Source of the DNA: Brevibacillus laterosporus DSM 25
Lineage (GTDB): Bacteria; Bacillota; Bacilli; Brevibacillales; Brevibacillaceae
DNA length: 64,000 nt
Direction of reading: 5' to 3'
Assembly: GCF_002706795.1 (NCBI RefSeq)
Contig: NZ_CP017705.1
Coordinates: 1,864,001-1,928,000, forward strand
In this document: one piece after another, positions 1 through 64,000 of the stretch
How the letters are laid out: each line of letters opens with the position of its first letter
How positions within the stretch are numbered: the stretch's first letter is position 1
The notes under the pieces: generated by a model
Told to the model about the DNA's origin: nothing
Databases searched by the model: none
What the model saw: the letters and a program-made list of their open reading frames with translations, nothing else
Translations under genes and position numbers: made by a program

Positions 1-887
1 GCGACTTTCCCCTGATTGACTAGCAAAGCATGACCACCTACTGCCTGGACCCACTCTTTGGAATTGGGAGTAGTTTGTGAATTTACAGTCACTGAAGAGC
101 CGACTGGAAACTCTTGTTGTAGAAGTTGGGCAGCAGTTCCGTGTCCCCATAAAACAAAGCCATCAGCAGGAATCGCTGCCCCAGGTTGATCCACACGGAC
201 CTCAGTAGCTATGCCATTTCGAAAAACTACCTCTACCACACCTTTATAGCCTTTAATTGTACCTAAGCTAGTCTTCCCAAAAGCAGGTGTATACATATTA
301 AGCTGATTCTCATGGCTTTTTCCTGCTGTAGAAGAATATTCCTCCTTATTAATTCCACGCAGGTTCATATTTTTACCATTTTGAGAGGTGACGAGTCCCG
401 TGAACCCAAATCGTTCAATGGACGCTATCTTATCAGCAGTAATCCCTAGGCTGTAGTAATACGGTAAATGCCCCATTGAGGAAATTGTTTCTCCATCTTT
501 TACAACAATTCCGAATGGTGCGCCACGTAGAGACATATTGAAGAAGTCAGCATTGACACCAGCGATTGCTCCTGCTTCATTCGTCATTTTAGTGATAGAT
601 TGTTTTTCTGTTACATGCCCATTTGTTCCATAAATGGGCTTCACTTCTACGTATTCATTATTCAGATCCACTTTCGTTATGTAGATTTTGCTCTTTTGGT
701 CACCATAAGCCTTTTCATAATGCGTTAAGGTTGTACCTTCCCCAATTGGCGTTTGCCAAACCATTGTTAACGGTCCCACTGTCGCAGCTTCTACTACATA
801 GGCAGGTAGCACGACAGGAAAAATTGCCCCGTATGCCACAGTTGTAGCCAGCATTAACGCCAGAAACCGAGCTGGCTTCTTATTCAT
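1..887 (-). CDS. Phosphodiester glycosidase family protein, secreted (3' part outside window)
   Basis: The reading frame is open from the start at 887 to the window edge, giving about 295 residues of the N-terminal part. The ATG at 887 follows GGAGAGGGG at good spacing; an in-frame ATG at 908 overlaps that site and is less likely. Residues 1-35 form a signal peptide (Lys-rich start, hydrophobic core, end near VVEAA). A GVNADFFN motif, then AVGGHALLV near the window edge, match the NAGPA/phosphodiester glycosidase (DUF2233) family, whose members act on GlcNAc phosphodiesters or cell-wall glycans. An extracellular wall-related role is inferred. The C-terminus, where wall-binding repeats are often found, cannot be seen. 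Confidence 0.75.
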   Translation of the reverse strand, partial: MNKKPARFLALMLATTVAYGAIFPVVLPAYVVEAATVGPLTMVWQTPIGEGTTLTHYEKAYGDQKSKIYITKVDLNNEYVEVKPIYGTNGHVTEKQSITKMTNEAGAIAGVNADFFNMSLRGAPFGIVVKDGETISSMGHLPYYYSLGITADKIASIERFGFTGLVTSQNGKNMNLRGINKEEYSSTAGKSHENQLNMYTPAFGKTSLGTIKGYKGVVEVVFRNGIATEVRVDQPGAAIPADGFVLWGHGTAAQLLQQEFPVGSSVTVNSQTTPNSKEWVQAVGGHALLVNQGKV

Positions 888-1011
888 TTTGTTGAAACCC
901 CTCTCCATTGGCTAAACTTTCTCTTTTTTCCTATCCATTACAATGTTTAGACGTAGCAAATCGCTCACAAGTTGCAGTTTTTTAGCGTTTTTTATTTACT
1001 GCAAAAGGAAA

Positions 1012-1036
1012 AGAGACGTTCCTGAAAAACGCCTCT
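1012..1036 (-). terminator. Intrinsic terminator after mnaA
   Basis: Nine-base-pair stem (AGAGGCGTT with AACGTCTCT, one G-U pair on the minus strand) and a 7-nt loop, 13 nt past the mnaA stop. The minus-strand tail is only moderately T-rich (TTTCCTTTT). Confidence 0.6.
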
Positions 1037-1048
1037 TTTTTCTATGCT

Positions 1049-2215
1049 TTATTTAGATAATAACTTCTCTTGACTTGGTTGAAAAGAGATTGGGCGATCA
1101 GAAGTGTATCCGAAATGGTACAAGATTGCTTTCACAATTCTTTCTGACGCCTTTCCATCTCCATATGGATTAGCTGCCTGAGCCATTTGTTCATAAGCTA
1201 CTGGATTGGTTAACAATTCATTCGCCATATCATATACCTGTTGCTCATCTGTGCCTGCCAATTTCAACGTACCAGCCACGATGCCTTCTGGACGTTCTGT
1301 GGTATCGCGCAAGACAAGTACTGGTACTCCAAGAGAAGGAGCTTCTTCTTGTACTCCACCCGAGTCAGTCAAAATTAAGTGAGCGTGACGAGCAAAATTG
1401 TGGAAATCAAACGCATCTAATGGATCCATTAGGTGAATACGATCATGATTACCCAAGAACTCCTGAGCCACTTCCTGCACCGCTGGGTTTAGATGCACAG
1501 GATAAACCACGGCAATCTCTTCATGCTCATCTACCAATTTGCGAACCGCCCGGAAGATACGGCGCATTGGGTCACCTAGATTTTCACGACGATGGGCTGT
1601 CATCAATACCATCTTTTTGCCTACTACCTTATCTAGCACAGGATGCTGATAGTCAGACTTCACGGTTGTCTGTAGTGCATCAATCGCTGTATTCCCTGTA
1701 ACATAGATTGATTGCTCTTGCTTATTCTCACGACGTAAATTATCAGCCGAACCTTCTGTTGGTGCAAAATGAAGATCAGCCATAACTCCTGTCAATTGGC
1801 GATTCATCTCTTCCGGGAATGGAGAATACTTGTCCCACGTGCGAAGTCCAGCTTCAACATGTCCAATCGCTACCTGGTTATAAAAGGAAGCCAGACTTGC
1901 AACGAAGGTTGTAGAGGTGTCGCCATGTACGAGTACGATATCTGGTTGTGCTTCTTTGATCGCTTTATCTAAGCTTTCTAATGCGCGGGTTGTGATGTCG
2001 ATCAAAGTTTGACGATCCTTCATAATATTTAAATCCATGTCAGGCGTGATCTGGAAAATCTCCAGAACTTGGTCCAACATTTGTCGATGTTGAGCTGTAA
2101 CGCATACGATAGATTCAATTTGCTCGTTATGTTTTTTTAACTCATGAACAAGTGGAGCCATCTTAATCGCTTCCGGTCTTGTCCCGAATACCGTCATTAC
2201 TTTTATCTTTTTCAT
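1049..2215 (-). CDS. mnaA: UDP-N-acetylglucosamine 2-epimerase (non-hydrolysing)
   Basis: Interconverts UDP-GlcNAc and UDP-ManNAc in the cytoplasm, supplying ManNAc for teichoic acid linkage units or other wall polymers. The 388-residue product opens with VFGTRPEAIKMAPL and carries HVEAGLRT, TAHRREN and LTDSGGVQEEAP, the signature segments of the WecB/MnaA family; length is typical. I place the start at ATG 2215, 11 nt after AGGGGG; a GTG at 2227 would sit on that ribosome site. It lies 15 nt downstream of upp and is probably cotranscribed with it. Confidence 0.93.
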   Translation of the reverse strand: MKKIKVMTVFGTRPEAIKMAPLVHELKKHNEQIESIVCVTAQHRQMLDQVLEIFQITPDMDLNIMKDRQTLIDITTRALESLDKAIKEAQPDIVLVHGDTSTTFVASLASFYNQVAIGHVEAGLRTWDKYSPFPEEMNRQLTGVMADLHFAPTEGSADNLRRENKQEQSIYVTGNTAIDALQTTVKSDYQHPVLDKVVGKKMVLMTAHRRENLGDPMRRIFRAVRKLVDEHEEIAVVYPVHLNPAVQEVAQEFLGNHDRIHLMDPLDAFDFHNFARHAHLILTDSGGVQEEAPSLGVPVLVLRDTTERPEGIVAGTLKLAGTDEQQVYDMANELLTNPVAYEQMAQAANPYGDGKASERIVKAILYHFGYTSDRPISFQPSQEKLLSK

Positions 2216-2230
2216 CAAACAAGACACCCC

Positions 2231-2860
2231 CTATTTCGTTCCGTATAAACGGTCACCGGCATCTCCTAATCCAGGAATAATATAGCCGTGATCGTCCAGA
2301 TATTCATCTACTTTCGCTACGAAGATATCTACGTCTGGATGTTCGTCTTGGATTACCTTAATTCCTTCTGGAGCAGCGATCAAACACATTAATTTGAGGT
2401 TCTTAGCACCGCGTTTTTTCAGAGCTTCAATAGCAGCCACAGCAGAACCGCCTGTTGCTAGCATAGGATCAATGACAATCAATTCGCGCTCAGCAACATC
2501 GGTTGGTAATTTTACATAGTATTCTACTGGTTGCAGCGTTTCGGGATCACGATACAGCCCTACATGTCCTACTTTTGCGGCAGGAATTAATTTCAGTACG
2601 CCATCAACCATACCTAATCCAGCACGCAAAATTGGTACTAGCCCTACTTTTTTACCTGCAATTACGTTGGATTTACAAGTTGCTACTGGTGTTTGGATTT
2701 CTACTTCTTCCAAAGGCATATCTCTGGTAATTTCATATGCCATGAGAGTTGCTACTTCATCTACTAACTCACGGAATTCTTTTGTTCCTGTATTTTTATC
2801 ACGAATAAACGTCAACTTATGCTGAATCAAAGGATGGTCAAATACATATACACGGCTCAT
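2231..2860 (-). CDS. upp: Uracil phosphoribosyltransferase
   Basis: Converts uracil and PRPP to UMP (pyrimidine salvage). The 209 residues match the family length. The PRPP-binding loop is visible as [11 protein letters not shown] (about residues 129-139), with the uracil-binding [17 protein letters not shown] near the C-terminus. The start follows GGAGGT with 6-nt spacing. upp next to glyA is the B. subtilis order. A strong promoter lies upstream at 2937-2965. Confidence 0.97.
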
Positions 2861-2936
2861 GCTAGTACCTCCGTTTCATTATTAGCAAACACATTATGTA
2901 CACGAAGCCCATGGCTCCTTGAAATAAGCTTTTCTT

Positions 2937-2965
2937 ATCATAAAGGAGCAAAGCTATAACGTCAA
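2937..2965 (-). promoter_or_regulatory. Sigma-A promoter of upp
   Basis: Minus strand reads TTGACG, 17 nt, TATGAT, about 77 nt before the upp start. Both hexamers are five of six to consensus with ideal spacing. Confidence 0.7.
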
Positions 2966-3075
2966 TTTGCCTGAAAATATTGACTTATATCTTATATGAA
3001 TGTCGTGCGTTTACTTCCCTTCGCTAGTTTTCCCCCGCCTATATTGAAATATAAATAGGAAGAAACACACAGAAA

Positions 3076-3111
3076 AACAGGCCCTCTCCTCATAAGGTAG
3101 GTGGACCTGTT
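3076..3111 (-). terminator. Intrinsic terminator after glyA
   Basis: Stem AACAGGTCC with GGGCCTGTT (one G-U pair) around an 18-nt loop, followed on the minus strand by TTTTCTGTG. It lies about 40 nt past the glyA stop and separates glyA from upp. Confidence 0.75.
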
Positions 3112-3152
3112 TGTTATTTATGACCCTTTACGAGAATTGTTTACGTAAAGAC

Positions 3153-4403
3153 TTAGATAGACAAGCCTTCATACAGCGGGAACTTCTTGCTCAGTGCGGC
3201 AACACGTTCACGAGCCTCTGCATGCTTAGCTTCGTCCTCTGGATTCTTCAGAGTCAAAGCAATGATGCTCGCTACTTCTTTCATTGCCTCTTCATCGAAC
3301 CCACGACTAGTGACCGCTGGCGTACCCATACGCACACCGCTTGTTACAAACGGGCTAGCTGGATCAAATGGAATTGTATTTTTATTTGTCGTAATACCTA
3401 CTTCATCAAGAAGATGCTCGGCTACTTTACCTGTAAGCTCTAGATTTCGTACGTCTACTAATACAAGATGATTATCCGTACCATCAGACACCAGCTGTAA
3501 ACCTTCTGCCTGTAATGCCGCAGCAAAAGCACGAGCATTGTTTACAACACGTTGAGAGTATTCTTTGAATTCAGGTTGCAGTGCTTCACCGAATGATACG
3601 GCTTTCGCTGCAATGATATGCATCAATGGACCGCCCTGTACCCCTGGGAATACAGATTTGTCGATTGCTTTGGCAAACTCCTCTTTGCAAAGAATCAAAC
3701 CACCGCGTGGACCGCGCAATGTTTTATGGGTAGTAGATGTAACAAAATGAGCATGAGGCACTGGATTTTGATGTAAGCCTGCTGCAACAAGACCAGCGAT
3801 ATGCGCCATATCAACCATGAGGTATGCTCCAACTTCATCAGCAATTTCACGGAATTTAGCAAAATCAATCTCACGCGGATATGCACTTGCACCAGCTACG
3901 ATCATTTTTGGTTTATGTTCTAATGCCTTTGCTCGAACGATCTCATAGTTAATGAGATGTGTCTTTTCATCTACACCATATTCAACAAAGTTATAGAGAG
4001 CGCCTGAGAAGTTAACGCTGCTACCATGTGTTAAATGTCCACCATGGGACAAGTTCATGCCCAAGACAGTATCTCCTGGTTGTAAAATGGTAAAATAAAC
4101 AGCCATGTTAGCTTGAGCGCCAGAATGCGGCTGTACGTTGGCATGTTCTGCACCGAAAATTTCCTTTACTCGATCACGTGCGATGTTTTCTGCAATATCA
4201 ACATATTCACACCCGCCATAATAACGGCGACCTGGGTAACCTTCTGCATACTTGTTAGTAAGTACAGTCCCCATCGCCTCCATCACGGCACGACTCACAA
4301 AGTTTTCTGATGCAATTAGCTCAATCTTGTCACGCTGGCGACCTAATTCCAAACGAATAGCTTCTGTAATTTGTGGATCTTTTTCTTTTAAAATATCGAA
4401 CAT
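3153..4403 (-). CDS. glyA: Serine hydroxymethyltransferase
   Basis: PLP enzyme that interconverts serine plus tetrahydrofolate and glycine plus 5,10-methylene-THF, the main one-carbon source. The 416 residues carry the PLP-lysine motif [13 protein letters not shown] near residue 225, YGGCEYVD, and [12 protein letters not shown] 4403 follows GGGAGGG. It has its own promoter (4431-4460) and terminator (3076-3111), so it may form a single-gene unit. Confidence 0.98.
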
Positions 4404-4430
4404 AATTTTATCCCTCCCTGGTTATCTACA

Positions 4431-4460
4431 CTTCTATTTCAATTCACCATTGAATGTCAA
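4431..4460 (-). promoter_or_regulatory. Sigma-A promoter of glyA with palindromic spacer
   Basis: Minus strand shows TTGACA (perfect -35), then 17-18 nt, then ATAGAA or TAGAAG as a weak -10. The 17-nt spacer has TTCAA at one end and TTGAA at the other, an inverted repeat that could be an operator. Confidence 0.5.
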
Positions 4461-4476
4461 CCCAAGTTGTTTTTCT

Positions 4477-5043
4477 CTAGGTACAAGTCAATTGATCAAT
4501 ACGTTCATAAACCGCTCGTGCTCCACCAATCATCTTTGGTCGTGTATAGGCTGCTGTTAGATGAGCCTCCCCTACTTGTTTGCGACTAAGTCTAACCGGA
4601 ACTACCACATGTTTAAGATGCATACCAATGAAGGTATCGCCAATATCAAGGCCAGCATCTGCTTTGATATGTTCTACAACAGCTGGCATCTTCATTTGCT
4701 GATAGGCATAGGCTGCCATAGAACCTCCTGCGCGTGGTACTGGAATAACACTTACTTCTTCAAGTCCATATTGGCTTATAGTAGAACGTTCTACAACAAG
4801 TGCACGATTCAAATGCTCACAACATTGAAAAGCAAGCTGAAAGCCTACTTCCTGCTGAGCTTCTGCAATCCCCATCCAGATAGCACTAGCCACTTGCTCG
4901 CTACCGGATTTACCAATATGCTGACCAATCACTTCGCTCGTACTGCAACCGATCACCAGAAGCTGGTCAGCTTGCAGCTTTGCTACTTTGACTAATTCCA
5001 GCACACAATCCTTGATCTCTTGCCGAAGACGAGCAATTTCCAC
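4477..5043 (-). CDS. ywlG: YwlG/TIGR01440 family protein, function unknown
   Basis: A 188-residue cytoplasmic protein of the DUF436 family. Segments QLLVIGCSTSEVIGQHIG and VIPVPRAGGSMAAYAY are the family's recognisable regions. The GTG start at 5043 lies one base after the rpiB stop codon, and its ribosome site (GGGAG) lies in the end of rpiB, so the two are translationally linked. The order rpiB, ywlG, glyA is conserved in Bacillus. No catalytic activity can be assigned from the sequence. Confidence 0.88.
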   Translation of the reverse strand: MEIARLRQEIKDCVLELVKVAKLQADQLLVIGCSTSEVIGQHIGKSGSEQVASAIWMGIAEAQQEVGFQLAFQCCEHLNRALVVERSTISQYGLEEVSVIPVPRAGGSMAAYAYQQMKMPAVVEHIKADAGLDIGDTFIGMHLKHVVVPVRLSRKQVGEAHLTAAYTRPKMIGGARAVYERIDQLTCT

Positions 5044-5044
5044 C

Positions 5045-5500
5045 TTACTTCACTCCCGAATATTTAGCCTCAATATCCATCACTTTCTTAACGCGATTCT
5101 CATGGCGGCCACCTTCAAAATCAGTTCCCAGCCAAATTTTCACAATATCAAGAGCTAGGCCAGGTCCAATGACTCGCTCTCCCATAGCTAGCATATTCGT
5201 ATCATTATGCTCGCGAGTTGCTTTTGCAGAGAACGTATCATGAACTAATGCACAACGAATTCCACGTACCTTATTAGCCGCAATGGACATACCAATACCT
5301 GTCCCACATACTAAAATACCTCTGTCAAACTCTCCAGAAGCTACTTTTTCCGCAACAGGTAAGGCATAGTCTGGGTAATCAACAGAGGTCTCACAATTAC
5401 AACCAAAATCTTCGAACGTAATCTGCATTGATGTTAAAAGCTTTTTGATCTCTTCTTTTAGATGTAATCCGCCATGATCGGCTGCTAATGCTACTTTCAT
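5045..5500 (-). CDS. rpiB: Ribose 5-phosphate isomerase B
   Basis: Interconverts ribose 5-phosphate and ribulose 5-phosphate. The product is 151 residues from ATG 5500, which follows GAGGGA with 8-nt spacing; the longer frame to 5527 would add residues not found in the family. Seen: MKVALAADHGG at the N-terminus, LVCGTGIGMSIAANK (phosphate-binding region with the catalytic Cys) and the THDTFSAKATREHNDTNML-like stretch. RpiB/LacAB superfamily; the genomic position supports RpiB over LacA/LacB. Confidence 0.93.
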   Translation of the reverse strand: MKVALAADHGGLHLKEEIKKLLTSMQITFEDFGCNCETSVDYPDYALPVAEKVASGEFDRGILVCGTGIGMSIAANKVRGIRCALVHDTFSAKATREHNDTNMLAMGERVIGPGLALDIVKIWLGTDFEGGRHENRVKKVMDIEAKYSGVK

Positions 5501-5650
5501 TGTGCAATCCCTCACTTTTGTCGTCATATGATGTATTATACATGATTATCCTAACGAAATACAGTATAGAAACAACCAAAAGCTCGTTTTACCAACAAAA
5601 CACAAACATTAATTATAAATAAAAGATAATCGTTCGGATTTTAAATAAAT

Positions 5651-5677
5651 AAGGTCCTGGGAACGTTCCAGCACCTT
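5651..5677 (-). terminator. Intrinsic terminator after ywlE
   Basis: Stem AAGGTGCTGG with CCAGGACCTT (one G-G mismatch), 7-nt loop, minus tail TTATTTATTT, 7 nt past the ywlE stop. Confidence 0.8.
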
Positions 5678-5683
5678 TTTAAC

Positions 5684-6163
5684 TCATTCCATATCCTGAC
5701 GATACTCTTTATTCTTCTCATTTACATTCTTCTGTAGTTTTTCTCGTACAGCCTGTAAATCCTCTTCTAATTCCTTCGCTGTAGCACGATACATCTCTAA
5801 GGTTCCACCGTAAGGATCTGTTATATCGCCTTGTTGACCATACGCATACTCTTTTAGTGAGTATACCTTTTCTGTTGCTTCAGGAAAATGACTCAAAATC
5901 GCTATTTTATGTCCTTGCGTCATTGTAATGATTAGGTCAGCCTGATTTATTTGGTCATTCGTAATCTGTTTAGAAAAATGCTCATGTGCTAGTCCTTTTT
6001 CCTCTAACACCTGTTGGGCATGCAAGGAAGCAGGGTGTCCCTCAAATACAGCAACTCCTGCTGAGGCAATTTCCATTTGTAAATCCTTTACTTGTTCACG
6101 GAAAAGAACTTCTGCCATAGGACTCCTGCAAGTATTGCCCGTACAGACAAATAAAATTCGCAT
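5684..6163 (-). CDS. ywlE: Protein-arginine phosphatase (low-molecular-weight PTP fold)
   Basis: Removes phosphate from phospho-arginine residues placed by McsB kinase, controlling CtsR and ClpC-directed turnover. The 159 residues begin with the P-loop CTGNTCRS at residues 7-14 (Cys7 nucleophile, Arg13), and ITDPYGG holds the general-acid Asp. Thr11, reported for B. subtilis YwlE as the residue selecting phospho-arginine over phospho-tyrosine, is present, which argues for arginine phosphatase rather than a tyrosine enzyme. It precedes rpiB and follows mntP. Confidence 0.9.
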   Translation of the reverse strand: MRILFVCTGNTCRSPMAEVLFREQVKDLQMEIASAGVAVFEGHPASLHAQQVLEEKGLAHEHFSKQITNDQINQADLIITMTQGHKIAILSHFPEATEKVYSLKEYAYGQQGDITDPYGGTLEMYRATAKELEEDLQAVREKLQKNVNEKNKEYRQDME

Positions 6164-6194
6164 GTTATGGTGCCCCCTTTTTTGATCACACGAT

Positions 6195-6755
6195 TTACAA
6201 AATAAATTTTAAACCAAAAATCAGCAGTATGACACCGCCAATAATTTCACTATATTCACCCAGCCAGCCTCCGACGCTTCTTCCTAGCAGCAGACCAGCA
6301 CAAGCCATCATACCTCCAATGATACCAAACAAGCTAACTGCCAGCCATTTGTTTACTGCCATTAAACCAAGCGAAAAGCCTACTGATAAGGCATCCAGAC
6401 TGACACTAAAGGCAAACAGAATCAGTCCAAGCCCTGATGTTTTAATTATACTCCCCTCATTTTCTCCAAAAAAGACGCTCCATAACATATGTACGCCAAG
6501 GAGAATCAAGATACCGCCCCCAATGAAAATAGCGATATCTCCTACTATATCAGAGAGATAGGTACCGATCGCAATACCTAACAGAGGCATTGCAACATGA
6601 AAACATCCAATCATAATGCTGATGTTCACAATTTTACGCAATCGAAGACCCACCATACCAAGCCCAATACTCAGTGAGAACGCATCCATTCCCAACGCGA
6701 TCGCAATTAGCAGTAATGTTAGAAATTGTCCCCAAAGAAATACTGTAGCTTCCAC
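6195..6755 (-). CDS. mntP: Manganese exporter MntP (YwlD family)
   Basis: Polytopic membrane protein of 186 residues that exports Mn2+. Six hydrophobic segments are visible, and the paired motifs ALGMDAFSLSIGLG in the first half and SVSLDALSVGFSLG in the second half are the duplicated acidic signatures of the family. I start it at GTG 6755, six nt after AGGGGGG; the longer frame to a GTG at 6779 has no properly spaced site and would overlap this one. No manganese riboswitch (yybP-ykoY) is seen in the short upstream gap. Confidence 0.88.
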   Translation of the reverse strand: MEATVFLWGQFLTLLLIAIALGMDAFSLSIGLGMVGLRLRKIVNISIMIGCFHVAMPLLGIAIGTYLSDIVGDIAIFIGGGILILLGVHMLWSVFFGENEGSIIKTSGLGLILFAFSVSLDALSVGFSLGLMAVNKWLAVSLFGIIGGMMACAGLLLGRSVGGWLGEYSEIIGGVILLIFGLKFIL

Positions 6756-6836
6756 ACTCTCCCCCCCTGTCTTTTTCACCTTATGCGGACAGGGGGATAA
6801 AAATTCTTTTTCTCTACAGGTTGTACCTCTAGATGT

Positions 6837-7916
6837 TTAAGCCTTTATAATTCGATGGGAAGCTGCTTTTTCTAAACGATTCATCACAGCTAGCCCCAGA
6901 CCCTCACGTGGATATGTTTCCGCCAAAATAAACTGAATCTGTTCCTCATCAAATCGACGTAGGTCTGCATACAGCTCCTGAGCTACTTCCTCCAATGATG
7001 CCAACGAACCACATTGAAGTGTTAAGTCCACGAGAGCATGATTGTCCCAGCCATCCAGATGTTCTCTGGGTACCATAACTCCTGTTGTTAATCCTTGTTC
7101 TTTCGCTTCTATTAAAAGCTCCAGCATTTTCGCTCTCACTTTGTCCTCTTGACCTGACACTAACCATAAATCTCCTTTTGGAGCATAATGCTTATATTTC
7201 ATTCCGGGCGAAATTGGTTGTTCCTTTTCTTCTGTTAGGAATGCCGGATCAATTTCTACCTCTCCGATTACACGCCGAATCTGCTCTACTGTAATACCAC
7301 CTGGACGATGAATCATCGGAGGTTCCACTGTCATGTCTATTGTCGTAGATTCCACGCCTACACCTGTACTCCCTCCGTCCACAATCCCTGTAATTCTTCC
7401 CTCTAAATCCTCCAGGACATGCTGAGCTGTAGTAGGACTGGGACGACCAGAACGGTTTGCGCTTGGTGCTGCTATTGGAACATGCGCCTGTTTAATTAAT
7501 TCTAGAGCAACAGGGTGATCTGGCATGCGTACTCCAACTGTAGATAATCCTGCCGTTACTTTGGAGGCAATTCCTGCTCTCTTGGGTAAAAACATAGTAA
7601 GTGGACCTGGCCAAAATGCCTCCATCAGCTGTCTTGCTTTCACAGGGATGTCAGTGGCCACAGCGTCTAGTTGTGATTTTTCACCAATATGGACGATCAG
7701 TGGATTATCACTCGGCCTACCCTTAGCAACGAAGATTTTTTCCACAGCCTCATCAGATAAAGCGTTCGCTCCTAACCCATAAACCGTTTCGGTAGGAAAC
7801 GCAACAAGCTCTCCTGATTCGACAAGTTTTGCTGCATCCACAAGATGTGCACAACTTTTTTGGTCTTCCACATTCTTATCCACAACCCAAACCTTTGTCA
7901 GTATATTCTGTTCCAT
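6837..7916 (-). CDS. ywlC: L-threonylcarbamoyladenylate synthase (Sua5/YwlC type)
   Basis: Makes threonylcarbamoyl-AMP from threonine, bicarbonate and ATP for the t6A37 modification of ANN-decoding tRNAs. The 359-residue product has the YrdC domain (VAFPTETVYGLGANA near residue 40, KGRPSDNPLIVHI, APSANRSGRPSPT) followed by the Sua5 C-terminal domain, so it is the long two-domain form. ATG 7916 follows AAAGGG. B. subtilis has the same gene next to mntP. Confidence 0.95.
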   Translation of the reverse strand: MEQNILTKVWVVDKNVEDQKSCAHLVDAAKLVESGELVAFPTETVYGLGANALSDEAVEKIFVAKGRPSDNPLIVHIGEKSQLDAVATDIPVKARQLMEAFWPGPLTMFLPKRAGIASKVTAGLSTVGVRMPDHPVALELIKQAHVPIAAPSANRSGRPSPTTAQHVLEDLEGRITGIVDGGSTGVGVESTTIDMTVEPPMIHRPGGITVEQIRRVIGEVEIDPAFLTEEKEQPISPGMKYKHYAPKGDLWLVSGQEDKVRAKMLELLIEAKEQGLTTGVMVPREHLDGWDNHALVDLTLQCGSLASLEEVAQELYADLRRFDEEQIQFILAETYPREGLGLAVMNRLEKAASHRIIKA

Positions 7917-8051
7917 CCGATAAACCCTTTCTTTTTCGTTATTCGTGCTCGCTTTGCTTCCATAGTATATGTTTTTCCAAAAAAGTTTTCAACAGGCTGT
8001 GGGTAACCTGTGGATAAAACTATTGATTTTTGTGACTTTTCTATTAAAAAA

Positions 8052-8074
8052 AGCCTATCCAAATGGGACAGGCT
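8052..8074 (-). terminator. Intrinsic terminator after spoIIR
   Basis: Nine-base-pair stem AGCCTGTCC with GGATAGGCT (one G-U pair), 5-nt loop, and a seven-T minus-strand tail, about 28 nt past the spoIIR stop. Confidence 0.85.
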
Positions 8075-8101
8075 GGAGGGGGAGCAATATTATTTCCCAG
8101 C

Positions 8102-8869
8102 TTAAAACCAGGAGCGAAGTTTGTCCCATATAAAGGAGCGTACTTCCACTTTAGAAGCTTGGTCATTAGGTACAATAGCTGCTGTATCAATATTCTCTGC
8201 CATCTCTTCCCGTACAATACCTGTTTCTTTTTCGTTATAATTATCAGAATTTTCTCTGTTTAATTGCGGTTGCAAATCTCTATTTCCCATAGTACTTTGT
8301 GCAGATTCTACCACTTGTATCTCTTCCTCCACAGTACCCGACAAGTTATCCACAGCGTCATCCCTTTTGGCAATCCCGTCCCCATTAGACAAATCAATAA
8401 AACATAATGGGGGAAATAATACACACCACCAATTTTGTCCTTCTGCTTTACCAATGCGTACACGCAGGGCTTCATAATCACCCGCTGGATAAATGTATGA
8501 ACCGTATTGCTTGGTAGGAAATTCAACTCGTCCGAAATATACCTCTGCCGGATAGGAATAGCCTCGTTCAGCGATTGTTTTATCCACAATTTTTTTTATT
8601 TCATTCATATGATCAGCTACAAGTAGACGAGCTTGGTCATAACTATGAATCTCTTTTATCCATTTGTTCATTTCTGCAATAATCGCATCACGCACTTCAC
8701 GTTTCAGCCATTGATCCTCCATGGAATCACTGTTTGCTAAAATACGCAGGCGAATAGATTCTTGTGGAATCGGACCATTGCTATGTATATTTGCCGATGC
8801 TATTTGCCCTTCCCAACTCATTAACGCGACCGCTAAACCAAATAAGACAAAAAAGAACCGTTTCATCAT
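8102..8869 (-). CDS. spoIIR: Stage II sporulation protein R
   Basis: Forespore signalling protein that crosses to the intermembrane space and triggers SpoIIGA to process pro-sigma-E in the mother cell. The product is 255 residues from ATG 8869 (after GGGGAG). An N-terminal hydrophobic export segment is followed by the family core IPQESIRLRILANSDS, LKREVRDAI and VEFPTKQYGSYIYPAGDYEALRV, then NWWCVLFPPLCFID. A lower-complexity acidic tail of about 80 residues follows, longer than the minimal family domain. A sigma-F-type promoter sits just upstream (8907-8936). Confidence 0.95.
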   Translation of the reverse strand: MMKRFFFVLFGLAVALMSWEGQIASANIHSNGPIPQESIRLRILANSDSMEDQWLKREVRDAIIAEMNKWIKEIHSYDQARLLVADHMNEIKKIVDKTIAERGYSYPAEVYFGRVEFPTKQYGSYIYPAGDYEALRVRIGKAEGQNWWCVLFPPLCFIDLSNGDGIAKRDDAVDNLSGTVEEEIQVVESAQSTMGNRDLQPQLNRENSDNYNEKETGIVREEMAENIDTAAIVPNDQASKVEVRSFIWDKLRSWF

Positions 8870-8906
8870 AACCAACTCTCCCCTCATATACTGTCTCTCT
8901 AGCAAA

Positions 8907-8936
8907 CAGTATGGGCAAAAAGAGCTCGTGATAAAC
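8907..8936 (-). promoter_or_regulatory. Sigma-F-type promoter of spoIIR
   Basis: Minus strand reads GTTTA, 15 nt, GCCCATACTG. This matches the forespore sigma-F pattern GYWTA, 15 nt, GGNNANANTR with one mismatch (second G). It ends 37 nt before the chosen start, fitting spoIIR's known sigma-F control in B. subtilis. Confidence 0.6.
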
Positions 8937-8955
8937 CCGGTTCTTTATACTATTT

Positions 8956-9840
8956 TTAATTGTGTAGTCGATAGCCAACAATAATCCGATCTATTCCCGC
9001 CAAATCAGGATAAATGAATACTTCATCAATGGCGCCTGATTCCTTCATAAGTTGAGCTACTGCCTCTGCCTGATAGATTCCTACTTCAAAAGCCACCAGT
9101 GCAGTCGGTGCCAACAATCGTGGTAATGCTTCACAAATTCTACGATAGAAAATATAGCCGTCTGTTCCTCCATCAAGAGCTAAACGTGGTTCATAGCCAA
9201 GAACTTCCTTGTCCAATTCGTCCACATCAGTACTTGGAATATAGGGTGGGTTAGACACTAAGATGTCTACACGCTCGCCCGTGTCGAGGATTGGCTCAAC
9301 TAAATCACCTTGTATAAAACGAACTCTTTCTGCTACATCTAATCGCTCAGCATTTTTCTTGGCAATCGCTATAGCGTCCAAAGAAATATCTACAGTCGCT
9401 AGTTGCCAATTCGGTTTTTCCGCTGCCAGCGTTAGCGTGATTGCCCCACTGCCCGTTCCAAAATCCACAACAGATAAAGGCTGCTCTGGACTCCAAAATC
9501 GTTGGGAATGCAAGAGGACCTGTTCAATTAATAACTCTGTTTCTGGACGTGGAATCAGTACACCTGGTGCTACAATAAAATCACGCCCATAAAAGTTTTG
9601 TTCACCCAAGATGTACTGAATAGGTTCATGAGCAGCTCTTCGTTCAAGTAACACTCGAATAGAAGCTATCTCATCAGCATTAATCGGGTCAGGCATAGAT
9701 GCTAAGAAACTCGCCCGATTCATTCTGAGTACATGACGAATAATTAATTCAGCTTCAAACCGTGGATCTTTCGTACCGGCTTCTCCTAAAAAGGAAGAAG
9801 CCCAGAGCAGGGCTTCTCTCACATTATTCATTGAATTCAT
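8956..9840 (-). CDS. prmC: Peptide chain release factor N5-glutamine methyltransferase
   Basis: Methylates the GGQ glutamine of RF1 and RF2 using SAM. The 294 residues contain the N-terminal helical domain, the SAM site VVDFGTGSGAITLTLA near residue 110, and the catalytic VSNPPYIPS near residue 185. Start is uncertain: ATG 9840 follows directly on the prfA stop, ATG 9855 overlaps prfA by 14 nt and ATG 9831 is also possible; none has a strong ribosome site, consistent with coupling to prfA. Pairing with its substrate gene prfA is the usual order. Confidence 0.93.
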   Translation of the reverse strand: MNSMNNVREALLWASSFLGEAGTKDPRFEAELIIRHVLRMNRASFLASMPDPINADEIASIRVLLERRAAHEPIQYILGEQNFYGRDFIVAPGVLIPRPETELLIEQVLLHSQRFWSPEQPLSVVDFGTGSGAITLTLAAEKPNWQLATVDISLDAIAIAKKNAERLDVAERVRFIQGDLVEPILDTGERVDILVSNPPYIPSTDVDELDKEVLGYEPRLALDGGTDGYIFYRRICEALPRLLAPTALVAFEVGIYQAEAVAQLMKESGAIDEVFIYPDLAGIDRIIVGYRLHN

Positions 9841-9841
9841 C

Positions 9842-10915
9842 TTATGCGCTGGCATCGTTTTTCATTAGCTCCGTTTGCTCGTGCATAATGAGATTATCAA
9901 TGATTTCATCCATATCTCCATCTAGAATATTTTCCAGACGATGTAGCGTTAAACCAATGCGGTGATCAGTTACGCGGCTTTGTGGGAAGTTATAGGTACG
10001 AATACGTTCACTACGGTCACCAGTACCCACTAAGGATTTACGGTTCGCATCAATTTCAGCATTCGCTTGTTGGCGATAGAAATCAGACAAACGAGCACGC
10101 AGAATTTTTAATGCTTTATCCTTATTGGAATGCTGAGACTTCTCATCCTGACAAGATACCATGATACCAGTCGGTAGGTGAGTAACACGCACCGCTGATT
10201 TCGTAGTATTAACAGACTGTCCACCCGCACCACTGGAACAGAACGTGTCAATACGAATATCTTTATCACTAATTTCAACGTCCACTTCTTCAACCTCAGG
10301 TAATACAAGAACTGTAGCTGTGGACGTATGAATACGACCGCCAGACTCTGTAGACGGAATGCGCTGTACACGATGTGCACCGCTCTCAAATTTAAGTTTG
10401 CTATAAGCACCTCTGCCATTCACAGCAAACACGACCTCTTTAAATCCACCAATATCTGTTTCATTCGCTTCCATTACGTCGATTTTGAACCCATGACGCT
10501 CTGCAAAACGAGTGTACATTCGATATAAGCTTGAAGCAAATAAAGCCGCCTCATCTCCACCTGCTGCACCACGAATTTCAACAATAACGTTTTTATCATC
10601 GTTCGGGTCTTTCGGCAATAGTAAGATTTTCAGACGATTTTCCAGCTCTTCCTTACTTTTGGACAGTTCAGCGATCTCCATCTTAACCATCTCACGCATC
10701 TCATCGTCCAATTTTTCTTCAAACATAGCCTTAGAATCATCAAGTTGAGTAAGAACAGATTTATATTCACGGTACGCGGTGACCATATCTTCCAAAGAAG
10801 ATTGTTCTTTGGAGAGCTCACGTAGCTTTTTTGTATCACTAATTACGTCGGGGTCACACAAAAGGTTTGTAACTTCTTCGTAACGCTCTTCAACAGCAGA
10901 TAGGCGTTTAAACAT
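9842..10915 (-). CDS. prfA: Peptide chain release factor 1
   Basis: Recognises UAA and UAG stop codons and triggers peptidyl-tRNA hydrolysis. The 357 residues carry [15 protein letters not shown] (the GGQ loop near residue 230) and [12 protein letters not shown]. The codon-reading PxT loop is seen as [12 protein letters not shown] nearby and the N-terminal domain is a helical bundle rich in charged residues. Followed immediately by prmC, whose product modifies the GGQ glutamine. Confidence 0.97.
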
Positions 10916-11057
10916 AGCTTCTCACCCCATTTTTCCCAATTTCCTGTAAGCTTTTTATATACAAGCTATAAATCAATGCATAACATCAAAATTATAGTAG
11001 ATTTCGCTTTGAAAGTCAAAGGATTTGCCTATCAGCTCTATACATCACAGAAAGAAA

Positions 11058-11079
11058 AACTCGGCTTACTTACCGAGTT
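11058..11079 (-). terminator. Intrinsic terminator after lipoprotein gene
   Basis: Seven-base-pair stem AACTCGG with CCGAGTT and an 8-nt loop. It is T-rich on the minus side (TTTTTCTTTC) and also on the plus side, 14 nt past the gene's stop. Confidence 0.85.
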
Positions 11080-11092
11080 TTTTACACCTTCA

Positions 11093-11548
11093 CTATGAAT
11101 GATATCCATCGTAGGAAGTTACATGAAAATCGTAGCGCCCACTCTTTTTATGCAAGGCATCTATGACATGATGCTCAATCTTACGAGCTTCTGCAGCCGT
11201 CACGTTCCGCTTGAGATCAAGTGTGACATACACATCTTTTTCTCGGATCGTGATACGCGCATTTTCTACACCTTGAACCCTCTTCGCCTCTTGTTCCATT
11301 TCCTGAAGCAATTGGGAGGCTGTTTTTTTTTCACCCATAGTCTTATATGGCTTTTGCTCTTTTGGAACCTGCTGTAGCTTCTGTTGTTGTCGCATCGATT
11401 GGTTAATAGGCTGCTTTTTTTCCTGCTGTTGTACTTTAGGCTGAGAAGATGAAGCACACCCACCTATCACCACCCCTAGAACAACACAACTCACAATCAA
11501 GCTTTTACTTAAGAATAGGCTTGTACCATTTTTGCTTTCTTTTATCAA
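11093..11548 (-). CDS. YhcN/YlaJ-type sporulation lipoprotein
   Basis: A secreted lipoprotein of about 151 residues. A hydrophobic signal segment ends in a lipobox (VVIGGC), so the mature protein should begin at that Cys and be membrane anchored. A Gln/Lys-rich linker follows, then a compact domain with VENARITIREKDVYVTLDL and AEARKIEHHVIDALHK, typical of the YhcN/YlaJ spore lipoprotein family. The likely start is TTG 11548, eight nt after GGAGG; GTG 11557 overlaps that site. The exact role in spores is not known from sequence. Confidence 0.75.
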   Translation of the reverse strand: MIKESKNGTSLFLSKSLIVSCVVLGVVIGGCASSSQPKVQQQEKKQPINQSMRQQQKLQQVPKEQKPYKTMGEKKTASQLLQEMEQEAKRVQGVENARITIREKDVYVTLDLKRNVTAAEARKIEHHVIDALHKKSGRYDFHVTSYDGYHS

Positions 11549-11606
11549 AAAAGCCACCTCCCGCTTTGCCTAGTGTGTGCAAGCACTCCCACACCCATGC
11601 AAAAAA

Positions 11607-11622
11607 AGAGATAGCTCTCTCT
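11607..11622 (-). terminator. Weak intrinsic terminator after tdk
   Basis: Short stem AGAGA with TCTCT and a 6-nt loop, followed on the minus strand by seven T. It starts 10 nt past the tdk stop. Confidence 0.5.
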
Positions 11623-11631
11623 ATTACGTTG

Positions 11632-12240
11632 TTACTTACAATTGTCGAAATCAACAGGCAAGGTTTTTGGAAGCCCAGGCGGCTGATAGTAGTGTCTACG
11701 ACAAACACTACTATAGGTTTCTTCTCCACCTATTTGAATCGTTTCCCCTGTGTAAACCGGTTTACCTTGCTGGAATTTTAGAATATGTGTCGCTTTTTTA
11801 TTACAGAAAACACATACTGTTTTAATTTCCTCAATCTTATCAGCTTCACAGAGCAAAGCTTGACTGCCAGGAAATAATTGATTTTTAAAGTCTTTTAAAA
11901 GTCCGTATACGATAACAGGGATATTTAATTCATCTACAATTCTCGCCAATTGCCTTACATGTTCTTCCGATAAAAACTGCCCCTCATCTACTAATACACA
12001 ATGAGGTTTCTCTTGCTCTTCTTTTACAACCCGATACAGATCAGTGGTATTCTGAATCGGAAATGCCTCTCGTGAAATCCCGACTCTGGACGCTACCATC
12101 CCTACACCATAACGGTCATCAATTTCCGGTGTGAATACCATTACCTTCTTACCGGATTGTTCATAGTTATGTGCTACTGTTAGCAATTGAATAGACTTGG
12201 ATGCGTTCATTGCACCATATCGAAAATACAATTGAGCCAC
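11632..12240 (-). CDS. tdk: Thymidine kinase
   Basis: ATP-dependent phosphorylation of thymidine (salvage). From GTG 12240 the product is 202 residues and begins MAQLYFRYGAMNASKS, which lines up with the start of E. coli Tdk; the GTG is preceded by AGGGAG at 8 nt, while the longer frame to 12303 lacks any ribosome site. Seen: the P-loop variant AMNASKS, the FTPEIDDRYG segment, LVDEGQFL with the catalytic Glu, and the zinc Cys pair VCVFCNKKA plus a later Cys/His. It precedes the lipoprotein gene. Confidence 0.95.
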   Translation of the reverse strand: MAQLYFRYGAMNASKSIQLLTVAHNYEQSGKKVMVFTPEIDDRYGVGMVASRVGISREAFPIQNTTDLYRVVKEEQEKPHCVLVDEGQFLSEEHVRQLARIVDELNIPVIVYGLLKDFKNQLFPGSQALLCEADKIEEIKTVCVFCNKKATHILKFQQGKPVYTGETIQIGGEETYSSVCRRHYYQPPGLPKTLPVDFDNCK

Positions 12241-12326
12241 TCCGCATTCTCCCTCTGTCGCCATTCTTTTCTTCGTTTCCGTTCCAAGCAACTGTAACAT
12301 CATATCACTTTATGGGAGGATCGCCA

Positions 12327-12410
12327 ATGGAGAGATATAGTCAAAGCACCTCTTACGAACAAAAAAGCTCTATCATAACAACAAGCCCAGGTAGAATGAC
12401 TTCCACCTGA
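12327..12410 (+). CDS. Possible 27-residue small protein (unrecognised)
   Basis: A plus-strand frame ATG to TGA encoding MERYSQSTSYEQ followed by 15 Ser/Thr-rich residues. It is preceded by GGGAGGA at 6-nt spacing, and its last codons form the arms of a hairpin followed by at least eight T on the plus strand (12383-12422). It lies opposite to its neighbours, between tdk and rpmE. No family is recognised and no convincing promoter is seen upstream, so expression is uncertain. Confidence 0.25.
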   Translation: MERYSQSTSYEQKSSIITTSPGRMTST

Positions 12411-12414
12411 GCTT
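12383..12414. terminator. Bidirectional hairpin between rpmE and tdk
   Basis: Ten-base-pair stem (AAGCCCAGGT and ACCTGAGCTT on plus, with one mismatch that is G-U on minus). The T run after it is strong on the plus strand and only mixed (GTTGTTATG) on the minus strand, so it ends rpmE transcripts modestly and any plus-strand transcript well. Confidence 0.65.
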
Positions 12415-12430
12415 TGTTTTTTTCCTATAA

Positions 12431-12631
12431 TTAGGAAAGATTGTATTTGCGTTTGAAACGATCTACACGGCCGCCAGCATCGATAAACTTTTGTTTACCA
12501 GTGTAAAACGGATGGCAAGCGGAGCAAACCTCTACGCGAAGGACATCTTTTACAGAGCCGGATTCGAACTCATTGCCACATGCGCAAGTTACTTTAACCG
12601 TTTTGTAGTTTGGATGAATACCTTGTTTCAT
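12431..12631 (-). CDS. rpmE: 50S ribosomal protein L31 (zinc form)
   Basis: A 66-residue ribosomal protein starting [10 protein letters not shown]. The zinc ligands are visible as CAC (residues 16 and 18) and CSAC (residues 36 and 39), so this is the zinc-containing RpmE rather than the zinc-free YtiA type. ATG 12631 follows GGAAAGAGG. In B. subtilis it lies next to rho; here a radical SAM gene and a LysM/M23 gene are inserted between them. Confidence 0.97.
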
Positions 12632-12753
12632 CTCTATGCACCTCTTTCCGCCCTGAATCGTTTGCCGAATCAGAGTTATATAAAACACATAAATGAATAG
12701 TATCACGTCTATGTGTCTATTGCAACCATACTGACTTGATTGGAAACAAAAGT

Positions 12754-14019
12754 CTAATTGCTATTTTTCTGCCTGCGTTGGTACTCAGGAGGCACATGTG
12801 TAAACGATCCAATCACCACATCAGGTAATTCCTGTTGATAGATTTCAATCGCCTGCTTCATGCCAAATATTTCTCCTTGGGCTTTTGGAATCATGTCTAA
12901 ATAGCTTTCTGGATCAATATTTAGATTGCGCAATTGAATTAACTTAATACCTGTCCGCTTGATAAATTCAATCATTGCTTCCATCTCCTCTTCCCGATCA
13001 AATACACCTGGGAAGCACAGATAGTTAATGGATGTGTAGACACCCTGACTCGTAGCATACTCAGCAGAGCGAGCCACATTTTCTAGCGTATAGCCTCGCG
13101 GACGATAATAAGCATTGTAATGCTCCTCAATTGCGCTGATTGTACTAATTCGCATGAGATCAAGACCTGCATCAACAATTCCTCTAATATGATCAGTTAA
13201 TCCAGCATTTGTATTAATATTGATGTAGCCCATGTTCGTACGTTCACGAACGCGTCGCATTGCAGGAATAATAATCGACGCCATAGTAGATGGCTCACCT
13301 TCACACCCTTGTCCAAAACTAATAATGCTTTCTGGGGTTTGTAGGTGATGCAACATTACCTCTACCAGCTCGTCCTCCGTCGGTTTAAAGTTCATACGGG
13401 TTTGAGGAGAAGGGAAGCCACTATCATCTGGTTGCTCCGAGATACAGCCATAGCAACCAGCATTACAGGTTTTAGATACTGGTAAGCTACCTTCCCAACG
13501 GTGGAAAAAGTTGTTGGATGCGGTTAAACACTCATATTCTAACGCACAGTGAGACAAATGCTGCAAAATTCTATTTTCTGGAAATTGCTTGAGAGTATCA
13601 TCTACCTTGCCACGCAACTCTTCCATTGGAAAATTATCTGGATTCCAATTATGTGGTTCATCACTTTTTCGAGCAGCCACCCAAAAAGCATCGTCTTTCC
13701 AAACGACTGCTGTGTAACCAAATAGAGGAAATTTACTTTCTTTGTTTGTTTTGATGTAACCAGGAAGTAATAAGCGTGTAAAACCTTGCGGGATCAACGC
13801 TCCTACCGCAGTATAACCATCTAGCTTAGTCATTTTACCGGTGTTCTCATCCATTCCGACCGGAACCGTATCAGGCAAACTAACCAATGTAGAACCCTCT
13901 GGTAGAGGAATCAATTCTTCCTCTAGTATCTCCGTTAGGATGTCGCCGTTTCTGGCAATCGCCAGAACAGCATGATGGTCATACACCTGGCCTTTTTTAT
14001 CTGCATACACCAAATACAT
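12754..14019 (-). CDS. Radical SAM protein of unknown substrate
   Basis: A 421-residue cytoplasmic protein. The cluster motif is CNAGCYGC (CX3CX2C) near residue 190, preceded by PVSKT, followed by [11 protein letters not shown] (SAM-binding region) and INTNAGL. About 180 residues precede the radical SAM core with no motif I can name ([13 protein letters not shown] at the start), and the C-terminus lacks an obvious SPASM cysteine set. Substrate is unknown. It reads in the same direction as rpmE and its neighbours, with no terminator seen on either side. Confidence 0.8.
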
Positions 14020-14089
14020 GAATTACATCCGCCTCTCTTTCTGCTGGTGACAATTGTAGCGTATACAGAGAGCATTGTAAACGTGGAGA

Positions 14090-14992
14090 CTACTTCCGTA
14101 AATAGCGCATAGGATTTAGAGGAATGTCATCCTGCCTTACTTCAAAATGAAGGTGGTAGTCAGTAGAATCCCCCGTTTTCCCCATAAAGCCAAGCACATC
14201 TCCTTGATGCACATATTGCCCAGCTACAACATTAATTTTGCGCATGTGCGCATAAAAGGTTTGTAATCCATTACCATGATCCAACACTACCATTCGTCCA
14301 TATCCACTACGAATTGCCCCAGCCTCTACTACAAATCCCTCTTTTGCTGCCATAATAGGCGTATTACCTCGCCGTTCATTCCATAGATCTACGCCTTTAT
14401 GCATTTTACCCCATCGTGATCCAAAATCACTTGTTACAGTCGGTGCTGGAATCGGCCACTCCATCACACGATTTAGATTTATGCTTCTACTAGCTACCTG
14501 TGCCATTTGTCTTCGCATTTCAACCGTTCCTGCTAATGCAGATTCACTAGCTTCTACTGGTATCGTTAAACGCTGTCCCTGATAAAGACAATCTGGGATC
14601 GCCTTGAGCAAAGGATTGCGATTTATAATCTCGTCTTTGGATACTTGATATCTGTTAGCAATACGTTCTAACGATTCACCAGCTTCTACTGTGTGGGTCA
14701 TCTCCTTTTTACCGATCACTAGCTTCATCCCAATTCCAACCATATTAGGATTCCTTAGTTTATTATCCTGAATCAACTGCTGTAGCGTAATTCCATATTG
14801 TTCCGATATACGAGAGAGCGTGTCCCCTTTTTGAACGGTGTACGAAGTGATGGCACGCTTGCTTTTAGCCTTATTGACCTCAATAGACGAGTACGGATTA
14901 AACACCTCAAACAGAGTTTGTTCCACGACGGCTTGTTTTGCTTCCCCACTACTTTTCCACTCAGTAATAAGCGTTGGGTGATTGGCATCCAT
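14090..14992 (-). CDS. LysM and M23 peptidase domain protein
   Basis: A 300-residue protein with two LysM domains (YTVQKGDTLSRISEQYGI at about 48-92 and HTVEAGESLERIANRYQV at about 97-143) and a C-terminal M23 endopeptidase domain (SDFGSRWGKMHKGVDL with the first zinc His/Asp, HLHFEVR near the end). This fits a peptidoglycan hydrolase or, as in spore proteins with LysM, a coat or cortex factor. ATG 14992 follows GGGGAGG. There is no signal peptide in the 47 residues before the first LysM, which is odd for a wall hydrolase and hints at a role inside the mother cell or release by lysis. Confidence 0.85.
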   Translation of the reverse strand: MDANHPTLITEWKSSGEAKQAVVEQTLFEVFNPYSSIEVNKAKSKRAITSYTVQKGDTLSRISEQYGITLQQLIQDNKLRNPNMVGIGMKLVIGKKEMTHTVEAGESLERIANRYQVSKDEIINRNPLLKAIPDCLYQGQRLTIPVEASESALAGTVEMRRQMAQVASRSINLNRVMEWPIPAPTVTSDFGSRWGKMHKGVDLWNERRGNTPIMAAKEGFVVEAGAIRSGYGRMVVLDHGNGLQTFYAHMRKINVVAGQYVHQGDVLGFMGKTGDSTDYHLHFEVRQDDIPLNPMRYLRK

Positions 14993-15049
14993 CCGGGTAA
15001 CCTCCCCTCATGTGCATATGACTATTTTATGCGCCAATCTAAAAAAAAT

Positions 15050-15071
15050 GACGGGGGATTAACCCGCCGTC
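15050..15071 (-). terminator. Intrinsic terminator overlapping the rho stop codon
   Basis: Minus strand GACGG-C-GGG, loop TTAAT, CCC-CCGTC (one bulged C) then A and eight T. The rho TAA stop lies in the loop, so the last codons of rho encode the ascending arm. Confidence 0.85.
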
Positions 15072-16351
15072 GTTGATGTTGTATATGTTTTACCTTTTGA
15101 TGTCTTTGAAGGGTTGATGCTATCAAGGCCTTGTAAAAATTCCTCGTTCGTTTTAGAATCGCCTAATTTTTTCAAGAAAGTTTCCACAAAATCATGACTT
15201 TCGCTCATGTTCTTACGAATTAACCACAGCTTATCCAATTCTTCTTTGGACAAAAGCATTTCTTCCCGACGTGTACCAGATCGTCTAATATCGATAGCTG
15301 GGAATATTCGGCGCTCTGCCAATTTACGATCCAAATGCAATTCCATATTGCCTGTCCCTTTAAACTCTTCATAAATAACGTCGTCCATACGTGACCCAGT
15401 TTCCACCAAAGCAGTAGCCAAAATTGTTAAGCTACCACCCTCTTCAACATTACGAGCCGAACCGAAGAATCTTTTCGGGCGATGGAAGGCTGCAGGATCA
15501 ATACCACCAGACAGCGTACGGCCACTTGGAGGAATTACCAAGTTATAGGCACGGGCCAAACGGGTAATGGAATCTAAGAGAATGACAACATCCTTCTTAT
15601 GCTCTACTAAGCGTTTTGCTCGTTCCAAAACCAGTTCTGCAACTTTAATGTGGTTCTCCGGTACCTCGTCAAAGGTAGAAGCAATAACCTCACCTTTAAC
15701 AGAGCGTTGCATATCTGTTACTTCCTCTGGACGCTCATCAATAAGCAAAACAAATAGATGAATATCTGGGTTATTAGCAGAAATGCTATTAGCAATTTCC
15801 TTTAGCAACATCGTCTTACCAGCCTTAGGTGGCGCTACAATCAATCCGCGCTGTCCCAGACCAACAGGTGCTATCATATCCATCAACCGAACAGAAAGCT
15901 TAGTAGGTGACGTTTCCAACGCAAGTTTTTCTTGAGGATACAGCGGTGTTAAGGCGGGGAAATGCAGTCTTTCGGATGCCATCTCAGGGTCTTGACCGTT
16001 AACAGCTTCTACTTGCAATAATCCGAAGTAACGTTCTGTTTCTTTCGGCGCTCTTGCTTTTCCTGATACTAAATCTCCATTCCTTAAATCAAAACGTCGA
16101 ATTTGGGACTGGGAAATATAAATATCTTCGGGGCTAGGTAAATAATTGATAGGGCGAAGGAAACCAAACCCTTCCGGTAAGATTTCCAACACACCTTCCA
16201 TAAACATAAGCCCATCTCGCTCAGCCTGAGCTCGTAATATGGCAAAGATTAATTCTTTCTTTTTAAGTTGTGAGTAATAAGGAATTTGAAAGTCTTTTGC
16301 CAACTTATACAAATCGGTTAATTTCTTTTCTTCTAATTCTGATAAAAGCAC
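15059..16351 (-). CDS. rho: Transcription termination factor Rho
   Basis: Hexameric RNA-dependent ATPase that ends transcription. The 430 residues show the N-terminal helix bundle ([17 protein letters not shown]), the cold-shock RNA-binding domain ([18 protein letters not shown]) and the ATPase core with Walker [15 protein letters not shown] near residue 175 and Walker [17 protein letters not shown]. The Q loop/R loop region follows. GTG 16351 has GGTGG at 8 nt. Synteny glpX, rho, rpmE is as in B. subtilis. Confidence 0.97.
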
Positions 16352-16405
16352 GTATTATTCCACCACTCTTTGCACTTTCTACTATTATTATTTCCTAAAA
16401 ATTAC

Positions 16406-17368
16406 CTATAATACTAAGCCAGGTTTCTTTTCTAAGCGGTGGTTACCTTCAATGAAACGAATCGTTCCAGTCTTGGCCCTCATTACCACAGAATGTGTTG
16501 TCGCTCTCATTCCCTGAAAACGAACACCTCGTAGCAATTCTCCATCCGTAACACCCGTAGCTGCAAAAATGGCATCGTCTCCTTTAACCAACTGATCCAT
16601 ATGCAAAACCTGGTGCGGGTTAGTTAGGCCCATCTTCAAACATCGTTGCAATTCTTCATCATTCTGAGGCAATAACTTGCCCTGAATTTCTCCACCTAAA
16701 CATTTTAGAGCTACCGCTGCTAAAACCCCTTCAGGAGCTCCACCTGATCCAAAAAGAATATCCACACCTGTATCAGGAAAGGCAGTATTAATCGCTGCCG
16801 CTACATCTCCATCAGGAATTAATTTTATACGCGCTCCAGCTGCACGAATCTCTTCAATAATGCGACTGTGCCGATCCCTATCTAGCACACAGGCAACCAG
16901 ATCGCTCATATCTTTTCCATTAGCTAAAGCGACTGCTTTTAAATTATCACGTATTGGAGCATCAATGTCTACTTTCCCTACTGCATTGGGGCCTACCGCA
17001 ATTTTTTCCATGTACATGTCAGGTGCATGCAATAAATTGCCTCTATCAGCAATCGCAATGACAGAGATAGCATTCCATGTACCTTTGGCTACTATGTTAG
17101 TACCCTCAAGTGGATCAACTGCAACATCTACGAAAGGTGGCACTCCCTGACCTAATCTTTCCCCAATGTAGAGCATAGGCGCTTCATCCATTTCGCCTTC
17201 CCCTATTACTACAACACCATCCATGGGTATATTTTCAAATTCAGATCGCATCGCTTGCGTTGCTGCCCCATCTGCTTCATCCTTTTTACCCGTACCCATC
17301 CATCTTGCGGAAGCCAAAGCGGCCGCTTCCGTTACACGAACCAATTCAAGTGTGAGACTGCGCTCCAT
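16406..17368 (-). CDS. glpX: Fructose-1,6-bisphosphatase class II
   Basis: Hydrolyses fructose 1,6-bisphosphate to fructose 6-phosphate in gluconeogenesis. The product is 320 residues from ATG 17368, which follows GGAGG at 9 nt; the frame to 17386 would overlap that site. The metal site signature [15 protein letters not shown] and VDPLEGTN are present, as is [13 protein letters not shown]. It starts 14 nt past the murA2 stop, suggesting an operon of central carbon and wall genes. Confidence 0.96.
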
Positions 17369-17382
17369 CTCGATTGTCCTCC

Positions 17383-18654
17383 TCATTTTTGTTCGGCTTC
17401 ATGCAGCTTTTCTCGCGTAACTCTGGCACCAAGATTTTGAAGTTTCTGTACCAAATTTTCATAACCTCTGTCGATATGTCCAAGTCCCTCAACTTCTGTA
17501 GTTCCTTGTGCAAGTAAGCCTGCTATTACTAAAGCTGCTCCCGCTCGTAAATCAGAAGCTACTACCTTTGCGCCCATCAATTTAGAGGGTCCCTCCAACA
17601 CAGCGGATCGCCCTTCAATTTTTAGTGTTGCTCCCATGCGCCTCAATTCGTCTGCATGCCGGAACCTAGCACTATATATATTATCAGTGACAATACTTGT
17701 TCCTTTTGATTGTGTTAATAATGTGGTCATAGGTTGTTGTAAGTCAGTAGGAAATCCAGGATATGGACTTGTTTTAATGTCGACTGCACGATAATTTTTA
17801 TGTCCGATGACTCGGATTGTATCGTCACCTTCGATTATTTCCACACCTATTTCACGAAGTTTAGCCGAAACGGGTTCCATGTGCTTCGAAATAACATTTT
17901 CTAACGTCACATCTCCACCGGTTGCAGCAGCAGCAATCATATACGTTCCGGCTTCGATACGGTCTGGTATTATAGTATGTCGGCAACCGCGCAATTTGTC
18001 TACACCTTGAATACGAATTACATCTGTTCCCGCACCAGATATCTTAGCACCCATATTGTTTAATAATGTTGCTACGTCTACAATCTCTGGTTCATGTGCA
18101 GCGTTTTCAATTGTTGTGATTCCTTCCGCATAGACCGCAGCCAACATGATGTTAATAGTAGCGCCTACACTAACCAAATCCATATAAATACGTGCGCCCT
18201 TCAAACGCTCCGCACGAATAATCATAACACCTTTTCGATTTTCAACAACTGCACCAAGGGCTTCAAAACCTTTTATATGCAAATCAACCGGTCTTGGTCC
18301 TAAATCACAGCCACCTGGCAATCCAATTTGAGCTTCTTTAAACTTGCCAAGCAGTGCACCCCATAAATAATAAGAAGCACGTAATTTTTTTACCTTACCA
18401 TTCGGCATAAATGTTTCTGAGATAGGACGTCCATCAACTTCTATCCAATCATCCTCAAACAAAACATCTGCCCCCATCTCCCGAAGGAGCTCTACATATA
18501 CTTCCACATCCTCAATATGTGGCAAATTCTCAATGACAACAGGTCCGTCAGCGAGAATCGCAGCGGGAATTAACGCAACAGCACTATTCTTTGCACCGCT
18601 AATCCCTACTTTTCCACACAATGGGATTCCACCCTGTATTAGCAATTTATCCAT
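17383..18654 (-). CDS. murA2: UDP-N-acetylglucosamine 1-carboxyvinyltransferase, second paralog type
   Basis: Transfers enolpyruvate from PEP to UDP-GlcNAc, the first committed peptidoglycan step. The 423 residues contain the active-site loop [15 protein letters not shown], whose Cys is the residue alkylated by fosfomycin, and [27 protein letters not shown] near the C-terminal half. Its place between fbaA/tal and glpX is that of B. subtilis murZ (murAB), the secondary paralog, so the main murA should lie elsewhere. Confidence 0.95.
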
Positions 18655-18821
18655 ACATTTAATCTCCCTAAATGATGTTCTTGCACCTATTCAGAATATA
18701 CCCTCTATTGCAGATAGTCTAGTCCTTCATGTTTTGCAGGCTGTAAATCAACCTTATTATCATTACATGTTTAATGGGCAAAAAGAGAAAACGAGGATAG
18801 AAGAGGTCATTAAGGTAAAGA

Positions 18822-18848
18822 AGCACCTTCTCCACTGGAAAAGGTGCT
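18822..18848 (-). terminator. Intrinsic terminator after tal
   Basis: Twelve-base-pair stem AGCACCTTTTCC with GGAGAAGGTGCT (one G-U) and a 3-nt loop, minus tail TCTTTACC. It is 13 nt past the stop and separates tal from murA2. Confidence 0.75.
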
Positions 18849-18860
18849 CTTCGGTTTAAA

Positions 18861-19505
18861 TTACTTTTGCATATTTTCCCAATCGGCAAGGAATTTCTCA
18901 ATCCCACTGCTAGTTAAAGGATGCTGCAAGAGTTGTTTAAATACTTTATGAGGAATGGTGGCAATATCCGCCCCAAGCTTTGCAGCCTCCGTCACATGTA
19001 AAGGATGACGAATACTTGCTGCAATAATTTCCGTTTCTATGTCATGGACAGCAAAGATTTCTGTGATGTCTGCGATGAGTTGCATGCCGTCGTAGCCAAT
19101 ATCATCCAGTCTGCCAAGGAACGGAGATACATAAGTAGCCCCTGCTCTTGCAGCCATCAATGCTTGGTTCGCGTTAAAAACTAATGTTACATTGGTTTTA
19201 ATTTTGCGTTTTGAGAAAATCTTTACAGCTTTTAGCCCTTCTTCTGTCATCGGCACCTTAATGACGATGTTTTTCGATAGACTAGCCAGTTTTTCTCCTT
19301 CTTCGATCATACCTTTTGCATCAATGCTAATAACTTCTGCACTGATAGGACCATCTACAATATCAAGAATCTCTTTTAATGTTTCGATGAAATCGCGGCC
19401 TTCCTTGGCTACTAGAGATGGATTGGTGGTTACGCCAGAAACGACTCCCCACTCATGAATCTCCCGAATTTCATCAACATTCGCTGTGTCTATGAAGAAA
19501 CGCAT
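18861..19505 (-). CDS. tal: Transaldolase, TalC/MipB (fructose-6-phosphate aldolase-like) subfamily
   Basis: A 214-residue short-form transaldolase. Seen: [28 protein letters not shown] and the Schiff-base lysine segment [15 protein letters not shown] near residue 85, then [16 protein letters not shown]. The equivalent B. subtilis protein (YwjH) acts as a transaldolase of the pentose phosphate path; the fold is shared with fructose-6-phosphate aldolase, which cannot be excluded from motifs alone. ATG 19505 follows AGGAGGG. Next to fbaA. Confidence 0.9.
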
Positions 19506-19520
19506 GGGTACCCTCCTGAA

Positions 19521-20375
19521 TTAGACGCGGTTATTACTTCCAAACAAACGAATTTTCTCGATAACAGTTTGCTTGATTGCCTCACGAGCAGGACCCATGT
19601 ATTTACGAGGATCGATTTCGTTAGGTTTTTCAGCTAGTACTTTACGGATTGCAGCTGTGCAAGCAACTTGGTTTTCAGTGTTTACGTTGATTTTACCAGC
19701 ACCGTGCAAGATAGCTTGACGGATCGCTTCGTCTGGTACACCAGATCCACCGTGCAATACGATTGGAGCGCCGATGTTTTTCACTACTTTTTCGATAATA
19801 TCGAAATGGATTTTTGGTTCACCTTTGTACATACCATGAGCAGTACCTACAGCAATAGCTAGGTAGTCAACTTTAGTCTCTTCCCAGAAACGAATAGCTT
19901 CTTCTGGTTTTGCTAAGCTAGCATCTTCTTCAGCTACTTGTAGATCGTCTTCTACTCCGCCAATTGTACCTAGCTCACCCTCAACAGATACTCCTACAGC
20001 ATGGGCAGCTTCTACAACTTGTTTAGTCAAACGGATGTTATCTTCGAAGGAATGGTGAGAACCATCGAACATAACAGAAGAGAATCCAGCTTGGATACAT
20101 TTCATAACAACATCAAAGTTGCTACCATGATCCAAGTGTAGCGCAATTGGTACACCAGCAGTTTTAGCAGCGGCTTTAGCCATTGCTACTGTATACTCAA
20201 TACCCATATAACGCATAGCACCTTCGGAAACTCCAAAGATTACAGGGGATTTCTCCTCCATAGCTGCTTCGGTAATCGCTTGCGTAAATTCTAGGTTGTT
20301 CAAATTGAATTGTCCAACAGCATACTTATTTTTCTTTGCGTCCTCAATAAAGGCGGTCATAGGTACTAATTGCAT
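19521..20375 (-). CDS. fbaA: Fructose-bisphosphate aldolase, class II
   Basis: Zinc-dependent aldolase of glycolysis and gluconeogenesis. The product is 284 residues from ATG 20375 (GGAGG upstream); the longer frame to 20414 adds a non-family extension. LHLDHGSNFD carries the catalytic Asp and a zinc His; VEGELGTIGGVED and LHGGSGVPDEAI carry other ligands and the phosphate loop. The gene ends 15 nt before tal begins, so the two are likely cotranscribed. Confidence 0.97.
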   Translation of the reverse strand: MQLVPMTAFIEDAKKNKYAVGQFNLNNLEFTQAITEAAMEEKSPVIFGVSEGAMRYMGIEYTVAMAKAAAKTAGVPIALHLDHGSNFDVVMKCIQAGFSSVMFDGSHHSFEDNIRLTKQVVEAAHAVGVSVEGELGTIGGVEDDLQVAEEDASLAKPEEAIRFWEETKVDYLAIAVGTAHGMYKGEPKIHFDIIEKVVKNIGAPIVLHGGSGVPDEAIRQAILHGAGKINVNTENQVACTAAIRKVLAEKPNEIDPRKYMGPAREAIKQTVIEKIRLFGSNNRV

Positions 20376-20473
20376 TTCGGTATGTCCTCCTAATCCTAAC
20401 TCTCTGTATTTCACTACTTACAATACGGGGTTATTATACCACAACGACGCCTTTATTAACAGAGAACTTGTGA

Positions 20474-20839
20474 CTAACTGACTAATTGTTGATTGACTAC
20501 ACAGCGTAATTCATCAATATCAAAAGGTTTGGTAAAATGAGTAAGCGCTCCCAGTTGCGTTGCTTCCTTAATCATATCTAGTTCACCATACGCAGTCATC
20601 ATAATTACTTTAATATCTTTGTTTATCTTTTTAATGTGTTTTAAAATTTCTATGCCGTCCATTCGGGGAATCTTCATATCTAAAATGACGAGATCTGGAG
20701 ACTCATTTTCGACGATTTCGAGTGCCTGTTTGCCGTTAGCCGCCTGGAAAGTGCAGTATCCTTCCTTACCCAATACCTCATATAGTAGGATGCGGATGCC
20801 GTACTGGTCATCCACGACTAGTACCTTCTTGTCCTGCAT
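20474..20839 (-). CDS. spo0F: Sporulation phosphorelay response regulator Spo0F
   Basis: A 121-residue single-domain receiver that takes phosphate from Kin sensor kinases and passes it to Spo0B. The acidic pair Asp10/Asp11, phosphoacceptor Asp in [16 protein letters not shown] (residue 54), TAYGELDMI and the conserved Lys in [10 protein letters not shown] are all present, and [11 protein letters not shown] is characteristic of Spo0F. There is no output domain. ATG follows AGGGGG. A sigma-H-type promoter lies at 20878-20904. Confidence 0.97.
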
Positions 20840-20877
20840 ATTGCTTCCCCCTCGTTCCTTTGCTTCTAATTACTAAA

Positions 20878-20904
20878 ATACGCCTTGACGGTCGGAAATC
20901 CTGC
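20878..20904 (-). promoter_or_regulatory. Sigma-H-type promoter of spo0F
   Basis: Minus strand GCAGGATTT, 11 nt, GGCGTAT. This fits the sigma-H pattern RNAGGAWWW, 11-12 nt, RNNGAAT with one mismatch. It ends 38 nt before the spo0F start, and spo0F is a known sigma-H target in B. subtilis. Confidence 0.55.
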
Positions 20905-21055
20905 CACATTCCATCTTTATTTTTCCAGTAGATTGTAGCAAGCCTCTGAATTACATAATTTTCCTATAATTTCGTTACTTTTAACATTTGCTCACGGCTT
21001 TGATTAATGAAATCTCTTTCCTTGTTACAACAAGCTTCACGGCTCGTAACAAAAA

Positions 21056-21082
21056 CAGGCTGTCGAGAAATTCGACAGCCTG
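21056..21082 (-). terminator. Intrinsic terminator after pyrG
   Basis: Eleven-base-pair perfect stem CAGGCTGTCGA with TCGACAGCCTG and a 5-nt loop, followed on the minus strand by five T and GTTACG, about 37 nt past the pyrG stop. Confidence 0.85.
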
Positions 21083-21118
21083 TGGCTATTTATAAGATAC
21101 TGCTATACTTATGTTTTA

Positions 21119-22744
<1,626 letters not shown>

Positions 22745-22788
22745 TTATTTCAACATTTTTGATGAACAGTTATTAAGTAGGGTGCTAC

Positions 22789-22849
22789 AAAAAGAAAAAA
22801 CAAAAGCGGGGTCCTATCTCAACATCTCTGCTGAATAGGGGCGCTTTTG
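22789..22849 (-). promoter_or_regulatory. pyrG leader attenuator hairpin
   Basis: Minus strand CAAAAGCG with CGCTTTTG (22842-22849 and 22801-22808), an inner CCTAT/ATAGG stem and an 18-nt loop, then TTTTTTCTTTTTG. The ascending arm contains GCGCCCC, a target for a 5' poly(G) run. It sits about 42 nt downstream of the predicted pyrG start site and may also end rpoE transcripts. Confidence 0.7.
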
Positions 22850-22890
22850 TTTGTTATTCTTTCATATATGACAAATCTTCATGTGAAGCC

Positions 22891-22927
22891 CAAAAAGTAT
22901 TTTATAATGGGCAGAAATGAAAGTCAA
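22891..22927 (-). promoter_or_regulatory. Sigma-A promoter of pyrG with GGGCTT start
   Basis: Minus strand TTGACT, 17 nt, TAAAAT, 7 nt, then GGGCTTC. The predicted transcript begins pppGGGCUUC, the start-site pattern on which RNA polymerase adds extra G residues when CTP is scarce in B. subtilis pyrG. Confidence 0.7.
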
Positions 22928-22955
22928 GGATAAAGTCGTGAAAGTCGATAGTTGC

Positions 22956-23525
22956 TTACTTATCAGACTCCTGATCTTCTTCCTCTTCTCCCACGGTTTC
23001 TTCGTCTTCTTCAAAAAGATCCTCGTCCTCTAGATCTTCATCTTCTTCATCGATGTCTTCGATCTCATCATCAGAATCAACCTCTTCTTCATCAACAAAG
23101 TCTTCGTCTTCGTCTTCCTCTTCTTCCTCTTCAAACAGGGAGATATCATCTTCCTCTTCAAAGACTTCAGCAACATCATCATCTTCCATATCGAAGTCTT
23201 CAAAGTCGTCAACAACAGCAGCTTTTTTCTTTTTAACTCCGCCTTCTTGGCTTTCTTCAACTGCTTCCGTTGCGTACCAGCGTTTTAATCCCCATGTATT
23301 CTCACCGATACATACAAAACGACCATCGATATTTACTTCTGTATACACTTGAGCAATGACAGCCATCAATTGCTCTTCTGTCAGTTTACGCAAGATAGCA
23401 ATTTCGTTCATTAGTTCACGGAAATTATTAGGGCGGTTTGTTTCTCTTAGGATTTCATAAGCGATATCAACCATCGCCATCTCTTGCAACTTCTCTTCAT
23501 TATATTGCTGAAGTAATTTACTCAA
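22956..23525 (-). CDS. rpoE: DNA-directed RNA polymerase delta subunit
   Basis: Accessory RNA polymerase subunit of Firmicutes that speeds core recycling and represses weak promoters. The N-terminal winged-helix (HARE-HTH) domain is seen in YNEEKLQEMAMVDIAYEIL and NFRELMNEIA through ENTWGLKRWY (about residues 1-90). It is followed by an acidic tail of nearly 100 residues that is almost all Asp and Glu. TTG 23525, ten nt after AAAGGA, is the likely start (189 residues); GTG 23534 lies too close to that site. Confidence 0.93.
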   Translation of the reverse strand: MSKLLQQYNEEKLQEMAMVDIAYEILRETNRPNNFRELMNEIAILRKLTEEQLMAVIAQVYTEVNIDGRFVCIGENTWGLKRWYATEAVEESQEGGVKKKKAAVVDDFEDFDMEDDDVAEVFEEEDDISLFEEEEEEDEDEDFVDEEEVDSDDEIEDIDEEDEDLEDEDLFEEDEETVGEEEEDQESDK

Positions 23526-23678
23526 GCAAGGCACGTCCTTTCAAACAAAACTTGGCTATCATACAGTATTCCCTATTTTATCCGAAAATGCAAGTGATTC
23601 AAACCCTACAAAAAGAAAAGCTTTTTTCATCTACATATCTCTACATTTACGTACGTATTCCTGATAAAATGTTTCGCA

Positions 23679-24308
23679 CTACGATTCATCACACGTTACC
23701 TTCTTAAGAGCCTGCAAAAAGGTTGGAATCGTTTGGGCTCCGGTCACGATTAGACTGTGATTTATCACAAAAAATGGAACGGCCTTTACTTCATAATGTT
23801 CTGCTAATTCATAGTCTGATTGTAGATAGATTGCCATCCTACCACTCTGTAATTTTTCCTCAACCTCGTGTTTATCTAACCCAAAGATGTCAGCAATTTG
23901 TAATATAACTTCTATGTTTCCAATATCTAAACCTTCTTCAAAATATGCCCGCTGTAGGGTCTGTAGCATACTTGTTTGTTGAGCAAGTGGGGTCAGTTTT
24001 AAGAGAGAATGAGCTAGGTCAGGATGAGCGCGTATCTTTATTTGGTCAAAGCAAAAATGCAAGCCGATTTCCTGTCCCATAGCTGTTACGTATTCTAAGG
24101 CTTTACCTACTTGCTCTTTCCCCCCTAGCAGACGTTCCATATTTACTCGAAAGGGTACCCCTTCATTTGGTAAATAAGGATCAATAGTAAAGGCATGATA
24201 GTGAAGGGTTACTTCCTCTGCTTGCCACTCTTGGAGAGTACCCAGCAAAGAAGCAATACCTATGCGGCACCAAGGGCAAACAATGTCCTGAAAAATATGT
24301 ATGTGCAC
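23679..24308 (-). CDS. DsbA-family oxidoreductase (FrnE-like)
   Basis: A 209-residue thioredoxin-fold protein without a signal peptide, so cytoplasmic. The CPWC redox motif is at residues 11-14 (FQDIVCPWCRIG), and the cis-Pro region VKAVPFFVINHSLIVTGAQ is near residue 180. This matches the FrnE/2-hydroxychromene isomerase-like branch of the DsbA family. GTG 24308 follows AAAGGGG. It lies between the icmF operon and rpoE, reading in the same direction. The substrate is unknown. Confidence 0.85.
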   Translation of the reverse strand: MHIHIFQDIVCPWCRIGIASLLGTLQEWQAEEVTLHYHAFTIDPYLPNEGVPFRVNMERLLGGKEQVGKALEYVTAMGQEIGLHFCFDQIKIRAHPDLAHSLLKLTPLAQQTSMLQTLQRAYFEEGLDIGNIEVILQIADIFGLDKHEVEEKLQSGRMAIYLQSDYELAEHYEVKAVPFFVINHSLIVTGAQTIPTFLQALKKVTCDES

Positions 24309-24422
24309 GCGGAAACTTCCCCTTTCTCGACTGTAAAGCTCTAATTCCTTCCTAATTTAATTCGACGACGCCCTTCCAGACTGATATTGTCGAAAAATAC
24401 TAAATCGATGAAAGCAACAGAA

Positions 24423-24454
24423 ATACCCCAGAAGAATAGTAACTACTGGGGCAT
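24423..24454 (-). terminator. Hairpin after icmF
   Basis: Stem ATGCCCCAG with CTGGGGTAT and a 14-nt loop, beginning 9 nt past the icmF stop. The minus tail ATTTCTGTTG is poor in T, so termination may be partial. Confidence 0.6.
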
Positions 24455-24462
24455 AATCCGTC

Positions 24463-27400
24463 TTACATATTACGTCGATATTGTCCGCCTACTTCATACA
24501 AGGCTCCCGTAATTTGACCAAGAGAAGCCACTTTTACCGTCTCCATTAATTCAGCAAATACATTCCCGCCTGTTAACGCAGCCTCTTGTAGCTTCTTTAA
24601 AGCTCCAGGAATTTGTTGTGCATGTCTTTGCTGAAAAGCACGCATATTATCAATTTGTTGTTGCTTTTCCGTATCTGTAGCCCTTGCCAACTCAATTTCA
24701 TAGTCATCTTCAGAAGCATTTGGATTTAGGAAAGTGTTAACTCCAATGATCGGTAAATCACCTGAATGTTTCCTCATTTCGTAATACATTGACTCATCTT
24801 GAATCTTCCCTCGTTGATATTGTGTTTCCATGGCCCCTAATACTCCACCACGCATACTTAACCGTTCAAATTCTTGTAATACAGCTTCCTCTACTAAATC
24901 AGTCAGCTCTTCAATGATAAAAGCACCCTGCAACGGATTCTCATTTTTTGCCAATCCCAATTCTTTATTAATAATCATTTGAATTGCCATTGCCCTACGT
25001 ACCGAATTTTCGGTAGGTGTCGTGATCGCTTCATCGTAGGCATTAGTGTGCAAAGAATTGCAGTTATCATAAATTGCTATAAGCGCTTGTAGCGTAGTGC
25101 GAATATCATTAAAGTCCATTTCTTGGGCATGTAAGGAGCGTCCAGATGTTTGGATGTGATACTTTAATTTTTGGCTACGCTCATTAGCACCATAACGCTT
25201 CTTCATAGTGATTGCCCAAATCCTACGAGCTACCCTTCCAATTACGGTATATTCAGGATCAAGTCCGTTAGAGAAGAAGAAAGATAGATTATGAGCAAAT
25301 TCGTCAATTTTCATACCACGGCTTAAATAATACTCCACATAGGTAAAGCCATTTGCAAGTGTAAAAGCTAATTGTGTAATGGGATTAGCCCCTGCTTCAG
25401 CTATATGATAGCCTGAGATAGAAACAGAATAGTAATTACGTACTTTATTTTCTATAAAGTATGCTTGTATATCTCCCATCATACGAAGGGCAAACTCCGT
25501 AGAGAAAATGCAAGTATTTTGTCCCTGATCTTCTTTTAAAATATCTGCTTGCACTGTTCCCCGTACGTTCGAGAGAGTATAGGCTTTAACTTGCGAAAGC
25601 TCTTCTCCAGAAGGTTGACGTCCTTCTCTCTCTACGAATTTCTCTATCTGCTGTTCAATAGCTGTATTTAAAAACATAGCTAAAATCATTGGCGCAGGCC
25701 CATTAATCGTCATGGAAACAGAAGTGGAAGGGGCACAAAGATCAAAGCCCGCATACAGCTTTTTCATATCATCCAATGTACATATGCTTACTCCGCTGGT
25801 TCCGATCTTTCCATAAATGTCAGGCCTCTCATGAGGATCTTGGCCATATAGCGTCACACTATCAAATGCTGTGCTCAATCGTTTTGCATCATCATTTTTA
25901 GATAGGAAATGGAATCGTTTATTAGTACGCTCTGGCGACCCTTCTCCTGCAAATTGCCTACGTGGATCTTCTCCTTCTCTTTTAAAAGGAAAAACACCTG
26001 CGGTAAATGGAAATTCCCCTGGGACATTCTCTTTCATAGACCAAGATAGTAAATCCCCCCACTCATGGATGATGGGTGTGCTAATCTTGGGAATCCGTGA
26101 TCCAGAAAGTGATGTAGAAAATAACTTTGTCACTATTTCCTTATCGCGAATTTTTGTGACAAACTGATCCTGTTTATACAATTCTTTTTGTTTTGGCCAG
26201 TTTTCCAGCCACTTTTTTGATTCGGGATGCAATTTCTCTTCAAATAATGTAATTTGAGAAGCTACTTGAGCAAGCACTGCTTCGTCTGCGCCCTGCTCTG
26301 CTAAAACTTTGTAAGCTCCATTAAGTTGATACAGTTTACGCGCATAGCCTGCCTGCTCTTCACTAAACTTGTGATAATTCCGTACTGTATTAGCTATGTC
26401 CTGAAGATACGTAATTTTTTCAGATGGAATGAGTGGTGGTTTATGAGCTAAGATCGGCATTGGGTCCAGATGCTCTACATCCCAATCAAGCTGCTTTTTC
26501 TGAACGACCGCTCGCATCAAGGCCGCAAAAAGAGCATTGGTGCCTGGATCGTTAAACTGACTTGCAATCGTGCCATAGATCGGTAGCTTTTCATCTTCCA
26601 CTTCAAATAATTGATGATTACGACGATACTGCTTTCTTACTTCACGTAAAGCGTCCTCTGAGCCTTTTCGCTCAAATTTGTTAATGGACACCAAATCGGC
26701 AAAATCAAGCATATCAATTTTTTCTAACTGAGAAGGAGCACCGTATTCACTTGTCATTACATATAGTGACAAATCACAAAGCTCGCTGATGCGAGCATCC
26801 CCTTGTCCAATCCCGCTTGTTTCCACGATGACTAAATCAAAGCAAGCAGCCTTAGCTACCTGGATCGCATCTTGCAGTGCAAGAGACAATTCTGATCCCG
26901 ATTGTCTAGTCGCTAAACTACGCATATAAACACGTGGCGTGTTATTTGCGTTCATTCGAATTCGGTCACCTAAAAGTGCACCACCTGTTTTTTGTTTAGA
27001 TGGATCTATCGACAGAATGGCAATTGTCTTTTCGGGATACGTATATAAAAAACGCCGAACTAATTCATCTGTTAACGAGCTTTTACCTGCTCCACCTGTG
27101 CCTGTAATACCCACGACAGGCACATCACTAGTTAGACTAGCTAGTGTATCTCTAACCTGATTGAACCATTTATGATCGACAACATCATACTCCGCCAACG
27201 TAATTAAGCGAGCAACCGCCTGGATATTCTTTTCCTGTAACAAATCCACTTCCGCTTGCAGGGAAGCCATTGTCGGATAGTCACATTCACGAATCATCAT
27301 GTTAATCATACCTTGAAGCCCTAGTTCCCTGCCATCATCTGGTGAGAACAGCTTAGCTACACCATATTCCTCTAATTCACGAATTTCTCGAGGAACGATT

Positions 27401-27708
27401 ACGCCACCACCTCCGCCATACACGCGAATATGACCGGCCCCACGTTCTCGTAGTAAATCAACCATATATTTAAAAAATTCGACATGCCCACCTTGGTAGG
27501 AGCTGATGGCAATTCCTTGCACATCCTCCTGAATAGCAGCATCAACAATCTCCATGACAGAGCGGTTGTGACCCAAATGAATCACTTCCGCTCCAGAGGA
27601 TTGCAATATTCGACGCATAATATTTATGGAAGCATCATGTCCGTCATAGAGACTCGCTGCTGTTACAAAACGTATCTTATTAGTTGGACGATAGACCTCT
27701 GTTATCAC
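24463..27708 (-). CDS. icmF: Fused isobutyryl-CoA mutase with G-protein chaperone
   Basis: Coenzyme B12-dependent enzyme that interconverts isobutyryl-CoA and n-butyryl-CoA, with its GTPase chaperone built in. The 1081 residues run B12-binding domain (base-off motif DGHDASI, residues 22-28), MeaB-like G domain (Walker [10 protein letters not shown] at about 203-211, [15 protein letters not shown] later) and a mutase TIM barrel from about residue 540 to the end. GTG 27708 follows GGGGAGG. It is the last gene of the acyl-CoA operon, 32 nt after the TetR gene. The full fused architecture separates it from methylmalonyl-CoA mutase; related fused mutases with altered substrate (for example pivalyl-CoA) are the alternative. 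Confidence 0.93.
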
Positions 27709-27740
27709 CTTGACAGCCTCCCCTTATCTATGGGATGGCT

Positions 27741-28373
27741 CTATTCGTGTCCGCTGATATCCCGCAGAAGCAATTCGGTCTGTTTCTCGATGTATTCGTC
27801 CAGGGTATAGCTCTTGCCAAGTGTCCAACGTCGGAACACCCACATTTCAGCTAGTACCATGATGTTGTTAGCCATTAGCTTCACATAGCGCTCATCAGTC
27901 CGAATGGAACCATCTTCCATCCCCTTATGCAAAATCTCTTCAAAAATGCCTGTGATAGACTCTTCTCGACGTAACACATACGTCATCGCTTCATGTGGTA
28001 ACGACTTGGTTTCTTGATAGATTAATAGCACACGATCATTTACCTGATCCATAACACGTATTAGGCTTTTCAACGCGAGCTTGAGGCTTTTGAGACCAGA
28101 ACCATTGTAGGTAATCGCTTCACGCAGTCTTTCTTCCATTTCATTATGAATAGAGTCACAAACCAAATATAAGATATCTTCTTTGGATTCAATGTACTCA
28201 TATAGCGTTCCAATGCTAAAGCCAGAAGCACGAGCAATTTCCCGCGTAGTTGTTTTGTGGAATCCTTTGTGTATAAATAGGTCAACGGCCGCCTCTATAA
28301 TTTGTTCACGCCGTTTTTCGATTAGTTTTGGGTCCTTCACCAAGGAAGGGATTACTTTCTTACGTTCTTGCAC
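27741..28373 (-). CDS. TetR-family transcriptional regulator of acyl-CoA operon
   Basis: About 210 residues. The N-terminal helix-turn-helix is clear (RREQIIEAAVDLFIHKGFHKTTTREIARASGFSIGTLYEYIESKEDIL written as separate helices, residues 24-70), followed by an all-helical ligand domain. GTG 28373 lies 7-9 nt after AAAGGTGG. Its place between meaB and icmF suggests it senses an acyl-CoA and controls this operon. Its recognition helix differs from B. subtilis FadR as I recall it, so it is probably a different regulator with its own operator (see the repeated 14-mer at 34020 and 36373). Confidence 0.85.
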   Translation of the reverse strand: MQERKKVIPSLVKDPKLIEKRREQIIEAAVDLFIHKGFHKTTTREIARASGFSIGTLYEYIESKEDILYLVCDSIHNEMEERLREAITYNGSGLKSLKLALKSLIRVMDQVNDRVLLIYQETKSLPHEAMTYVLRREESITGIFEEILHKGMEDGSIRTDERYVKLMANNIMVLAEMWVFRRWTLGKSYTLDEYIEKQTELLLRDISGHE

Positions 28374-28504
28374 CGAATAAGCCACCTTTCACCAATTTGA
28401 CTAACGTCTCTGGTTTCTCCCCATTATACTAATCCACAATTTATGCTACAATCCTCTTTTTGCGGCTAATCGTGCCAGACTTGTAACAAAAGCGACCCCA
28501 TAAG

Positions 28505-29446
28505 TTAACGTTGTAAAAAAATACGTACCATTTTTTCTGCTGCATGATAAGGATCTACCTGTCGATTCGCTACTTCATATAACTCGTTAGCAAATGCACC
28601 TTGTTCAATTCCTTGTAGCATGACACGATAAAGATTCTGGTTCACTAACTCCATTACCTCTTCGTGTAAGTGATACGATCTACGCTTTTCCCCTTCACCC
28701 GATTCAGTTAGGAACCTCTCATGTGTATGGATAGCTTGCCACAAATCAGTTATCCCAACTCGGTCTGTTGCAATTGTACGTATAAGAGGAGGTTGCCAGC
28801 TTGCATCATGCTTTACGATCTCTATCATTTGTTCAATCTCTGTCAGTAATTTATCCAGACCAGGCAAATCAGCTTTGTTAATGACAAATAGATCAGCAAT
28901 CTCCATAATTCCAGCCTTAAATGCCTGAACAGTATCCCCGCTTCCCGGATTTAGTACAACAGCGACTGTATCAACAATTTTCATAATGTCTAACTCAGAC
29001 TGCCCAACCCCTACTGTCTCAACAATAATAACTTCACAGCCATAAGCATCCAGAACACGTACTGCCTCTTTCGTATTGCGTGATAGACCACCTAAATTTC
29101 CCCTGGTCCCCATACTTCTTATAAAGACGCCTCGGTCAGGAGCATGATGCTGCATCCGAATACGATCCCCTAACAAAGCACCACCAGTAAATGGGCTAGT
29201 AGGATCAACCGCAATGACCCCGACCGAAATCTGTTGCGAACGCAAATAAGTAATCAATGCATCTACTAACGAACTCTTACCTGCTCCTGGGGAACCCGTT
29301 AACCCAATTAATCGTGCTTTGCCAGTATGGGGGAAAATTTCCTGTAACACCTGCCCCTTTTCAGGAAAGCCATCTTCAATCCAGGTAATTGCTCTGGCAG
29401 CCGCGCGAACATCTCCTGCCAGTATTCGCTTGGTTATCGGATGCAC
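28505..29446 (-). CDS. meaB: Methylmalonyl-CoA mutase-associated GTPase MeaB
   Basis: G3E-family P-loop GTPase that loads and protects B12 in acyl-CoA mutases. The 313 residues show Walker A GLTGSPGAGKSSLVDAL near residue 50, GDRIRMQHH, VETVGVGQSE and NKADLPG (base recognition). GTG 29446 follows AGGAG and overlaps the end of the upstream dehydrogenase gene. Its presence beside icmF, which has its own chaperone domain, suggests a separate methylmalonyl-CoA mutase elsewhere or a second role. Confidence 0.93.
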   Translation of the reverse strand: MHPITKRILAGDVRAAARAITWIEDGFPEKGQVLQEIFPHTGKARLIGLTGSPGAGKSSLVDALITYLRSQQISVGVIAVDPTSPFTGGALLGDRIRMQHHAPDRGVFIRSMGTRGNLGGLSRNTKEAVRVLDAYGCEVIIVETVGVGQSELDIMKIVDTVAVVLNPGSGDTVQAFKAGIMEIADLFVINKADLPGLDKLLTEIEQMIEIVKHDASWQPPLIRTIATDRVGITDLWQAIHTHERFLTESGEGEKRRSYHLHEEVMELVNQNLYRVMLQGIEQGAFANELYEVANRQVDPYHAAEKMVRIFLQR

Positions 29447-29458
29447 GTAGGTCAGCTC

Positions 29459-30601
29459 CTACTCTTTTAACAGCAGGTTACTGATAACCACACGCTGTAT
29501 TTCATTTGTTCCTTCATATATCTGCGTAATTTTAGCGTCACGCATAAATCTTTCTACTGGATATTCGCGCGTATAGCCATATCCTCCAAACACTTGCACC
29601 GCTTCTGTCGTTACTTGCATCGCAATGTCACCGGCAAACACCTTGGACATAGCTGACGCTTTTCCATACGGCAAGCCTTTATCTTCTAACCAAGCGGCTT
29701 GATACGTTAGTAATCTTGCCGCCTCTATCTGAGTAGCCATATCTGCTAATTTGAACTGAATGGCTTGCAACGCAGCAATCGGTTTGCCAAATTGAATACG
29801 TTCCTTCGCGTAGCTTACGGCATGTTCAAACGCACCTTGCGCAATTCCAAGAGCTTGAGCTGCAATACCGTTTCGTCCACCGTCTAGTGTCATCATCGCA
29901 ATTTTGAATCCTTGCCCTTCCTCGCCCAAACGATTAGCCACCGGTACACGTACATCCTCCATAATCACTTCTAGTGTGAGCGAAGAACGAATTCCTAGCT
30001 TTTTCTCCTTTTTACCCATAGAGAATCCTGGCATATCTTTTTCTAGAATGAAGGCTGTTACACCCTTATGTTTTAATTCAGGATTCGTTACTGCAAAAAC
30101 GATATAAATTTCAGCTTCGCCAGCATTCGTAATAAAAATTTTGTTACCATTGAGCACATAATGATCACCATCTCGAACAGCAGTTGTACGCATCCCTGCT
30201 GAATCAGAGCCGGACCCTGCCTCAGTCAGACAGTATGCCCCCATTTTCTTACCCTCTGCAAGTGATCGTAGAAATGTTTGCTTTTGCTCTTCTGTACCAA
30301 ATTTATAGATCGGCCAGCTTGCTAAGGAAACATGTGCAGACAGAGTTACGCCAATGGATGCATCTACTCTTGACAACTCTTCAACAGCAAGTACATAGCT
30401 AAGATAGTCAGCTCCAGCTCCACCATATTTCTCATCCCACGGGATTCCTGTAAGACCTAATTGTGCCATCTGTTCAAATATAGAACGATCAAATCGCTCT
30501 TCTTCATCGCGTTCAGCAGCAGTTGGTGCTACTTGATCCTCAGCGAATTCTCTAATCATTTTACGTAGCATTTCCTGTTCTTCGTTTAGACGAAAGTCCA
30601 T
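29459..30601 (-). CDS. Acyl-CoA dehydrogenase (first paralog)
   Basis: FAD enzyme oxidising an acyl-CoA to the trans-2-enoyl-CoA, passing electrons to ETF. From ATG 30601 (GGGAG at 10 nt) it has 380 residues. Seen: [17 protein letters not shown] (flavin-binding), [32 protein letters not shown] split by the catalytic Glu in YEGTNEIQ. It is closely similar throughout to the neighbouring paralog upstream and is shaped like short/branched-chain dehydrogenases, though chain-length specificity cannot be read from motifs. Confidence 0.93.
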
Positions 30602-30630
30602 CTTTTCCACACTCCCTGCTTGTTGTTGTT

Positions 30631-31773
30631 CTATTTAGTAAGCAAATGCTTAGAAATGACTAGTTGTTGAATTTCTGATGTTCCTTCATAAATTTGCGTA
30701 ATTTTAGCGTCTCTAAACAAACGCTCTACAGGATATTCTCTTGTGTAGCCATATCCTCCAAAAATCTGCACAGCCTCTATCGCTGATTTCATAGCAACAT
30801 CCGAGGCAAACTTTTTTGCGATGGATGCTTCAAGCCCACATGGTAGACCTTCCTGCCGCAAGAAGGCTGCACGATATACAAGTAATCGAGCCGCCTCCAC
30901 TTGCGTAGCCATATCTGCCAGCTTAAAAGCCACTGCTTGCTGATTACCAATTGAAGAACCAAATTGCTTACGCTCTTTCGCGTATTGAATTGAATACTCT
31001 AGAGCGGCTTCAGCAATACCCAAGGATTGAGCCGCAATACCGATCCGACCCACATCCAAATTAGACAGGGCAATAGCAAAGCCTCTTCCTTCCTCACCTA
31101 GAAGATTTTTTACCGGAACAGTTGCATTCTCAAAAATGAGCTCCGTAGTATTAGAGCCATGAAGTCCCATCTTTTTTTCCTTTTTTCCCACCGTAAGGCC
31201 TGGTGTACTTTTTTCCACGATAAAGGCAGAAATCCCGTGGGTTCCTTGCGTAGCATCTGTCACTGCAAATGTTACGTACGTATCAGCTTCACCACCGTTG
31301 GTTATAAAAATTTTGCTACCATTTAATACATAATGGTCACCTTTGCGTATAGCACAAGTACGAATGCGTGCGGCATCAGATCCTGCTTGAGGCTCTGTCA
31401 AAGCAAATGCTCCCAAATATTCTCCACTTGCCAACTTTGGGACATATTTGTGCTTTTGCTCTTCATTTCCATAGTACAAAATGGGTGTTGTACCCACAGA
31501 AGTATGAACCGATAGAATTACCCCTATAGTGGCACTTATCTTAGAAATTTCATTGATCGCAATTACATAAGAAATAAAATCAGAATCAGATCCTCCCCAT
31601 TCTTCAGGGATTGGGATTCCCATTAAGCCCAGCTTTGCCATTTTAGTAAGCAATGGACGCGGGAATTCTTCTGTTTCTTCCATATGAGCAACAAATGGAG
31701 TAATTTCTTTTTTTGCAAAATCACTTACCATCTTTCGCATCATTTGCTGTTCCTCTGTAAAATGAAGCTCCAT
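30631..31773 (-). CDS. Acyl-CoA dehydrogenase (second paralog)
   Basis: A 380-residue acyl-CoA dehydrogenase starting [16 protein letters not shown] at ATG 31773, which has AAGGAAGGG upstream. [17 protein letters not shown] and [10 protein letters not shown] (catalytic Glu) are visible. It ends 29 nt before the first paralog begins and has the same length, so the pair looks like a tandem duplication that diverged, perhaps splitting straight-chain and branched-chain substrates. Same operon as hbd, thl and meaB. Confidence 0.93.
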
Positions 31774-31842
31774 AAACAAAACCCTTCCTTTTAGCAAATT
31801 TCTCGTTGTCCCTACTTATATGGCGCTCCATGTACCATCAGA

Positions 31843-32694
31843 TTAGGAATACACATAAAATCCTCTTCCTGACTTGCGACCTAACCAGCCGGCTTTCACA
31901 TATTGGCGTAATAACGGACAAGGGCGATATTTGGAATCCCCAAATCCTTCATAGAGTACTTCCATAATGTAGAGACAAGTATCCAGTCCAATAAAATCAG
32001 CTAAGGTAATAGGTCCCATCGGATGATTCATACCTAGCTTCATAATGTCATCGACCGCTTCTGGAGTGGCTACCCCTTCGTATACACAGTAGATCGCTTC
32101 ATTAATCATTGGCATTAATACGCGATTTGAGATAAACCCAGGGAAGTCTTTACAGCTAACTGGTATCTTATCCAGTCGTTTTGCCAATCCTTCGATCGCT
32201 TGATAGACCTCATCTGATGTTTGTAAGCCACGGATCATTTCCACTAGCTTCATCACAGGTACAGGATTCATAAAATGCATGCCAATCACCTGCTCTGGAC
32301 GTTTTGTAGCCGCTGCAATTTCTGTAATAGGCAGGGAGGAGGTGTTGCTAGCTAGGATGGTATGTGGTTGACAAATTTCATCCAATTTTTTAAAAATTTC
32401 GGTTTTTATCTGCATATTCTCGACCACTGCTTCTATAACCACATCCGCGTCCTTAGCACTTGTAAGCTCTGTTGAGGTGATAATACGGGAAAGAATTTTT
32501 CCCTTTGTTTCTTCTGTCAGCTTGCCTTTTTCCACTTGCCTATTTAAATTCTTACCAATATTGCCTAAACCACGTTCAAGGAAAGAGGTAGATTGATCAT
32601 GTAAAATCACCTGAAATCCGGCATGTGCCGCCACCTGAGCAATACCGCTCCCCATCTGCCCTGCGCCTATGACCATAATCGTTTGAATGCTCAT
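31843..32694 (-). CDS. hbd: 3-hydroxybutyryl-CoA dehydrogenase
   Basis: NAD(P)-dependent oxidation of 3-hydroxyacyl-CoA to 3-ketoacyl-CoA (or the reverse). The 283 residues start with the Rossmann motif [16 protein letters not shown], and [13 protein letters not shown] carries the catalytic His; [16 protein letters not shown] is near the C-terminus. Single-domain short form, not the FadB fusion. ATG 32694 follows AAGGAG. It resembles mmgB of Bacillus. Between thl and the dehydrogenases. Confidence 0.95.
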
Positions 32695-32781
32695 TTACCC
32701 TGCTCCTTCTCTTTTCAAAAATGATGCAAATTCGTTTAAGATGTACAAAAAACCACCTATCAAAACGAAGTAGTTAGTTAC

Positions 32782-33969
32782 TTACCTTCCTGACTCAACG
32801 CGTATTAAAATAGCATCTCCCTGAGCGGCTCCACTGCAAATAGCAGCTATCCCTAATCCTCCACCGCGTCGTTGTAATTCATGAATAAGCGTCATGATAA
32901 TCCTTGCACCACTTGCTCCGATCGGATGCCCCAGCGCAATCGCACCGCCATTTACGTTAACCTTCTCCTCGTCCCATCCGACGATTTTTCCACTTGTCAA
33001 TGTAACCGCGGCGAATGCCTCATTTACTTCAAATAAATCTATTTCCTCAAGTTTTTTTCCTGTCTTTTGCAACAATTTTTGAATAGCGAGCCCAGGTGTA
33101 GTGGCGATATAAGGAGCCTCTGCCGCAACCTCCACATGCCCAAGAATCGTAGCTAGAGGTTTCACCCCAAGTTCCTCAGCTTTTCGCTCTGACATGAGCA
33201 CAAGAGCTCCCGCGCCATCATTGAGTCCAGGCGCATTCCCGGCTGTAATGGTCCCGTCCTTTTTGTATACCGGTGCTAATTTAGCCAAGCCCTCCAATGT
33301 GGTTTCCGATCGTATCGCCTCATCCTCCGTTACGAGCAGTGGCTCTCCTTTTCGTTGAGGAATTTGAACTGGAACAATTTCCTCTGCGAAATATCCTGCT
33401 TCGCGCGCCTTCGTGGCACGTTGCTGACTACGATAGGCCCAAGCATCCTGCTCTGCTCTTGTAATGTTGTATTCTTCCGCTACATTACTCCCATGCACAG
33501 CCATAGGCACCTGATCGAATGGACAAGTTAGCCCATCATATAACACTAAATCCTTCACAAGATTATCGCCCATGCGAAAGCCATTCCTTGCTTGTGGCAT
33601 TGCATAAGGGGCATTACTCATGCTCTCCATTCCGCCAGCTACAATAATCTCCGCATCCTGACAACGAATGATCTGATCCGCCATGGCAACGGAACGCATG
33701 CCAGAAGCACACACCTTATTGATTGTCTCACTTGTTACTTCCCATGGAAGACCTGCTTTTCTGGCAGCCTGCCTTGATGGAATTTGTCCAGCACCTGCTT
33801 GCACGACCATCCCCATGATGACCTTATCAACTGACAAGGGGTCGACCTTAGCTCTACTCAGTGCTTCCCTAATTGCCAATGCTCCTAGCTCTACAGCAGA
33901 CACTTCTTTTAATGCACCATTAAACTTCCCAAAAGGTGTTCGAGCCGTTCCAACTATGACAGTATTCAA
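32782..33969 (-). CDS. Acetyl-CoA C-acyltransferase (thiolase)
   Basis: Cleaves 3-ketoacyl-CoA with CoA, the last step of beta-oxidation. The 395 residues carry the three catalytic elements: nucleophile Cys in [10 protein letters not shown] near residue 88, His in [10 protein letters not shown] and Cys in CSGAAQGDA near the end. The start is TTG 33969, seven nt after GGAGG. It has its own candidate promoter (34046-34074) and operator-like 14-mer (34020-34033). It resembles MmgA/AtoB; substrate length is not fixed by motifs. Confidence 0.94.
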
Positions 33970-34019
33970 TGCAATTCCTCCTTCTTCTTATGTACCCGAT
34001 CAGTCAACGAAAACCTGAT

Positions 34020-34033
34020 CGAGCGGTCGCTCA
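34020..34033 (-). promoter_or_regulatory. Operator-like 14-mer before thiolase gene
   Basis: Minus strand TGAGCGACCGCTCG, a near-palindrome placed at about +6 to +19 of the predicted thiolase promoter. A close copy lies at 36373-36386. A TetR-type operator is inferred. Confidence 0.4.
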
Positions 34034-34045
34034 TTTTATATCTTT

Positions 34046-34074
34046 ATTTTGCACATTCTATTCGCATTAGTCAA
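34046..34074 (-). promoter_or_regulatory. Candidate sigma-A promoter of thiolase gene
   Basis: Minus strand TTGACT, 17 nt, CAAAAT. The -35 is strong and the -10 is four of six. It gives an internal promoter within the acyl-CoA operon. Confidence 0.4.
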
Positions 34075-34088
34075 TTTATTATGACAAT

Positions 34089-34114
34089 AAGCGGCAGTCT
34101 TTTGACCACCGCTT
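34089..34114 (-). terminator. Intercistronic hairpin after fadF
   Basis: Eleven-base-pair stem AAGCGGTGGTC with GACTGCCGCTT (two G-U) and an AAAA loop, 14 nt past the fadF stop. The tail ATTGTC lacks a T run, so it is more likely a partial terminator or 3'-end stabiliser. Confidence 0.5.
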
Positions 34115-34127
34115 TTCCTGTTACTCC

Positions 34128-36212
34128 TTACAGAGCATCGGCTAAAATTTCAGCAATATCTCTCGCTTTCACTTGTTCTTCAGCCTCTTTCATTTTTAAC
34201 CCATCATCCATCATGGTTAAGCAGTATGGACAAGCACTCGCGATTGCCGTCGGGTTAACTTCTAAGGCCTGCTCTGTACGCGCTACATTGACACGAGTCC
34301 CTTCATGTTCTTCCATCCACATCAATCCACCACCAGCGCCACAGCACATGCTATCACATTGGCTTCGCTTCATCTCTACGATCTCCACACCCGGAATTTC
34401 TTGTAGAATCTGGCGAGGCATATCATAAATATTGTTATAACGCCCTAAATAGCATGAATCATGATACGTAATACGTTCCTTCACTTCTTTCTTTGGTGTA
34501 AGGCGCCCTTCTTTCATCCATTGAATTAACAGCTCAGAATGATGATATACCTCTGCTTGCAAACCAAACTCAGGATACTCATTCTTAAAGGTATTAAAAG
34601 CATGCGGGTCACAGGTCACAATCTTTTTAACATCGTATCCTTCAAATAAAGCGATATTTTCTTGGGCTAATTGTTGAAACAGAAACTCATTACCGATACG
34701 GCGAGCTGTGTCGCCTGAGTTTTTTTCTTCATTCCCAAGGATGGCGAACTTAATACCTGCTTCATGCATCAGCTTAACAAATGCATGCGTAATTTTCATA
34801 CTGCGGTTATCAAAGGAACCCATAGCCCCTACCCAAAATAGGTACTCAAACTCCTCTGCCGTTTTTACAGTAGGTACTGTATACGCTTCATCTAGACCCT
34901 CCATCCATTTCATGCGGTCTTTACGATTGATCCCCCACGGGTTACCCTGACGTTCAATATTGTTTAATGCACGTTGAGCTTCTTGTGGCATACTACCTTC
35001 TGTCATCACTAGATAGCGGCGCATGTCGATGATCTTATCGACGTGCTCATTCATCACTGGACATTGATCTTCACAGTTACGACAGGTTGTACACGCCCAC
35101 AGCTCTTGCTCGGTAATCACGTCACCTATCAATGCTTTATCATATACATTTTCTACAGCAGCGGCACCTTCAGCGGTAGCTGCTACTTCTCCAGCTTGCA
35201 GGGCGATCTGGTTAGCTTTTGTATTAGGAAATGCAAAAGTAGGCATCCAAGGTGTACGCGAAGTAACGCTTGCCCCTTTTTCAGTGAGATGATCACGCAT
35301 TTTCACGATAATATCCATAGGAGAGAGCATCTTGCCAGTTCCAGCGGCCGGACACATATTGGTACAGCGTCCACACTCTACACAGGCATATAAATCAATT
35401 AGTTGTGTTTGGGTAAAATCTTCAATCTTTCCATTTCCGAAAACTTCCTGAGTCTCATCTTCAAAGTTAATGGTAGAGAGCTTACCTGGTGGGTCCAGCT
35501 TTTTATACCAGACATTAAAGGGAGCAAAAATCAAGTGGGCATGCTTGGACTGCGGCACATAAACAGCAAAGCTTAACAAAATAAGCAGATGCGCCCACCA
35601 GAAGAAAAAGAACAAAGCAGCTGCCGCCGTTTCACCGATTCCTGAAAACACAAATGCGATAGCTGTGGAGAAAGGAGCAAAGATAGAGCCCTCGTGCCCT
35701 AACCATAGCTGCTCGAAAGCGAGTGAACCGAGAACTGTCACCATCAATGAACTGATAAAGATAATGACTAAACCTGACTTTAATCCTCGCTTTAAGCGAT
35801 TTAACTTTTCAACATAACGTCGATAATACGCATAACCGATAGCTATAATAATCAGCATGGCGGTTATTTCCTGCATTAAGCTAAAGTACTTGTGGGCGCT
35901 ACCAAATGGTAATTCATACCCAATAATAAGTCCCTTTAAAATAAGTTCAATGGCACCAAATTGCAAAATAATAAAACCGTAAAAAATGACAACGTGCATA
36001 ATACCGCTCTTCTTATCCTTTAAGAGCTTCTTTTGCAAAAAAACGTTCTGAATGATCAAATTGAAGCGGGTCTTAAAGTCATCCTTTATATCTGGCTTTT
36101 TACCCAACTTGATAAACAGATACCGGCTGTACAACAGATGCGCTACAAGATATAGCCCATAAGCCAGCACAAGGAAGAAGGCAATTAAATTTAATAGTGG
36201 TAGGATTTCCAT
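34128..36212 (-). CDS. fadF: FadF-like membrane iron-sulfur oxidoreductase
   Basis: Probably takes electrons from ETF, reduced by acyl-CoA dehydrogenases, to menaquinone. The 694 residues have about six membrane helices in residues 1-220 (heme/quinone type NarI-like region), two 4Fe-4S motifs (CVECGRCTNMCP at 277-288 and CTTCRNCEDQCP near 380), and two CCG domains (HDSCYLGRYN and CDSMCCGAGGG) as in heterodisulfide reductase subunits. This layout is that of B. subtilis FadF (YwjF), which lies beside acdA and rpoE. It is the first gene of the operon, with a FadR box over its promoter. Confidence 0.9.
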   Translation of the reverse strand: MEILPLLNLIAFFLVLAYGLYLVAHLLYSRYLFIKLGKKPDIKDDFKTRFNLIIQNVFLQKKLLKDKKSGIMHVVIFYGFIILQFGAIELILKGLIIGYELPFGSAHKYFSLMQEITAMLIIIAIGYAYYRRYVEKLNRLKRGLKSGLVIIFISSLMVTVLGSLAFEQLWLGHEGSIFAPFSTAIAFVFSGIGETAAAALFFFFWWAHLLILLSFAVYVPQSKHAHLIFAPFNVWYKKLDPPGKLSTINFEDETQEVFGNGKIEDFTQTQLIDLYACVECGRCTNMCPAAGTGKMLSPMDIIVKMRDHLTEKGASVTSRTPWMPTFAFPNTKANQIALQAGEVAATAEGAAAVENVYDKALIGDVITEQELWACTTCRNCEDQCPVMNEHVDKIIDMRRYLVMTEGSMPQEAQRALNNIERQGNPWGINRKDRMKWMEGLDEAYTVPTVKTAEEFEYLFWVGAMGSFDNRSMKITHAFVKLMHEAGIKFAILGNEEKNSGDTARRIGNEFLFQQLAQENIALFEGYDVKKIVTCDPHAFNTFKNEYPEFGLQAEVYHHSELLIQWMKEGRLTPKKEVKERITYHDSCYLGRYNNIYDMPRQILQEIPGVEIVEMKRSQCDSMCCGAGGGLMWMEEHEGTRVNVARTEQALEVNPTAIASACPYCLTMMDDGLKMKEAEEQVKARDIAEILADAL

Positions 36213-36277
36213 ATCTTCCAGCTCCCTTTCTCTTACATAATGTAGTTATATTGGATTGTAAATTTTTCTTTTGTTTT

Positions 36278-36320
36278 ATCTTATCAGAAGTACCAGAAAA
36301 AATGAATGACTATTCATTCA
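36278..36320 (-). promoter_or_regulatory. FadR-type operator and promoter of the fadF operon
   Basis: Plus strand 36303-36320 reads TGAATGACTATTCATTCA, a palindrome with perfect 7-bp arms that fits the B. subtilis FadR box TGAATGA-N4-TCATTCA. It overlaps a weak -35 (TTCATT), 17 nt before TAAGAT (36278-36283) on the minus strand. Confidence 0.75.
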
Positions 36321-36353
36321 AATTTTACATTTCCACCCAAATTTTTTTAATAA

Positions 36354-36384
36354 AACGACCGCACAGCTTCCCTGAGCGGTCGTT
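36354..36384 (-). terminator. Terminator between kamA and fadF
   Basis: Nine-base-pair stem AACGACCGC with GCGGTCGTT and a 13-nt loop; minus tail TTTATTAAAAAAATTT. Lies in the gap between kamA and fadF and insulates the fadF promoter. Confidence 0.75.
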
Positions 36385-36386
36385 CA
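36373..36386 (-). promoter_or_regulatory. Second copy of the operator-like 14-mer
   Basis: Minus strand TGAACGACCGCTCA, matching the 34020 site at 12 of 14 positions; it overlaps the descending arm of the terminator, about 100 nt upstream of the fadF start site. Confidence 0.3.
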
Positions 36387-36418
36387 CTTTCTTTTTTGAT
36401 CATATCATACTCATTTGG

Positions 36419-36484
36419 CTACCGTAAAGATTGAGTAATCGGTTGGTTACACGAACAAAAAAGAGTCCTTTCTCTCTCCATCAT
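36419..36484 (-). CDS. Possible 21-residue small protein after kamA
   Basis: ATG to TAG frame encoding a peptide beginning MMERERTLFCSCNQ. It has a perfect ribosome site GGAGG at 8 nt. The first codons form the descending arm of a hairpin whose ascending arm lies near the end of kamA, and a second terminator follows at 36354-36384. No family is recognised; it could be a chance frame in the kamA 3' region. Confidence 0.3.
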   Translation of the reverse strand: MMERERTLFCSCNQPITQSLR

Positions 36485-36538
36485 AAGTAACACCTCCATA
36501 CTTGAAGTTCTACTTAATCATAGAGAAGGGAAAGGACC
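36465..36538 (-). terminator. Long-loop hairpin after kamA
   Basis: Minus strand GTCCTTTC (36531-36538) pairs with GAAAGGAC (8 bp, extendable by a few pairs), closing a loop of about 50 nt. It is followed directly by TCTTTTTTG. It begins 13 nt past the kamA stop and encloses the ribosome site and start of the small frame at 36484. Confidence 0.5.
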
Positions 36539-36551
36539 TGTTTACACGTTC

Positions 36552-37919
36552 CTATGCCTCTTTTTCACTTATTCTAGCACGTTGCTCTTTCTGCTTCTTC
36601 TGCTCACTCTGTTCTTTACGCACATCGGCAAGCGACTTGACCTTGGTGGCCTCAATCCGTTTATTACGCTGTAGACCTGTTGGCTCCAAATTGTCTGCTA
36701 AATCTTCCATTAATGCTGCAATACCTACTGCTTTTCCCCTCTCAGCCTGATAGTATTCATTTTGTGATAGATCTGGTGCCTTGTAATTCTGTGGTTCAGG
36801 GTAAGCAGTGATAACCCCTTCAAAATTACGTAGGATTACTTTATCAGCCGATTGAGAAATGATATAGTTGGGCATTACTGGAATCTTACCACCACCATGC
36901 GGAGCGTCTACAACAAAAGTAGGTACTGCATAGCCTGAGGTATGACCGCGTAAGTATTCCATGATCTCTAATCCTTTAGAAATTGGTGCTCGGAAGTGAC
37001 CGATGCCTTCTGATAGATCACATTGATAGATATAATAAGGACGCACGCGGATTTTAACCAGGTCTTGCATCAATTGCTTCATCGTGTACGGATCATCGTT
37101 GACTCCGGCAAGAATAACGGACTGATTACCTAGCGGAACGCCAGCATACGAAAGCATTTCACAAGCTTTTTTTGCTTCTTCGGTAATTTCTTTGGGATGA
37201 TTGAAATGCGTATTGAGCCAAACAGGATGATATTTCTTCAAAATCTCGCACAAATTCTCCGTGATGCGTTGTGGGAAAACGACAGGTGCTCGTGTTCCAA
37301 TCCGAATGATCTCCACATGCGGAATCTCTCTCAGACTTTTTATAACGTATTCAAGTACACGGTCATTAATAAGTAGAGCATCCCCACCGGATAAAAGTAC
37401 ATCGCGTACCTCTGGGGTGTTACGAATATAATCTAAACAGGCATCCAATTGTTTTTTAGGTACTCCCATACCGATCTGACCTGAAAAACGCCGGCGCGTA
37501 CAGTAACGACAATACATAGAACATTGATTAGTTACTAAAAATAGAACGCGATCTGGATAGCGATGAGTCAGACCAGGAACAGGTGAATCCTCATCCTCAT
37601 GTAACGGGTCCTCCATATCGTACTGAGTGCGGACCATTTCATGTGATAACGGGACAGATTGTAAACGAACTGGATCCTTTGGATCGTTCTCATCCATTAG
37701 CAATGCATAGTAAGGTGTGATATTTAACGGAATGGTCTGGTTGGAAATCCGCACTCCCTCTTCTTCCTCAGGGGTTAAATGAATTACCTTTTTTAAGTCA
37801 TCTACATTTTTAATGGTGTGGGTCAACTGCCACATCCAATCGTTCCATTGTTCATCCGTAACGTCTTTCCATAATTCCACGTCCCGCCAATTACGCAATT
37901 TACGAACTGCTAATGCCAT
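36552..37919 (-). CDS. kamA: L-lysine 2,3-aminomutase
   Basis: Radical SAM and PLP enzyme converting L-lysine to L-beta-lysine. The product is 455 residues from ATG 37919 (AGGGGGG at 8 nt); the extension to 37955 is unlikely. Seen: NQCSMYCRYCTRRR (CX3CX2C cluster, near residue 120), LLSGGDALL, the substrate-binding VDAPHGGGKIPVMPNYIIS split around the PLP Lys, and an N-terminal helical region. The C-terminus is a charged tail. Neighbouring genes for beta-lysine use (acetyltransferase ablB or the fermentation enzymes) are not in the window. Sigma-54 promoter upstream. Confidence 0.95.
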   Translation of the reverse strand: MALAVRKLRNWRDVELWKDVTDEQWNDWMWQLTHTIKNVDDLKKVIHLTPEEEEGVRISNQTIPLNITPYYALLMDENDPKDPVRLQSVPLSHEMVRTQYDMEDPLHEDEDSPVPGLTHRYPDRVLFLVTNQCSMYCRYCTRRRFSGQIGMGVPKKQLDACLDYIRNTPEVRDVLLSGGDALLINDRVLEYVIKSLREIPHVEIIRIGTRAPVVFPQRITENLCEILKKYHPVWLNTHFNHPKEITEEAKKACEMLSYAGVPLGNQSVILAGVNDDPYTMKQLMQDLVKIRVRPYYIYQCDLSEGIGHFRAPISKGLEIMEYLRGHTSGYAVPTFVVDAPHGGGKIPVMPNYIISQSADKVILRNFEGVITAYPEPQNYKAPDLSQNEYYQAERGKAVGIAALMEDLADNLEPTGLQRNKRIEATKVKSLADVRKEQSEQKKQKEQRARISEKEA

Positions 37920-37978
37920 GTTATAATCCCCCCTACTTATTAAATAACAGAACATCTTGAAGCTTCATCATTTACATA

Positions 37979-37996
37979 ATGCAAGGAGGATGCCAA
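37979..37996 (-). promoter_or_regulatory. Sigma-54 promoter of kamA
   Basis: Minus strand TTGGCATCCTCCTTGCAT fits the -24/-12 consensus TGGCAY-N5-TTGCW at every key base. It is about 60 nt before the kamA start and directly downstream of a sigma-54 activator gene. Confidence 0.85.
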
Positions 37997-38170
37997 GTTC
38001 GATGGAATATTTATTATTTTCAGAATTAAATGAGATGTACAGTGTATTTGCTAGCTTTTCTGCGTTCTGAACACGCATGTTTTACTTTATGGTACTTTTT
38101 TGGGGATTGTTTATTGTGCCAGCTTTTCGGCAATGTCCGATTGTTGGATTGCTTTTAAACCAAACCTGCA

Positions 38171-39619
38171 TTACTTTTTATCTTTCTGTTGCGCCAATTT
38201 ATACTGTAGAGTTTGTCGAGGAATTCCTAATTGTTTTGCGGCTTGCAGAATATTTCCTTGGGTTTGTTCCAGTGCCATTTGAATTAAACGCTTCTCTGTT
38301 TTTCTTAGTACATCTCGTAAGGTTCCATCTATAGTGATAATTTTTTCATTACTTACACCGTCTTCTTGTTCTTGTAGTACCTCCTCTATCTCATCCATTC
38401 TTTTCAAAAAGGATAACGGAAGGTCTTCGACTGTAATCCATTCGCCTTCAGTAACATTCATGGCAGCTTCAATCATATGCTCTAACTCTCGAATGTTACC
38501 CGGCCACATACATCGCTTAAATAAAGTCCATACCTCTTGATCCAATCCTTTTACCTGTAGCTCAAACATGTTGTTATACTTCTGTACGAAATGCTCTACT
38601 AAAAGGGGAATATCCTCTGGACGTTTGTGTAACGGTGGAAGCCAGAAGGACACAACATTTAAGCGATAATACAGATCAGCTCTCAATCCCCCACTTTCCA
38701 CCACTTTTTCTGGCAATTCATTAGTAGCTGCAATGACTCTCACATCGACCTGCACTGATCCCGTACCGCCTATTCTTCTGATCTGACCGTCCTGTAATAC
38801 ACGCAATAATTTGGCTTGCAGCTCCAATGGCATACTGTTTATTTCATCTAGGAATAACGTACCTCCATTTGCTACTTCAAACAACCCAGGACGATCATCT
38901 GCCCCAGTGAAGCTACCCTTCGTGGTACCAAAGAGAATTCCCTCTAATAAGGAAGCAGGCAAGGCAGCACAATTTTGAGCAATAAACGGACGTTTCTTTC
39001 GTGGGGATGCTTGATGGATAGATTGTACCAGCAACTCTTTACCTGTCCCTGTTTCTCCATAAATCAGTACAGGAGAGTTGGTTCGCGCTGATTTTAGCGC
39101 TATCTGTTTCACACGATTTAACTCAGCGTTATTTGTTAAGATATCGGAGAACTCATAAAATACCTGATCTGACACAAGTGGCTTCACTTGCTTTTTTCGT
39201 CCACTTTGGACTTGAACCTGCAAATCAACTAACTGCTCCGACAACTCCCTTAGTTTTTTCATATCTTTAGCTACCTCAACTGCCCCAACTAGCCGATCGT
39301 CTACACGGACCGGTAACGTAGTATTGATTGTCTCCACCTGTACGCCTCGCCAGTTGGTATAGCGTTGGGTGCGATTATACATGGGCTTGCCCGTTTGAAT
39401 GACATTTAACATGGTGCTGGACTCGCTATCTAAGGAAGGAAACACTTGCAACAACGGTTTACCCAGCACCTCCTCTTGTGTTAAACCATCCAATCTTGCA
39501 GCGATGTGATTGTACATGATCGTTATTCCTTGGGCGTCAACCACATGGATGCCTTCATCAATTGCTCCTAAAATTGCGCTTAACATCTCCACTGTTTCCG
39601 ATTTTGGTAATGTACTCAC
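38171..39619 (-). CDS. Sigma-54-dependent activator, RocR-like (probable kamA activator)
   Basis: A 482-residue bacterial enhancer-binding protein. Order: PAS-like sensory domain (GIHVVDAQGITIMYNH to about residue 120), AAA+ domain (Walker A GETGTGKELL near 185, loop L1 GSFTGA, Walker B GGTLFLDEIN, arginine-finger region) and C-terminal Fis-type HTH (ILQAAKQLGIPRQTLQYKL). The usual GAFTGA is GSFTGA here, a mild variant. GTG 39619 follows AGGAGG at 6 nt. Its position upstream of kamA and the sigma-54 site there imply it activates lysine catabolism, as RocR does for arginine. Confidence 0.92.
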   Translation of the reverse strand: MSTLPKSETVEMLSAILGAIDEGIHVVDAQGITIMYNHIAARLDGLTQEEVLGKPLLQVFPSLDSESSTMLNVIQTGKPMYNRTQRYTNWRGVQVETINTTLPVRVDDRLVGAVEVAKDMKKLRELSEQLVDLQVQVQSGRKKQVKPLVSDQVFYEFSDILTNNAELNRVKQIALKSARTNSPVLIYGETGTGKELLVQSIHQASPRKKRPFIAQNCAALPASLLEGILFGTTKGSFTGADDRPGLFEVANGGTLFLDEINSMPLELQAKLLRVLQDGQIRRIGGTGSVQVDVRVIAATNELPEKVVESGGLRADLYYRLNVVSFWLPPLHKRPEDIPLLVEHFVQKYNNMFELQVKGLDQEVWTLFKRCMWPGNIRELEHMIEAAMNVTEGEWITVEDLPLSFLKRMDEIEEVLQEQEDGVSNEKIITIDGTLRDVLRKTEKRLIQMALEQTQGNILQAAKQLGIPRQTLQYKLAQQKDKK

Positions 39620-39696
39620 AACATCCCTCCTAACAGACTGCCAAAAACTAGTCACTGTGCTAAAAAACCGGCACTACGCATCTACAGCGCTGTTCT

Positions 39697-40086
39697 CTAC
39701 CGCTCTATTTGATACGTTAAAAATACCGTATATAACAAATGACCAAAAAACCACATCAAGATATTACTCGCTGAATAAACACCTTGGCTAAGATACGTAA
39801 ATGGAAAGAACAAAATAAGAAAGGCTACATTCCACAAGGTTACATAGATGACAATCTTCTTCCCGTTCCCTTTCGGATAAAAATAGATAAACGCAAAGGC
39901 AACGACAACCGAAATCACCAAATGAATGAGAAAGGCTAGTAAGGGAGGTGTATTTTCCATCCCTGGAACATAAGTAACATCTAATAAAACCTGAAACGTA
40001 CTTGTTTGAAACAATCCATCTCCAATCGCTAAAAAAGCTGATAATAACAAACCAGAAAATAGCCCGTTAATAAGGGAGAACACCAT
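39697..40086 (-). CDS. Small membrane protein, unrecognised
   Basis: A 129-residue hydrophobic protein with about four membrane segments (NGLFSGLLLSAFLAI, FLIHLVISVVVAFAFIYFY, VIYVTLWNVAFLILFF, ILMWFFGHLLYTVFL). ATG 40086 follows AAGGGG at 8 nt. It starts 15 nt past ywiB and ends 77 nt before the activator gene. No family or function is recognised. Confidence 0.7.
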   Translation of the reverse strand: MVFSLINGLFSGLLLSAFLAIGDGLFQTSTFQVLLDVTYVPGMENTPPLLAFLIHLVISVVVAFAFIYFYPKGNGKKIVIYVTLWNVAFLILFFPFTYLSQGVYSASNILMWFFGHLLYTVFLTYQIER

Positions 40087-40101
40087 ACACACTACCCCTT
40101 T

Positions 40102-40518
40102 CTAATCCCATGCAATTTTCATGTCCCATTCGAATTCACCAACATACTGTCCACTCAACCATAATTGATAGGCAATAAACACATGAGTTGGTTTTTCACT
40201 TTGGTACGTTACTTTATATGTTCGAGTATGAGTATGCATCTGCATATTTCCGTAAGGACTGCTATACAAACTATCTGTGCCTTTCCCCTTTTCAAATATT
40301 TGCTTCATCTGCAAACTACCTTGGCGTAGCAATTGTGTACTATCTTCGTTAATACGTACAATATTGGATACCTCTCCCACTCCCTCAACCTGTTCTTTAT
40401 ATTGCAGGAACCAGGAAGAATTACGTAGAGAAGCTTTACCCGACATTTTTACATCTGTTTTGTCGGTTTGCCCTTCTGCTTTTTGTATGATAGATAAGGA
40501 TAATTGAACATCTTGCAT
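40102..40518 (-). CDS. ywiB: DUF1934/YwiB family beta-barrel protein
   Basis: A 138-residue cytoplasmic protein of alternating beta-strands without signal peptide. LYSSPYGNMQMHTHTRTYKV and QLWLSGQYVGEFEWDMKI are typical of YwiB, which has a lipocalin-like calycin fold. In B. subtilis ywiB precedes argS; argS is missing at this place here. Function unknown. Confidence 0.8.
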   Translation of the reverse strand: MQDVQLSLSIIQKAEGQTDKTDVKMSGKASLRNSSWFLQYKEQVEGVGEVSNIVRINEDSTQLLRQGSLQMKQIFEKGKGTDSLYSSPYGNMQMHTHTRTYKVTYQSEKPTHVFIAYQLWLSGQYVGEFEWDMKIAWD

Positions 40519-40641
40519 TCCGAAACCTCACTTTTATTTATCACTGTAGTATTTGTTTGTTTACCTTCCCTTTATTATAGGATAGTTTACCTTCTCGCTT
40601 CCATTTTTTCTTACCAAACAAGAGTGTTATGTATAACAATG

Positions 40642-40678
40642 AAAAAGGCAAGAAAGCACTCGGCTTTCTTGCCTTTTT
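40642..40678 (-). terminator. Terminator after speB
   Basis: Fifteen-base-pair perfect stem AAAAAGGCAAGAAAG with CTTTCTTGCCTTTTT and a 7-nt loop, about 36 nt past speB. A/T outer pairs make it work in either direction. Confidence 0.9.
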
Positions 40679-40714
40679 CCGTAATAGCCTGTATGACAAA
40701 ATGATGCTAGCTGG

Positions 40715-41584
40715 TTATTTTACAAAGCTTAATATCATCTCACGGAAAATTTTGGAGGCAACAATCTGTGTCATCTCACTATGATCATACACAGGTGCTA
40801 CTTCCACTAAATCAAATCCGACCACATTAGCTCCGTTGTTCGCCATAAAATGAATAGTATCTAGCAACTCACGAGACGTGATACCGCCAGCTTCTGTTGT
40901 ACCCGTACCAGGAGCAGCAGAAGGATCTAATACGTCAATATCAATCGTTAAATAAATGGGGCGATTTCCAATGGTAGGAAGGACTTGTTTAACAGGCTCC
41001 AATACATCGTACTTGTATAAATGCATGTTTTCCTTCGCCCAATCAAACTCTTCTTTCATCCCACTACGGATTCCAAACGAATAAACGTTTTTGCCTCCAA
41101 GTAAATTGCACGCCTTTTTAATTGGAGTGGAATGGGAGTACTCATAGCCTTCATAGTTATCTCTAAGATCGGTGTGTGCATCAAAATGGAAGATAACTAA
41201 ATCCTCGTACTTGTCATGCATGGCTTGAATCACTGGCCACGTAACCAAGTGTTCACCGCCCATACCAACAGGGATTTTATTATCAGCTAATACTTTCGCA
41301 ACGAACTCTCGAATCGCTTGGAGACTGCCTTCCACATTTCCAAAAGGTAGAGGAATATCTCCAGCGTCAAAATACTTCACTTCTTCCAATAGCCTGTCCA
41401 AATAAGGACTGTATTCTTCTAAGCCAATGGAGACTTCGCGAATACGTGAAGGGCCGAAACGAGAGCCTGGACGGAAGCTTACTGTCCAATCCATAGGCAT
41501 GCCATAAATGACTGCTTGACTCTCTTCATAGTTTTGATGGCTGCGAATAAACACATTGCCAGAATAAGCTTCATCAAAACGCAT
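40715..41584 (-). CDS. speB: Agmatinase
   Basis: Mn-dependent hydrolysis of agmatine to putrescine and urea. The 289 residues carry the ureohydrolase metal motifs GGEHLVTWP, HFDAHTDLRD and IDIDVLDPSAAPGTGT. ATG 41584 follows AGGGGG. It starts 11 nt past speE, so putrescine formation and its conversion to spermidine form one operon, as in B. subtilis. Confidence 0.95.
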   Translation of the reverse strand: MRFDEAYSGNVFIRSHQNYEESQAVIYGMPMDWTVSFRPGSRFGPSRIREVSIGLEEYSPYLDRLLEEVKYFDAGDIPLPFGNVEGSLQAIREFVAKVLADNKIPVGMGGEHLVTWPVIQAMHDKYEDLVIFHFDAHTDLRDNYEGYEYSHSTPIKKACNLLGGKNVYSFGIRSGMKEEFDWAKENMHLYKYDVLEPVKQVLPTIGNRPIYLTIDIDVLDPSAAPGTGTTEAGGITSRELLDTIHFMANNGANVVGFDLVEVAPVYDHSEMTQIVASKIFREMILSFVK

Positions 41585-41595
41585 CTCTCTACCCC

Positions 41596-42435
41596 CTAGT
41601 CGCGAGTCAGTTCAGCTACAAAGTTAGGAAGCTGAAACACTGCTTTATGAATATCTTTGTTATAGTATTTGGTATCCATATCTTTGATCGTAGATGGATC
41701 TACTGCCAACGGATCATATTTCTTAGAAGCAATCGTAAAGCTCCACAGACCTGATGGATAAGTTGGAATGCTTGCTGTATACAAACGAGTCACTGGGAAG
41801 ATAGAAGATAAGTCTTTGAATACTCGTTTGATTAATTCACGGTTAAACCAAGGTGATTCTGTCTGTGCAACCATGATTCCGTCTGGTTTTAGGGCATCAG
41901 CGATTCCTTGATAAAAGCCTTTCTCAAACAGGCCCACGGCTGGACCAACTGGCTCTGTAGAGTCAACCATGATTACATCATATTCACCTTTGTGATCATG
42001 AATATGTTTAATTCCATCGATAACTTGCACATCGACACGCGGGTTTCCCATTAAATCTTTCGCAATCTCTGGGAAATATTTTTTGGAGGCTTCAATCACT
42101 CCGCCGTCAATTTCAGCCAGTACAGCTTTTTCTACGGAAGCATGCTTAACGATTTCACGAATTGCTCCTCCGTCTCCTCCGCCCACAACTAATACTTTCT
42201 TAGGATTAGGGTGGGTATTAAGAGCAATGTGAGTAATCATTTCATGGTAAACAAACTCATCAACGTCCGTAGTCATTACCATACCGTCCAGTACAAGCAT
42301 ACGTCCAAATTGATTGGTATTGATAATATCTAACTGTTGAAAATCAGTTTTCTCACTATATAGTGTCTCAGAGATTTTTGTTGTAATCCCGTGATTTTCC
42401 GTTTGCTTCTCAGTGTACCATAGTTCCATGTTCAT
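41596..42435 (-). CDS. speE: Spermidine synthase
   Basis: Transfers the aminopropyl group of decarboxylated SAM to putrescine. The 279 residues contain [14 protein letters not shown] (cofactor loop, residues about 80-93), [13 protein letters not shown] with the catalytic Asp, and the N-terminal [11 protein letters not shown] typical of the family. ATG 42435 follows AAGGAGG at 11 nt; a second ATG at 42429 is possible. First gene of the speE-speB operon. Confidence 0.96.
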
Positions 42436-42770
42436 AATTAATGAAGCCTCCTTTTTAACCGAATCATTTCATGTTGATGAATGATGTAACGAAGATCACA
42501 TAATGCATCAACAAAATGAATTATAGAGGGTACCCCCCAAAAAGCAAGTATTTTTTGTCTTTTCATCCGATATTTTTCTTACTTCACTGGTTTTTCAGAA
42601 CAAATAGCTTTTTGAAAAAGGATTGCTAGAGATTTCCTCATTTTTTGTAAAACCTTTATAGAACGGGCGATACCGGCTTCATATAGTATGAAAATATGCT
42701 GAATTACCTATACTATTTATTAAGATTTTTCCTAGTATTACCAAACTGTACAGAAAGGACGTGTCTTTTC
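42436..42770. other. Divergent intergenic region speE/pbpG
   Basis: About 335 bases hold the control regions of speE (left) and pbpG (right). A run of A/T-rich sequence is present; the only promoter I can argue for is the forespore-type site at 42686-42715. No riboswitch or RNA gene is recognised. Confidence 0.4.
42686..42715 (+). promoter_or_regulatory. Possible forespore (sigma-G/F class) promoter of pbpG
   Basis: GTATG, 18 nt, TATACTA resembles the sigma-G pattern GYATR, 17-18 nt, CATNNTA with one mismatch, 55 nt before the start. B. subtilis pbpG is a forespore gene. Confidence 0.35.
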
Positions 42771-44813
42771 ATGGAAGTCATCCGCGAGCATCCATTACTT
42801 CGTTGGCTTAGGCGGGTCAAACTTTTTTTAAAAATTCTAGGTCTTACCATGCTAGCGGCTGCATTATCCATCCTATTTCTGGTCTTATATTTACGTTCTC
42901 AACCAATGCCCGCCACAGTTATTCATCAAACATCAACCATCTACGCAGGTAACGGAGAAGTTATAGATAGTATTCACAGAGGAGAAAATCGTTATGTCGT
43001 CACATTAGACAATATTTCTCCTTATTTAGTGAAAGCTACTCTTTCCATTGAGGATCGTTATTTTTACCAGCATATGGGCATTGATCTAAAAAGGACTGCT
43101 AAAGCAGCTTACGTGAACATTGCCGAAATGAACAAAGCTCAAGGTGCCAGCACGATTACACAACAGCTAGCTCGCAATCTATATTTGAGTCACGAGAAGA
43201 CCTGGACACGTAAGGCAAAAGAAGCCTTACTGACTTTACAACTAGAGCTTAATTATTCAAAAGATGAAATTTTAGCAATGTACATGAATCAAATCTATTA
43301 CGGACATTCTGCCTATGGTGCAGAAGCCGCCGCTGGAACCTACTTTGGCAAAAAAGCGAAAGAATTGACGCTCGCAGAGAGCTCTATGTTAGCAGGAATT
43401 CCAAAAGGTCCTACCTATTATTCACCTATTACTAATTTTGATAATGCTAAAAAGCGTCAAAAATTAATCTTGTCTGCCATGCACCGTGATGGATATATTA
43501 CCGAAAAACAAATGCGGGAGGCTTACGAGCAGAAATTAACGTTCCGGTCCCCCCAGGAAGCACAGAAGACTTCTATAGCTCCTTATTTTCGAGATTATAT
43601 TCTTGCTTTAGCAAAGGATAAATACGGCATCAGTGAAGAAGCAGTTCAGAACGGCGGATTAAAAATTTACACCACCTTAGATGTTACAACCCAAAAGAAA
43701 GCGGAAGAAGCTATCTTAAAAAACATGCCTAAAAATAATCAAGAATTACAGGTAGCTTTAATAGCCATTGATCCTAAAACGGGGTTCATTAAAGCAATGG
43801 TAGGTGGCCGTGATTATAAAAAAAGCCAATTCAATCGTGTATTGAGTAAACGACAACCCGGTTCTACCTTTAAGCCAATCATGTATTTATCCGCTTTAGA
43901 TAATGGTTTTACTCCATTAACATTGATGAAGAGTGAGCCGACTGTCTTTACTTACGAAAATGGACAAGAATACGTTCCCAGTAACTATGGCAATAAATTC
44001 ACGAATACCTTTATTACCATGCAAGAAGCCATCGCCACATCAGATAATATTTATGCTGTCAAAACGATTAATCAATTAACACCACAAAAAACAGTAGACG
44101 AGGCTAGAAAACTGGGGATAACTAGTCCCCTACAGGCTGTACCTTCCCTTGCTTTAGGAACATCGCCTATTTCTCCCTTGGAATTGACAGCGGCGTACAG
44201 TACGATTGCAAATAATGGATCATACATTACACCAATAGCTATTTTGAAAATTATGGATAACACAGGTGCCATTTTAGCTGAGGATTCCTCTACGCATGTC
44301 CCTGTGGCAGATCCAAGTAGTTCATATGTATTAAATCAGATGATGCAGACCGTTTTTAGCGATACACGTGGTACAGCTAATCGAGTTGCCGCACAAATTA
44401 ACCGTCCAGTCGCTGGGAAAACAGGGTCTACTGACTATGACTCCTGGATAAGTGGATTTACACCCCAGCTAGTAACCAGTGTATGGACAGGCTATGACGA
44501 AGGGAAGAAGATTGATCCGATCAAGGATGCACGTCTAGCGGCACCACTTTGGGCCGATTTCATGGAAAGAGCTCTGCATAATCAACCTCCTAGCCAATTT
44601 AATGCTCCTACCGGTGTCGTATCGGTTTACATAGACCCAGTAACCAAAAAATTGGCTACCCAAAACTGCCCGCATGCACAGGTCATGTATTTTAAAGCAG
44701 GTACAGAACCTCAGGATTACTGTTCTGAGCATATTCCTGAACAAGAATTACCTAACCCAAAGCCACCTGAAAAAGAAAAAAAATCATTGTGGAACAAATT
44801 GTGGGGCAGATAA
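42771..44813 (+). CDS. pbpG: Class A penicillin-binding protein (PbpG/PBP2d type)
   Basis: Bifunctional peptidoglycan polymerase and transpeptidase, 680 residues from ATG 42771 (AAAGGA at 11 nt). One N-terminal membrane anchor (ILGLTMLAAALSILFLVLYL), then GT51 (SIEDRYFYQHMGID catalytic Glu, GASTITQQLARNLYL), then transpeptidase with SxxK in GSTFKPI, SDN and KTGS. A short C-terminal Pro/Lys-rich tail follows. The location next to speE and ywhD is that of B. subtilis pbpG, which acts in spore wall synthesis. The only long plus-strand gene in the central region. Confidence 0.93.
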   Translation: MEVIREHPLLRWLRRVKLFLKILGLTMLAAALSILFLVLYLRSQPMPATVIHQTSTIYAGNGEVIDSIHRGENRYVVTLDNISPYLVKATLSIEDRYFYQHMGIDLKRTAKAAYVNIAEMNKAQGASTITQQLARNLYLSHEKTWTRKAKEALLTLQLELNYSKDEILAMYMNQIYYGHSAYGAEAAAGTYFGKKAKELTLAESSMLAGIPKGPTYYSPITNFDNAKKRQKLILSAMHRDGYITEKQMREAYEQKLTFRSPQEAQKTSIAPYFRDYILALAKDKYGISEEAVQNGGLKIYTTLDVTTQKKAEEAILKNMPKNNQELQVALIAIDPKTGFIKAMVGGRDYKKSQFNRVLSKRQPGSTFKPIMYLSALDNGFTPLTLMKSEPTVFTYENGQEYVPSNYGNKFTNTFITMQEAIATSDNIYAVKTINQLTPQKTVDEARKLGITSPLQAVPSLALGTSPISPLELTAAYSTIANNGSYITPIAILKIMDNTGAILAEDSSTHVPVADPSSSYVLNQMMQTVFSDTRGTANRVAAQINRPVAGKTGSTDYDSWISGFTPQLVTSVWTGYDEGKKIDPIKDARLAAPLWADFMERALHNQPPSQFNAPTGVVSVYIDPVTKKLATQNCPHAQVMYFKAGTEPQDYCSEHIPEQELPNPKPPEKEKKSLWNKLWGR

Positions 44814-44830
44814 TATGTAAGCTTTTTGAA

Positions 44831-44873
44831 AAAGGGGCTACCTATGGATCACTATGTGATTAGGTACCCCTTT
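44831..44873 (+). terminator. Terminator after pbpG
   Basis: Stem AAAGGGG-TACCTA with TAGGTA-CCCCTTT (one bulged C) and an inner ATCAC/GTGAT stem, starting 18 nt past the stop. The T run after it (GTTCT) is weak. Confidence 0.65.
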
Positions 44874-44962
44874 GTTCTAAAGCTTTTTGCTTTTGCATTT
44901 ATGTTGTTTCTTCCTCTGGCTAACAGCTATGCCTTGGTTTGATATTTCTCTACTTTGTTATC

Positions 44963-45184
44963 TTATTGTTCCCCGCCACCAATAACACCATTTCCATCGG
45001 TAAATATGTGGTCATTATAAACAGTAATAAGCCCACTTTGTTCCAATTTATCTAACACTTCAAAAAGACTTTCTCGCTTTCCTGCTGGTAGCTTACGAAT
45101 AAAATTATTAATTTCTTGCGGTGGTACGTTGTTACGAAAATGCACTCCACCATGTTTGACAAAATGATCATTTTGATTATCCAA
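44963..45184 (-). CDS. Small orphan protein, 73 residues
   Basis: Start at TTG 45184 is favoured by GGGGGAG at 6 nt; the frame extends to ATG 45238 without a ribosome site. The peptide begins MDNQNDHFVKHGGVHF and contains PPQEINNFIRKLPAGKRE then LEQSGLITVYNDHIFTDG, ending in a Gly-rich tail. The middle looks like a short helical wing domain. No family is recognised. It lies between pbpG (convergent) and ywhD. Confidence 0.6.
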   Translation of the reverse strand: MDNQNDHFVKHGGVHFRNNVPPQEINNFIRKLPAGKRESLFEVLDKLEQSGLITVYNDHIFTDGNGVIGGGEQ

Positions 45185-45271
45185 GGCATTCTCCCCCTTT
45201 GAGAAGATAAAGTAATGATATGCCTTCTTAGTGTGCATCCCTACCGCTAATTCATAACCTACAAATTAAGA

Positions 45272-45306
45272 CAAACAGGGAGTGACTTATTGTCGCTCCC
45301 TGTTTG
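45272..45306 (-). terminator. Strong hairpin upstream of the 73-residue gene
   Basis: Fifteen-base-pair stem CAAACAGGGAGCGAC with GTCACTCCCTGTTTG (one G-U) and a 5-nt loop. No good T run on either side, so it may be an mRNA boundary rather than a full terminator. Confidence 0.5.
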
Positions 45307-45412
45307 CTGACCTAGTGCTTTTTATATACAAATCTAAGTTTACCCTTTTTTTGTTTCTTCGTACAATTCTTTTGCACGTTGTTCACACAGCGTTCATTTT
45401 TCCCTAATAAAA

Positions 45413-45430
45413 ACCAGATTTTCAACTGGT
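45413..45430 (-). terminator. Terminator after ywhD
   Basis: Five-base-pair stem ACCAG with CTGGT, 8-nt loop, followed by TTTTTATTA on the minus strand, 13 nt past the ywhD stop. Confidence 0.55.
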
Positions 45431-45443
45431 GCCCATTTGAAAA

Positions 45444-45959
45444 CTATGACTGTATCTCTAAGCTCTGCTTAAGTTCTTCAGACGAATTTGCCCACATGTC
45501 TGAATTGTGTTCCATCAACAATTTCCGCAATGCTACTTTTTCGGTTTCCCCTAGCTCATTCACCATGAGTTTACGCTTCATAGCAGCATCCATGCGGTTA
45601 ACGTGATCTACCAATAGTTTGTATCCACGACGTGCTTCACGGTCAACCTCCATATAACAAGCAGTTACACCGGCATAGTAAGGTCCCTCTTCTTTGCGGT
45701 CAATGGTAACCCAGACGATCCAGTACGGTTTTCCATTCGGAACATCTTCCTTATTCGTGGAAAATTTGATGCCTCGTTCAACAGTACTCTTGGCATGCAT
45801 CGCTCCCATGTCAATGTAGGCATCATTTCCCTCTACATCGATAATGACAGCAGAAACATGACTTAAGTCAAGCACACCTTGACCGAATCCACCATGAACA
45901 TCTGTCTTTTTACTCACAATAGTAAATCCGTTATTTTTTTTATTATCAAATAAATTCAT
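45444..45959 (-). CDS. ywhD: YwhD family protein
   Basis: A 171-residue cytoplasmic protein starting MNLFDNKKNNGFTIVSKKT. AVIIDVEGNDAYIDMGAMHAKS and PYWIVWVTIDRKEEGPYYAGV are the YwhD signature regions; its function is not known. ATG 45959 follows AGGGG. The pbpG-ywhD neighbourhood is as in B. subtilis, after which the accessory cassette begins. Confidence 0.85.
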   Translation of the reverse strand: MNLFDNKKNNGFTIVSKKTDVHGGFGQGVLDLSHVSAVIIDVEGNDAYIDMGAMHAKSTVERGIKFSTNKEDVPNGKPYWIVWVTIDRKEEGPYYAGVTACYMEVDREARRGYKLLVDHVNRMDAAMKRKLMVNELGETEKVALRKLLMEHNSDMWANSSEELKQSLEIQS

Positions 45960-46162
45960 GTTATCACCAACCCCTAAAAAGATCTTCTGTCTATTCTACC
46001 CTGAAAGCTTATACTCGTGCAATTTTTAGGGTGCATGGATAGCGCTTGTTGAATTCCATGTAGTCTATTTATAGGGAGTAAAAAATTGATCCTTGTGACT
46101 GTTTGCTGTAGCAAATTGGCTAGGTATGATTTTTTAACCATTTTAACATTAATATTTAGCAT

Positions 46163-49100
46163 TTATTTTGTAATGTGATTACGGAGTCCTTGACGCTCCC
46201 ATGCATTGGCAATGATCGTAAAAATAGCACGATAATCCCCTACAGAATGTCCCAAGCTTTTCGTTTTTTGAGGATAGGAAAACCCCTTTTTTACCCCAAA
46301 GGTAAATTCTATCTGAAATTGCACACCATAGCTTTTTCCCTTTTCCAAGCCTCTTTGCTTATGGCCCATTAATGGATTATCTATGCCTACTTCACGTTTT
46401 CCCAGCTTATCAACGATCTGTTCCCCTCCCTTCCATAAGGCAGGACTAATCTGTCGCAATGATAATTGAGTTTGTAATAAATCATTTTGCTTTCCTTGTT
46501 CCGCAATCCAAGCATTGGCTGAAACAATCACAGGAAGCTTTTTGCTGACAGGATGTTTATGTCTCTCTTCAAGTATCACTCTAGTTAAAATTCGTTCCCC
46601 TGCATAGAAATCATTTGGCTTACTTGCTGGGTATCGATCACGTGCATGATATTCCTTCCATTCTTCTGTATGCTCAATTATCCCTTTTCCATTTGGTTCA
46701 AACACTTGAAACTCTTGCTGGGCGCCTTCTACTCTTATCGTATACCGATTAGCAATCTCGTACTGATCTCGCTCCTCTGTACACTTCTTTCCTATTGGAT
46801 TACCACTTTCATCCTCTTTTTCTATAGGTTCATCACATATTTTATAGCTTACGTCTAGCTTGATTGAATAAGGAACCTTAATTTGAAAACCATCTGCATC
46901 TACAATGTACTGTACTGTTTGTAAAACATCTCCCCAAGTAGTTTGGGTTGGATTTATCGCTTTTGTATAAGGATATGATTGAACTTCCTTTTGCGGATCA
47001 ATCTGATAACTTTCCTGCTGACTTGGTCCCACTACCTTCAATCCAATAAGAGAAGGCCATACAGTTGAAGGACTATTTCTTGCTTGAAATGGACTCGGTA
47101 CTGCATGTACTGTAATATCCTCGTATCCTTTGGTGCCTAACATGTTTTCGATTTGAGCTGTCCTTTCCCGAACAGCTTTGTCAATTTCTCCATCAATCTT
47201 CAAAAATGCTTGATTGATAACCACTTGATCGATTTTCACATCAATTCGCATCGGTTCCTTTTCCCAAACACCGTCCTTTTTTCCTTGTAGGAAGCGATGA
47301 CCAGAATCATACAATTCTAGCTGAAGGGCACCACCACTTATTTCTCCACCTGGATAGCAATTCGGACAATCAGGAATACCTGCTTTTATCACTTCAATCG
47401 TTATTTCATACGTGCAATTATCAAGTAATGCCGATCTACTGTTGATCGTTCCCTTAATGTTATAAACACCTGGCTGTAGCATAGGAAGTTTGAGGAAGCC
47501 TAATTCTTCCCTAGGCTGAAATATTTCTGGGAAAATGGACCATTTTACATATTGAATAGTCCCCTTCCAATCGTCAGCATTATCATTAATCAATAAAACT
47601 GACTTGGTTCCTTCAACAATTGTCAGTTTTTGCTGGTTCACATTATAAGTAAACTTGATCGGCTCATCTTGTAATAAATGAATAAAATAACTAGAGCAAT
47701 CTACTGTCTGATTAGGGTCAATAACCAATGTAAACGTGAAGCTACACCCCTGTAGCTGAGGGTATCTTGGATCATTTACTTTGGCAGTGATAATGTAGGT
47801 GCCCACTCCCGTTTGCTTACCGATAAACCTATCTTTAAAGTTACGTGCCATATTTGGGAGATCAGATGACCAGTCTGCCTGAATAACTGAAGTTCCAATG
47901 GTTTGTTCCGCTTGGGAACTATTATCGGTAATCAATATCGCCCATTCTTCCAAACTAGCTACGCGAAACTTTTTGGTTCTCTTATTCATATCATGGTAGT
48001 ATTCATTGGTTGCTTTGTTATAAAAATGCAAGTAAATATCATCGCATCCTTTGCCTTTACCCACAATTTTAATAGTCTTCAGACACTCTCTTCCGTTCTG
48101 TAATGCTTTTATTTCTAACAGATATGTTACTTCTACGTTATCCATAAAACTATAAAGAAAAGGCTTTCCCGTTGCCTCAGCCACCAGACTTCCAGATTGA
48201 GATAGTTTCCACGACATTCCTACATCCTTATCAGAGTTCTCGGATAAGCTCTGTATGTGGATATTATTCATTCTTCCTACTTCAATGTTAACTTGATTCT
48301 GACCATCCACTCTCTTTATATCTACTTTATCTCCATTCACATATGCTTCCATGGTTACATCGTCACAAGTAAACCCGCCTACATAAATTTTGAACTCCTT
48401 CTTACACTCTAACCCGTCTTTCTTAAAAATAGCAGTCAATGTATAACTCTCGTCTATCAGATCAATAAATTCGTGGTCGAAACTAGTTCCAGTCCATTTG
48501 GTAATTGCCTTTTTGTCCCTATCTCGGGTCAAAACCCAATCTCCCCTGAAATTATCATTATCAAACAAATAGCCACTAAATCTAACGTACTGTTTGCCTG
48601 GCTTTAAGGTCAGGGTTCGATGATCCAACAATACCGTCTTTTCATTTATCTCGACATGAACTGTAAAGTCTGTACATGTGGGCGCTTTTACTTCGACGGT
48701 AATTTTCCAACTAGGACAATCAGAGAAATCATCATCGGAATTGTACGTCCAAATTTCATATTTTCCTATTTGATCAAACGTTACTTGTTCTTGGTTAGCA
48801 TACTTTCGCATGGTCGGTAGCTTTAGATGATTGGTCGGACTATTCCTCCACACATAACGATCTTTTCCCCCACGGTCATCATGATCCAAATACCGATTTA
48901 ATGTGTAAGTACTACCATCCGGCTTTTTAATCTTCCATAAAAGATAAACAGGTGTATGGAAGTCATCCTCAAACTGGTGGGAAGCGTAAATTTCTAGCTC
49001 ACCATGTAAGGGAACCTCAATTGTTTTCCCGGATACAATTTGCTCATTCCCTCGCTTATCATACGAATAGATTGGACAATTAATCTTGTCAGATTTCCAG

Positions 49101-50596
49101 GTAAATTCTTTTTGCCAACACAGAGAACCATCATCGCTCTTGAATGTAATGGTAAAAGATGCGTAGGGAGCGATACTAATTTCCATCCATGTTGAGGGGT
49201 CAGGGCTTAATGGGCTGTTGTTTACATAATAAGTTCCTCGAATAGGAGCTTCTATTCGTAGCGTGTCTGCTTGGTCCAGAATAATAAAGCTACCGCCACT
49301 TGCCATTTGTAGATCTTTCTCATATTTTGTTCCGTCTAGCAAAACACGAAATACTTGGTCTGATTTGCAGTTGAGCTTATCTTCCTGAGCTGGTATAAAC
49401 TCATGAGTCCAGCATTCACTACCGTCTGTTGAAGTAAACCGAATTTGTTTAACACCAGTGATTGGAATATTCATAATGGTTTTTCCTGTCTGATACACCG
49501 AATTATTAATCCGTATAATTCCTACTTTGTTGAAGTTCAGTGTGACGCTATCTGTACCCTTCGGCATCTGATAGGTCTGATTGGTGGGAAGAATTATTTT
49601 TTGATTATTAATATGTAGTTCTGCTGTGGTTTTCGAGGTAATTGGATCACAAACGTCCCCAACTACAAAAGTCTTCGTGTAGGGATAGTGGCCTGCGTTT
49701 CGCCACTGATAATCTTTTACATAGAGGTTAACTTCGTACAAGCCCGGTTCGGTTACTTTGTAGAAGAAGGGCTTGCTTTGCCAAAAAGCGCCTCCCTTCG
49801 TTCCCGCTGGCACAACTTCTTTGTAGCTCCCTCCCGTACTTTTATTGTATACAGTAAATTTATCGATCAGGATTTTCCTGTTATAAGCGGAAAAAGCTTC
49901 AGCTTGACCAGTGATGCTTACCGTATCATTTACTTTATAGCTTGGGTTTAAAGAACCTATGCTTCCGATGGGCACCCTAGTCTGTGTGTATTTGGCAAAC
50001 CCAATGTATTTGGCGTAACCATTCCTATACGGTTCGAATCCAAATCGTCCTCCTCCCATGCCTCCACATAGCTCGATTAATTGGGAGAGGGAGACAACGT
50101 CCATCATATTCGAAGGATTATTGTTAGCCTTAATTTGATAAACACTGATTTCCTTACTGATATATCTCCAATTCCCTCCTAATTTCTCAATCCAGGCTTG
50201 CATGTATTCAAGATTGATCATCGGATATCCATTATCAGAGTCTTTATTAGCCTCAACTAGAGAGAGTACTTCTTGTTTTGATATGCTTTTTTTATCTCGT
50301 AAATCTCCATCAACATAGACATACATCCTATGTAGCCTATAGTCTTCATTGCTTAGCTGTAATGGATCTCTTGGATCATTACTATGTTTTCTTTTCACCT
50401 GTACTAAATCGTGAGTTTTTGGACTCTTTCCGTTTTCCTTAGTTCCTGGGGTATAATCATTATTTATCGTTATAATTTCTGGCATTCCCTTAAAATTTGG
50501 TGCTGGAAGATTACCAGCGCCCACTGTTTGAAAATCAACTGCTAATAAAAATAGCATTATCACAAACGTTACAAATACTTTTAATGCTTTTTTCAT
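46163..50596 (-). CDS. Giant secreted protein with seven two-cysteine modules
   Basis: A 1477-residue protein with signal peptide (residues 1-27, ending VGAG). Residues 30-310 form an N-terminal region with a lone Cys177. Seven modules follow, each with a Cys near its first strand and one near its last: 316/395, 410/493, 507/627, 641/731, 744/838, 851/951 and 967/1061, separated by 13-16 residues. They look like beta-sandwich (Ig-like) domains, probably each closed by a disulfide. A CPNC motif at 1077-1080 begins a 400-residue C-terminal region of unknown type. No SLH, LPXTG or wall-binding repeat is seen. ATG overlaps the stop of the preceding SLH gene (ATGA). I cannot name a family; extracellular structural or adhesive role is inferred. 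Confidence 0.8.
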   Translation of the reverse strand: MKKALKVFVTFVIMLFLLAVDFQTVGAGNLPAPNFKGMPEIITINNDYTPGTKENGKSPKTHDLVQVKRKHSNDPRDPLQLSNEDYRLHRMYVYVDGDLRDKKSISKQEVLSLVEANKDSDNGYPMINLEYMQAWIEKLGGNWRYISKEISVYQIKANNNPSNMMDVVSLSQLIELCGGMGGGRFGFEPYRNGYAKYIGFAKYTQTRVPIGSIGSLNPSYKVNDTVSITGQAEAFSAYNRKILIDKFTVYNKSTGGSYKEVVPAGTKGGAFWQSKPFFYKVTEPGLYEVNLYVKDYQWRNAGHYPYTKTFVVGDVCDPITSKTTAELHINNQKIILPTNQTYQMPKGTDSVTLNFNKVGIIRINNSVYQTGKTIMNIPITGVKQIRFTSTDGSECWTHEFIPAQEDKLNCKSDQVFRVLLDGTKYEKDLQMASGGSFIILDQADTLRIEAPIRGTYYVNNSPLSPDPSTWMEISIAPYASFTITFKSDDGSLCWQKEFTWKSDKINCPIYSYDKRGNEQIVSGKTIEVPLHGELEIYASHQFEDDFHTPVYLLWKIKKPDGSTYTLNRYLDHDDRGGKDRYVWRNSPTNHLKLPTMRKYANQEQVTFDQIGKYEIWTYNSDDDFSDCPSWKITVEVKAPTCTDFTVHVEINEKTVLLDHRTLTLKPGKQYVRFSGYLFDNDNFRGDWVLTRDRDKKAITKWTGTSFDHEFIDLIDESYTLTAIFKKDGLECKKEFKIYVGGFTCDDVTMEAYVNGDKVDIKRVDGQNQVNIEVGRMNNIHIQSLSENSDKDVGMSWKLSQSGSLVAEATGKPFLYSFMDNVEVTYLLEIKALQNGRECLKTIKIVGKGKGCDDIYLHFYNKATNEYYHDMNKRTKKFRVASLEEWAILITDNSSQAEQTIGTSVIQADWSSDLPNMARNFKDRFIGKQTGVGTYIITAKVNDPRYPQLQGCSFTFTLVIDPNQTVDCSSYFIHLLQDEPIKFTYNVNQQKLTIVEGTKSVLLINDNADDWKGTIQYVKWSIFPEIFQPREELGFLKLPMLQPGVYNIKGTINSRSALLDNCTYEITIEVIKAGIPDCPNCYPGGEISGGALQLELYDSGHRFLQGKKDGVWEKEPMRIDVKIDQVVINQAFLKIDGEIDKAVRERTAQIENMLGTKGYEDITVHAVPSPFQARNSPSTVWPSLIGLKVVGPSQQESYQIDPQKEVQSYPYTKAINPTQTTWGDVLQTVQYIVDADGFQIKVPYSIKLDVSYKICDEPIEKEDESGNPIGKKCTEERDQYEIANRYTIRVEGAQQEFQVFEPNGKGIIEHTEEWKEYHARDRYPASKPNDFYAGERILTRVILEERHKHPVSKKLPVIVSANAWIAEQGKQNDLLQTQLSLRQISPALWKGGEQIVDKLGKREVGIDNPLMGHKQRGLEKGKSYGVQFQIEFTFGVKKGFSYPQKTKSLGHSVGDYRAIFTIIANAWERQGLRNHITK

Positions 50597-51624
50597 ATGT
50601 CAGCATCCAAATTCCTCACCAAATATTGCGAATCATTATACGAAAGATCTAACACATTTTGAGGAGTAAGGTTTGGTAGCCTCCATTCATACAATACGGT
50701 GGTGCTAGAATTGTAAGTAGCACCAAAAACTAATTTACCCTTAGGCTCTATTGAAAAACCCCCTTTCAGATCCTTTATTTCCCCATCAATATTCTGTATT
50801 AATGAGGCTTGTTTTATATACATCACATCAGGTAAAACGGGAGCCCTACCGGTCAATTTTCCATTCTTCATAACCAATGATTTTTGTATTTGATTCATCC
50901 AACTCTTACATTCGTTCAGATTGTTTATTCTACTTGATAGTAAATAAAATGTATGTGCTGCTTCAGCTCTCGTGAATGAGTCTGTCATTAAAGCAGTTTG
51001 TTGTATAAATCTCATGCTTTTCGATGCGAGCCTTCCATTAGGCTCATATAATCCATCAACAAATTTATGACTAGAAAGAAGGAGTTTATTGTAATACGTG
51101 TACTGAAAAACATCAGTTTGCTTATGTCCCCAGGCATTCGTTATCCAAGCAGCCGCCTCATACCTGGTAATACCTTGATCAGGATGGATTTTAATATCTG
51201 GAGTCATCCAGCCTGCTTTCGCTGCCTTTTCATAGGCTTCCTTGGCCCATGAGTTGGCTGTTTCGGCATGAGGTTGTTTCTCTTTCAGTCGATGTAATGA
51301 AACTAAAGCAGACAGGAATTGGGACTGGGTGATAGGTTCATCAGGTCGAAAATTCCCATCTTGGTAATTCCCAAGCCATTTATTTTGGAGAGATAAGTTA
51401 ATTTCTTTTACTGCCCAATGCTTTGCATAATCCTTTTGCCTATCGGAAGATTTTACAATCGACTGCTTACTGCTGATGACTTGTTTCTGGGTGAAATTAT
51501 TTCCGATTTGCTGATTATCCTTACATTTGTCCTTAGCATATGTCTCGGTTTGAATCACTCCCACTCCCAGTACGGCATTTAGTGTTATTGCAAGTATTAT
51601 CAACGACTTTCGATTCAAACTCAT
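50593..51624 (-). CDS. SLH-domain protein coupled to the giant protein
   Basis: A 343-residue secreted protein. Signal peptide at residues 1-30 (LIILAITLNAVLGVGV, cut near TYA). Two clear SLH repeats: HWAVKEINLSLQNKWLGN with NFRPDEPITQSQFLSAL (about 68-112) and AKEAYEKAAKAGWMT with ITRYEAAAWITNA (about 125-170); a degenerate third ends FTRAEAAHTFYLL near 230. The last 110 residues are a separate domain of unknown type. ATG follows GGGGGG. SLH repeats bind pyruvylated wall polymers, so it is probably wall attached and may anchor the giant protein. Confidence 0.85.
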   Translation of the reverse strand: MSLNRKSLIILAITLNAVLGVGVIQTETYAKDKCKDNQQIGNNFTQKQVISSKQSIVKSSDRQKDYAKHWAVKEINLSLQNKWLGNYQDGNFRPDEPITQSQFLSALVSLHRLKEKQPHAETANSWAKEAYEKAAKAGWMTPDIKIHPDQGITRYEAAAWITNAWGHKQTDVFQYTYYNKLLLSSHKFVDGLYEPNGRLASKSMRFIQQTALMTDSFTRAEAAHTFYLLSSRINNLNECKSWMNQIQKSLVMKNGKLTGRAPVLPDVMYIKQASLIQNIDGEIKDLKGGFSIEPKGKLVFGATYNSSTTVLYEWRLPNLTPQNVLDLSYNDSQYLVRNLDADI

Positions 51625-51642
51625 CCCTATCCCCCCCTCTCA

Positions 51643-52239
51643 TCATCTACCTTGCAATAACAGAAGTTGATTCATTTGGTATAGTGCATCCACGGCTTGT
51701 TCAAGACTAATGCTTTGTTCATTTTCTGGTTTGGCTTTTGCCATAGAGTTGCTGAAAAACCAATTCTTTGCGTTTTCTAGGCTCAATGTACTCTGATTCG
51801 TAATTCCATTAACGGTCATCATGATAAATTTTGCTGCTTCATCCCTGCTCAGTTCACCATCGGGCTTAATTTGACAAGAACAATCGATGATTCCGTGTGC
51901 CTTAGCTGCTGCATAAGCCGGAGCAGCCGGATGATTTTCTGCTCCGATAGGTACTTCTCCCTCCTGACCAGATAGCTTGGCTACCTGTACGATCATTTGT
52001 AAAAACTCCCCCTGTTTTATTGTAGCTTTCGCCTCTGCTAACCCCCGCTTATCTACTGGTATGATCTTCTCATTCACTGCCCATTTCCAAGCTGTAATTG
52101 TACGCTCCTTGAAAGGCCAAAATTCCTGTGCCCCAGCCCCCAAAACTCCACCCATAAAAGAAAATAAGGCTGTAATTATCATCCATAAAATGACAAAGTA
52201 TCGTTTCCAAAAGCTTTTGCTTTTCTTCATCAAAATCAT
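51643..52239 (-). CDS. Short SLH-like secreted protein
   Basis: A 198-residue protein starting MILMKKSKSFWKRYF at ATG 52239 (GGGGAG at 8 nt); the longer frame is not supported. Signal segment YFVILWMIITALFSFMGGVLGAGA. Two degenerate SLH repeats: TAWKWAVNEKIIP with IKQGEFLQMIVQVA and AAPAYAAAKAHGIID with LSRDEAAKFIMMTV, then a short helical tail. First gene of the cassette, 18 nt before the second SLH gene. No promoter was identified in the 70 nt between the ywgA terminator and its start. Confidence 0.75.
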   Translation of the reverse strand: MILMKKSKSFWKRYFVILWMIITALFSFMGGVLGAGAQEFWPFKERTITAWKWAVNEKIIPVDKRGLAEAKATIKQGEFLQMIVQVAKLSGQEGEVPIGAENHPAAPAYAAAKAHGIIDCSCQIKPDGELSRDEAAKFIMMTVNGITNQSTLSLENAKNWFFSNSMAKAKPENEQSISLEQAVDALYQMNQLLLLQGR

Positions 52240-52308
52240 TCTCTTTGCTCCCCCTTCTCTCTTCCATAATTCATATGAAACAGTATGTACTACTAATGTA
52301 GGACAAAA

Positions 52309-52344
52309 AAAATCTCGTTCACACATAGGCGTAAACGAGATTTT
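52309..52344 (-). terminator. Terminator after ywgA
   Basis: Stem AAATCTCGTT with AACGAGATTT around a 14-nt loop, with eight T on the minus strand, 29 nt past the ywgA stop. It separates ywgA from the SLH cassette. Confidence 0.9.
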
Positions 52345-52372
52345 AAAGCCAGCAGGTTCAAGAATGTACCTT

Positions 52373-52882
52373 CTATTGTTGCAAGCTAATTTGTCTGCAT
52401 TCGTCAAGAAAAGTAAGTCCCTTTTGTACTTCCTCTTCTGTATAGCGCTGTTTGCTTTTCAATGTAAAGACTTTTACCAGCATTTCTTCATAGGATAAGT
52501 GCTCAAAATAAAGAATGGTGGAAACCAACTCAAGAAACCGGGAATTTTCTTCATTTAGGCGTTTAATGAGACGCTCTCCCATCCCTAGGTCTACATCATG
52601 ATAGTGCAAAAATTCTTTTCCCAATTCGTTCAAGGAATAACGATATACTTCAATCGCTCCCTTACTTTCATGCTGTTCGTTCAAAAGACCAAAGCTACAC
52701 AATTCATCTACGCGCAATGTCAGTTCTTCGGAATAAGGCCCGAACATATGAAACTCAAATCTTTCCTCAAAATCCACCTGCATTTTTTTAGAGATATACA
52801 CCATTTTTTGCAGTTTCTTTCTTCCTGTTACTTCACCAAGGACCTCCACTAGCCGCATTATTTTGGCGTGCCCTCTATGCAT
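52373..52882 (-). CDS. ywgA: YwgA family protein
   Basis: A 169-residue cytoplasmic protein with RKKLQKMVYISKKM and FHMFGPYSEELTLRVDELCSFGLL, the YwgA core, predicted as a winged-helix-like alpha/beta fold. The start at 52882 overlaps the end of ywfO by 8 nt; the ywfO-ywgA pair is conserved in Bacillus. Function unknown; coupling suggests it works with YwfO. Confidence 0.85.
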   Translation of the reverse strand: MHRGHAKIMRLVEVLGEVTGRKKLQKMVYISKKMQVDFEERFEFHMFGPYSEELTLRVDELCSFGLLNEQHESKGAIEVYRYSLNELGKEFLHYHDVDLGMGERLIKRLNEENSRFLELVSTILYFEHLSYEEMLVKVFTLKSKQRYTEEEVQKGLTFLDECRQISLQQ

Positions 52883-54173
52883 CCGACATCACTACTCCTA
52901 GTCGTTCTTTAATCTTTTGGGCAAGCTCAGCAGGCAGCGATTCTATCAGATCAGCAGGATAATAAAGCTTATAATCAAATCTCCGCTTCCCGCAAACCGC
53001 TTCTACAATCTCTGACATCGTTGATAATTCCGCTTGCTCACCGTTTGGTTTGACCAACATGATAGAAATCCGTTCTTGTTCTTTTCCAGGGCGATAATAA
53101 TCATAGGGCAAATCGGATGTAGAATCAACTTCTACATAATAGTCGGGATCAATTCCCGCTTCTTGAAACAATTCCCTGATCTCATACTCCGTTCGGAAAT
53201 TTCTAGGATTATATTCGACGTATTGCAAGAGATTCCTGTCTAAAAAACGTGAACACAAATCAGATAAAATTGCATCTGGCTCATTTCTCCACTGATGCAT
53301 ATAGAAATAAACAATGGATTCATCCAACATCAGATAGTCCTTCAATTGGATACGATCACAGAAAAATGGTAGGAAATGTGTCGGTTCTAGTTGAAAACGG
53401 TAATCACGATGAAACAATTCCTTCACACGCTTAAAAATTTTATGTAGAACAACTTCTGCACTCCGCGTCACCGGGTGAAAATACACTTGCCAGTACATTT
53501 GATAGCGTGACATGATGTAGTCTTCTACCGCGTGCATCCCACTCGCTTTAATCACTACTCCATCCTCAGAGGGCCTCATCACACGCAGAATACGCTCTAT
53601 GTCAAAATTACCGTAATTGACTCCGGTATAGTAAGCATCTCGCAATAAATAATCCATTCGATCTGCATCTATCTGGCTAGAAATAAGAGAAACAATCAGT
53701 TTATTCTCATACGTTTTCGCGATAACCTCCGCAACCTTTTTAGGAAACGAATCGCTAACCGTACGTAAAATTTGATTAATGCCCGTCCTGCCCATAATGA
53801 TTTTTCTCGTCCATTCCTCATGATCAAAGCGAAATACTTTTTCAAAGGAGTGTGAAAAAGGACCATGTCCAACATCATGTAGCAAAGCCGCACAAAGACA
53901 CAGGAGCTTTTCTTCATAAGGAAGCTTAACTCGACCCTCGAAGGTCTCTAGGATGCGTCTCATAATTTCATAGACGCCCAACGAGTGATTGAATCGGCTA
54001 TGTTCGCCACCATGGAAGGTAAAATAACTCGTTCCAAGCTGTCTGATACGCCTTAGTCGTTGAAATTCAGGTGAATCAATTAGATCCCAAATCACTTTCT
54101 CCCTGACATGTACATATCGATGAACGGGATCTTTAAAAACCTTTTCCTCATCTAATAGCTTCTGTACTACCAT
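52875..54173 (-). CDS. ywfO: HD-domain phosphohydrolase YwfO
   Basis: A 432-residue HD-superfamily protein. HD residues: HSRFNHSLGVYEIM (His), LLHDVGHGPFSHSFE (HD pair) and SSQIDADRMDYLLRDAYYTGV (Asp). This order is that of dNTPase/SAMHD1-like enzymes; a nucleotide phosphohydrolase activity is inferred, the substrate is not known. ATG follows GGAGG at 8 nt. Confidence 0.88.
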   Translation of the reverse strand: MVVQKLLDEEKVFKDPVHRYVHVREKVIWDLIDSPEFQRLRRIRQLGTSYFTFHGGEHSRFNHSLGVYEIMRRILETFEGRVKLPYEEKLLCLCAALLHDVGHGPFSHSFEKVFRFDHEEWTRKIIMGRTGINQILRTVSDSFPKKVAEVIAKTYENKLIVSLISSQIDADRMDYLLRDAYYTGVNYGNFDIERILRVMRPSEDGVVIKASGMHAVEDYIMSRYQMYWQVYFHPVTRSAEVVLHKIFKRVKELFHRDYRFQLEPTHFLPFFCDRIQLKDYLMLDESIVYFYMHQWRNEPDAILSDLCSRFLDRNLLQYVEYNPRNFRTEYEIRELFQEAGIDPDYYVEVDSTSDLPYDYYRPGKEQERISIMLVKPNGEQAELSTMSEIVEAVCGKRRFDYKLYYPADLIESLPAELAQKIKERLGVVMSDA

Positions 54174-54227
54174 GCTCTACACCTCCACCCTTCCCCATAA
54201 GTATTTATTTTTCACATGCATCTATTT

Positions 54228-55166
54228 TTATAGCATATAATTTGGGAGAGAAAACTTGTCTTCCACAAAGTGCTTCATCTTTGATGGCATAGGTGCTTGG
54301 ATTTGAAGTAGCTCTTCTGTCACTGGATGCGTAAAACAAAGCTGATAGGCATGCAACGCCTGATTGGAAAAGCCCATTCGAGCACCCCGGTATAAGGTAT
54401 CACCAACCAAAGGATGGCCCATGTATTCAAAATGCACGCGAATTTGGTGCGTTCGTCCAGTGTCTAATGTAATATCGACTAAGCTAACTTCATCATTTGT
54501 AGCCAAAACCTTATAGTGAGTAACCGCTTCTTCACCTTTTGGATGTACCTGACGCTTTACTTTATGCATGGGGTCTCGCTTGATCGGTTCGGCTATTGTT
54601 CCTGCTTCATGTTGCATACGACCGGTTACTAGGGCAATGTAATTACGCTCTACACTTCCCTCCCTTATAAGCTTATCTGCTAACTGATGGGCATAGCTAC
54701 TCTTCGCGATCAAAATAGTACCAGAAGTCTCGCGATCTAAACGATGGACTGTGTGGGGCATGATAGACTTACCTTGCTTATGCCAGTATAGTACCAGTTG
54801 GTTCAATAAAGTATCATGCTGATCCTCACGAATGGGGTGCGTAGTCATACCTGTTGGTTTATTAACGACAATAAAATACTCGTCCTCATGCAAAACTTCC
54901 AGCTGGATTTCAAATGGTGCTGGCGGTAACATAACTAGCGCTTCCTGCTCGCGTTTATCATCAAAAATGCGTACAGAAATCACATCCCCAGGCTTGACCT
55001 GCCTTTTAAGAAAGGGGACTTTACGATTTACCAGTATTCCTTTACTCCGTGTTAAACGCTGTAGCATGCGTCCAGAGACCGACATTTTTTGTCGTACGAT
55101 CTCCTCAACAGTCATTCCTTTTTCCTGATCGACTACAATGTGATCCAACCATTTTTTCATTGTCAT
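54228..55166 (-). CDS. RluA-family pseudouridine synthase
   Basis: Isomerises uridine to pseudouridine in rRNA or tRNA. The product is 312 residues from ATG 55166. An S4 RNA-binding domain fills the first 80 residues (SGRMLQRLTRSKGILVN), followed by the catalytic domain with HRLDRETSGTILIAK (catalytic Asp) and LDTGRTHQIRVHFEYMGHPLVGDTLY cut around the RTHQIR motif. Which uridine it modifies (RluD-like sites or another) cannot be decided here. Confidence 0.92.
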   Translation of the reverse strand: MTMKKWLDHIVVDQEKGMTVEEIVRQKMSVSGRMLQRLTRSKGILVNRKVPFLKRQVKPGDVISVRIFDDKREQEALVMLPPAPFEIQLEVLHEDEYFIVVNKPTGMTTHPIREDQHDTLLNQLVLYWHKQGKSIMPHTVHRLDRETSGTILIAKSSYAHQLADKLIREGSVERNYIALVTGRMQHEAGTIAEPIKRDPMHKVKRQVHPKGEEAVTHYKVLATNDEVSLVDITLDTGRTHQIRVHFEYMGHPLVGDTLYRGARMGFSNQALHAYQLCFTHPVTEELLQIQAPMPSKMKHFVEDKFSLPNYML

Positions 55167-55318
55167 AGCTAGTATTTTCTCCGTTCTACAGTTTCTACGC
55201 TTCATTGTAACGAAAAGCGAGGGCGGATGCCACTTAGAAACGAGTAGAGCTGATTTTATCAGGCAATATTTATTATGAACCCTAATGGAGCTATGGAAGC
55301 AATCGTCTCAATAAAAAA

Positions 55319-55337
55319 AGCCTGGAATCACCAGACT
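55319..55337 (-). terminator. Terminator after aminopeptidase gene
   Basis: Seven-base-pair stem AGTCTGG with CCAGGCT (one G-U), 5-nt loop, then seven T on the minus strand. Confidence 0.8.
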
Positions 55338-55399
55338 TTTTATTGCATGCTCTATCCTTGACATTTTGTCCATATCAATCTGTTTATTCTACATAGCGT

Positions 55400-56512
55400 T
55401 TAGGATTTTAAAGCATCTGGATTAAGACCTTTTAATGTATCCAGCACAAATAGTCCATCTTTACGGATCAACACATCATCAAACCAAATTTCACCACCAC
55501 CATATTCTGGGCGTTGAATTGTTACCATATCCCAGTGCACGATGCTTCGGTTTCCATTATCAGCATCTTCATAAGCCTGGCCTGGTGTAAAGTGGAAGCT
55601 ACCTGCGATTTTTTCGTCGAATAAAATATCATTCATCGGATGTAGCACATACGGATTTACACCAATGGCAAATTCTCCAATATAGCGGGCTCCTTCATCA
55701 GTATCAAGAATCTCATTTAGTTTCTCTGTATTGTTGGAGGTTGCCTCCACAATTTTTCCGTTTTCAAAGCGTAAGCTAATATTCTCGAATTTAGTCCCCA
55801 TGTATTGTGTTGTAGCATTGTGAGTAAGTACACCGTTCACAGAATCACGCACAGGTGCCGTGAAGATCTCTCCATCTGGAATATTATTTTCTCCGGCACA
55901 AATCACGTTTGGAATTCCTTTAATGGAGAAGGTCAGATCGGTTCCCGGTCCCACTAATCTTACTGTATCCGTCTCATTCATCAGTTGTTGTAGGGGCAAG
56001 AATGCATTTCGCATCTTCCGGTAATCTGTTATACATACATCAAAGAAGAAATCTTCGAATGCTTCAGTCGACATACTCGCATTTTGGGCCATGGAAGCGG
56101 TTGGATAATTGAGTAGAACCCATCGGACGTTAGCTATCATGTAATCACTGAGTGCTTTTAGTACCTTAAAGTGCTCCTGACGCTTATCATTTGGTACATC
56201 AGACATCTCACTATCATTATCAACCCCGTTAATAATGATGTTTGCATGTTGATCTTTTATACGTCCTTCAGACCATTTCTTTAGATATTCTGCTCGCTCG
56301 GCACTAGCATTCATCATTAGTTCCCGCTGAATTCGTGTGTCAATTATCTCCACATAAGGATAGGCTCCGATGGCATATGCCTCTTTTACCAACTCTCTAG
56401 CCAATTCATGCCCGTTTCCGCGCACTTCAATATTTAAAACTTCCTTTTCCTTCAAACCAACAGAATAGTGCAACAAATTATAGGCCAATTTTTTAAAACG
56501 TGGATCTTGCAC
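55400..56512 (-). CDS. Aminopeptidase, M29 family
   Basis: Metal-dependent aminopeptidase (AmpS/PepS/thermophilic type). From GTG 56512 (GGAGGAG at 7 nt) it has 370 residues. Metal-ligand regions: CAGENNIPDGEIFTAPV, IGEFAIGVNPYV, SFHFTPGQAYEDADNGN (His) and VHWDMV (His/Asp). No signal peptide, so cytoplasmic peptide turnover is likely. Single gene with its own terminator. Confidence 0.92.
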   Translation of the reverse strand: MQDPRFKKLAYNLLHYSVGLKEKEVLNIEVRGNGHELARELVKEAYAIGAYPYVEIIDTRIQRELMMNASAERAEYLKKWSEGRIKDQHANIIINGVDNDSEMSDVPNDKRQEHFKVLKALSDYMIANVRWVLLNYPTASMAQNASMSTEAFEDFFFDVCITDYRKMRNAFLPLQQLMNETDTVRLVGPGTDLTFSIKGIPNVICAGENNIPDGEIFTAPVRDSVNGVLTHNATTQYMGTKFENISLRFENGKIVEATSNNTEKLNEILDTDEGARYIGEFAIGVNPYVLHPMNDILFDEKIAGSFHFTPGQAYEDADNGNRSIVHWDMVTIQRPEYGGGEIWFDDVLIRKDGLFVLDTLKGLNPDALKS

Positions 56513-56720
56513 GATGAAACTCCTCCATTCCGTTCTCAATGGGATTTATTACAAATTGTAGCATAGATTTCTTATCTCTTTGTGCTCTTGATTAAAAATA
56601 TTTTATCAAAAGATTCTTGTTTACCTATGCTATTCGTCTGAGGATCAGAAATAATAAGCATGGAGGACAGAATCAATAATAAACTAAGTACTAGCTTATA
56701 AGAAAAGGAGGTAGTTATAC

Positions 56721-57203
56721 ATGACACAGAAAAAACCAAGCATATTATCCTCCATAGTATTATTCCTAGTAATAGTAGCTCTTTTTTCGTCGTCAGGTAT
56801 TCTTTTTCCAAGTGACCAAATCTGGTATAACACCCTTGCAGAGCCTGAGTGGACTCCCCCAAGTAAAGTGATTGATATCATATGGTTTATATTATACGCA
56901 CTGATTGCTCTCACAGTCGTTGTATTACAAAAAACCGTTGGATTAGATAACCTAAACCACTCTTGGTATCTGTTATTTGCGATTAACTACGTGCTCAATC
57001 AAGCTTATACCTTTTTCCTGTCTATTCAAAAGGACTTATCGTTAGCCTTTTATGATTGTCTGGCTACCGCAATATCGACCCTGCTATTGCTATTGTACAC
57101 AGGAAAATACTCACGCTGGGCAGCACTGTTACTCATTCCGTATCTCCTTTGGTCCAGTCTAACGGTATATATGTCATGGGTTATTTATCAAATAAATCTC
57201 TAA
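56721..57203 (+). CDS. tspO: TspO/MBR family membrane protein
   Basis: A 160-residue five-helix membrane protein. LAEPEWTPPSKVIDIIWFIL carries the conserved P-W-PP motif after the first helix, and FAINYVLNQAYTFFL corresponds to the ligand-site helix region. TspO proteins bind porphyrins and related ligands; a function in this host is not known. ATG follows AAAAGGAGG. It diverges from the aminopeptidase gene. Confidence 0.9.
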   Translation: MTQKKPSILSSIVLFLVIVALFSSSGILFPSDQIWYNTLAEPEWTPPSKVIDIIWFILYALIALTVVVLQKTVGLDNLNHSWYLLFAINYVLNQAYTFFLSIQKDLSLAFYDCLATAISTLLLLLYTGKYSRWAALLLIPYLLWSSLTVYMSWVIYQINL

Positions 57204-57212
57204 AAGACTGTC

Positions 57213-57241
57213 TTGCACATCTATATAAAACCTGATAGAAT
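57213..57241 (+). promoter_or_regulatory. Promoter of the MFS exporter leader
   Basis: TTGCAC, 17 nt, TAGAAT, about 10 nt past the tspO stop. The -10 is five of six, the -35 is weak. Predicted start near 57248, giving a leader of about 360 nt. Confidence 0.5.
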
Positions 57242-57284
57242 TTCATTTATCTAAAAATACCAAAAATAAAGGGGCATGTAACCA

Positions 57285-57320
57285 ATGAAATTCATCAGTA
57301 AAGAAGTTGTAGCTATCTAA
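57285..57320 (+). CDS. Leader peptide, 11 residues, of the MFS exporter
   Basis: ATG to TAA frame encoding MKFISKEVVAI. Ribosome site AAAGGGG ends 10 nt before the ATG. Bases 57294-57306, inside the frame, are perfectly complementary to 57384-57396. A role as the translated sensor of an attenuator is inferred; no homologous peptide is known to me. Confidence 0.65.
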   Translation: MKFISKEVVAI

Positions 57321-57383
57321 TCTACATGTAGCAAAGTCAAAAGGATATCAATTCTTTTTGGCATGCTTATTTAGATCGGCTTT

Positions 57384-57498
57384 CTTCTTTACTGATTGGA
57401 TTATACGGTTATCGGCCCCGTTTCTTACAAAAGAAGCGGCATTTATGCGATAAACTTGTATGTTAAGCAAGTTTTTCAGCATATAGTCGCTTTTTTTT
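57384..57498 (+). promoter_or_regulatory. Antiterminator/terminator switch before MFS exporter
   Basis: 57384-57396 pairs with the leader frame. A hairpin at 57415-57440 (GCC-GTTTCTT with AAGAAGC-GGC, CC bulge) shares bases 57436-57440 with the stem 57436-57448/57479-57490 (12 pairs, inner AAACTTG/CAAGTTT stem) that ends in a run of eight T. The two cannot coexist. Confidence 0.65.
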
Positions 57499-57606
57499 AT
57501 TAAAGCAGTAACACCCTAACAGGCCCATAAACCACTTTGTATTTCAAACGGGAAAGAGGAAAGCCAACTTACATATAACTCAGAAAACACGTTGGAGGTG
57601 CAACTC

Positions 57607-58857
57607 ATGAGTTGGCTATCTTGGGATTTAAACTTAAAGGTTCGTCTAATTGGAGAGACCTTATTTTCTATCTTTTTATGGATGTTCCTACCCTTCATGG
57701 CTCTGTTTTTTAGTGAAACTTTTGGTAAGGGTACAGCTGGGGTATTATTAATCATTCCCCCGTTACTTAGTGTTGTCATAAGCTTAGTTGGTGGTCGTAT
57801 TTCTGATAAAATGGGGCGTCGTCCCGTCATGCTAATTTCTGTAGCATTTGAGGCCCTCATGTTCCTCCTATTTTTTCTATCCTCTTCACCTTGGATGATG
57901 TACCTTGCTTTTGTCGGATTGAATCTGAGTGCCTCTCTGTATCAACCAGCTAGTGAGGCTATGATCGCAGATTTGACCAGCGAAGAGGACCGAAACTTTG
58001 TGTTTGCGATGTTCTACACAGCCATGAATTTAGGGGTTGTTATCGGCCCTTTGCTTGGTGCCTTTTTCTTTGTAAATTACCGTGATGAACTTATGCTAGC
58101 CTGTATGTTCGTGACTACTATCCTATTTGCCGTCTACTTTTTCGTTTTAAAAGAGACTAGACCAATGGCACCTCAGACTAACTCAGATTTAGTTGATCCA
58201 ACACCCAGTTGGAAAAAAGAATTACAATCCTTTCAAGTTATTTTTAGTGACAAGGTTTTTTCTCTTTACTTGTTAGCTGGTATTTTTGTGTTTATCGCTT
58301 TTTCTCAGATGGATCTTTACATGGCTATCTATATAAAGGAACATGTATTGAATCAACCTTTATTATGGTGGGGAGATTGGACCTTCTCTCTAGGTGGAAC
58401 GTCCTTTTTTGGTTGGATGATGGCTTTGAATGGATTCATGGTAGTAACTCTAACAGCAGCGATGACTCGCTGGATTAGTGCATGGAGCGATCAAAAAGCA
58501 TTTGTGATTGCATCGTTTCTAGGTGGGATGGGCTTTTTCATGATGGCTTTTAGTGAGAATATCTGGTTCCTATTCTTCTGTATGGCAGTTCTTACAATTG
58601 GAGAATTGATCCGCACCCCAATTGCACTAGGCTTCGTTAGTAAACTAGCCCCTGAACATCAACGCGGGCAGTATATGGGTGCCTCCACGCTTCAATTTAC
58701 AATTGGACGCATCTTGGCACCGTTACTCGTTACCTTATCTAATTGGTTTGGTCCACTAATCATTTTCGGGATCATTTTTGGTGTAGCAGTTCTAAGTATC
58801 CTATGCTATCAAAAGATGTTCACCATCATGGCCCGTAAAAATTCCGTCCAAGCTTAA
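57607..58857 (+). CDS. MFS exporter (drug:H+ antiporter-like)
   Basis: A 416-residue membrane transporter with about 12 helices. The loop 2-3 signature GGRISDKMGRRPVM is the major facilitator motif A; a helix near residue 140 (MNLGVVIGPLLGAFF) resembles antiporter motif C. ATG 57607 follows GGAGG at 8 nt; the frame to 57592 lacks a site. The DHA1-like shape and the attenuator-type leader suggest export of an antibiotic or other ribosome-active compound, but the substrate is not visible in the sequence. Confidence 0.88.
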   Translation: MSWLSWDLNLKVRLIGETLFSIFLWMFLPFMALFFSETFGKGTAGVLLIIPPLLSVVISLVGGRISDKMGRRPVMLISVAFEALMFLLFFLSSSPWMMYLAFVGLNLSASLYQPASEAMIADLTSEEDRNFVFAMFYTAMNLGVVIGPLLGAFFFVNYRDELMLACMFVTTILFAVYFFVLKETRPMAPQTNSDLVDPTPSWKKELQSFQVIFSDKVFSLYLLAGIFVFIAFSQMDLYMAIYIKEHVLNQPLLWWGDWTFSLGGTSFFGWMMALNGFMVVTLTAAMTRWISAWSDQKAFVIASFLGGMGFFMMAFSENIWFLFFCMAVLTIGELIRTPIALGFVSKLAPEHQRGQYMGASTLQFTIGRILAPLLVTLSNWFGPLIIFGIIFGVAVLSILCYQKMFTIMARKNSVQA

Positions 58858-58889
58858 AAGCTTTGTCATAGAACCTACATCAAAAAATT

Positions 58890-58928
58890 AGGCCCCTGCT
58901 TCTCATCCTTAGTGAGCGGCAGGGGCCT
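58890..58928. terminator. Bidirectional terminator between convergent genes
   Basis: Ten-base-pair stem AGGCCCCTGC with GCAGGGGCCT, plus an inner CTCA/TGAG stem. Minus-strand tail AATTTTTTG is T-rich. Serves the MFS gene (plus) and the SLH gene (minus). Confidence 0.9.
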
Positions 58929-58957
58929 GTCATCGTTCTACATTTCAACACATGTCG

Positions 58958-61813
58958 TTATTCTTTCGTTTCAACCTTTTCGTTATTTGCCGATTTTTTA
59001 TCATCGACTGGTTTCTCTGTTTCGGCTTTCTGATCCTCTGGCTTAGTAGCTGGAGTTGGCACTACCTCAGGGACAAGGAACTCTTTCATATCAAACTTGC
59101 CCTTCATCCACTTGTACGTATCATCATAAATCTTTCTGGCTTGTTGCTCTTTACTTTGGTAAGCCATCAATAGATTTTTTGAACCAAAATAATACGCATG
59201 GATTTTGTCCTTATCAATTCCGATTTTATGACCGGCAATTAGTTGATTGTAGTAGGTACGATAGAGACGCATATCGCGTAAGAATTTTTCGTCTCCCTCT
59301 ATCTCTACACCCATTCCATACTTATTAGCTACATCTAAGGTGAGCTGAACCCGTTCTATTGGCACTTCATTTGCCTGATAATAGTTAGGTTGAAGGAAAG
59401 CGTAATCGAATCCAAGATCTTTCCATTCCTCTAAACCAGGAGCGCCATAATAGGGAATCCAATAGAACCGGAATCCATGATAATGAACCATATCGGCAGT
59501 ATTGCGAATCAGCTCGCGTTCCTTCGGTGCCGCATCATCTACAAGCTCTTGGAACCAGTAGATTCCCTCTAGCTTTAAATACTTATATTCTGATTGGTAC
59601 CAACGATTAATTAGCTTATCCTTGTACCATGTAACGGCTGCTAAACGGTTTTTATAGGCTTGCTCTTCCCCTACCTTAGCAGGGTCAAAGGATAAGGATG
59701 GTCCATTTTCCTCTAGCTTACCCCAATCGCTCACTTTTGGAGAAGGATAAGGCAACGTTAGTACCACCTTTTCCTTCTTAGTATTTAATACAAGAGAATT
59801 ACGTCGTTTATTTATTTCTAGCATAGCCGAATTTAAGGCATCCAATTGACGACCTGGTTCAAACAGATTGTCCATATAATTCTCCCATGCTGCCTTTGTT
59901 TCGGCCATGTTCGGGAATGGAAGAAACAACATGGTATCAAACATTTGATCAGGGATCGTACCATCTGGCTCAATATAGCCTGCCATTGGTAAAAAGTCAT
60001 CTTTCGTCCAACTACCACGATCTGCATATGCCCCATGGTATACCAGTAGCATATCCTTTACCCGGTCATCTGCCTTATTATCTTCTAAAGGAGTGCTGGT
60101 TTTACTTAAAGGAAAGGAGATTAGCTTGGCTTGTTCGGGCTCTGCCTCGTGTCCATATACCTTCAGTTGTTTAGCAAATGTGAACACTTTTACAGGGAAA
60201 CGTAGTCGAACATATTGCGCATCCAATTCTGGTAAGCTAATACGTAAGGTTCGATCAAGCTTGTTTAATTCACCGGGGGAAACAGCGTGAGTAGCTTTAC
60301 CAGCATACCCCCAAATTTTACCGTCTCTTGATACTTCAACCTCCAGCTCGGAAGGCAGTGTTATTCCGCTTGTTTTCTCTTGTCTGAAGGTAAGCTCTAC
60401 CATATCTAGCGTATGTACCTTATTCAAATCAAGCGTTACTTCACGTCCCATTTGGCGAAGATAACCAGTCCATACATCTGCTGGATCGGTTAATCCACCA
60501 GCGGGACCAGGATATTTTTTCTCTGACTCATTAAACAAAGGATCAGCAGGATCGAGTGATGTTACGGTTACATGGCCGTTTCGAGCATAATTGATCCAAC
60601 CTTCTACCAGCTCTTCCTCTTTTGATTCCTGTTTTTCTTCCTTAGTTGCTTTGCTACTGGCAGTTTCTGTTGCAGATACTACAGACTGACTTGGCTGCTT
60701 TTGTTCGGAAGAGTTTTGATCAGTTGTTGAGTTTTGATCAACGGTTTGTTTCTTATTCTCAGCCTGCTTCGGTTCATCAGCGTTAGACTCAGCACCATTT
60801 GTCTTGGCTTCATCTGTTTTTGCTTGATCCTCCGCCTTTTTCTCATCCTCTACTACACCATGAGTTGTTACCTCTACAGGTATTTGGATACTTTGATATC
60901 CAACCGTTACTGTTATAACTCCTTTACCTGCTACTGCACCCGCTACAAAAGTACCGTCCGCAGAAATATGACCTAGTGCTTTATCGTCAAAAGCAAAGAT
61001 TGGCGTAAATGGTAATGGCTGATCTCCCTCAGGTTTGACCCTGATCTGTTCAGACATACCAGTCATGATCTTGATGCTGGATTGATTAACAGTAAAGCCT
61101 TTTACGTCAGCTTGTTTTTTCCGAAGCTCTACTAGGCGCTCCACTACTACAACAGCATCGCCACGCGTTAACATTTTATCAGGCTGAAATGCTCCTTTAT
61201 AAGCTGTTAGCCAGCCTTGACGTACTGCTTCATAACTAGCCTTTTGAGCAAAGCTAGCTATTTTTTGTTCATCTAAAAAAGTAGCAGGATCAGCTTTTTT
61301 CTCGGTCGTTCCAAATGACAGATGCTGATTAACTCTCTCTAACATTACGGCTAGCTCCTGACGGGTAAGAGGGTCTTTCCCTCCCATACTACCATCAGCT
61401 TTACCTTTAATAATGCCATTATCAGCTAATGTAGAGGCATATGCTTGATACACACTATCTTTTGAGAGATCAGAGAATGTACTTTCTGCATGCTCGCTTG
61501 GCAACAGCCCTAATGCACGAGATAACAGCACAATAAAATCTTGGCGAGATATTTGAGCATTTGGCCTAAACTCAGTAGCCGTCACTCCATTAATGACTTG
61601 CATGCTGGCAAGATGTTTAATTGCTTTTTCTGCATAGTGACCTTTCGTATCTACGAACTCACCATTTCCTAAATAAGCAGAAGAAGATACCGGAATAGAA
61701 GCATCCCCCTCTTTTGCCGCAAAAGCTTGGGTTGGCATGATACCTGAGGTAAACAACAATGCAGTAGCTGTAGCCACACTCATAAGCCTATGAGTAAAAC
61801 CGTTTTTCCACAT
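58958..61813 (-). CDS. SLH and DUF4855 domain wall-associated protein
   Basis: A 951-residue secreted protein from ATG 61813 (AGAGAGG upstream). Signal peptide to about residue 33 (PTQAFAA). Three SLH repeats (about 52-98, 115-162, 178-228), each ending like ISRQDFIVLLSRAL. Then a small Ig-like (BIG2-type) domain to about 325, an 80-residue linker rich in Lys, Glu, Gln and Ser, an F5/8-type carbohydrate-binding-like domain (about 415-555), and a DUF4855 TIM-barrel-like domain (EGIYWFQELVDDA, YWIPYYGAPGLEEW, FDYAFLQPNYY). A Lys/Glu-rich tail ends it. Probably a glycan-active enzyme held on the S-layer side of the wall. Confidence 0.85.
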   Translation of the reverse strand: MWKNGFTHRLMSVATATALLFTSGIMPTQAFAAKEGDASIPVSSSAYLGNGEFVDTKGHYAEKAIKHLASMQVINGVTATEFRPNAQISRQDFIVLLSRALGLLPSEHAESTFSDLSKDSVYQAYASTLADNGIIKGKADGSMGGKDPLTRQELAVMLERVNQHLSFGTTEKKADPATFLDEQKIASFAQKASYEAVRQGWLTAYKGAFQPDKMLTRGDAVVVVERLVELRKKQADVKGFTVNQSSIKIMTGMSEQIRVKPEGDQPLPFTPIFAFDDKALGHISADGTFVAGAVAGKGVITVTVGYQSIQIPVEVTTHGVVEDEKKAEDQAKTDEAKTNGAESNADEPKQAENKKQTVDQNSTTDQNSSEQKQPSQSVVSATETASSKATKEEKQESKEEELVEGWINYARNGHVTVTSLDPADPLFNESEKKYPGPAGGLTDPADVWTGYLRQMGREVTLDLNKVHTLDMVELTFRQEKTSGITLPSELEVEVSRDGKIWGYAGKATHAVSPGELNKLDRTLRISLPELDAQYVRLRFPVKVFTFAKQLKVYGHEAEPEQAKLISFPLSKTSTPLEDNKADDRVKDMLLVYHGAYADRGSWTKDDFLPMAGYIEPDGTIPDQMFDTMLFLPFPNMAETKAAWENYMDNLFEPGRQLDALNSAMLEINKRRNSLVLNTKKEKVVLTLPYPSPKVSDWGKLEENGPSLSFDPAKVGEEQAYKNRLAAVTWYKDKLINRWYQSEYKYLKLEGIYWFQELVDDAAPKERELIRNTADMVHYHGFRFYWIPYYGAPGLEEWKDLGFDYAFLQPNYYQANEVPIERVQLTLDVANKYGMGVEIEGDEKFLRDMRLYRTYYNQLIAGHKIGIDKDKIHAYYFGSKNLLMAYQSKEQQARKIYDDTYKWMKGKFDMKEFLVPEVVPTPATKPEDQKAETEKPVDDKKSANNEKVETKE

Positions 61814-61879
61814 AAAAAACAACCTCTCTCCTTCCCTGAGTCGATCCTAATCTTTGGTATTCGACCCTGTATATGACGT

Positions 61880-63055
61880 TTATCTCTCTTGATCTGTTAC
61901 ATCCCCAGAATTAGTCCGTGGACGCGGTGGACGCGGTCCAAAGAATTGATAGTAATCGACACGCATGTTTCCATTAAATAATTTGCGTTTTTTGCTAGCT
62001 TTCTTGCCAAAATATGACTCAAAATTTTCATCAGAGGTAATCACGTAAGAAGACCATGTATCTAATTTACTAAATACCTGCCCCATGTCACGATACAATC
62101 TTTCTACCGTGCGATAGTCACTTAGACGCTCTCCATACGGCGGATTGCAAATCAGATATCCGTATTTCTTTTTGGAGCTTAAATCTCTCATATCCATCCG
62201 TTGGAAGTGGATTGTGTCATCTACCCCGGCTTCTTCTGCATTTCGTCTCGCTATTTTAATAACCTCTTCATCATAATCGGTTCCGATAATTTCAAGCGGT
62301 CGATCATATTGAGCCAAATCGTGAGTTTCCGCACGCGCATCACGCCATGCTGTACGCGGAATAATCGGCCAGTTCTCCGATACGAATTCTCTGTTCATAC
62401 CAGGAGCGATATTTCTGCCAATCATAGCGGCTTCAATAGGAATCGTACCAGAACCACAGAACGGATCAATCAGAATACGGTCTGGCTTCCAACGTGAAAG
62501 GATAATTAACGAAGCAGCCATCGTTTCCTTGATAGGGGCTGTTCCGATCCAATCACGATAGCCACGTTTATGCAAGCCTGCCCCACTTGTATCAATGGTC
62601 AATGTCGCAATATCCTTTAATAATGCCACTTCAATTTTAAAAGTAGGACCTTCTTCGTTAAACCAACTAGTATTGTAGGTTCTCTTTAGGCTTTCCACAA
62701 CTGCCTTCTTTACGATTGCCTGACAGTCAGATACACTAAACAGCTCCGACTTTACTGATTTTCCCTCAACAGGAAAGTGACCGTTCTCTGGAATAAAATC
62801 AGACCAAGGTAACGCCTTTGTCTTTTCAAATAACTCATCAAAGCTGGTTGCTTTAAATTCTCCAATTTTCAATCGAATGCGATCTGCCGTACGTAGCCAT
62901 AAATTTGTACGCGGAATATCTGAGATATCAGCACGGAACATTACCTTTCCGTTCTCTACCTGCACATTCTCATATCCCATCCCACGTACTTCCTCTGCTA
63001 CTACTGCTTCTAAGCCAAATGCAGCGGTCGCGATTAAATCTACTTGATGTTTCAT
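61880..63055 (-). CDS. THUMP-domain RNA methyltransferase (RlmL/YpsC type)
   Basis: SAM-dependent N2-guanine methyltransferase for 23S rRNA, by family. From ATG 63055 (AGGAG at 7 nt) it has 391 residues: THUMP domain in residues 1-165, then the Rossmann domain with LIDPFCGSGTIPIEAAMIGRN and the catalytic ICNPPYGERL near residue 310. The short single-domain form equals B. subtilis YpsC rather than the long E. coli RlmKL fusion. Divergent to the Fpg-like gene. Confidence 0.9.
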   Translation of the reverse strand: MKHQVDLIATAAFGLEAVVAEEVRGMGYENVQVENGKVMFRADISDIPRTNLWLRTADRIRLKIGEFKATSFDELFEKTKALPWSDFIPENGHFPVEGKSVKSELFSVSDCQAIVKKAVVESLKRTYNTSWFNEEGPTFKIEVALLKDIATLTIDTSGAGLHKRGYRDWIGTAPIKETMAASLIILSRWKPDRILIDPFCGSGTIPIEAAMIGRNIAPGMNREFVSENWPIIPRTAWRDARAETHDLAQYDRPLEIIGTDYDEEVIKIARRNAEEAGVDDTIHFQRMDMRDLSSKKKYGYLICNPPYGERLSDYRTVERLYRDMGQVFSKLDTWSSYVITSDENFESYFGKKASKKRKLFNGNMRVDYYQFFGPRPPRPRTNSGDVTDQER

Positions 63056-63282
63056 GTTTATTCTCCTGTCTTTATGCATCTATTCACGAACTCGATATTT
63101 TTGAAATCAACTCGTCTCATTATAGTATATTTTCCCCCGAAAAACGAAAGGTTCTCCACTTCTTCCTCATTTTTCTCATGAAATTGAAACAGACTATTAC
63201 TGATGAAGGCTTCACGATAAGGAGAAGGTAAACAGAGTTACAAATCCTTGTATTGCCACTCTTGTAAAAGGAGGATACTTCT

Positions 63283-64000
63283 ATGCCAGAACTTCCAGAG
63301 ATGGAGCATTATAGAAGCATGTTAAATCGCTATATCCTAAATAAACCGATTCGACATGTTGAGGTAACGAGAGAGAGAACCATCAATTGCCCTGTCACTA
63401 CCTTTCAACAAGCACTGCTAAATCAAACCATCACAACTGTACAGCGTCGGGGCAAGCATCTATTATTTCATCTAAATAACAATCAGGTTCTTTTGCTCCA
63501 CCTCATGTTATCTGGATTTATGTACTGGGGTACCGATTCCGACAAATTGGATCGGACAGCTCAAGTTACCCTCACCTTTGATCAAAACAAACTGTTTTTC
63601 CATGGGTTACGGCTTGGCTATTTACATATATACACGGACGAGGAGGACATATCACAGCAGCTTGCTCCAATTGGCCCAGAGCCACTGATGCCATTATTTA
63701 CAGCCAATGCTCTAGCCAAGCTGTTGCAAAAGAAACGAACCGTGTTAAAAAAAGCTCTCACGGATCAACATGTCATTGCTGGCATTGGAAATTGTTACTC
63801 TGATGAAATATGTTTTCAAGCAAGGCAGCTACCTCTTAAAAATTGTCAGGAATTATCGACAGCAGATATCCAAGCATTATTTCAAGCATTTCATGAAGTA
63901 TTGACACGCGCTTTACAGCTAGGGGGTTATATGGAGCAACGTTTTTATAAGGATGATCGCCTTACAGGAGGGTACAATCATCATTGCTTGGTCTATGACC
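63283..64000 (+). CDS. Fpg/MutM-like DNA glycosylase paralog (3' end outside window)
   Basis: The frame starts at ATG 63283 (AAAGGAGG at 8 nt) and is open for 239 codons to the edge. MPELPEMEHYRSML holds the N-terminal Pro used for Schiff-base chemistry and Glu3; RRGKHLLFHL holds the Lys equivalent; DQHVIAGIGNCYSDEICFQA is the helix-two-turn-helix. The canonical DxRxFG stretch reads FHGLRLGYL here and PELPEVE reads PELPEME, so it is a divergent paralog rather than the standard MutM. The zinc finger would lie past the window end. Confidence 0.85.
   Translation, partial: MPELPEMEHYRSMLNRYILNKPIRHVEVTRERTINCPVTTFQQALLNQTITTVQRRGKHLLFHLNNNQVLLLHLMLSGFMYWGTDSDKLDRTAQVTLTFDQNKLFFHGLRLGYLHIYTDEEDISQQLAPIGPEPLMPLFTANALAKLLQKKRTVLKKALTDQHVIAGIGNCYSDEICFQARQLPLKNCQELSTADIQALFQAFHEVLTRALQLGGYMEQRFYKDDRLTGGYNHHCLVYD

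Follow-up and report, generated by a model that had tools for sequence, protein, structure and literature searches.

Leader Frame, Terminator, and Exporter Are Kept Together in the Family

Does the short open reading frame upstream of a multidrug exporter gene in Brevibacillus laterosporus DSM 25 place that gene under the control of a translating ribosome? The window, which is the whole stretch of 64,000 nt that was analysed, carries the gene at 57607..58857 on the plus strand, the strand of all features described below. It encodes an LmrP-like MFS multidrug exporter of 416 aa (Pfam MFS_1, 1.1e-45), and its ATG at 57607 lies 109 nt past the T run of a terminator, exactly where the initial annotation had placed it. 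The protein scored below every cut-off of NCBIfam. Its closest solved relative was LmrP (6t1z, E 1.6e-28; family profile, 5.3e-41), and the relation extended over the full length. D236 and E333 of the exporter (invariant) aligned with D235 and E327 of LmrP, matching two of the three catalytic carboxylates (D142, D235, and E327; PMC4634932), while an equivalent of D142 was absent from the alignment. LmrP exports lincosamides, macrolides, streptogramins, and tetracyclines, which are ribosome-targeting drugs (PMC4634932). The exporter studied here, from a genome of the laterosporus group, is 92% identical to its B. laterosporus counterpart, and an orthologue was present in 39/39 Brevibacillaceae genomes examined.

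Ahead of this orthologous exporter, a short leader frame within a hairpin of one type (P1), followed by a terminator, was found in all 39 genomes. A frame with its ribosome site upstream of the exporter is one of the features of leader-peptide attenuators of resistance genes. Although this anatomy is kept, the sequence of the leader region diverges beyond recognition across the family. The initial annotation had named absence of the frame or the pairing in relatives as refuting its proposal; in the relatives searched, both were retained, with covariation. These observations, together with the mutually exclusive pairings described below, are the basis on which we consider the region to be probably a ribosome-mediated attenuator of the LmrP-like exporter (probability about 0.8).

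The tspO gene stops just upstream on the same strand, at 57203, and the hairpin could be taken for the 3′ end of the tspO transcript, with a terminator and a frame that is there by chance. However, a promoter-like block separates tspO from the leader. This putative sigma-A promoter (57213..57241) consists of TTGCAC, a 17-nt spacer, and TAGAAT preceded by TG, with an expected transcript start at ∼57248. The TTGCAC-17-TAGAAT site was picked up by a consensus scan, yet the site count was no higher than in shuffles; a TTGCAY...TATTCT-like block stood at the equivalent place in most of the relatives inspected. Since frame, P1, and terminator are also kept together ahead of the exporter across the family, an origin as the tspO transcript end is very improbable.

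In 33 of 38 family genomes, a covariance model detected a single place, on the sense strand, with one weak additional match in G008; about 230 genomes from other families of the class gave zero matches. At the threshold used, the model missed the laterosporus group, B. daliensis, and B. fulvus, so that their membership rests on synteny and anatomy. Rfam scans of the window and its relatives gave no match above the gathering score, and searches of the open literature on Brevibacillus leader peptides and exporters found nothing relevant. The exporter paralogues that were read (43-48% identity) had no leader, with one exception in B. dissolubilis. This paralogue (L100), the only one seen with a leader in a P1-type hairpin, has its own peptide, VEAISVQIIS, with a GTG start, about 285 nt before the paralogue start. 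Leaderless LmrP-like paralogues of Brevibacillus and Bacillaceae share a different, strongly conserved element upstream, ATTAGTATAA-N13-ATAAGTCTATA, then ...ACCTGGCCGGGAA (element at L036-L039, L042, L045, L076, L079, L085, L096, L097, and L106).

The Leader Frame Is Buried in a Covarying Hairpin

The leader frame of the window (57285..57320) has 11 codons, ATG AAA TTC ATC AGT AAA GAA GTT GTA GCT ATC TAA, for the peptide MKFISKEVVAI. Its ribosome-binding site AAAGGGGC (57268..57275) lies within the base of P1, and GGGAG/GGGGC or near variants were found at the same place in relatives; frame and site are present where they had been claimed. The short counterparts in the 39 family genomes are mostly of 9 codons, with 10 in B. 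daliensis and 11 in the laterosporus group (overall 9-13). The 13-codon leader, at locus L007 of genome G029, is caused by a 1-nt insertion (MKFISKENCSHLI), and the exporter there carries a single in-frame TAG; these defects reflect either a pseudogene or a sequencing error.

P1 (57271..57419), the predicted anti-antiterminator, pairs the ribosome site and the leader codons with a 3′ arm that ends at 57419. At its base, GGGGC (57271-57275, within the leader ribosome site) pairs with GCCCC (57415-57419), and further in, GUAACC (57278-57283) pairs with GGUUAU (57407-57412). A 13-nt perfect complement between ATCAGTAAAGAAG (57294-57306) and CTTCTTTACTGAT (57384-57396) had been noted before. The complement is exact; as a unit it has other boundaries, being the middle fragment of the continuous and larger P1. 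The minimum free energy of 57248-57500 was -88.3 kcal/mol (RNAfold) versus -45.6 ± 4.5 in 200 dinucleotide shuffles (z -9.6, 0/200), and P1 of the window on its own gave a folding z of -9.2. Over 34 loci, the mean P1 folding z was -7.4 (range -11.6 to -0.4), B. fulvus being the exception in which P1 was no more stable than shuffles. In these 34 loci, 60-87% of the ORF nucleotides paired downstream in P1 and none paired internally.

The covariation of P1 was then measured. A MAFFT alignment that included the laterosporus group showed a poor consensus fold, and a 20-sequence alignment without this group worked. Among 20 distinct sequences, two-sided changes occurred in 26 of 52 P1 pairs versus 15.5 in shuffles (0/500 for most measures). 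On alignment A4, the covariation score was 0.267 versus 0.194 in shuffles and ≤0.121 in slid controls, and standard pairs made up 80% of the P1 cells, a percentage that is inflated because the structure was taken from the same sequences as tested; the two-sided changes are less affected. The covariation that had been suggested as a check is found in relatives for P1, of which the 13-nt pairing is a part.

The frame itself contained zero gaps in the 20-sequence alignment, with many in its flanks. Among 23 distinct 9-codon leaders, the ATG was invariant, three stop codons were in use, and Val5 changed synonymously (GTA/GTC/GTT/GTG). The invariant ATG, the interchangeable stops, and the gap-free frame are signs of translation, in bases that are also constrained by the P1 pairing, and we infer that the leader is translated. 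A strong conserved structure with a terminator, and the conserved CAGGAUG in the P1 3′ arm, would also suit a ligand-binding riboswitch or a protein-bound RNA in which the short frame is incidental. The absence of an Rfam match speaks against this, as does the retention of ribosome site, ATG, and frame even where the partner columns of the ATG vary; a frame without indels whose stop codons interchange would not be expected of it either. An RNA with an incidental frame is therefore improbable.

The peptide sequence of the leader is not conserved among relatives (e.g. MVFSVVIFA, MVISVVILA, MLLSVVSTI, MRPTGVSMM, MAIPAKSMI, and MHSSKKGAAL), and the 27 distinct leader peptides share no conserved macrolide arrest motif (R/K-X-R/K). 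Many leaders are rich in Val, Ile, and Leu (MVVSVVVFA), and Val5-Val6 is common, as might be seen in an attenuator of the trp/ilv type, where a scarce charged tRNA, perhaps that for valine, stalls the leader ribosome. However, the initiator Met is the only amino acid common to the whole set of leaders, Val is missing in 5 of the 27 distinct peptides (e.g. MHSSKKGAAL and MEFPAKLTM), and the Val codons fall in the best-conserved P1 pairs. The regulated gene, moreover, is a drug-type exporter, and control by amino-acid starvation seems quite unlikely.

A Ribosome on the First Leader Codons Is Predicted to Favor the Antiterminator

An intrinsic terminator between leader and gene was predicted in the window locus and in the relatives examined. 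The U-tailed terminator with eight T (57429..57498, -28.0 kcal/mol; U8 at 57491-57498) was found as the initial annotation had described, with other stem boundaries, the outer stem being 57429-57440/57486-57497. A preceding hairpin had been said to share five bases with this stem; the overlap holds and the number does not, because the 3′ arm of the hairpin (57431-57439) lies entirely inside 57429-57440. When the leader was covered by a ribosome, an antiterminator (57402..57462) was predicted, with an inner stem of 9 bp (57418-57426/57431-57439) and an outer stem (57402-57414/57448-57462). Its outer strand includes GGUUAU (57407-57412) of P1, and its 3′ strands are those of the terminator; therefore P1, antiterminator, and terminator exclude each other. 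B. brevis-type relatives form their antiterminator from CCGCUUCCGUCUUU and AAAGCGCAAGCGG, the latter belonging to the terminator.

The antiterminator pairing was better with cognate than with swapped partners (p about 0.04; 0.15 in an earlier set-up, in which the 5′ arm of the window was incomplete) and had a mean z of -1.35 against shuffles. The weakness of these statistics is partly due to the conservation of its strands within the main clade. A NusG pause motif TTNTTT was not found at a conserved position; the motif is present in many loci at a place that is not fixed. Two loci (L029 and L072) apparently have two tandem terminator-like hairpins after P1.

The effect of a ribosome on the leader was modelled by stepwise folding of the nascent RNA. 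The end state of the free RNA was P1 plus terminator, and covering the leader led to the antiterminator. Over 27 loci, the mean probability of the antiterminator before completion of the terminator rose from 0.17 in free RNA to 0.65 with the leader covered, with a gain in 24 of the 27 (Wilcoxon 1e-7), whereas a control mask on upper P1 gave 0.18, no rise. A 32-nt footprint was then moved along 24 loci. The antiterminator probability was 0.72 and 0.67 with the P-site at codons 1 and 2, 0.33 at codon 5, and 0.18, the same as free RNA, at codons 8-9. The modelling is thermodynamic and does not include ribosome bulk and kinetics; within it, a productive stall at initiation or just after is favored over a late, peptide-specific arrest. 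Such a stall would explain the variability of the peptide, and at codons 1-2 it would fit lincosamides or pleuromutilins, by analogy with vmlR (PMC9226507).

In the nascent RNA of the window locus, the gain was modest (0.58 free, 0.74 covered). The free full-length RNA of this locus formed the terminator with a probability of 0.95 and a hairpin at the exporter start with 0.98. With the leader covered, the values were 0.73 for the antiterminator, 0.25 for the terminator, 0.94 for a pairing between two elements on either side of the terminator (2:3, see below), and 0.00 for the start hairpin. The earlier proposal that a ribosome stalled on the leader changes which stem forms is thus supported in silico, the favored stem shifting from terminator to antiterminator. 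The order of switching, which the proposal had left open, is given a direction by the folding, in which the full antiterminator cannot form alongside P1 and is favored once a ribosome occupies the leader. At equilibrium, the terminator re-forms in the full-length RNA of most relatives despite a covered leader, indicating that the switch must be kinetic.

Given that start-region occupancy alone matters in the model and that leader peptides vary widely, the attenuator may sense a general slowing of initiation or early elongation, with the peptide irrelevant. The vmlR leader likewise tolerates variants of its uORF (PMC9226507). On the other hand, most leaders retain the nine-codon length and Val5-Val6, features that may also reflect constraint on the RNA. 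Such general sensing, which is a variant of the ribosome-mediated attenuator and not its opposite, appears possible, if on balance unlikely.

A Possible Second Layer Through Pairing Across the Terminator

The P1 3′ arm is complementary to the stretch between the terminator and the exporter ribosome site, as GGCUUUCUUCUUU/AAAGAGGAAAGCC at the window locus. Element 2 (GGCUUUCUUCUUU, 57378..57390) is part of the P1 3′ arm and is the predicted partner, in read-through RNA, of element 3 (AAAGAGGAAAGCCAACU, 57553..57569). The pairing is CUGCAGG/CCUGCAG in most relatives and GACAGGAUGUCAG/CUGACAUCCUGUC in B. dissolubilis. It prefers cognate partners (1/20000 permutations as good), with a mean z of -2.6 versus shuffles. 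At locus L104, GCATCCTGCAG, directly after the terminator, is exactly complementary over 11 nt to CTGCAGGATGC in the P1 3′ arm. At the window locus, element 3 can alternatively pair with the exporter start region at 57610-57617 (AGCCAACU/AGUUGGCU), a pairing in which L006/L007 show one compensatory change, and could thereby sequester the stretch that holds the exporter ribosome site GGAGG and the start region AGUUGGCU (57594..57617). The probability of the exporter ribosome site being unpaired increased from 0.38 in free RNA to 0.72 with the leader covered. Start-codon sequestration was also looked for family-wide and not found, with start accessibility shifting inconsistently outside the laterosporus group; thus a translational role is supported for that group only. 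The conserved pairing across the terminator suggests, in the folding models, a second layer of control, which stands out clearly in the laterosporus group alone.

Proposed Mechanism and Relation to Known Attenuators

In the mechanism that we propose, the leader would be translated fast when no ribosome stalls on it, and P1 would fold. Folded P1 would sequester the sequence that the antiterminator needs, so that the terminator would form and transcription would end near 57498. Messages that read through would, in the laterosporus group, also conceal the exporter start in a hairpin. With a ribosome held at the beginning of the leader, the P1 base could not close, the antiterminator would form first, and the polymerase would read through. 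In the laterosporus group, the released P1 3′ arm would then pair with element 3 and open the exporter start. As the cause of the stall, we infer a drug that targets the ribosome, is like those that LmrP-type pumps carry, and blocks either initiation or formation of the first peptide bonds; exporter expression would rise in response.

The same logic is known from the vmlR leader of Bacillus subtilis (PMC9226507), which has a uORF in an anti-antiterminator, an antiterminator, a terminator, a start-sequestering hairpin, and a read-through pairing that opens the start. There, a ribosome held at initiation was argued for lincomycin (PMC9226507), and such a position is also favored by the modelling of the Brevibacillus leader. 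However, the vmlR target is an ABC-F protein and the Brevibacillus target an MFS exporter, the vmlR uORF has three codons and a ribosome site that lies single-stranded ahead of its hairpin, whereas the Brevibacillus frame has 9-11 codons and its site is inside the hairpin, and no sequence relation was seen. The tlrB (yxjB) leader of B. subtilis (PMC6851288) also combines a nine-codon leader with a terminator and downstream start sequestration, but it has an RYR arrest motif at the peptide end, no identified antiterminator, and an rRNA methylase as its target. The mef(E)/mel leader of Streptococcus pneumoniae (PMC4335068) resembles the present one in having a short leader and a terminator before an MFS exporter; in contrast, its peptide MTASMRLR carries the macrolide motif and is unlike the Brevibacillus ones, and it resides on mobile elements. 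The precedent named by the initial annotation, bmrB before bmrCD in B. subtilis (PMC4191407), likewise has a multidrug exporter whose upstream terminator is governed by leader translation, except that the terminator lies within the bmrB coding region and the exporter is an ABC transporter.

Judged from sequence, the Brevibacillus leaders are a real and so far unregistered family, probably of the already known leader-attenuator kind. A further-reaching and rather doubtful idea is that the RNA switch, family-wide, senses only whether a ribosome occupies the first codons of its buried leader, with the peptide irrelevant, and controls both termination and translation of the LmrP-type pump through the terminator-spanning pairing; the natural inducer may then be a ribosome-active compound from Brevibacillus or its neighbours. 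These leaders, which were found neither in Rfam 15 nor in the open papers searched, add an RNA family to the leader attenuators of resistance genes. Because frame, hairpin, and antiterminator have changed in concert among the natural variants, the decisive position of the ribosome becomes directly testable. For Brevibacillus, the attenuator suggests that an LmrP-type pump is intrinsic and inducible.
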